IMG/VR virus record: IMGVR_UViG_3300034093_002238
Location: 1-22,317 of that record
Length of the DNA stretch: 22,317 nt
Source of the DNA: a virus
Direction: 5' to 3' (one strand)
A program made the position numbers and the translations under genes. Positions within the stretch are counted from its first letter, which is position 1. Each line of letters starts with the position of its first letter. The notes below the pieces were generated by a model. It was not told where the DNA came from, did not search any database, and saw only the letters and a list, made by a program, of their open reading frames with translations. Shown here piece after piece: positions 1 through 22,317 of this stretch.

Positions 1-2
1 CT

Positions 3-416
3 GCTACTGCAGCACAAACAGTATTTACTACTGACGTTTCATTTATAGATGGATATGAGCAGGTGTTCTTTAATGGAATGCTTTTACTTCGCACCACCGA
101 CTATACAACTTCTAATTCAAATACAATTACCCTAGCATCTGGGGCGGCGGTTAATGATATAATAGAAGTAGTAACAGTAACTAACTTAAACTCAGTAAAT
201 ACATATACTCAAGCAGAAATTAACTCAGCAATTTTAATTGCCGTTCCTTCCCAGACTGGGAATAGCGGCAAGTATTTAACAACAAATGGCACAATCTCAT
301 CTTGGGCAACAATAGATTTATCTTCATATTTAGCATCATCAACTGCAGCATCAACATATGCTACAATTACAAGTGTTAACAATATAGAAATAGCAAATAT
401 AATGGGAGCATACTAA
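3..416 (+). CDS. Phage tail-fibre-like protein, C-terminal part (5' truncated)
   Basis: The reading frame is open from base 3 to a TAA at 414-416, so the gene begins left of the window; the GTG at 63 is an internal codon. The visible part starts with a stretch ending in YEQVFFNGMLLLRTTDYTT, a pattern (aromatic, 'V F . N G . L L', then 'D Y T') that is common in phage tail fibres and neck/baseplate appendage proteins. It continues as a Thr/Ser/Asn-rich low-complexity region and a 'GNSGKYLTTNGTISSWATI' segment, the typical linker also seen in the 5808-8353 module ('ANKFLQSDGTSTSWVA'). No catalytic motif is visible. The stop overlaps the ATG of the next gene (TAATG), implying translational coupling within a fibre operon. 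The structural role is inferred from motif style and neighbours; the receptor and the missing N-terminus are unknown. Confidence 0.7.
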   Translation, partial: ATAAQTVFTTDVSFIDGYEQVFFNGMLLLRTTDYTTSNSNTITLASGAAVNDIIEVVTVTNLNSVNTYTQAEINSAILIAVPSQTGNSGKYLTTNGTISSWATIDLSSYLASSTAASTYATITSVNNIEIANIMGAY

Positions 417-718
417 TGGCAAATATAGCAAAAGCACTGGTAAGAGCAGCAGCAGCAACATCTTCTGCAACACTTTACACAGTTCCATCATCAACAACTA
501 CAGTTGTAACAAATATTGTAGTAACTAACTCAGCAGCAACTGCTGGCACATTTACAATTACTTTAGATGGAGTAGATCTATTTAAAACATGTGCAATTGC
601 TGCAAATACAACAGCTATGTTTGATGTAAGACAAGTATTAGCAACAACAAAGATTATTGCTGGCTTTGCCAGCGCAGTAACAGTTAGCTTCCATATTTCT
701 GGAATGGAGATTTCATAA
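416..718 (+). CDS. Small putative virion structural protein
   Basis: A 100-residue protein starting at the ATG of a TAATG overlap. It is Ala/Thr/Val-rich, with alternating hydrophobic strands (TLYTVPSSTTTVVTNIVVTN, AGTFTITLDGV, TAMFDVRQVLATTKIIAG, AVTVSFHISGMEI), consistent with a single small beta-sandwich. This 'TLYTVP...VV.NIVV.N' layout recurs in small phage structural proteins that accompany tail fibres in aquatic phage genomes. There is no signal peptide, membrane segment or enzymatic motif. It sits between a fibre end and a Gly-rich fibre protein and shares 1-base overlaps with both, so all three are probably made together. It may be a virion decoration, a fibre subunit or a connector; the sequence does not decide which. 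Confidence 0.7.
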   Translation: MANIAKALVRAAAATSSATLYTVPSSTTTVVTNIVVTNSAATAGTFTITLDGVDLFKTCAIAANTTAMFDVRQVLATTKIIAGFASAVTVSFHISGMEIS

Positions 719-1551
719 TGGGATCATCCATATTTCCTGTAGCATCCGCATCAGCTCCTACACCTAAAACAATAAGATACACTTCTGGCACAACAGTTTT
801 TACTGCACCATCTAACTGCTCTTCAATTTCTTTATTTATGATTGGTGGCGGTGGCGGTGGTGGTGGAGCATCTGGCGACACTACATCTGGCGGAGGAGGT
901 GGAGGAGGCGGAATGTTTATGAGAGATGTTCCCGTAACTCCTGGAACATCCTATAACGTTGTTATTGGCGCAGGAGGAGCAGCAGGATCTACAGTCTCTG
1001 CTGGATCAACTGGAGGGTCTTCATCATTTGGTGCTTTAGTTACAGTACTTGGCGGCGGCGGAGGAATGGGATTACATTCCAATGGAACAAAATATGTTGC
1101 ATCTAGTGGTGGGGCAAATAGTGGTGGATTAGCAACAGCAGCTACAAATACTAATGCTGGTGGCGGTGCTGGAGTAATGCAAGGATTTGTTTCAATGGCT
1201 TTTTATTCTAGAGAAGATCGTCCAGATAATACTACTAACAATTATAGTCCAAGACCTACTGGCTCATTAGGTAATTTTGGCACTTCTGGAAATAGTTCTA
1301 GTGGATCAAATGTTGGCGGTAAGGGTTGGCTTGGATTTTGTGGCGGCGGTGGTGGAGGATCTGCGTATGTAAAATATGGAGTTCCTGGTCAAGATGGTGG
1401 CGGAGGTGGTGGTAGTTCAAGATATACAGAGACAGGATATCTTCCAACGGCAGGAACAGCTAATACTGGTGGTGGTGGCGGCGGAGCAGCAGATACTGGA
1501 GCAGCAGGCGCAGGCGGCTCAGGATATGCAGAAATTACATATTGGTCATAA
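718..1551 (+). CDS. Glycine-rich phage tail fibre / adhesin tip protein
   Basis: A 277-residue protein. After a short N-terminus (about 1-40, with TIRYTSGTTVFTAPSNCSSISLF), residues about 43-265 are dominated by poly-Gly blocks spaced by short Ser/Thr/Ala/Asn segments, and it ends in GGSGYAEITYWS. The landmarks 'VFTAP..C..I...MIGGGGGGG', 'YNVVIGAGG' and a C-terminal 'GSG...I.Y' strand are those of the glycine-rich domain at the distal end of many phage fibres and T-even-like adhesins, where Gly-rich sheets present variable receptor-binding loops. Glycine is encoded by mixed GGT/GGC/GGA codons. The start is fixed by the TAATG overlap with the previous gene. A small MAH-family protein follows 12 bases downstream, a pairing seen again at 6229/8000. 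Receptor binding is inferred. Confidence 0.8.
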   Translation: MGSSIFPVASASAPTPKTIRYTSGTTVFTAPSNCSSISLFMIGGGGGGGGASGDTTSGGGGGGGGMFMRDVPVTPGTSYNVVIGAGGAAGSTVSAGSTGGSSSFGALVTVLGGGGGMGLHSNGTKYVASSGGANSGGLATAATNTNAGGGAGVMQGFVSMAFYSREDRPDNTTNNYSPRPTGSLGNFGTSGNSSSGSNVGGKGWLGFCGGGGGGSAYVKYGVPGQDGGGGGGSSRYTETGYLPTAGTANTGGGGGGAADTGAAGAGGSGYAEITYWS

Positions 1552-1563
1552 GGAGAATAAAAA

Positions 1564-1929
1564 ATGGCACATTTTGCAGAACTAGATAGTAATAATAAAG
1601 TAGTCCGTGTAATTGTTGTATCTAATCAAGATACTGCAGATGAACATGGAGTGGAGCAAGAGTCTATTGGAATTGCATTTTGCAAATCTCTTTTTGGAGA
1701 AGAAACAAATTGGATTCAAACATCATATAATGCATCATTTCGCAGAAAATATGCGGGGGAAGAAGATATATATGACTCATCAAATGACATATTTATTAGC
1801 CCACAAAGATACCCTTCTTGGGTATTAGATGAAAATTTTAATTGGACATCACCAGTTCCATTTCCAAATGACGGCAAGAAATATAATTGGAACGAACAAA
1901 CAGTTAATTGGGATGAAGTAACGGAATAA
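1564..1929 (+). CDS. Small aromatic-rich phage protein, MAH family (copy 1)
   Basis: A 121-residue protein with AGGAG at 1551-1555, 8 bases before the ATG. It begins MAHFAELDSNNKVVRVIVVSN, continues through KSLFGEETNWIQTSYN and FRRKYAG, and ends with a Trp-rich tail (PSWVLDENFNW, YNWNEQTVNWDEV). The pattern matches the copies at 5808 and 8000: 'MAH.A.LD.NN.V..V.V..N', 'W..TSYN', 'RK.YAG', 'YPSW.LDE', 'W.E.TV.WDE'. Such proteins are frequent next to fibre genes in marine and freshwater phage genomes; I know of no established biochemical role. Their position just after Gly-rich fibres suggests a fibre-capping, chaperone or virion-surface role, which is inference. This copy has the acidic insertion 'DTADEHGVEQESIGIAFCK' that the 5808 and 8000 copies lack. 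Confidence 0.8.
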   Translation: MAHFAELDSNNKVVRVIVVSNQDTADEHGVEQESIGIAFCKSLFGEETNWIQTSYNASFRRKYAGEEDIYDSSNDIFISPQRYPSWVLDENFNWTSPVPFPNDGKKYNWNEQTVNWDEVTE

Positions 1930-1939
1930 AGGAGAATAA

Positions 1940-2758
1940 ATGTCTAGAATTAGAGATTTAGCAAGTATATTAACAGCATCTTCAGTTTTGGGGACAGATG
2001 TTGAAGTAGCTACTGCTGTTTCTAATCATTCCGCCCTTACTGCTACACATGGAGTAAGTGGAGCAATTGTTGGAACAACAGAAACTCAAACTCTTACTAA
2101 TAAAACAATTGATACTGCAAGCAATACAATTACTGGAGCAGTTACATTAACTGGCACTCAGACTCTTACTAATAAGACACTGACTAGCCCTGCACTAACT
2201 ACACCAACAATTAGTACAGCAACAACTAATGGCGATATCCTTTATGGAACTGGCTCTGGTGCTTTAGCCCGTCTGGGTATTGGTACTACTGGTCAAGTGT
2301 TAAATGTGGCTGGTGGTGTGCCTGCTTGGGCTACGGCTGCAGGAGTAAGCGGGTGGACTGCTTTTACTCCTACTTATACAAACTTTACACTAGGCAATGG
2401 AACGGCAACTGCTGCTTATCGTGAAAATGCCGAGATGGTAGACCTTTTTATTAAAATTACTTTAGGAAGTACCAGTTCCATTACTGGTACTTGGGGTATT
2501 ACTTTTCCTGTAAATGCTCATTCAAGTCTTTATCAAGGTGTCTTTATGGGCGGAGTGTTTAATAAAAGCGCAGCCTATTATATACCCGCAGGCGCTCTTG
2601 TTAATAGTAATACTAGTTTTATTCCTGTTAGTTGGTTTGTTAATATTGGAAATATGGCTCAAGATTGGCTTTTCCAAAGAAACTCAAATGCAACAACTCC
2701 TTGGAACTGGGCAAGCGCAGATAATTTTACTATTCAATTTTCATACAGAAAGGCATAA
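1940..2758 (+). CDS. Phage tail fibre protein with TQTLTNKT repeats
   Basis: A 272-residue protein with AGGAG at 1930-1934 and ATG 5 bases later. Residues 1-40 (MSRIRDLASILTASSVLGTD then VEVATAVSNHSALTATHGVS) resemble the N-terminal attachment region of many actinophage and other aquatic phage fibres. Two 'TQTLTNKT' repeats (about 49-56 and 73-80) are followed by a shaft-like 'NGDILYGTGSGALARLGIGTTGQVL' region (98-121). A C-terminal domain starts at about 139 (GWTAFTPTYTNFTLGNGTATAAYRE) and is beta-rich and aromatic; it resembles the common distal fibre domain in which 'W..YTPT.T..TLGNGT' starts a trimeric head. The role is adsorption, inferred from family resemblance. A perfect 10-base inverted repeat at 2467-2492 lies inside the head-domain coding region. 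Confidence 0.82.
   Translation: MSRIRDLASILTASSVLGTDVEVATAVSNHSALTATHGVSGAIVGTTETQTLTNKTIDTASNTITGAVTLTGTQTLTNKTLTSPALTTPTISTATTNGDILYGTGSGALARLGIGTTGQVLNVAGGVPAWATAAGVSGWTAFTPTYTNFTLGNGTATAAYRENAEMVDLFIKITLGSTSSITGTWGITFPVNAHSSLYQGVFMGGVFNKSAAYYIPAGALVNSNTSFIPVSWFVNIGNMAQDWLFQRNSNATTPWNWASADNFTIQFSYRKA
2467..2492. repeat. Perfect 10-base inverted repeat inside a fibre gene
   Basis: AAGTACCAGT (2467-2476), 6-base loop, ACTGGTACTT (2483-2492), within the head-domain coding region of the TQTLTNKT fibre. It could form an mRNA hairpin. No U-run follows, so it is not a terminator. The function is unknown; it may be incidental to the coded 'GSTSSITGTW' residues. Confidence 0.6.
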
Positions 2759-2762
2759 GACA

Positions 2763-3014
2763 ATGACAACAAAAGCAGATTTAGTTGCTCAATGCAAAGA
2801 AGAAAATCCAACTATGACGGCACTTATTAACGGCGTTGAAACGCTGTTATCAGATGCTGAATATGAAGCGGCGTGTGCTAACTGGGCTGAAATGCGTATT
2901 GCTCAAATTGCTAATGAAGATGCTAAGGCACAAGTAGCAACCGATAAGGCAGCACTACTTGCCCGCCTTGGTATTACTGCAGACGAAGCCAAGTTACTTC
3001 TAGGAGGTATATAA
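2763..3014 (+). CDS. Small helical fibre-associated protein
   Basis: An 83-residue protein. The frame is open further upstream to 2514, but that part overlaps the fibre gene in another frame. The ATG at 2763, four bases after the preceding stop, begins the recognisable sequence MTTKADLVAQCKEENPTMTA and is chosen. The protein is mostly helical and charged: 'DLVAQCKEENPTM', 'LSDAEYEAACANWAEMRIAQIA', and an Ala/Lys-rich segment ending 'ARLGITADEAKLLLGGI'. Proteins of this layout ('..L.AQCK.ENPTM....NGVE..L...EYEA....WA..R') are common just downstream of tail fibres; they resemble small tail-fibre-associated/assembly proteins, with no proven activity that I know of. It ends in a TAATG overlap with the collagen-like gene. 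Confidence 0.75.
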   Translation: MTTKADLVAQCKEENPTMTALINGVETLLSDAEYEAACANWAEMRIAQIANEDAKAQVATDKAALLARLGITADEAKLLLGGI

Positions 3015-3526
3015 TGGCTAAATTAATTAAAGTATGGGATGGAAGTGCTTGGCAGACTGTCGGCACCGCCTCAACTATTGGTGCACAGGGAACTACTGGA
3101 ACACAGGGAACACTTGGCACACAGGGCTCTACGGGCGCACAGGGCACAACTGGAGCACAGGGTACAACTGGCGCACAGGGTGCAACTGGTACACAAGGAA
3201 CGGCGGGAACCCAGGGTACAACTGGAGCTACAGGCCCAGCATCTATAACATCTAGCGCTATTTCAACAGATCAAACACTTGTATCAGGATATAGATATTT
3301 AGTTACTACAACATCTGCAAGATCTCTAACATTACCCGCATCCCCTGCAGTTGGAGATGCAATTGAAATTTTTGATGCAACAGGAACGGCGGGAACAAAT
3401 AATATTACTCTATTATCAAATAGTTTAAAGATCAATGGAAGTGTACAAAGTGCTATAATAGATGTTAATGGCGGAGCAGCAATATTTGTATACACAGGCT
3501 CAACATATGGATGGAGAATGGGATAA
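3014..3526 (+). CDS. Collagen-like phage fibre protein (short)
   Basis: A 170-residue protein. Residues 1-17 (MAKLIKVWDGSAWQTVG) form a small Trp-containing cap. Residues about 23-78 are uninterrupted Gly-X-Y triplets, mainly G-A-Q, G-T-T and G-T-Q, with almost no proline. Residues about 79-170 form a C-terminal beta domain (ITSSAISTDQTLVSGYRYLV, SLTLPASPAVGDAIEIFD, GSTYGWRMG), a type often found at the end of phage collagen-like fibres as trimerisation or head domain. The Gln/Thr-rich, Pro-poor collagen style matches phage and bacterial collagens, in which Y is not hydroxyproline. It is coupled by TAATG at both ends. A second, longer collagen-like protein is encoded at 17169. A triple-helical shaft is expected from the repeats but not shown. 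Confidence 0.85.
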   Translation: MAKLIKVWDGSAWQTVGTASTIGAQGTTGTQGTLGTQGSTGAQGTTGAQGTTGAQGATGTQGTAGTQGTTGATGPASITSSAISTDQTLVSGYRYLVTTTSARSLTLPASPAVGDAIEIFDATGTAGTNNITLLSNSLKINGSVQSAIIDVNGGAAIFVYTGSTYGWRMG

Positions 3527-4461
3527 TGCCAGTTAATTTATCAACTTTAGGAGCTTCTTTTACTGCAATTCAACCTACACTTAAGCATACAGTAACATCA
3601 ACACAAACACTGTCTATTGCAGCAGGAACTTCTGTATTATATTATGTAATGATTGGCGGCGGTGGTGGCGGAGCAAGTGGTGGTATTGCATCAGCAGCAA
3701 ATGGCACTAGCACTGGTAATGGATGTAACGGTGGCTCAGGCGGCGGATCTGGAAATGTTACGTTTGGTATAGTAAGTTCACCATCAACATCGATAGCAGT
3801 AGTTATTGGTGCAGGTGGCGCAGGTGGCGTAGCCAGAACTCGTACTACATCAGGCGGCCAAGGTGGCGATACTGGTGCTGCTGGGTCAGCTGGTGGAACA
3901 ACAATGTTTGTTGGCGCAGGAGCAACTGGAGGAAGCGGTGGTATCAACAGTAGCAATAGTGGTTCTTCAGGAAACATTGGTGCTGCTGGAGGTTCTGGAG
4001 GTGGAGGTTCTCCTGGATTTGGAGGCCAATATGGACAGGGATCTAGAAATGGTGGCGTTGGAGGAACATTAGGAAGTAATGGCATCACAACAACTGGAGG
4101 ATATAGTGGTTCAGACATTGCTGGAGGTACTGGATCAACAAATGCAATGAGTGGTGGAGGCGGCGGGGGCGGCGGTAGCGCACCAAGAATTTATGCGGCA
4201 AATAACTATGGTTCTGGAACTGGCGGTGCTGGCGGTGCAGCATCAGCATTTTGCGGTGCTGGCGGTGCTGGCGGTGCTGGAGCATCAGGCACTACTAGCG
4301 CAGCAGTTACAGCAACTAGCGGAACTGCTGGCTCAGCACCTGGAGGAGGAGGCGGTGGTGGTGGTGCTGCAACCCATGCAGTAACTGGATCTCCAACAAT
4401 TACAACAACTAGTGGTGCAGGTGGCGCTGGTGGCAATGGAAGAGTATTGGTATTTTACTAA
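3526..4461 (+). CDS. Glycine-rich phage tail fibre / adhesin tip protein
   Basis: A 311-residue protein. An in-frame ATG exists at 3511, but the ATG at 3526 forms the TAATG overlap used throughout this operon and gives the N-terminus MPVNLSTLGASFTAIQPTLK, so it is preferred. Residues about 20-40 (HTVTSTQTLSIAAGTSVLYY) precede 'VMIGGGGGGASGG'; the rest is a Gly-rich domain of short blocks such as GAGGAGG, including 'IAVVIGAGGAGG' and the terminal strand 'GAGGNGRVLVFY'. This is the same tip domain as in the 718, 6229, 10866, 12521 and 18434 products, but with almost no N-terminal shaft, so it may dock on another fibre (for example the collagen-like product just upstream) as an adhesin cap. That partnership is inference. 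The antisense strand shows long proline-rich frames, an expected mirror of GGN codons. Confidence 0.78.
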   Translation: MPVNLSTLGASFTAIQPTLKHTVTSTQTLSIAAGTSVLYYVMIGGGGGGASGGIASAANGTSTGNGCNGGSGGGSGNVTFGIVSSPSTSIAVVIGAGGAGGVARTRTTSGGQGGDTGAAGSAGGTTMFVGAGATGGSGGINSSNSGSSGNIGAAGGSGGGGSPGFGGQYGQGSRNGGVGGTLGSNGITTTGGYSGSDIAGGTGSTNAMSGGGGGGGGSAPRIYAANNYGSGTGGAGGAASAFCGAGGAGGAGASGTTSAAVTATSGTAGSAPGGGGGGGGAATHAVTGSPTITTTSGAGGAGGNGRVLVFY

Positions 4462-4637
4462 TGTGGGCAATACTATTTAATAAAAAAGTTATTGGGTGTT
4501 CTTTTAACTTAGAAGACAAAAATTTAAAAGAATACACAGGGTGTGAATTTATTGAAATGACAGAAAAAAATAGTCCAGCAACAGTTGGAAATTATTACAA
4601 TGGTCTAAAATTTATAGACAGAACGGAACTAATATGA
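4461..4637 (+). CDS. Small hypothetical fibre-associated protein (58 aa)
   Basis: A short gene starting with the ATG of a TAATG overlap with the Gly-rich gene and ending in an ATGA overlap with the next gene. It encodes 58 residues, starting MWAILFNKKVIGCSFNLEDK and ending NYYNGLKFIDRTELI. The middle 'EYTGCEFIEMTEKNSPATVGNYYNGLKF' resembles the closing segment of small fibre-accessory proteins, in which a '..G.YY.G.KF' strand follows an acidic stretch. Coupling at both ends, AT-rich codon use like the neighbouring sulfotransferase, and the absence of any internal stop make it very likely real despite its size. No enzymatic motif is visible and the function is unknown. Confidence 0.7.
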   Translation: MWAILFNKKVIGCSFNLEDKNLKEYTGCEFIEMTEKNSPATVGNYYNGLKFIDRTELI

Positions 4638-4876
4638 AAAACTTTGCAGTGCTTAATGGGAATAAGGTACAAAATATTATTGTTTGTGAATCAGAAGAAC
4701 TGGCCACAGAAGTTACTGGTTTAACATGTATTGATGTAACAGATAACATAGATGCCAGTATTGAAAAATATTTTATTAATAATAATTTTCTTACTCAAGA
4801 AGAATATGATGTTTTTTTAGAAGAAAAAAGAATTTTAGATAGAGAACACAACGAATCCTTAAAACCTATTAATTAA
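4634..4876 (+). CDS. Small hypothetical phage protein (80 aa)
   Basis: An 80-residue protein starting in an ATGA overlap with the preceding small gene. The N-terminus, MKNFAVLNGNKVQNIIVCES, has the 'M..FAV..G.KV.NIIV..S' strand-turn-strand pattern typical of small phage proteins beside tail fibres and distantly like the start of the MAH family ('FAELD.NN.V..V.V'). The second half is charged and helical (FLTQEEYDVFLEEKRILDREHNE), unlike the Trp-rich tail of the MAH copies. It lies between a Gly-rich fibre and a sulfotransferase. It may be a tail-fibre accessory or assembly factor; no function can be assigned from sequence. Confidence 0.7.
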   Translation: MKNFAVLNGNKVQNIIVCESEELATEVTGLTCIDVTDNIDASIEKYFINNNFLTQEEYDVFLEEKRILDREHNESLKPIN

Positions 4877-4884
4877 AATTAATT

Positions 4885-5730
4885 ATGGAAAAAAACTATT
4901 ATTTTTTATCTGGGCTTCCTAGAAGTGGAAATACCTTATTATCTGCACTCCTTAATCAAAATCCAGAAATATACAGCAGCCCAATAAGCCCAGTTGCTAC
5001 ATATATGTCTGAGCTATCTAAATATTCATTTATTGAGCAATCAGCAAGAAATAAAGAATATTCTTATCGAACAGACAATGTGATTAAAGAAGTAATAAAT
5101 AGTTTCTACAGCGATGTAGATAAAAAACATATAATAGATAGGGAAAGAACCTGGGGTCTTCCTGATAACTTAGATCTAATAAAAAAACACATAACTCCAA
5201 CACCTAAAATTATTTTTACGGTAAGAGATATTTTAGAAATTATTGCTTCTTTTATTTTACTAGATGAAAATTTTTTAAAAAATGAAGCATTTAAAAAAAA
5301 CCACATATCATTTTCATATAGGTCAGCTTTAGATGTAGCTTGTGATTCTTATATGTCATTAGATGGAAAAATGGATTATGCCTTAAACGCATTGTCCTCA
5401 GCCTTTGCCCCAGAAAATAAAGGCATGTTTCATATAGTTGAATATAATGATTTAGTTTTAAACCCAGAAAAAACAATGAAAGATATTTACAATTTTTTAG
5501 AAATTGATGCCTTTGAACACAACTTTAATAAAATTGAAAAGGTAGAAACAGACGATGATCTTGCAGTTGGACTACCAAAAGACCTACATTCTATAAAAGA
5601 AACGCTATCAAAATCCTTAACTAATTCCGATATATTGTCTGACTATATTAGACATAAATACTCTAATATGGAGTTTTGGCGTACCGATTCATTAATGAAA
5701 ATATACGGCAAAGATTTTACAATTTTTTAA
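4885..5730 (+). CDS. PAPS-dependent sulfotransferase family protein (paralogue A)
   Basis: A 281-residue protein with the two hallmarks of the sulfotransferase fold. The 5'-phosphosulfate loop is at residues 10-19 (GLPRSGNTLL), and the 3'-phosphate-binding region at about 111-123 (FTVRDILEIIASF) carries the conserved Arg and a downstream Ser. The family moves a sulfuryl group from PAPS to a hydroxyl or amine on a glycan, lipid or tyrosine; the acceptor cannot be read here. Length is normal for a soluble bacterial or phage sulfotransferase, with no signal peptide, so it should act in the host cytoplasm. The C-terminal part shares 'YNDLVL.PE.TMK.IY.FLE', 'HNF.KI' and 'Y...KYS.MEFWR' with the product at 8925, showing paralogy. 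There is no Shine-Dalgarno before the ATG. Sulfate donor synthesis may come from the APS kinase at 9764. The family is certain; the target is unknown. Confidence 0.85.
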   Translation: MEKNYYFLSGLPRSGNTLLSALLNQNPEIYSSPISPVATYMSELSKYSFIEQSARNKEYSYRTDNVIKEVINSFYSDVDKKHIIDRERTWGLPDNLDLIKKHITPTPKIIFTVRDILEIIASFILLDENFLKNEAFKKNHISFSYRSALDVACDSYMSLDGKMDYALNALSSAFAPENKGMFHIVEYNDLVLNPEKTMKDIYNFLEIDAFEHNFNKIEKVETDDDLAVGLPKDLHSIKETLSKSLTNSDILSDYIRHKYSNMEFWRTDSLMKIYGKDFTIF

Positions 5731-5771
5731 AAATAACCTTCTTTAGGCTTAAATGCTTAATAAGAGATATT

Positions 5772-5780
5772 TGATATAAT
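5772..5780 (+). promoter_or_regulatory. Promoter with extended -10 (TGATATAAT)
   Basis: In the 77-base gap after the sulfotransferase, TGATATAAT is a perfect TATAAT (5775-5780) with the extended TGn element. No good -35 lies 16-18 bases upstream, as extended -10 promoters allow. Transcription would start near 5787, leaving a leader of about 20 bases with a strong AGGAGG (5795-5800) 7 bases before the ATG at 5808. It would drive the MAH / Fn3-Gly-rich / MAH module and genes beyond. Confidence 0.7.
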
Positions 5781-5807
5781 AGAGATATATACACAGGAGG
5801 TACTACC

Positions 5808-6200
5808 ATGGCACATTGGGCCGAATTAGATGAAAACAATATTGTGACAAGAGTCCTTGTTGGATCAAATGATGATCCAGATGAAGGATATCAATGGTTA
5901 ATTGATAACTTGGGCGGAACTTGGGTAAAGACTTCATATAATGCAGTTGCAGGAAAACGTAGAAATCCTGATACAAATGAGATTACAAATGAAGCAGGAT
6001 TTAGAAAGAATTATGCAGGTATTGGATATTTATATGATGCAACAAAAGATGCATTTATTCCACCAAAGCAGTTTGCTTCATGGGTTTTAAATGAAGAAAC
6101 ATGTATATGGCAAGCTCCAATTGCAAGACCAACTACAGAAGGCAAAATGTATCTATGGAATGAAGAAACAGTTTCATGGGACGAGTTTGATCTAGTTTAA
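5808..6200 (+). CDS. Small aromatic-rich phage protein, MAH family (copy 2)
   Basis: A 130-residue protein with the best ribosome binding site in the window (AGGAGG, 7-base spacer). It shares the family blocks with 1564 and 8000: MAHWAELDENNIVTRVLVGS at the start, WVKTSYNAVAG, FRKNYAGIGYLYDATKDAFI, FASWVLNEETCIWQAP, and YLWNEETVSWDEF at the end. This copy has an extra loop (GKRRNPDTNEITNEAG) between TSYN and the RKNYAG block. Conserved aromatic and acidic residues suggest a compact beta domain; no catalytic triad, metal site or membrane segment is visible. It is the first gene behind a promoter and is followed by a Gly-rich fibre. The role is unknown; a fibre-associated or chaperone function is a guess from its repeated association with Gly-rich fibres. 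Confidence 0.82.
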   Translation: MAHWAELDENNIVTRVLVGSNDDPDEGYQWLIDNLGGTWVKTSYNAVAGKRRNPDTNEITNEAGFRKNYAGIGYLYDATKDAFIPPKQFASWVLNEETCIWQAPIARPTTEGKMYLWNEETVSWDEFDLV

Positions 6201-6228
6201 TAAATAAATTAGGAGTTAGTGACTAACT

Positions 6229-7998
6229 TTGGCAGATAAAAATTTTAAAGTAAAGACTAGCATAACTAGTCCAACTCCTATTGCCCTCACAGAGGGCGGA
6301 ACAGGACAAACTTCTGCTAATAATGCTTTAAATGCAATATTGCCAGTTCAAACATCTGCAGCTAATAAATTTTTACAGTCAGATGGAACATCTACATCTT
6401 GGGTTGCTGCAGCAGTTGTAAATAATGCTACATTTACTGGATCTTCAATTGTTATCCCATCTGGAACAACCGCCGAAAGACCAGCATCTCCAGTAACTGG
6501 AGCAATTAGATTAAATACAACATCTGGAACATTAGAGTTTTATACAGGCACTGCATGGGGATCGATTGCTACTTTTCCACAACCACCAACATCACTTGTT
6601 GCAACAAATGTTGGCACATCTCGTGCATATAATAATGCATCAGCATCTGTAGCATTTACTACAGCAGCTGCAGATGGTGGATCAACAATTACTGGATATA
6701 CAATTACATCAAATCCAGGTTCATTTACTGCAACGGGTTCAACATCTCCAATAGTCGTAACAGGATTACAATCAGCTACTTCATATACATTTACTGGTAC
6801 AGCAACAAATTCAATTGGTTTAAGCACAGTGTCTTCAGCCTCATCTAGTATTACCGCTACTACTGTTCCACAAGCTCCTACTATTGGAACTGCAACTGGT
6901 GGTACAGTAGGGGTTGTCTCAGTGCCATTTACAACAAACGCTACAGGTGGCTCTGCAATCACTGGTTATACAGTTACTTCATCTTCAGGCGTTACTGCTA
7001 CTGGTGCATCTTCTCCTATTACCATAACTGAAACTGTTGGTGGCACATATACCTATACAGTCGTAGCAACTAACGCTAATGGTAACTCTGCAGCATCTGC
7101 TGCTTCTAACTCTGTAACATCATCATTTACTTTCTCTGTTGATTACCTTGTTGTAGCAGGTGGAGGAGGAGCAGGAGGTGGACTATATAATTCCAAATAT
7201 CCTAGCGGTAACGCTGGTGGTGGCGGTGCTGGTGGTCTGCGTTCAAGTGTTTCCCCAACTGGAGGTGGAGGCAGTGCTGAATCAACTTTAACATTAACTC
7301 CAGGAATTAATTATGCGGTAACAGTAGGAGCAGGTGGCACGGGTACTGCTGGCAACGGTTCTGGATTCGGTGGCGATGGAACTAATTCTTCATTTAGCGG
7401 AAGTGGTATTTCAACAATAACCTCTACTGGTGGTGGTGGTTCGGTTAATTACAATACGTCACCATCACGAAACGGAGGAAGCGGTGGTGGCGGTAGCGCT
7501 GGTGGAGGAGGACAAGCTGGTTCGGGAACTTCAGGACAAGGATATGGTGGCGGTAACAAAAATCAATCCTCAGGTGGCGGTGGTGGCGCAGGAGGAGGGG
7601 GAGCAACTGGTAGACCTGCTGGAAGTAGCGCAGGAGGAGTTGGTGTTTCCAACAATATAAGTGGGTCATCTATATTTTATGCGGGTGGCGGGGGTGGCGG
7701 TGCCGATGATTCAGGTGGATCTGGTGGTAATGGTGGTGGAGGTGGAGGTGCGAGGGTCAATGGTGGTTATTCAGCGGGTAATGGAGGAACCAATTTAGGT
7801 GGCGGTGCTGGTGGTGGCGCAGGCAGTACTAATCCTAGTCAGGTTAATGGAGGAAATGGTGGAAGCGGTGTTGTAATACTTCGTTACCCAAATACTAAAA
7901 CAATTACAATTGGTGCAGGATTAACAGGATCAACTGTAACCTCTGGAATCTACAAGGTGACAACAATTACTGCTGGCACTGGAAATGTGAGTTGGTAA
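6229..7998 (+). CDS. Modular tail fibre: docking peptide, Fn3-like repeats, glycine-rich tip
   Basis: A 589-residue protein. The start is TTG at 6229: an in-frame TGA lies at 6220-6222, and the N-terminus MADKNFKVKTSITSP matches the paralogues at 10866 and 12521. AGGAG (6211-6215) lies 13 bases upstream, unusually far. Domains: N-terminal tag 1-10; 'GGTGQT' segment 23-28 and shaft to about 115; two fibronectin-III-like repeats at about 117-212 and 216-298 ('SRAYNN.A.SVAFT', 'TGYT.TS.PG..TATG..SPI.VTGL...T.YTF...A.N..G'); Gly-rich tip about 308-545; and a final 'GSGVVILRYPNTKTITIGAG' to residue 589. The extra C-terminal strand after 'ILRY' is not seen in the paralogues. A surface adhesin role is inferred from this architecture. 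The next gene begins one base after the stop. Confidence 0.8.
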   Translation: MADKNFKVKTSITSPTPIALTEGGTGQTSANNALNAILPVQTSAANKFLQSDGTSTSWVAAAVVNNATFTGSSIVIPSGTTAERPASPVTGAIRLNTTSGTLEFYTGTAWGSIATFPQPPTSLVATNVGTSRAYNNASASVAFTTAAADGGSTITGYTITSNPGSFTATGSTSPIVVTGLQSATSYTFTGTATNSIGLSTVSSASSSITATTVPQAPTIGTATGGTVGVVSVPFTTNATGGSAITGYTVTSSSGVTATGASSPITITETVGGTYTYTVVATNANGNSAASAASNSVTSSFTFSVDYLVVAGGGGAGGGLYNSKYPSGNAGGGGAGGLRSSVSPTGGGGSAESTLTLTPGINYAVTVGAGGTGTAGNGSGFGGDGTNSSFSGSGISTITSTGGGGSVNYNTSPSRNGGSGGGGSAGGGGQAGSGTSGQGYGGGNKNQSSGGGGGAGGGGATGRPAGSSAGGVGVSNNISGSSIFYAGGGGGGADDSGGSGGNGGGGGGARVNGGYSAGNGGTNLGGGAGGGAGSTNPSQVNGGNGGSGVVILRYPNTKTITIGAGLTGSTVTSGIYKVTTITAGTGNVSW

Positions 7999-7999
7999 A

Positions 8000-8353
8000 A
8001 TGGCACACTACGCTTTTTTAGATGAAAACAATATCGTTACAGAAGTTATTGTAGGTATTAATGAGACAGAACTTATTGAAGGTTTAGATACAGAAATTTG
8101 GTACGGAAACTTCCGTGGCCAGGTATGCAAGCGTACCTCTTACAATGGCAACATTCGCAAGAACTACGCTGGTATTGGCTACACCTACGATGAAGATAGA
8201 GACGCATTTATATCGCCAAAACCCAAAGAATACCCTTCTTGGATATTAGATAATAATATATGTAACTGGATACCACCAATTCCAAAACCTGACTCGGGTC
8301 TCTGGGAATGGGATGAAGAAACAATTTCTTGGAAAGAGCAAGATCCTGAGTGA
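8000..8353 (+). CDS. Small aromatic-rich phage protein, MAH family (copy 3)
   Basis: A 117-residue protein starting MAHYAFLDENNIVTEVIVGI, one base after the stop of the Gly-rich fibre, so probably translated by reinitiation. The family blocks are present: CKRTSYNGNIRKNYAGIGYT, YPSWILDNNICNWIPPIPKP and WEWDEETISWKEQDPE. It lacks the inserts of the 1564 and 5808 copies and is the shortest. Parts of its DNA use more GC-rich codons (ttccgtggccag, tacaatggcaac) than the neighbouring sulfotransferase genes, which hints at a separate origin for the cassette. Its stop (TGA) overlaps the GTG start of the sulfotransferase-like gene by four bases. No function is known. Confidence 0.8.
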   Translation: MAHYAFLDENNIVTEVIVGINETELIEGLDTEIWYGNFRGQVCKRTSYNGNIRKNYAGIGYTYDEDRDAFISPKPKEYPSWILDNNICNWIPPIPKPDSGLWEWDEETISWKEQDPE

Positions 8354-8883
8354 GAGATCTTTTAATTACCACAGGATTTCCTCGCAGTGGTAACACATAT
8401 TTAAATTATTCTTTTAGATCCTTGTATTACCCTGAAGAAAATACAAGACTTAATGCCCATAGCGTTTCTTATATGGAAAAACATGATCATTTATTTGTAC
8501 CGTTTCGCAACCCGCAGGACAGCATATTATCTTGGCACAACTATCCATCAAATGGTCAATTAGAAGAAGACATAAAATACTATATTAGATTTTATAGTCA
8601 TGTAATGAATAACTTAAACAAAGTAACACTTATGAATTTTGATTACTTTACTAAAGATCTAGAGTATATAAAAAACAAAGTTAAAGGGTCTATAGGCATT
8701 GAAAGTGTATATGATGTCAGTGATGAAGAAATAAAAAGATGTATGCTAAACGACAAAAAAAATAAAAATCTTCCCTTACCAGTTATTAATGATATTTCTA
8801 TAATTAAAGAGACATTGTTAAATACAGAAAGCTTTAAAGAATGCCTTGTTATATATAATAATTTATTAAAGGCTAGCTCTTAG
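8350..8883 (+). CDS. Short sulfotransferase-like P-loop protein
   Basis: A 177-residue protein with a GTG start overlapping the previous stop (GTGA). The N-terminus, MRDLLITTGFPRSGNTYLNY, contains the phosphosulfate-binding loop GFPRSGNTYL (9-18), and residues 51-62 (PFRNPQDSILSW) match the 3'-phosphate region 'R.P.D...SW' of sulfotransferases. It is about 100 residues shorter than the two full-length copies here and lacks their 'YNDLVL.PE' and 'MEFWR' segments, so it is a separate, compact branch and not a truncated copy. Whether it transfers sulfate or only binds nucleotide is open. Its place between an MAH fibre protein and the second sulfotransferase, ahead of an APS kinase, fits a sulfation cluster. 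The family call is fairly sure; the substrate is unknown. Confidence 0.7.
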   Translation: MRDLLITTGFPRSGNTYLNYSFRSLYYPEENTRLNAHSVSYMEKHDHLFVPFRNPQDSILSWHNYPSNGQLEEDIKYYIRFYSHVMNNLNKVTLMNFDYFTKDLEYIKNKVKGSIGIESVYDVSDEEIKRCMLNDKKNKNLPLPVINDISIIKETLLNTESFKECLVIYNNLLKASS

Positions 8884-8889
8884 ATATGC

Positions 8890-8918
8890 TAGACACTATT
8901 ACATATAAATGATACAAT
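8890..8918 (+). promoter_or_regulatory. Promoter TAGACA-N17-TACAAT with extended -10, leaderless gene
   Basis: TAGACA (8890-8895, 5 of 6 to TTGACA), a 17-base spacer, and TACAAT (8913-8918) preceded by TGA, an extended -10. The ATG of the next gene is at 8925, seven bases after the -10 end, where transcription should start. There is no Shine-Dalgarno, so the mRNA is predicted to be leaderless. It gives the sulfotransferase/APS kinase genes their own promoter. Confidence 0.75.
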
Positions 8919-8924
8919 GGCTTT

Positions 8925-9761
8925 ATGTCAAAAACAATTCATTATTTAGCAGGGCTTCCAAGAAGTGGAAATACTTTACTTTCCTCCCTATTAAATCAAA
9001 ATCCTGATTTTTATAGTAGCCCATTAAGCTCACTTAGTGAAATTGTATATAGAGCTCATGAAGTATTATTGCATGAAGAGCAGGCTAATAGAAGCTTAGA
9101 AGATAAAGAAAGATTAAAATCAATTATTCATAATATGCCTCAATATTACTATAAAGGAATAGATAAACCAATAATTTTTGATCGTGAAAAAGCATGGGGT
9201 ACTCCGTATAATATGCAATTGATTAAATATTTAATTAATCCTAACCCAAAAGTATTATTTACTGTCAGAGATATTACAGAAATTATATCTTCATATATAT
9301 TGTTAAATTCTGAAAAAATGAAAAACGATTTTTATAATGCAGACTTTTATCCTAGATTTTATTTAAATGAGCAGGATGCATTTTGTGAATTTATTATGAG
9401 GCCAGGTGGAGATTTAGATAAAGTAATTCTTTCTGCTTCTTCTGCAATTAACCCTGACTATAAAGATAATCTACATTTAATTGAGTATAATGATTTAGTC
9501 TTAAAACCAGAATTAACTATGAAAAAGATATATGACTTTTTAGAGTTAAAACCATTTAAACACAACTTTGATAAGATTAAAAAATTAGAAGAAGATTTTG
9601 ATGAACACATAGGATTTCCAAAAAATATGCATGATGTAAGGTCAAAATTAGGATTTTCTAAAAATAATGCAAAAGAAATACTTTCTGAATACATATACAA
9701 TAAGTACTCAGGAATGGAATTTTGGAGAGAAGACTCTAAAATTATAACAAAGGAAATGTAA
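8925..9761 (+). CDS. PAPS-dependent sulfotransferase family protein (paralogue B)
   Basis: A 278-residue protein, clearly paralogous to the product at 4885. It carries the phosphosulfate loop GLPRSGNTLL (10-19), 'LNQNP..YSSP' just after, 'IFDREKAWG' (84-92), the 3'-phosphate region FTVRDITEIISSY (112-124), and the C-terminal 'EYNDLVLKPELTMKKIYDFLE' and 'YSGMEFWRED' blocks. It should use PAPS and act in the host cytoplasm; no signal peptide or membrane segment is seen. Differences from paralogue A lie mainly in the central 45-80 and 130-165 regions, where acceptor specificity usually resides, so the two may act on different hydroxyls of one acceptor or on different targets. It has its own leaderless-type promoter and is followed two bases later by the APS-kinase fusion gene. 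Confidence 0.86.
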   Translation: MSKTIHYLAGLPRSGNTLLSSLLNQNPDFYSSPLSSLSEIVYRAHEVLLHEEQANRSLEDKERLKSIIHNMPQYYYKGIDKPIIFDREKAWGTPYNMQLIKYLINPNPKVLFTVRDITEIISSYILLNSEKMKNDFYNADFYPRFYLNEQDAFCEFIMRPGGDLDKVILSASSAINPDYKDNLHLIEYNDLVLKPELTMKKIYDFLELKPFKHNFDKIKKLEEDFDEHIGFPKNMHDVRSKLGFSKNNAKEILSEYIYNKYSGMEFWREDSKIITKEM

Positions 9762-9763
9762 TT

Positions 9764-10525
9764 ATGATCATTCAAATTATGGGACTTCCAGGCTCTGGAA
9801 AAACGGAACTAGCAAAAGCACTCAAAGAGCGTATTAATGCTATACATCTTAATGCAGATGAGGTACGTGCAACAGTTAACTCGGATCTTGGTTTTAGCCC
9901 AGAAGATCGTTTAGAGCAAGCACGACGTATGGGAGAGATGGCAAGACTAATTGCTAAGCAAGGCGTTGCTCCAGTAATAGTAGATTTTATATGTCCTACT
10001 GATTTAACTCGTACCGCTTTTGGTAAGCCAGATATCTTGGTATTTATGGATACAATTGCTGACGGTAGATTTGAAGATACAAATAGAATGTTTGAACGTC
10101 CTGATAATGCTGATGTATCATTTATTAGCCATAACTTAGATGCAGAAGAAAAAACATCTCATATAATTGACAAGTTTAGTCTTCACGATTGGTCAGCTCC
10201 AACAACTCTAATGCTTGGCCGATATCAGCCATGGCATGAAGGACACCATGCTCTTTATAAAGAGGCGGGGAAAAGAACAGACCAGGTACTTCTTGGTGTT
10301 CGTAACACATACAACACAAGCGAAAAGGATCCACTTAAGTTTGATCAGGTAAAAGAATACATTGCCAAGGACGAATTTATGGACGGTGCATTAGTATTAA
10401 GACTACCAAACATCACTAATATTGTATACGGTAGAGATGTAGGATACAAGATTGAACAAGTAGATTTGGGGGCAGACATTCATGCTATTTCGGCTACTGA
10501 AAAACGCAAGCAGTTGGGTATTTAA
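9764..10525 (+). CDS. APS kinase (CysC-like) fused to a small nucleotidylyltransferase domain
   Basis: A 253-residue fusion. Residues 1-145 match adenylylsulfate kinase, which phosphorylates APS with ATP to give PAPS: Walker A GLPGSGKT (7-14), LNADEVRATV (29-38), SDLGFSPEDR and E..RR.GE.A.L (40-62), and 'VDFICPT' (73-79, cf. 'AFISP' in CysC). Residues about 146-253 form a minimal nucleotidylyltransferase: GRYQPWHEGH (152-161) with the HxGH signature, GRDVG (223-227) and ISATEKR (242-248). HxGH, GRDxG and ISxTxxR occur in this order in ATP sulfurylase too, but the domain is far shorter and 'GRYQPWH' is closer to NMN-adenylyltransferase-like proteins. It follows a sulfotransferase by two bases, so PAPS supply is the likely job. 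The kinase call is strong; the C-terminal substrate is unresolved. Confidence 0.85.
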   Translation: MIIQIMGLPGSGKTELAKALKERINAIHLNADEVRATVNSDLGFSPEDRLEQARRMGEMARLIAKQGVAPVIVDFICPTDLTRTAFGKPDILVFMDTIADGRFEDTNRMFERPDNADVSFISHNLDAEEKTSHIIDKFSLHDWSAPTTLMLGRYQPWHEGHHALYKEAGKRTDQVLLGVRNTYNTSEKDPLKFDQVKEYIAKDEFMDGALVLRLPNITNIVYGRDVGYKIEQVDLGADIHAISATEKRKQLGI

Positions 10526-10550
10526 ACAATTAGAAAAATCAGGAAAAGCA

Positions 10551-10619
10551 ATGAATGATGCTGAAGACCGAATGGTAGCAGCAATGTTTAAGAAGAAAGA
10601 TAAAGATGACAGTAACTAG
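10551..10619 (+). CDS. Tiny possible ORF (22 aa)
   Basis: ATG at 10551 with AGGA 7 bases upstream encodes 22 residues beginning MNDAEDRMVAAMFKKKDKDD. The frame is open upstream to another ATG at 10482, which would give 45 residues with a helical start (MLFRLLKNASSWVFKQLEKS) overlapping the APS-kinase gene end by 44 bases. It runs 14 bases into the DUF2061 gene. The amphipathic, Lys/Asp-rich sequence could be a genuine short peptide that couples the two genes, or simply a chance frame. Confidence 0.35.
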   Translation: MNDAEDRMVAAMFKKKDKDDSN

Positions 10620-10812
10620 GGCCAGATCTTTTGCCAAGGCATTAAGTTATCGCATATGGGGAACACTTTCTTCATTTGTTGTTGCCTATGTTATAACAAG
10701 AAGTGCCAGCCTGTCAGGTGCAATTGCCTTTTGGGAAACGGTAGTTAAAGTATTTATCTACTACGCACATGAGCGTGGCTGGAATAAGGTTAAATGGGGC
10801 AGGAAAGCTTAA
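10606..10812 (+). CDS. DUF2061 small membrane protein
   Basis: A 68-residue protein with the DUF2061 pattern: a basic N-terminus with 'RSFAKALSYRIWGTLSSFVVAYVIT' (7-31), then 'SGAIAFWETVVKVFIYYAHERGWNKVKWG' (37-65). Two predicted membrane helices lie at about 17-32 and 37-52, followed by the characteristic 'K...YY.HER.W' end. The domain has no established biochemical function. It lies directly after the APS-kinase fusion, close behind the sulfotransferases; a link to sulfate activation is a plausible inference, for instance as a membrane partner. As an inner-membrane protein in a structural-gene region it is out of place as a virion component, which supports a role in infected-cell metabolism. 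Confidence 0.8.
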   Translation: MTVTRARSFAKALSYRIWGTLSSFVVAYVITRSASLSGAIAFWETVVKVFIYYAHERGWNKVKWGRKA

Positions 10813-10823
10813 TAATACTTTTC

Positions 10824-10832
10824 TGATATAAT
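10824..10832 (+). promoter_or_regulatory. Promoter with extended -10 (TGATATAAT)
   Basis: TGATATAAT is identical to the element at 5772-5780. No clear -35 is present 17 bases upstream. Transcription would begin near 10839, leaving a leader of about 27 bases with AGGGG at 10847-10851 ahead of the TTG at 10866. It would drive the two tandem Fn3/Gly-rich fibre genes. Confidence 0.7.
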
Positions 10833-10865
10833 TATCATATACCAATAGGGGATATGTGAACCAAA

Positions 10866-12521
10866 TTGTCAAATAAAGATTTCAAGGTTAAGAATAAACT
10901 ACAAGTAGGCGGAATCCTTGCGTCAGGTCCAGTTGTTTCAGATGCATATGGAAATCTAGATTCAACCTCTTCAATTGCAACACAATACGGCGGAACAGGA
11001 ACAACAACCTCTCCTACATCAGGACAAATACTATATTCATCTGCTGGTACTACTTATGCCCCCGCAACATTAGCAGGGCTACCTGGAACATATGCGGTAG
11101 GTAATACTGCATCTCGTCCAGGATCTCCATCATTAGGACAAATTTATTCAAATACAGAAACTGGTTATATTGAAGTTTACACATCTTCAGGTTGGTCACA
11201 ACTTGGAGTTATTCCTTTAACCCCTACAATTGGATCTGCAACAAATGTTGGTACATCTCGTGCATATAATAATGGAGCAGCAACAGTTGCATTTACACCA
11301 GCAGCTGGTGGAGGCCTTGCGTCAACGTATACTGCAACATCTTCTCCTGGAGGATTTACTGGATCAGCATCTTCTTCGCCAGTAACTGTTACTGGTTTAT
11401 TATCTGCAACAGCATATACTTTTACAGTAATTGCAACAAATGGTTATGGAAATGCTACAGCAACATCACCAACATCTTCAATAACTGCAACAACAGTTCC
11501 ACAAGCTCCAACTATTGGGGCTGTCACAGATAGAGTTTCTTCAGCTGGAGCAGTTAACGTAGCATTTACTACTAATGCTACTGGAGGATCAGCAATTACT
11601 GGATACACCGCAACATCTTCTCCTGGAGGAATAACAGGAACTGGTAGCTCATCTCCAATAATTGTTTCAGGATTAACAGTTGGTACAGCTTATACATTTA
11701 CAGTTACAGCAACAAATGCTAATGGAACTTCTGCATCATCTAGTGCATCATCATCTGTAACACCAACAGCATTTATTGCAACTGGTGGAACAGAAACAAC
11801 AGTAGGTTCATATAAAATACATACTTTTACAGGCAATGGAACATTTGCTGTTAGTGCTGGATCTAAATCTGTAGAATATTTAATTGTTGGTGGTGGTGGA
11901 CATTCAAATGGAACATGTTGTAATGGCGGCGGTGGAGGCGGCGGAGTTTTAACTGGATCTTCTAGTATTTCATCTGGAGCTTCTTTACCAGTAGTAGTTG
12001 GTGGTGCTGGGGCAAAGAATAGTGGCAGGGCACCAGATTCTTCATGGAATTCAATTACAGCACTTGGAGGCGGATATGGTGGATACAGTAACAATAATGG
12101 CGGAGCTGGAGGTTCCTCTGGAGGTGATTCGGAAACTGGACGTAGCACAGGTACAGCTGGAACATCAGGTCAAGGAAATGCTGGAGGTGGAAGCCAGAGT
12201 AGATCTGGTATGCCAGGCGGTGGCGGAGGAGGCGGAGGAAAGGCAACTGCTGGAAGCCTAGGATATAATGAATATGGCGGTGGAAATGGGTATGGAGGCG
12301 CTGGAGGAAATGGAACGGCTTATGATTATTCTGGAACATCTGTTTATTATGGTGCTGGCGGCGGTGGTGGAGCATGGTATGGATATCAAATAGGTGCCGA
12401 TGGAACAGGAAATAGTAGTGGTGCTGCAAATAGAGGTTCAGGCGCTCAAGGTAATAGCGCAATTAATGGAGGCGGACATGATCCTGGATCAGGAATAGTT
12501 ATTTTGAGGTATATTAACTAA
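10866..12521 (+). CDS. Modular tail fibre: docking peptide, Fn3-like repeats, glycine-rich tip
   Basis: A 551-residue protein starting at TTG 10866. The in-frame ATG at 10854 is followed at once by TGA, and the N-terminus MSNKDFKVKNKLQVGG aligns with MADKNFKVK (6229) and MADKDFKIKNKL (12521). Domains: N-terminal tag 1-12; shaft with 'QYGGTGTTTSPTSGQILYSS' and 'GNTASRPGSPSLGQIYSNTE' (40-100) and 'GYIEVYTSSGWSQLGVIP' (100-117); Fn3-like repeats at about 118-210 and 214-301; a strand region ending VEYLIVGGGG (about 310-344); and a Gly-rich tip to 'GSGIVILRYIN'. The tip holds an unusual Cys pair (GTCCNGG). It is the close tandem neighbour of the 12521 gene, joined by TAATG, and nearly collinear with it, showing duplication. 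Adhesin function is inferred. Confidence 0.8.
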   Translation: MSNKDFKVKNKLQVGGILASGPVVSDAYGNLDSTSSIATQYGGTGTTTSPTSGQILYSSAGTTYAPATLAGLPGTYAVGNTASRPGSPSLGQIYSNTETGYIEVYTSSGWSQLGVIPLTPTIGSATNVGTSRAYNNGAATVAFTPAAGGGLASTYTATSSPGGFTGSASSSPVTVTGLLSATAYTFTVIATNGYGNATATSPTSSITATTVPQAPTIGAVTDRVSSAGAVNVAFTTNATGGSAITGYTATSSPGGITGTGSSSPIIVSGLTVGTAYTFTVTATNANGTSASSSASSSVTPTAFIATGGTETTVGSYKIHTFTGNGTFAVSAGSKSVEYLIVGGGGHSNGTCCNGGGGGGGVLTGSSSISSGASLPVVVGGAGAKNSGRAPDSSWNSITALGGGYGGYSNNNGGAGGSSGGDSETGRSTGTAGTSGQGNAGGGSQSRSGMPGGGGGGGGKATAGSLGYNEYGGGNGYGGAGGNGTAYDYSGTSVYYGAGGGGGAWYGYQIGADGTGNSSGAANRGSGAQGNSAINGGGHDPGSGIVILRYIN

Positions 12522-14269
12522 TGGCAGATAAAGATTTCAAGATCAAAAATAAGTTAGTTGTAAATGGACTAACTGGTGGTGCTGGACCACTTATTTCAGA
12601 CTCCAATAAAGCAATTGATTCAACTCCTTATATTACTGCAACATATGGCGGAACAGGAACAACAACAGCCCCATCTGCAGGTCAAGTATTATATAGTGCA
12701 AGTGGTACAACATACACACCAACAGATTCAACATCATTACCTGGAACTTATTCTAAAGGAAATACTGCTTCCCGCCCAGTTTCACCTGCATTAGGCGATA
12801 TTTACTCAAATACCCAAACTGGATATATTGAAGTTTATACTTCTGCAGGATGGTCACAACTTGGTGTAATTCCAACTTCTGCAACATCTGCAACAGCAAC
12901 AGACGTTGGTACATCACGAGCATATAATAATGGCGCAGCATCAGTTGCATTTACTGCAGGTTCTGGTGGAGGATTAGCATCAAGTTTTACAGCAACATCA
13001 ACAACTGGTGGATACTCTGCATCTGGATCTTCTTCACCAATTGTAGTTACTGGAATTCCTTCCAATACAGCATTAACTTTTACAGTAACAGCAACTAATG
13101 GATATGGAAATGCTTTAGCTTCTGCTGCTTCAGCATCAGCAACAATAACAACAATTCCACAAGCGGCAACAATTGGAACAGCAACCATCGGAGCAATAGG
13201 AAGTGGGCAGGCTAGCGTTACATTTACAGCAAATGGAACTGGTGGTAAAACAAATACATATACAGTTACTTCTTCACCAGGAGGCATTACAGCAGCAGGA
13301 GCATCTTCACCAATTACTATTACGGGATTAACTAATGGAACACCTTATACTTTTACAGTTACTGCAAGCAATGCAAACGGAACAGCTGATGCTTCATCTG
13401 CATCAAATCAAATAACTGTCCCTGTTGCTCCAACAATATCTGGAGGAACACTTTATTCAGATGCAACATATTATTATAGAAAATTTACCTCTAATGGCGC
13501 ATTAGTTGTATCTAATTCATCAATATCTGCAGATATTTTAGTAATTGCTGGAGGAACTAGTGGTCGTGCTGGAGGCGGTGGAGGAGGAGCAGGTGGAGGA
13601 GGAGCAGGTGGATTTATTTATTCAAGTTCATATTCTTTATCACCAGCTTCATATTCAATAACAGTTGGCGGCGGGGGAACAGCAATTAGCGGCAATAACT
13701 CTGCTTTTGGAAACCAAGGCACTACTTCTGTTTTTGGAAGTATTACTTCCCCAACATTAGGTGGAATAGGCGGTAGAGATGGAAATCAATCTGGGGGAAA
13801 CGGTTTTACGGGTGGAGGTGGAGGCGCTTCTCAAACAAATAACGTTCAAAGTTCAGGCGGAACTGGAACTGGAGGAGGAAATGGTGGAAAGGGTGCCAAG
13901 GAAAGCGGAGGTGGAGGCGGTGGTGCAGGAGGTGCTGGAGGAGATTCAGCATCAGGCACAACCAGAGTAGCTGGAGGTTCAGGTGGAATTGGAATAAATA
14001 CATACTCGTCTTGGGCATCAGTAACATCAAGCGGTTCTAGCGGATATTTTATGGGTGGTGGCGGCGGAGGTGGAAGCTCTGGTGGATCTGGAGGAACAGG
14101 CGGAGGTGGAACTGGAGCAAGCAATTCATCAAATAGCGCAACAGACGGTACAGCAAATACAGGAAGCGGTGGTGGTGGCGGTGGTGGTGGAACTGCATAT
14201 TCACCATCTGGAGCAGGCGGATCTGGAATAGTCTTAGTTAGATATACTAAATCACAACTAGGCGGATAA
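12521..14269 (+). CDS. Modular tail fibre: docking peptide, Fn3-like repeats, glycine-rich tip (tandem paralogue)
   Basis: A 582-residue protein starting with the ATG of the TAATG overlap: MADKDFKIKNKLVVNGLTGG. It is collinear with the previous product through the shaft ('TYGGTGTTTAPSAGQVLYSA', 'GNTASRPVSPALGDIYSNTQ', 'GYIEVYTSAGWSQLGVIP') and the two Fn3-like repeats (about 118-212, 217-301). The following segment, 'GGTLYSDATYYYRKFTSNG' (about 308-326), instead resembles the 18434 product ('GGTLSSDATYYYRAFTANG'), so the gene looks like a mosaic of two fibre lineages. The Gly-rich tip ends 'GAGGSGIVLVRYTKSQLGG', again closer to 18434 ('GGSGIVIVRYLKSAVGG'). The role is probably adsorption. The carbohydrate cassette follows after 33 bases. 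Confidence 0.8.
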   Translation: MADKDFKIKNKLVVNGLTGGAGPLISDSNKAIDSTPYITATYGGTGTTTAPSAGQVLYSASGTTYTPTDSTSLPGTYSKGNTASRPVSPALGDIYSNTQTGYIEVYTSAGWSQLGVIPTSATSATATDVGTSRAYNNGAASVAFTAGSGGGLASSFTATSTTGGYSASGSSSPIVVTGIPSNTALTFTVTATNGYGNALASAASASATITTIPQAATIGTATIGAIGSGQASVTFTANGTGGKTNTYTVTSSPGGITAAGASSPITITGLTNGTPYTFTVTASNANGTADASSASNQITVPVAPTISGGTLYSDATYYYRKFTSNGALVVSNSSISADILVIAGGTSGRAGGGGGGAGGGGAGGFIYSSSYSLSPASYSITVGGGGTAISGNNSAFGNQGTTSVFGSITSPTLGGIGGRDGNQSGGNGFTGGGGGASQTNNVQSSGGTGTGGGNGGKGAKESGGGGGGAGGAGGDSASGTTRVAGGSGGIGINTYSSWASVTSSGSSGYFMGGGGGGGSSGGSGGTGGGGTGASNSSNSATDGTANTGSGGGGGGGGTAYSPSGAGGSGIVLVRYTKSQLGG

Positions 14270-14302
14270 GAAACATTTACAATAACTGCTTTAAATAGTA
14301 GA

Positions 14303-15316
14303 ATGGGTACTATGAATCTAGTACAAAAATCAATATCTAATGGAGGAAATTTAGTTCCTCTTATTATTCCCGCCAATATTTCAGACGGAATGGGATTAAT
14401 GAATCCATCTATTTTTATTGATGATGATGGAGATATTTTAGTAAATATTCGCAGAGTTAACTATACACTTTATCATTCAGAAAAAGATCAAAACTTCTTT
14501 AGTCCTTGGGGACCATTGTCATATTTACATCCTGAAAAAGATCAAAGATTAGTTACAACCAACTATCTTTGTTTATTAGATAGTGATTTAAATATAACTA
14601 AGTTTACTAAGGTTGACTATTCTAAGTTTGATGTACCTCCAATCTGGGAGTTTGTTGGCGAAGAAGATTGTAGAATTACTCAGTGGGATGGAGACTACTA
14701 TCTTATTGGTGTTCGCCGTGATACAACTCCAAACGGGCAAGGCCGTATGGAATATTCTAAGATTGAATTAGACAAAGAAAAATGGACTGCAACAGAAATA
14801 CAGCGTGTAAGAATTCCAGCTCCAATTGATGAGGCAACCTCATATTGTGAAAAAAACTGGATGCCAATACTAGATCAGCCGTATCATTTTGTTAAATGGG
14901 CAATGCCTACAGAAGTAGTTAAGGCCAATCCAGATAAGTCAGAATGTGAACAAGTTGTTGTTAAATCTACTCCTGCCGCTCCAATTGATCAAAGAGGCGG
15001 AACTAATGTTATTAAATGGGGAGAGTATTATATTACAGTTACACATGAGGTAAAACTGTGGAAGAATTACCTTGAACAAAAAGACTCAATTTATAGACAT
15101 AGAGTTATTGTATGGGATAAGGATTTCAACTTTGTCGGGCTAAGCAAATCGTTTGCATTCCTTGATACCCCAATTGAGTTTTGCGTAGGTGCAGCAATTA
15201 AAAATGATAATTTATTACTAAGCTTTGGCGTTCAGGACAATGCAGCATTTATATTAGAAGTTCCAGCAAATGTTGTAAATGAAATTATTACGGAGGCAAT
15301 GGCATATGGCAATTAG
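14303..15316 (+). CDS. Five-bladed beta-propeller glycosidase/phosphorylase-like protein
   Basis: A 337-residue protein. Repeated blade-like segments suggest the five-bladed propeller of GH43/GH130-type enzymes: NPSIFIDDDGDILVNIRRVN (34-53), WEFVGEEDCRITQWDGDYYL (115-134) with a 'GEED.R' motif like the conserved 'EDPR' of GH130, EKNWMP (183-188), RGGTNVIKWGEYYITVTHEV (231-250), and EFCVGAAIKNDNLLLSFGVQ (292-311). The fold assignment is reasonable; activity is not proven, as catalytic residues cannot be fixed from sequence alone. It could be a glycosidase, a glycan phosphorylase or a glycan-binding protein. It opens a four-gene cassette with a TPR protein, a methyltransferase and a GT25-like enzyme. 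The start may be ATG 14303 or 14312. A weak TTAAAT lies 6 bases before ATG 14303. Confidence 0.65.
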   Translation: MGTMNLVQKSISNGGNLVPLIIPANISDGMGLMNPSIFIDDDGDILVNIRRVNYTLYHSEKDQNFFSPWGPLSYLHPEKDQRLVTTNYLCLLDSDLNITKFTKVDYSKFDVPPIWEFVGEEDCRITQWDGDYYLIGVRRDTTPNGQGRMEYSKIELDKEKWTATEIQRVRIPAPIDEATSYCEKNWMPILDQPYHFVKWAMPTEVVKANPDKSECEQVVVKSTPAAPIDQRGGTNVIKWGEYYITVTHEVKLWKNYLEQKDSIYRHRVIVWDKDFNFVGLSKSFAFLDTPIEFCVGAAIKNDNLLLSFGVQDNAAFILEVPANVVNEIITEAMAYGN

Positions 15317-15866
15317 AGAATTAACAATAGCCCTGGCTTCAGACCCATTTAATGTTCAGATTAATTTTGATCTAGCACAAGCCTACGATGCACAACAGCA
15401 ATATGCATCTGCAGCTGGCTTTTATTTGAGGGCGGCAGAGTTTGGATACAAGACTCATCCATTAATTACATACACATCATTACTTAGAATGGCTATATGT
15501 TGGACACATCAGGGCGATAGAAATAAAACGGTTCATAATAATATCATGCAAGCAATAGCATATTTGCCAAATAGACCAGAGGCTTATTTTCTTTTATCAA
15601 GAATCAACGAACGCAATAAGATGTATCAAGACTGCTACACATTTGCTGAAATGGGATTACTGTATGCCACACATACTTTCCAACAACCACTTCCAGGATA
15701 TGTTGATTATAATGGCGCATACTGCCTAATGTTTGAAAAAGCGGTGTCAGGATGGTGGCTTGGCAAAAAGGAAGAAAGCAAGTCCTTATTCCAACACTTA
15801 TTAGATGACCATAAAATGGCTCCAGAATATGTTACTGGATGTATTAACAATTTGAAGTTGTACTAA
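15306..15866 (+). CDS. Tetratricopeptide-repeat (TPR) protein
   Basis: A 186-residue protein. The frame is open to an ATG at 15279, but the ATG at 15306 has CGGAGG at 15291-15296 (9-base spacer), overlaps the previous gene by only 11 bases, and yields the natural start MAIRELTIALASDPFNVQIN, so it is preferred. TPR-like helix pairs are visible: 'ELTIALASDPFNVQINFDLAQAYDAQQQYASAAGFYLRAAEFG' (about 4-46), 'NIMQAIAYLPNRPEAYFLLSRINERNKMYQDCYTFAEMGL' (about 79-118), and 'WWLGKKEESKSLFQHLL' near the end. TPR proteins are scaffolds; fused or adjacent TPR units commonly serve glycosyltransferases by presenting protein substrates. That fits the GT25-like enzyme two genes downstream, but the partner is inferred. 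It is soluble, with no signal peptide. Confidence 0.75.
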   Translation: MAIRELTIALASDPFNVQINFDLAQAYDAQQQYASAAGFYLRAAEFGYKTHPLITYTSLLRMAICWTHQGDRNKTVHNNIMQAIAYLPNRPEAYFLLSRINERNKMYQDCYTFAEMGLLYATHTFQQPLPGYVDYNGAYCLMFEKAVSGWWLGKKEESKSLFQHLLDDHKMAPEYVTGCINNLKLY

Positions 15867-15867
15867 T

Positions 15868-16398
15868 ATGTTTCCTAATTGGTTTAAAGATGTAGAAAAG
15901 TATTTCCGCCATGTGCCAAATGAGCCACTTCGTGCTTTGCAAATTGGCACATATACTGGAGATGCTACAGAATGGCTATTAAGTAACAGAGAAATACAAT
16001 ATCTTCATGATGTAGATACTTGGGGCGGAAGCGAAGAAGTTGCTCATGAATCATTAGATTTTAATTCAGTAGAAAGCTACTATGACTCTAGGTTTAATGA
16101 TACTCGTATTTATAAATACAAAATGACAAGCGACGAGTACTTTGCTTCAAATAAATCACAGTTTAATTTTATATACATTGATGGAGATCATACAGCATTA
16201 CAGACATCACTAGATGGATTAAATGCATTTAGATTGCTTGAATCAGGCGGTGTAATGGCTTTTGATGATTACCTATGGAACTACAATGGCAACCGCTTCT
16301 TAGAGCCTAAGAGAGGCGTTGACGGCTTCCTAGAGGTATGTAAGGATCAGTACACGGTCATAGAGTCTGGATATCAAATGTGGATTAAGAAATGTTAG
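15868..16398 (+). CDS. Class I SAM-dependent methyltransferase (Methyltransf_24-like)
   Basis: A 176-residue protein. The glycine-containing SAM loop is at 23-38 (ALQIGTYTGDATEWLL, motif I with 'IG.Y.GD'), an acidic motif II-like turn is at HDVDTWGG (47-54), and 101-109 (FIYIDGDHT) plus 127-135 (GGVMAFDDY) form the 'YIDG.H...............L..GG....DDY' signature of the Methyltransf_24 group. These enzymes typically O-methylate sugars or small molecules, often within glycan synthesis clusters. The length is compact but complete. The gene starts one base after the TPR stop and overlaps the GT25-like gene by 7 bases, so the three form one translation unit. Methylation of a sugar added by the neighbouring glycosyltransferase is a reasonable inference; the acceptor is unknown. 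Confidence 0.8.
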   Translation: MFPNWFKDVEKYFRHVPNEPLRALQIGTYTGDATEWLLSNREIQYLHDVDTWGGSEEVAHESLDFNSVESYYDSRFNDTRIYKYKMTSDEYFASNKSQFNFIYIDGDHTALQTSLDGLNAFRLLESGGVMAFDDYLWNYNGNRFLEPKRGVDGFLEVCKDQYTVIESGYQMWIKKC

Positions 16399-17135
16399 CA
16401 AACGCATGTTTTGAAATATTTCATACAGACAGTGGAAATGAATTTAGAAACCAATCTTATAATAATGTTTTAAATGAAATGGCGGGAATACCAAGATTAA
16501 GCTCACCTACAATATACTTAAATACAGCAGAAAAGGTAGATGAATTTTTAAACGATACACCTGAATTTAGGGTAAATACTGTAGAAGATTATTGTCAGCC
16601 AGGAGAAACATTTCCACCTAGCTCTGGAGTAATTGGTGTATGGGCAAGCAATTACACAGCATATAAAAACTTTTTAGAAACAGACAAGGACATACTTATT
16701 TTGTTTGAAGACGACATTGTTCTTAGTAAAAATTTTACAAATATACTAAACTCATATTTAATGGAATTGCCAGAAGGCTGGGAATTTTTTTCACCGTTTG
16801 TCCCAGACGACTCTTTCTTTGCCTATAATGAAATGAAACATTCTTTTAATAATGACTACCTTACTTGCCGCTCTTATCAGCAATGGTCATGCGCTACATA
16901 TGTGGTAAATAGGGTGGGAGCTAAGAGGGCTATAGAAAATATAGAGTCTATGGGAATAACAGCCCCTATTGATTGGTACATATTTAATTTTAGAATGAAG
17001 CAAGAAGACAGTCAAATTAGGTTTAACACCTATACAATTAAGCCAAATTCATATAGGCCAGTCAAGCTTTTATTGGAAGCCGCAGCCTATAGCTCAATTC
17101 ATAAAGGAAGCACTGAGGAGCTTAATAGACTATGA
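16392..17135 (+). CDS. GT25-like glycosyltransferase
   Basis: A 247-residue protein with the layout of glycosyltransferase family 25. The segment SSGVIGVWASNYTAYKNFLE (77-96) corresponds to the 'GEIGC..SH...........' region, ILILFEDDIVLSKNF (101-115) carries the metal/nucleotide-sugar acidic motif 'EDD' (106-108), and WSCATYVVNRVGAKRAIE (165-182) matches the conserved 'A.Y..S..GA...' segment; APIDWYIF (191-198) is a second acidic site. GT25 includes lipooligosaccharide galactosyltransferases and the collagen hydroxylysine galactosyltransferases of animals. The next gene encodes a collagen-like fibre, which makes a virion protein acceptor attractive, though host surface glycan is equally possible. 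It overlaps the methyltransferase by 7 bases. Confidence 0.75.
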   Translation: MLANACFEIFHTDSGNEFRNQSYNNVLNEMAGIPRLSSPTIYLNTAEKVDEFLNDTPEFRVNTVEDYCQPGETFPPSSGVIGVWASNYTAYKNFLETDKDILILFEDDIVLSKNFTNILNSYLMELPEGWEFFSPFVPDDSFFAYNEMKHSFNNDYLTCRSYQQWSCATYVVNRVGAKRAIENIESMGITAPIDWYIFNFRMKQEDSQIRFNTYTIKPNSYRPVKLLLEAAAYSSIHKGSTEELNRL

Positions 17136-17153
17136 CTCTTATAACATTTAAGG

Positions 17154-17162
17154 TGGTATAAT
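17154..17162 (+). promoter_or_regulatory. Promoter with extended -10 (TGGTATAAT), leaderless-type
   Basis: TGG followed by a perfect TATAAT (17157-17162), ending 6 bases before the ATG at 17169, so the transcript would begin at or next to the start codon. No good -35 at normal spacing; ATGACT at 17132-17137 is 19 bases away. An alternative reading takes AAGGTGG (17150-17156) as a distant ribosome binding site. It would drive the collagen-like fibre. Confidence 0.65.
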
Positions 17163-17168
17163 TTTAAA

Positions 17169-18419
17169 ATGGGCTCAACGTCAAAGGGTTTTAGTTTTCC
17201 CGCTTATTCAGATCCGCCAGATATTCCTGCGGACATTCAGCTACTTGCACAAAATATTGATACATATCTAACAGCAAATCCAGGCGCACAAGGATCTGCT
17301 GGAACGCAGGGTTCTCAAGGCGTAGTTGGACCACAAGGAGTTCAGGGAACTCAAGGTGTTCAAGGAACAACTGGGTCGCAAGGAACGCAAGGAACTACTG
17401 GAGCACAAGGAACTATTGGTGCACAAGGTGTTCAAGGGTCTGTTGGCGCACAAGGTGTTCAAGGATCTCTTGGTGCACAAGGTGTTCAAGGAGCTACTGG
17501 CGCACAAGGATTGATTGGAACACAGGGATCTTTAGGTACACAAGGATCTGCTGGAACGGGCGTAAATATTTTAGGTACGTATGCAACTTTAGGTGCATTA
17601 CAATCTGCTCACCCAACAGGAACACTTGGCGATGGATATTTAATTGGATTAAATCTTTATGTTTGGACTGGCTCCCAATGGACAGATTCTGGTCCAGTTC
17701 AAGGACCGCAAGGAACTACTGGCGTACAAGGAACTATTGGTGCACAAGGTGCAGTTGGAACACAAGGCGCAGTTGGAACACAGGGTTCAGTTGGTGCACA
17801 AGGAACTGATGGCGCACAAGGAACTACTGGCGTACAAGGAACTACTGGTGCACAAGGTGCAGTTGGAACACAAGGCGCAGTTGGAACACAGGGTTCAGTT
17901 GGTGCACAAGGAACTACTGGCGCACAAGGAACTACTGGAGCACAAGGAACTACTGGCGCACAAGGCACAGTTGGAACACAAGGAACTTTAGGCGCAACTG
18001 GAACAATACAGACTAACTCGGCGGTAGTTGGATTAATTGAAACAGCAAATGTAGTTGCAGCAGCAACATCTTCAACAATAAATATGGATGTCACTACTTC
18101 AAGCGTTTGGTATTATACAACAGGTTCAACAAGTGCATTTACTTTAAATGTTAGAGGAAGCTCTGGAACAACACTTAACTCATTATTAACTACTGGACAA
18201 TCAATTACCATTGCATTTTTAAATACAACTGGAGCCTCAACAGCATCTTATCCATCAACATTTCAAATTGATGGATCTACTCAAGGTAGCATCAAGTGGT
18301 TAAATGGAACGGCACCAACAGTTGGCAATGCTTCATCAATAGATTCTTATATCTACACAATACTTAAAACAGCATCTGCAACATATACTGTATTCGGATC
18401 ACAAACTAAATACGCATAA
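17169..18419 (+). CDS. Collagen-like phage fibre protein (long)
   Basis: A 416-residue protein. Residues 1-38 (MGSTSKGFSFPAYSDPPDIP onward) form an N-terminal attachment region. Two Gly-X-Y stretches follow, about 39-130 and 178-278, rich in G-A-Q, G-T-Q, G-V-Q and G-T-T and poor in Pro and Lys. They are separated by a folded insert at about 131-177 (NILGTYATLGALQSAHPTGT and GDGYLIGLNLYVWTGSQW) known from other phage collagen-like fibres. Residues about 281-416 form a C-terminal head (SSVWYYTTGSTSAFTLNVRG, FQIDGSTQGSIKWLNGTAP, TASATYTVFGSQTKYA) common in phages. The second collagen stretch holds a 108-base tandem duplication. Thr is abundant at X and Y positions. It is the first gene after the glycosyltransferase cassette and probably forms a trimeric shaft. 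Confidence 0.87.
   Translation: MGSTSKGFSFPAYSDPPDIPADIQLLAQNIDTYLTANPGAQGSAGTQGSQGVVGPQGVQGTQGVQGTTGSQGTQGTTGAQGTIGAQGVQGSVGAQGVQGSLGAQGVQGATGAQGLIGTQGSLGTQGSAGTGVNILGTYATLGALQSAHPTGTLGDGYLIGLNLYVWTGSQWTDSGPVQGPQGTTGVQGTIGAQGAVGTQGAVGTQGSVGAQGTDGAQGTTGVQGTTGAQGAVGTQGAVGTQGSVGAQGTTGAQGTTGAQGTTGAQGTVGTQGTLGATGTIQTNSAVVGLIETANVVAAATSSTINMDVTTSSVWYYTTGSTSAFTLNVRGSSGTTLNSLLTTGQSITIAFLNTTGASTASYPSTFQIDGSTQGSIKWLNGTAPTVGNASSIDSYIYTILKTASATYTVFGSQTKYA
17721..17936 (+). repeat. Tandem 108-base duplication within collagen-like repeats
   Basis: Copy 1 is 17721-17828 and copy 2 is 17829-17936. By eye they differ at three bases only (ATT/ACT in one codon, GAT/ACT in another). Each copy encodes 36 residues, twelve Gly-X-Y triplets, starting GVQGT. 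The near identity, including third-codon positions, indicates a recent in-frame duplication that lengthened the fibre shaft. Confidence 0.85.
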
Positions 18420-18433
18420 GGGGCGGAAAATAA

Positions 18434-19636
18434 ATGCCATTATTCCAATCGCTAGCTAGTTTATCCGCAAGAGGTTTAGTAAAAGTGGGAGCAAGTAAAC
18501 CATCTGCTCCATCAATTACATCTGTATCAGTAATAAACTCTACTTCAATAACATTAAACTACACACTTGGAAATGCTAATGGGTCTCCAATTACAACAAT
18601 TGCAATTACATCATCCCCTTCAATAGCCCTTACTTACACAAATACAGACTTAGATGGATCCTTAACAGTTACTGGTACCTTTGTAGCAAATCAGGCATAT
18701 ACATTTACAATGACATCAACAAATGCTTTTGGTACAAGCGATTCAAGCTCCTCATCAAGCTCATTAACTCCGCTTGCTGCAGCCACAGTAACTGGTGGAA
18801 CATTATCTTCAGATGCCACATATTACTATAGAGCATTTACGGCTAATGGCACATTTGCAGTTTCTAATTTAGCAATAAATGCTGATGTTTTAATTATTGC
18901 TGGTGGAGCTGGAGGAGGAACATACTTTGGAGGAGGCGGAGGAGCTGGAGGAGTTGTTCTTTCTTCTCAATCTTCATTGTTGGGATCAACAGCAATAGTA
19001 GTTGGTGGAGGTGGAGTTGGCGGTGCGGGAACAAGTCAAGTTGGAGGAAATGGAATAGCATCATCATTTGGATCTGTTTCTGCTTCTGGAGGTGGAGGTG
19101 GCGGTGCTGGAAATGCAACCGTTGATGGTTCTTATGAAAAAGGTGTAAACGGAGGATCTGGTGGTGGTGGAGCTTCAAATAGCATTGTAAACGTTTTTAG
19201 TCTAGGTGGTGTTGCAACTCCCGCTGGACAAGGAAATAATGGAGGCAGGGGATATAGAAGCTCTACTCCAGTTTCAACTGGAATTGGTTCTGGTGGAGGC
19301 GGAGGAGCTGGTACAGCTGGAAGCGATTGGCCATCTATGAATGGAGGCTCTGGAACTGGGTCTTATTCAGCATGGGCCTCTGCTACATCAACTGGATCTG
19401 GCGGTTACTACGCAGGAGGCGGATCTGGTTTTGGAGGATATAGTTCTTCTGGAGCTCTTATTCAGCCAACACAAGCTTATAGTCTTGGAGGCGGAGGATA
19501 TGTAACATATTCTTCAATAACAAGAAGCGGTTTAGTAAATACTGGATCTGGAGGTTCTGGAGGTTTTACGGATCTAGCTAACGGTGGCTCTGGTATAGTA
19601 ATTGTTAGATATCTTAAATCTGCGGTAGGTGGATAA
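18434..19636 (+). CDS. Tail fibre with one Fn3-like domain and glycine-rich tip
   Basis: A 400-residue protein with AAGGGG at 18418-18423 ahead of the ATG. The N-terminus MPLFQSLASLSARGLVKVGA is unlike the MADK-type tag of its relatives. Residues about 23-113 form one fibronectin-III-like domain ('PSAPSITSVSVINSTSITLNYTLGN', 'QAYTFTMTSTNAFGTSDSS'). 'GGTLSSDATYYYRAFTANG' (about 121-139) and 'NADVLIIAGGAGGG' lead into a Gly-rich tip ending 'GGSGIVIVRYLKSAVGG'. The tip region and its entry strands are very close to those of the 12521 product, so tip domains appear to have been swapped between different fibre stems. Its stop overlaps the next ATG (TAATG). Adhesin function is inferred. Confidence 0.8.
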   Translation: MPLFQSLASLSARGLVKVGASKPSAPSITSVSVINSTSITLNYTLGNANGSPITTIAITSSPSIALTYTNTDLDGSLTVTGTFVANQAYTFTMTSTNAFGTSDSSSSSSSLTPLAAATVTGGTLSSDATYYYRAFTANGTFAVSNLAINADVLIIAGGAGGGTYFGGGGGAGGVVLSSQSSLLGSTAIVVGGGGVGGAGTSQVGGNGIASSFGSVSASGGGGGGAGNATVDGSYEKGVNGGSGGGGASNSIVNVFSLGGVATPAGQGNNGGRGYRSSTPVSTGIGSGGGGGAGTAGSDWPSMNGGSGTGSYSAWASATSTGSGGYYAGGGSGFGGYSSSGALIQPTQAYSLGGGGYVTYSSITRSGLVNTGSGGSGGFTDLANGGSGIVIVRYLKSAVGG

Positions 19637-21510
19637 TGTCATATAAATCTATAGTTCTTTCTGACTACCCTATTGGATATTATCCCTTAGATGATATAAC
19701 AACAGTTGATGTAACTGACTATACAACTTTAGTAGATGACTATGCTACATATCAGGATATATTAGATGACACATCATTAACTTCTTATGCAAGTATTTAT
19801 GGAGACATTGCATATGATCACTCTGGATGTGAAAATGATGCAGTATATGGCGGGGATCCAATAAGTCAAATTCTTCCAATAACAATTGGTAATTCAAGAG
19901 CAACAAAGATAGGTAATGCAAACTCTATACAGTACTCATTTTTAAATGACTATACAGCTTCTCAAACTTCCAGCCAATTTGCAACAATATATTCTTCAGA
20001 TAATGATTTCACACTTGAAGCCTGGATACATCCAGTCTTTACTACAAATGGACTAACAAGCATTCTAGCAGATTCAGATGAGGCTATTGGCATATTCTAT
20101 GATAATGAAAATATTGTTTTTAAAGTACAGGCCGAATATGTAGAACATACTCTACCTTACACAGATAAGGTTATTCATATTGTAGGCATATATAGCCCTA
20201 CATTGCTATCTCTTTACATAGATGGGGTTTTAGTAAATACATCTACAATTTCTAATTTTCAATTTAGCAACACCGCCCTTGAATTATCAAGTGGCCCAAC
20301 AACAGATGCAGGAGACTCCTTCTTAATAAACAGCGTTGCTGTATACAGATATAGCCTATCTCAATCTCAGATTCAAAATCATTATAATCAAAATATAGGC
20401 CCTGCCCCAATTCAAATTGTAGATCCAGACAACGGTGAGCTATTTGAGTTATATGACGAAAATATTTCAACACAGTTTATTTATTCATACCCTGGAAACA
20501 AATCATGGGATTACTTCATTACTGATGATTTATATTATAGTGATGCAGAACAATCCTTGTCTATTAAAAAATCAACTGGCTCTAAAACAGTTGTGCTTAC
20601 AGATTATATTTCTTTACCCTATGCCGCCGTTTTAGATTCTTCAAAAATTGAGTGGGACGGAACAAGTGGAATAACAGTAGAAGTTTCAGTAGATGGCACA
20701 ACATATCAAGCATGCCAAAATGGACAGAAGATTCCACAATTCACAATTGCAAGCTTTAATGGCAATAAGCAAATCTATTTAAAGATAACTTTAGCAACAA
20801 CAGATAGCAGCAAATATTTGCCTAAGATATCTACCCTTCAAATTAAATTCTATAATAATCAAATTGCATATGCTTCAAATAGCTCTAGCTATATTTCTAC
20901 ATTAGAGGGTCTTGCTGGAGTCTCAGTATATGATATAACAATTGGAAACAACAAGCATCCAATTCTTTCAAGAAATGCCAGAAATGGAATAAGAACAATT
21001 CAAAGCTCTGGATTTTATATCAATACAACCTCCTCAGTTAGTACATTAGAATTTTTCTATACTCCCTATGCATTGACAGTCAGCGGTTTAATATCAACAG
21101 CATCTAGTGGATCATATGCTGCCTCAAATTATTCATGGAATGGCGGCGGAACAATAAGCAAAACTAATATATCTGCAATATATGTAAACAACGTAGATAA
21201 GTCGGCAGAAACAGATGTTTCAAATATATTTAAATTGGGACAAATGCACCATGTTGTAATTGTTTTTACTGCTGCGGTTAGCGGGCAAATAAAGATTGCA
21301 CATTCCTCATCTGGCTCAGTTCCTGCCTTATTTCAAAACTTAGCTCTATATCCAAGCCAATTTACATTGTCAAAAGCATCTGAGCACCATGACCTGTATG
21401 TATATGGATCTACTTCTACGGTAGCGGATGATAATTCTCCGTCCATAACCGTGACAGAAAACTCCGTAGACTACTATGACAATGACTGGGTTGTAATCCA
21501 AAACACATAA
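19636..21510 (+). CDS. Large tail protein with LamG/concanavalin-like domain
   Basis: A 624-residue protein, the largest in the window. Residues 1-60 (MSYKSIVLSDYPIGYYPLDD and DYTTLVDDYATYQDIL) open a LamG-like domain: 'IAYDHSGCENDAVYGG' (about 57-72), 'FTLEAWIHP' (about 125-133), 'LLSLYIDGVLV' (about 191-201) and 'NSVAVYRYSLSQSQIQNHYN' (about 232-251) are the typical strands of the concanavalin-like lectin/glucanase sandwich used for carbohydrate binding. Further C-terminal beta-rich domains (about 280-400 with 'WDGTSGITVEVSVDGTTYQA', and about 410-624) have no motif I recognise. It is aromatic- and Asp-rich, unlike the Gly-rich tips. It closes the fibre operon and may be a baseplate or appendage protein that binds host polysaccharide; this is inferred from the fold. 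Confidence 0.78.
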   Translation: MSYKSIVLSDYPIGYYPLDDITTVDVTDYTTLVDDYATYQDILDDTSLTSYASIYGDIAYDHSGCENDAVYGGDPISQILPITIGNSRATKIGNANSIQYSFLNDYTASQTSSQFATIYSSDNDFTLEAWIHPVFTTNGLTSILADSDEAIGIFYDNENIVFKVQAEYVEHTLPYTDKVIHIVGIYSPTLLSLYIDGVLVNTSTISNFQFSNTALELSSGPTTDAGDSFLINSVAVYRYSLSQSQIQNHYNQNIGPAPIQIVDPDNGELFELYDENISTQFIYSYPGNKSWDYFITDDLYYSDAEQSLSIKKSTGSKTVVLTDYISLPYAAVLDSSKIEWDGTSGITVEVSVDGTTYQACQNGQKIPQFTIASFNGNKQIYLKITLATTDSSKYLPKISTLQIKFYNNQIAYASNSSSYISTLEGLAGVSVYDITIGNNKHPILSRNARNGIRTIQSSGFYINTTSSVSTLEFFYTPYALTVSGLISTASSGSYAASNYSWNGGGTISKTNISAIYVNNVDKSAETDVSNIFKLGQMHHVVIVFTAAVSGQIKIAHSSSGSVPALFQNLALYPSQFTLSKASEHHDLYVYGSTSTVADDNSPSITVTENSVDYYDNDWVVIQNT

Positions 21511-21533
21511 TTTTGTCACGTAGCCTGACAAAA
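21511..21533. repeat. Perfect 8-base inverted repeat, possible operator or weak bidirectional hairpin
   Basis: TTTTGTCA (21511-21518), a 7-base loop, and TGACAAAA (21526-21533), beginning right after the stop of the LamG-like gene and ending three bases before the -35 of the next promoter. The stem is AT-rich and no U-run follows on the + strand, so an intrinsic terminator is doubtful. Its position just upstream of the -35 suits an activator or repressor site. Confidence 0.5.
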
Positions 21534-21536
21534 AGC

Positions 21537-21565
21537 TGGACTTTGATACCAAAGAATGGTAAAAT
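21537..21565 (+). promoter_or_regulatory. Promoter TGGACT-N17-TAAAAT with extended -10, leaderless-type
   Basis: TGGACT (21537-21542, 4 of 6), a 17-base spacer, and TAAAAT (21560-21565) preceded by TGG. The ATG at 21574 begins nine bases after the -10 end, and no Shine-Dalgarno is present, so the mRNA is predicted to be leaderless or nearly so. It is placed to start a head/packaging transcription unit that includes the portal gene. Confidence 0.65.
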
Positions 21566-21573
21566 AAAATACT

Positions 21574-21936
21574 ATGGAGATTAAAAAAGTCAATCAGACA
21601 GTAATTGAGGAAACCACGCTTGGAATCTATGTCTGGGAAATGCCAGACGGAAGATGGATTGGCGATGATGAGGGCAATTACTTATCGATAGCATCACATA
21701 AAGGCAATAAGGCAAACATGGCGGCATTGGCATCAGAGGTTTCATCCTTTGGAATTGATGTTGGTCAGCCTAAATTTTTATCCAGTAGACGTAAGATTGA
21801 TGATGAACAGTTTGAGTATCAAAAGGCAAGGCTTGATCAAGGATTAATTCCTGACCCATTTGATATTGGAAATTACAAAGATGAGCTAGCGGCTTATAAT
21901 AAAAAGAATCCAACAATAGGTGGACCAGGGAGATAA
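21574..21936 (+). CDS. Conserved-type phage protein upstream of portal (unknown function)
   Basis: A 120-residue soluble protein. Residues 1-45 (MEIKKVNQTVIEETTLGIYV, WEMPDGRWIGDDEGNYLSI) look like a small beta-hairpin domain with a 'W.MPDGRWI.DD.GN.L' motif; 46-75 are helical (KGNKANMAALASEVSSFGID), and the C-terminus is charged, ending KKNPTIGGPGR. I do not recognise an enzymatic family. Its place between a new promoter and the portal gene, two bases before the portal ATG, suggests a head-assembly or portal-associated role, or a small virion protein. The sharper coding style and lack of low-complexity sequence set it apart from the fibre genes upstream. Confidence 0.75.
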   Translation: MEIKKVNQTVIEETTLGIYVWEMPDGRWIGDDEGNYLSIASHKGNKANMAALASEVSSFGIDVGQPKFLSSRRKIDDEQFEYQKARLDQGLIPDPFDIGNYKDELAAYNKKNPTIGGPGR

Positions 21937-21938
21937 TC

Positions 21939-22317
21939 ATGGAGTTTATTCAAGATAACGATTCGGAGTCAACAGATAGAATTCAAATTTCTTCTGCCTC
22001 TGATTTATTTCAATTAAAGAAGGAAAAGGATTACTCGGATCCTTTTATGATTGAAGAAGATGACTTAAGAAAAGTATCTGGATTAAGTTCTACTTTCCGC
22101 CGTAAGATGGGAAGAGAGTTCTCTAAAGCGTTTGCGGGTAGAGAAGGAACTGGAACACAGCAAAATCTATTGCAACAGGCTGTTACTGGATATGCAATGT
22201 TCGACCTTGTTGAACCACCATATAACCAAGAATACCTTTCAAGAATTTATGAAATCTCAACTTATAACTATGCAGCAATTAATGCTAAGGTAGCAAACAT
22301 TGTTGGATTAGGCTATG
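21939..22317 (+). CDS. Phage portal protein, N-terminal part (3' truncated)
   Basis: The ATG at 21939 opens a frame that runs to the window edge (126 complete codons). The N-terminus is acidic and probably flexible (MEFIQDNDSESTDRIQISSA). A basic stretch follows (SSTFRRKMGREFSKAFAGRE, about 58-77), and then the diagnostic segment 'FDLVEPPYNQEYLSRIYEIS' and 'NYAAINAKVANIVGLGY' (about 93-126). 'Y...L.......N.....KV..I.GLGY' is typical of the wing/clip start of HK97-type portal proteins, which form the dodecameric DNA-entry ring at the capsid vertex. The family call rests on that segment; the rest of the gene lies beyond the window. It marks the switch from tail-fibre to head/packaging genes. 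Confidence 0.8.
   Translation, partial: MEFIQDNDSESTDRIQISSASDLFQLKKEKDYSDPFMIEEDDLRKVSGLSSTFRRKMGREFSKAFAGREGTGTQQNLLQQAVTGYAMFDLVEPPYNQEYLSRIYEISTYNYAAINAKVANIVGLGY

Follow-up and report, generated by a model that had tools for sequence, protein, structure and literature searches.

A close described counterpart of the system reported here is the animal PAPS synthase (PAPSS1/2), a single polypeptide that begins with an APS kinase, ends with an HxGH adenylyltransferase, and feeds sulfotransferases, the role of the HxGH motif in the adenylyltransferase also being described (accessible parts of PMC11697783). Among phages, sulfotransferases of the Sulfotransfer_3 family are known from cyanophages and OM43 phages; their function is called unclear (PMC10580990, excerpted text), and the published descriptions, in the parts available, give no linked donor-making gene for them. 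Likewise, the accessible portions of the open-licence full texts yielded no description of the kinase-nucleotidyltransferase fusion presented below or of a third ATP sulfurylase.

The window, that is, the whole stretch of DNA analyzed, is a linear virus record of 22,317 bases and probably a fragment; a megablast search of it against phage records returned no match. We consider it fairly likely (probability about 0.6) that one segment of this window constitutes a phage-borne sulfation unit, in which the protein encoded at 9764 makes PAPS from sulfate and the sulfotransferases encoded at 4885, 8350, and 8925 use that PAPS.

Gene content of the segment

All five open reading frames that the preliminary description singled out are present where it placed them, on the plus strand; the other genes given here lie on that strand too. 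Two had been called full-length sulfotransferases, and the profile searches agree: sulfotransferase A (4885..5730, 281 aa, 48 viral relatives) scores 62.5 bits against Sulfotransfer_3 (PF13469; cut-off 27) and 52.7 against Sulfotransfer_1 (PF00685; cut-off 22), sulfotransferase B (8925..9761, 278 aa, 36 viral relatives) scores 57.5 and 44.8 bits against the same cut-offs, and both belong to phrog_27463. Relatives occur in S-SRM01 and S-SKS1. The gene described as short and sulfotransferase-like (8350..8883, 177 aa) matched no sulfotransferase family in the profile searches; its two sulfotransferase-like motifs, TTGFPRSGNTYL and PFRNPQDSILSW, are nonetheless present, and the PRSGNT and RNPxDS patterns (FRNPQDS in this protein), spotted by reading, are kept in its four relatives, all in viral contigs at 63-74% identity. 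PRSGNT and RNPxDS are candidate PAPS-binding motifs.

The placement of these genes among fibre genes is likewise borne out, since their neighbors carry Gly_rich_2, fn3, collagen, and Laminin_G domains together with tail PHROGs in profile searches. Specifically, fn3 plus glycine-rich fibre proteins (phrog_2295) are encoded at 6229..7998 and 10866..12521, and the gene of an accessory fibre-locus protein (8000..8353, phrog_7759) runs into the first bases of the short sulfotransferase gene. The small protein at 10606..10812 (68 aa), the partner of the kinase in phages, is a Pfam-confirmed DUF2061 member, as had been proposed (63.6 bits vs. a cut-off of 23.1).

The gene at 9764..10525 (253 aa) encodes an APS-kinase-like domain (residues 1-141, 9764..10186, with the P-loop GLPGSGKT at residues 7-14) followed by an HxGH nucleotidyltransferase (NT) domain (residues 147-253, 10202..10522), the latter supported by conserved alignment columns and fold. 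The Pfam APS_kinase match (58.8 bits, cut-off 21.1) spans residues 2-85 only, and the protein reaches 63 bits against the curated apsK model TIGR00455, below its cut-off of 138.7. In a fold comparison of residues 1-143 (VIA-align), ranks 1-30 are all APS kinases (Z 16.2-18.4, rmsd 1.6-2.3, 127-146 residues), two of these rows being the APS-kinase-like domain of fungal ATP sulfurylase, and the next neighbor is a gluconate kinase (Z 15.3). In a solved APS kinase structure, Asp480, Arg483, Phe492, and Arg497 bind the ribose, phosphosulfate, and adenine of APS (available text of PMC4373884); 9764 has equivalents of all four, namely D32, R35, F44, and R49, the last of which is replaced in four family members (L128, L129, L130, and L133). 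The DGD motif, with its two Asp, is not kept in 9764, which has NAD in its place; the three haloarchaeal members that were read do have DGD. None of 83 fused proteins among loci L001-L117, 9764 included, and none of the 19 rows of alignment A2 carries the lid motif FTG(I/L/V)(D/S); one APS kinase that has been studied cannot do without lid closure (PMC4373884, as far as its accessible text goes). The earlier label of APS-kinase fusion therefore holds for about the first 141 residues, in likeness and below the apsK cut-off, whereas the second half proves to be the HxGH nucleotidyltransferase.

This NT domain scores 19.1 bits against CTP_transf_like, under the cut-off of 21, and 9764 has no match to the ATP sulfurylase (Sat) family PF01747 at E <= 0.1. 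Similarly, hhalign gives a probability of 2.8 against a two-sequence Sat profile. The matches listed from fold searches include no ATP sulfurylase, a result that counts neither for nor against ATP sulfurylase activity. The NT motifs GRYQPWHEGH (10217-10246), YGRDVGY (10427-10447), and ISATEKR (10487-10507) nevertheless follow the same order as HxxH, GR(D/K)HA, and ISG(T/K) in the two Sat sequences compared. The domain order of 9764 fits a bifunctional PAPS synthase, with a putative sulfate adenylyltransferase activity suggested by gene context, and 9764 probably makes PAPS from sulfate unaided, as a mini PAPS synthase with NT replacing ATP sulfurylase. Under the proposed scheme, NT would convert sulfate and ATP to APS, the job of ATP sulfurylase; the P-loop kinase domain would phosphorylate APS to PAPS; and the sulfotransferases at 4885, 8350, and 8925 would pass on the sulfuryl group of PAPS, its recipient most likely being a protein or glycan that belongs to the virion tail or the host surface.

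Linkage of the putative sulfation genes in phages

As a control, we fetched 160 viral loci with two other fibre-locus genes as baits, neither of them kinase nor sulfotransferase (the accessory protein at 8000..8353 was one). These loci, not all independent of each other, comprise 4 with both genes, 0 with the kinase only, 3 with a sulfotransferase only, and 153 with neither; that is, a sulfotransferase is present in 4/4 kinase-bearing loci, one to three genes from the kinase, vs. 3/156 kinase-free ones, a co-occurrence that upholds the original suggestion of a unit of donor enzyme and transferases. Neither of the two outcomes named beforehand as counting against that suggestion came about, since profiles do assign 4885 and 8925 to the sulfotransferases and related phages do have kinase and sulfotransferase together. 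When sulfotransferases served as bait, the kinase was found in the fetched flanks of 3/36 and 4/48 loci, and for the short type in 3/4, where it is the same kinase two genes from the short sulfotransferase.

The majority of the kinase's close relatives in phages are paired with DUF2061 and have no sulfotransferase nearby. Among the 80 closest phage relatives, 79 loci contain a DUF2061 match, which is the directly downstream gene in 68. A single-sequence search with the window's full-length sulfotransferases reached 1/80 of these loci and a regular expression for both sulfotransferase motifs 7/80; the latter reach led us to change to profile models of our own, uncalibrated and built from 10, 7, and 2 sequences, which find a sulfotransferase in 9/80. 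PF13469 exceeds its cut-off in 4 of 50 kinase-phage records (13 at E <= 0.001). In cultured phages (four records read of eight matching), no annotated sulfotransferase lies within 6-7 kb of the fusion, whose neighbors there are NADAR-domain, MazG-like, topoisomerase, ligase, or helicase-loader genes. In favor of the sulfation reading, a TauE/SafE permease family gene adjoins the kinase in L041 and lies two genes off in L130.

We also considered DUF2061 as a general sulfur marker and rejected this idea: the family turns up in 59 of 289 genomes of alphaproteobacteria. Of 30 such loci, three have the kinase (L253, L256, and L265), each of them from the cys-operon family described below, and no sulfur gene was noticed by eye in the other 27, in several of which long antisense ORFs hid genes.

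The preliminary description had also offered the fibres themselves as one possible sulfation target, and this part is not supported here. Sulfotransferases lie near glycine-rich genes in clear excess in one set only (29/52 vs. 13.9 expected), the other sets giving 9/38 vs. 7.2, 5/6 vs. 4.9, 6/7 vs. 3.7, and 0/11 vs. 0.3 expected, and the kinase has no tendency to sit near glycine-rich genes. The supported part of the sulfation-system reading is the link between donor enzyme and sulfotransferases, to which we add a possible supply of APS by the C-terminal domain that had not been considered before.

The NT domain in cells and the competing readings

The NT domain often accompanies sulfate-activation genes, an association newly noticed here. 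The pairing of kinase and sulfotransferase recurs in Rhizobium (as one ORF), a planctomycete, SAR11, and haloarchaeal plasmids, and Pfam confirms the sulfotransferase as one ORF with the kinase in L125 and as the adjoining gene in L126, L130, L237, and L144. A plasmid search with the L125 fusion matched 211 records, only 10 of them covering 80% or more of the query; 11 regions were read or opened from 20 matches listed, 9 with usable annotation near the match, and in 8/8 haloarchaeal plasmids read an annotated sulfotransferase lies at most two genes from the same fusion. In haloarchaea, NT shares a protein with a canonical APS kinase, and both of the two members tested pass the apsK cut-off (158 and 148 bits vs. 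138.7).

In a marine alphaproteobacterial family, the kinase is present in 5/6 genomes, and the gene order in all five loci is sulfite reductase-CysH-DUF2061-kinase-NT (profiles checked on L142), i.e., the cysI-cysH operon ends with NT as a separate gene beside the kinase. Sat occurs in one of these five genomes, CysN exceeds its cut-off in none, and no CysD was detected, the only PF01507 match over cut-off in each genome being the operon's CysH; these absences, like those in SAR11, are soft since the genomes may be incomplete. SAR11 bacteria have core aprAB with incomplete sulfate pathways (PMC12636525, available text), while some SAR116 genomes show the usual arrangement of aprABM with sat (PMC8547437, available text). 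Kinase/NT profiles match 278 of 397 SAR11 genomes and AprB is found in 245, with both in 225; the association (odds ratio 21, p 5e-34) is uncorrected for phylogeny or genome completeness, and we therefore use the counts and not the p value. The pair lies near aprB in 6/20 SAR11 loci read, and 233 of the 245 AprB genomes have no Sat. Mutual exclusivity of Sat and the pair in SAR11 was not seen: of the 18 genomes with classical Sat over cut-off, 14 contain the pair as well (Fisher p 0.60).

Given these contexts, we regard it as an even call whether NT represents a third ATP sulfurylase type, a minidomain that resembles NMNAT and has no sequence relationship to Sat or CysDN. Such an enzyme would fill the sulfate-to-APS step in SAR11, which has APS reductase without Sat, and in the marine alphaproteobacterial cys operon, would serve haloarchaeal sulfation, and would have been acquired by phages as a self-sufficient PAPS synthase of 253 residues, allowing virion or host-surface sulfation even in hosts unable to make PAPS.

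Alternatively, the kinase half alone might serve sulfation with host APS, NT having another or a regulatory role. A free-standing kinase of the same family, without NT and four genes from a sulfotransferase (L114), fits such a division, as does the resemblance of NT to NMNAT. We nonetheless consider it unlikely: a supply of APS from sulfate is questionable in the organisms that commonly carry the family (no Sat was detected over cut-off in 379/397 SAR11 genomes, and no CysN over cut-off in any of the 7 SAR11 genomes tested), NT stands as its own gene beside the kinase in the cys operon, and 19 aligned fusions show no substitution in the HxGH and GRxVG residues, which argues for a catalytic role of NT.

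Less probable still is that the fusion works in NAD or nucleotide salvage, as a NadR in reverse order (kinase plus NMN adenylyltransferase), and merely happens to lie beside sulfotransferases. NMN adenylyltransferases are indeed the nearest sequence relatives of NT (profile E 1.9e-10; hhalign probability 99.4), and in the phage Bhz60 the gene upstream of the fusion is annotated with a NADAR domain. However, NT falls below the curated NadM cut-offs (PRK01153, 25.3 vs. 127 bits; TIGR01527, 20.6 vs. 181.2 bits), and the tryptophan-bearing segment present in 10/10 archaeal NadM compared, whose tryptophan presumably contacts NMN, is missing from 12/12 NT sequences; further, the kinase fold is APS-kinase-like, and in phages, bacteria, and archaea alike the family is found repeatedly in the company of sulfur or sulfotransferase genes.

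A sugar-activating, HldE-like kinase plus nucleotidyltransferase for glycosylating fibres or host glycans appears improbable to a slightly greater degree. HxGH nucleotidyltransferases of the same fold that activate sugars or polyols (GCT and HldC rows) are among the NT fold matches, the window encodes a GT25 glycosyltransferase (Pfam), and the fusion in L128 lies in what by eye resembles a surface-sugar cluster, with no sulfotransferase in the stretch read; yet the kinase domain is nearest to APS kinases, the haloarchaeal APS kinases exceed the curated cut-off, and no sugar genes were seen by eye beside the pair in cys and apr contexts. Least probable is an auxiliary metabolic gene boosting host assimilatory sulfate reduction, the usual annotation of viral cysC and the heading under which PMC12713726 places it, unvalidated (accessible text), as no PAPS or sulfite reductase family matched among the window proteins scanned (all but a few small ORFs) and the genes linked to the kinase in fibre loci are sulfotransferases.

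Comparison with known systems

If the sulfation reading is correct, phage sulfotransferases acquire both a source of donor and a pathway open to testing, and viral cysC calls filed as assimilatory sulfate reduction (PMC12713726, in its accessible parts) may partly be sulfation genes. The kinase/NT pair becomes a candidate for the published SAR11 gap and could link APS with sulfate, ATP, and PAPS, and a sulfate-activating domain of ~115 residues would, if true, be useful for enzymatic sulfation.

Compared with described enzymes, 9764 shares with the APS kinase CysC (PF01583, TIGR00455) the P-loop, the DxxR...GFxxEDR core, and the fold (Z 16-18), whereas it lacks the lid motif, has NAD for DGD, and scores under the apsK cut-off. 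From NadM, the archaeal/bacterial NMN adenylyltransferase and nearest sequence relative of its second half, NT differs in carrying YGRxVGY where the tryptophan-bearing segment would be and in its gene company. The reaction proposed for NT is that of Sat (PF01747) and CysDN; no sequence homology between NT and Sat was detectable here, and CysDN is unrelated. Finally, the 9764 model aligns with the PAPS synthase structure 1x6v over 267 columns in Foldseek, loosely (rmsd 13.5), and, unlike hPAPSS1 with its 623 aa, 9764 would accomplish the same two steps in 253 aa, with an NMNAT-like minidomain without PF01747 and a kinase without the lid motif.

Proposed sulfation genes of the window

On the most economical reading, the window carries a sulfation unit with a single small donor enzyme that would convert sulfate all the way to PAPS. 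The five genes assigned to such a system in the preliminary description (4885, 8350, 8925, 9764 and 10606, named by start coordinate) are all present as claimed, and profile searches bore out 4885 and 8925 as Sulfotransfer_3/Sulfotransfer_1 proteins far above cut-off, 10606 as DUF2061, and the genes on either side as fibre genes with glycine-rich, fn3, collagen and laminin-G domains. The sulfotransferase identity of 4885 and 8925 is firm, and both fall in a single phage family (phrog_27463). Gene 8350 (177 aa) had no family match in profile searches; it contains TTGFPRSGNTYL and PFRNPQDSILSW, both kept by four relatives, which we take to resemble two PAPS-holding sites of sulfotransferases. 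Genes 8925, 9764 and 10606 are consecutive, with spacings of 2 and 80 bases, and the linear record of 22,317 bases is probably a fragment.

With respect to the acceptor, the sequence of 8925 has its best matches among solved proteins in protein-tyrosine sulfotransferases, very weak ones (E 0.005), a likeness that would fit a protein acceptor and proves nothing. Only one of the sets examined showed clear enrichment of sulfotransferases beside glycine-rich genes. Between the fibres, positions 14303-17135 hold a four-gene cassette (a weak GH130-like gene below cut-off, TPR, Methyltransf_24 and a GT25 glycosyltransferase) whose order recurs in phage loci L442 and L459, so glycosyl or methyl groups may also be added to the fibres or to host glycans.

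Kinase and sulfotransferase genes in phage loci

Gene 9764 (9764-10525, plus strand, 253 aa) joins an APS-kinase-like P-loop domain (residues 1-141) to an HxGH nucleotidyltransferase (NT; residues 147-253), and this fusion is common in viral DNA (at least 599 matching stretches). Among the best 80 of these, DUF2061 matched in 79 and was directly the next gene in 68; WhiB-like genes were seen by eye in some, which may thus come from actinobacterial phages. Our own uncalibrated sulfotransferase profiles, built from 10, 7 and 2 sequences, matched 9 of the same best 80 loci, with adjacency in L041 (order: sulfotransferase, fusion, TauE/SafE permease family, DUF2061) and L073. Across 50 whole records of the 80, Sulfotransfer_3 reached E ≤ 0.001 in 13 and exceeded its cut-off in 4, and several of these matches were short proteins (170-230 aa) with PRSG-like and RDP-like motifs. 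Short sulfotransferase-like genes of this length and with these motifs, most below the Pfam cut-off, occur in kinase-bearing phage records L188, L189 and L191-L195, and a tryptophan-halogenase-like gene (PF04820) in another (L187, 3-848).

When sulfotransferases served as bait, the kinase lay in the flanks of 3/36 loci (L081, L094, L114) and 4/48 loci (L327, L328, L332, L349), and of three of four loci for the short type (L182-L184), the latter with a gene order similar to that of the window. L114 encodes a stand-alone 128-aa kinase of the gene 9764 family (11596-11979), downstream of a sulfotransferase and three 2OG-oxygenase-like genes (the last by eye). In a control baited with window genes 8000 and 14303, i.e., neither kinase nor sulfotransferase, the 160 loci held both genes in 4 cases, the kinase alone in 0, a sulfotransferase alone in 3 and neither in 153 (Fisher p 1.3e-6), these loci being partly non-independent (at least one contig, L424 and L449, was caught by both baits), with L442 and L443 identical in arrangement and the kinase gene of L479 truncated by the contig end. 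A gene of about 240 aa (PEWYK/IPDWYKD-type, related by eye only; no Pfam match for the two copies tested) was repeatedly found near sulfotransferase and kinase genes (L182, 6603-7322; L327, 4384-5103; L442, 2854-3576; L459, 7301-8026; L186, 609-1319).

Cultured phages point the other way. Four records were read (Clavibacter phage 33 and the Stenotrophomonas/Xanthomonas phages DLP_6, Bhz60 and AhaSv). Genes annotated or noted as NADAR-domain, MazG-like, topoisomerase, ligase or helicase loader surround the fusion in these, with no annotated sulfotransferase within 6-7 kb; therefore, the kinase is not tied to fibre loci.

Bacterial loci

One scan of genome contigs found 41 loci, among them 19 (L146-L164) that match the NT half only and are read as archaeal NadM. 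Sulfotransferase and kinase share one ORF in L125 and are neighboring called genes in L126, L130, L144 and L237, the last a SAR11 locus. Two fusion-bearing contigs, from a Chitinophagaceae MAG (L124) and a Synechococcus MAG (L138), have phage-like gene content by eye.

Five marine alphaproteobacterial genomes (L139-L143) show, by eye, the order sulfite reductase, CysH, DUF2061, kinase and NT, where kinase and NT are two distinct genes that overlap; CysH and sulfite reductase exceeded NCBIfam cut-offs in L142, and the kinase is present in 5/6 genomes searched of this family. CysH requires APS or PAPS. The operon's CysH is the sole PF01507 match above cut-off in these five genomes, CysN exceeded its cut-off in none of them, and classical ATP sulfurylase (Sat) occurs in one, on another contig in an apparent surface-sugar locus. 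Hence, something else probably makes the APS or PAPS for CysH there.

In SAR11 (a sample of 397 genomes from the L130 family), the kinase/NT profile matched 278 genomes, and kinase and NT are separate adjacent genes in 16 of 20 hand-picked loci (the pair in L228 was missed by the ORF caller). AprB occurs in 245 genomes, together with the pair in 225; Sat was above cut-off in 18 genomes, and no such match came up in 233 of the 245 with AprB. In six of the 20 loci (L226, L227, L238, L242, L243, L245), aprB lies within a few genes downstream of the pair, after an AprM-like gene identified without profile support; in L227 and L238, AprB and AprA exceeded their cut-offs. Twelve others have, beside the pair, organosulfur-type genes resembling, by eye, DMSP demethylase or methanethiol oxidase (two proteins tested, both below cut-off). 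A 2025 paper reports that aprAB belongs to the SAR11 core and that sulfate pathways there are incomplete (PMC12636525); a natural candidate to fill this gap is the kinase/NT pair.

A pyruvate-kinase-like gene adjoins or is near the fusion in seven of the nine SAR11 loci L128-L136 (L129, L130, L132-L136; PF00224 confirmed in L132, the others by eye), and one adjoins the classical Sat of genome G001 (L175). L129 also holds a PEP mutase-cytidylyltransferase fusion (10764-12065) beside its kinase-NT gene, which suggests phosphonate in the same cluster.

The fusion and known enzymes

The strongest single case for an NT domain that works with APS comes from haloarchaeal plasmids. Nine of the 20 plasmid matches listed (of 211) are haloarchaeal, and all eight with annotation (the ninth is H32) have the same fusion with an annotated sulfotransferase no more than two genes away; YqcI/YcgG comes next in seven and lies on the opposite side in L525. 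Three translated proteins join an entire APS kinase, FTG(I/V)D lid included, to an NT domain with GRWQPLHDGH, GR(D/E)VGY and ISGTETR motifs; both fusions tested exceeded the apsK cut-off, and the one sulfotransferase tested exceeded that of PF13469. Taking phage, bacterial and archaeal contexts together, we infer that the NT domain would form APS, and PAPS is the likely product of the fusion.

Modelled alone (mean pLDDT 80.8), the NT domain of gene 9764 adopts a fold of the PPAT/NMNAT/GCT type (best Z 9.4; NMNAT 1f9a, Z 8.2). NMN adenylyltransferases are its closest sequence relatives, but their conserved-tryptophan segment is missing and YGRxVGY stands there instead. The Sat proteins of two genomes carry RNxxHxxH, GR(D/K)HA and ISG(T/K) in an order that matches GRYQPWHEGH, YGRDVGY and ISAT of the NT domain, a likeness that is suggestive only since hhalign detected no homology between the two.

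For the kinase half, a fold search with the AlphaFold2 model of the fusion (mean pLDDT 87.4) returned APS kinases at ranks 1-30, aligned over residues 1-143 (Z 16.2-18.4; two of these are the APS-kinase-like domain of a fungal ATP sulfurylase), followed by gluconate kinase (Z 15.3). Gene 9764 differs from APS kinases in having NAD where DGD is expected and in scoring below the curated apsK value, and the lid motif is absent from 83/83 fused proteins among L001-L117; however, gene 9764 keeps equivalents of Asp480, Arg483, Phe492 and Arg497, the APS-binding residues named for a solved APS kinase in PMC4373884.
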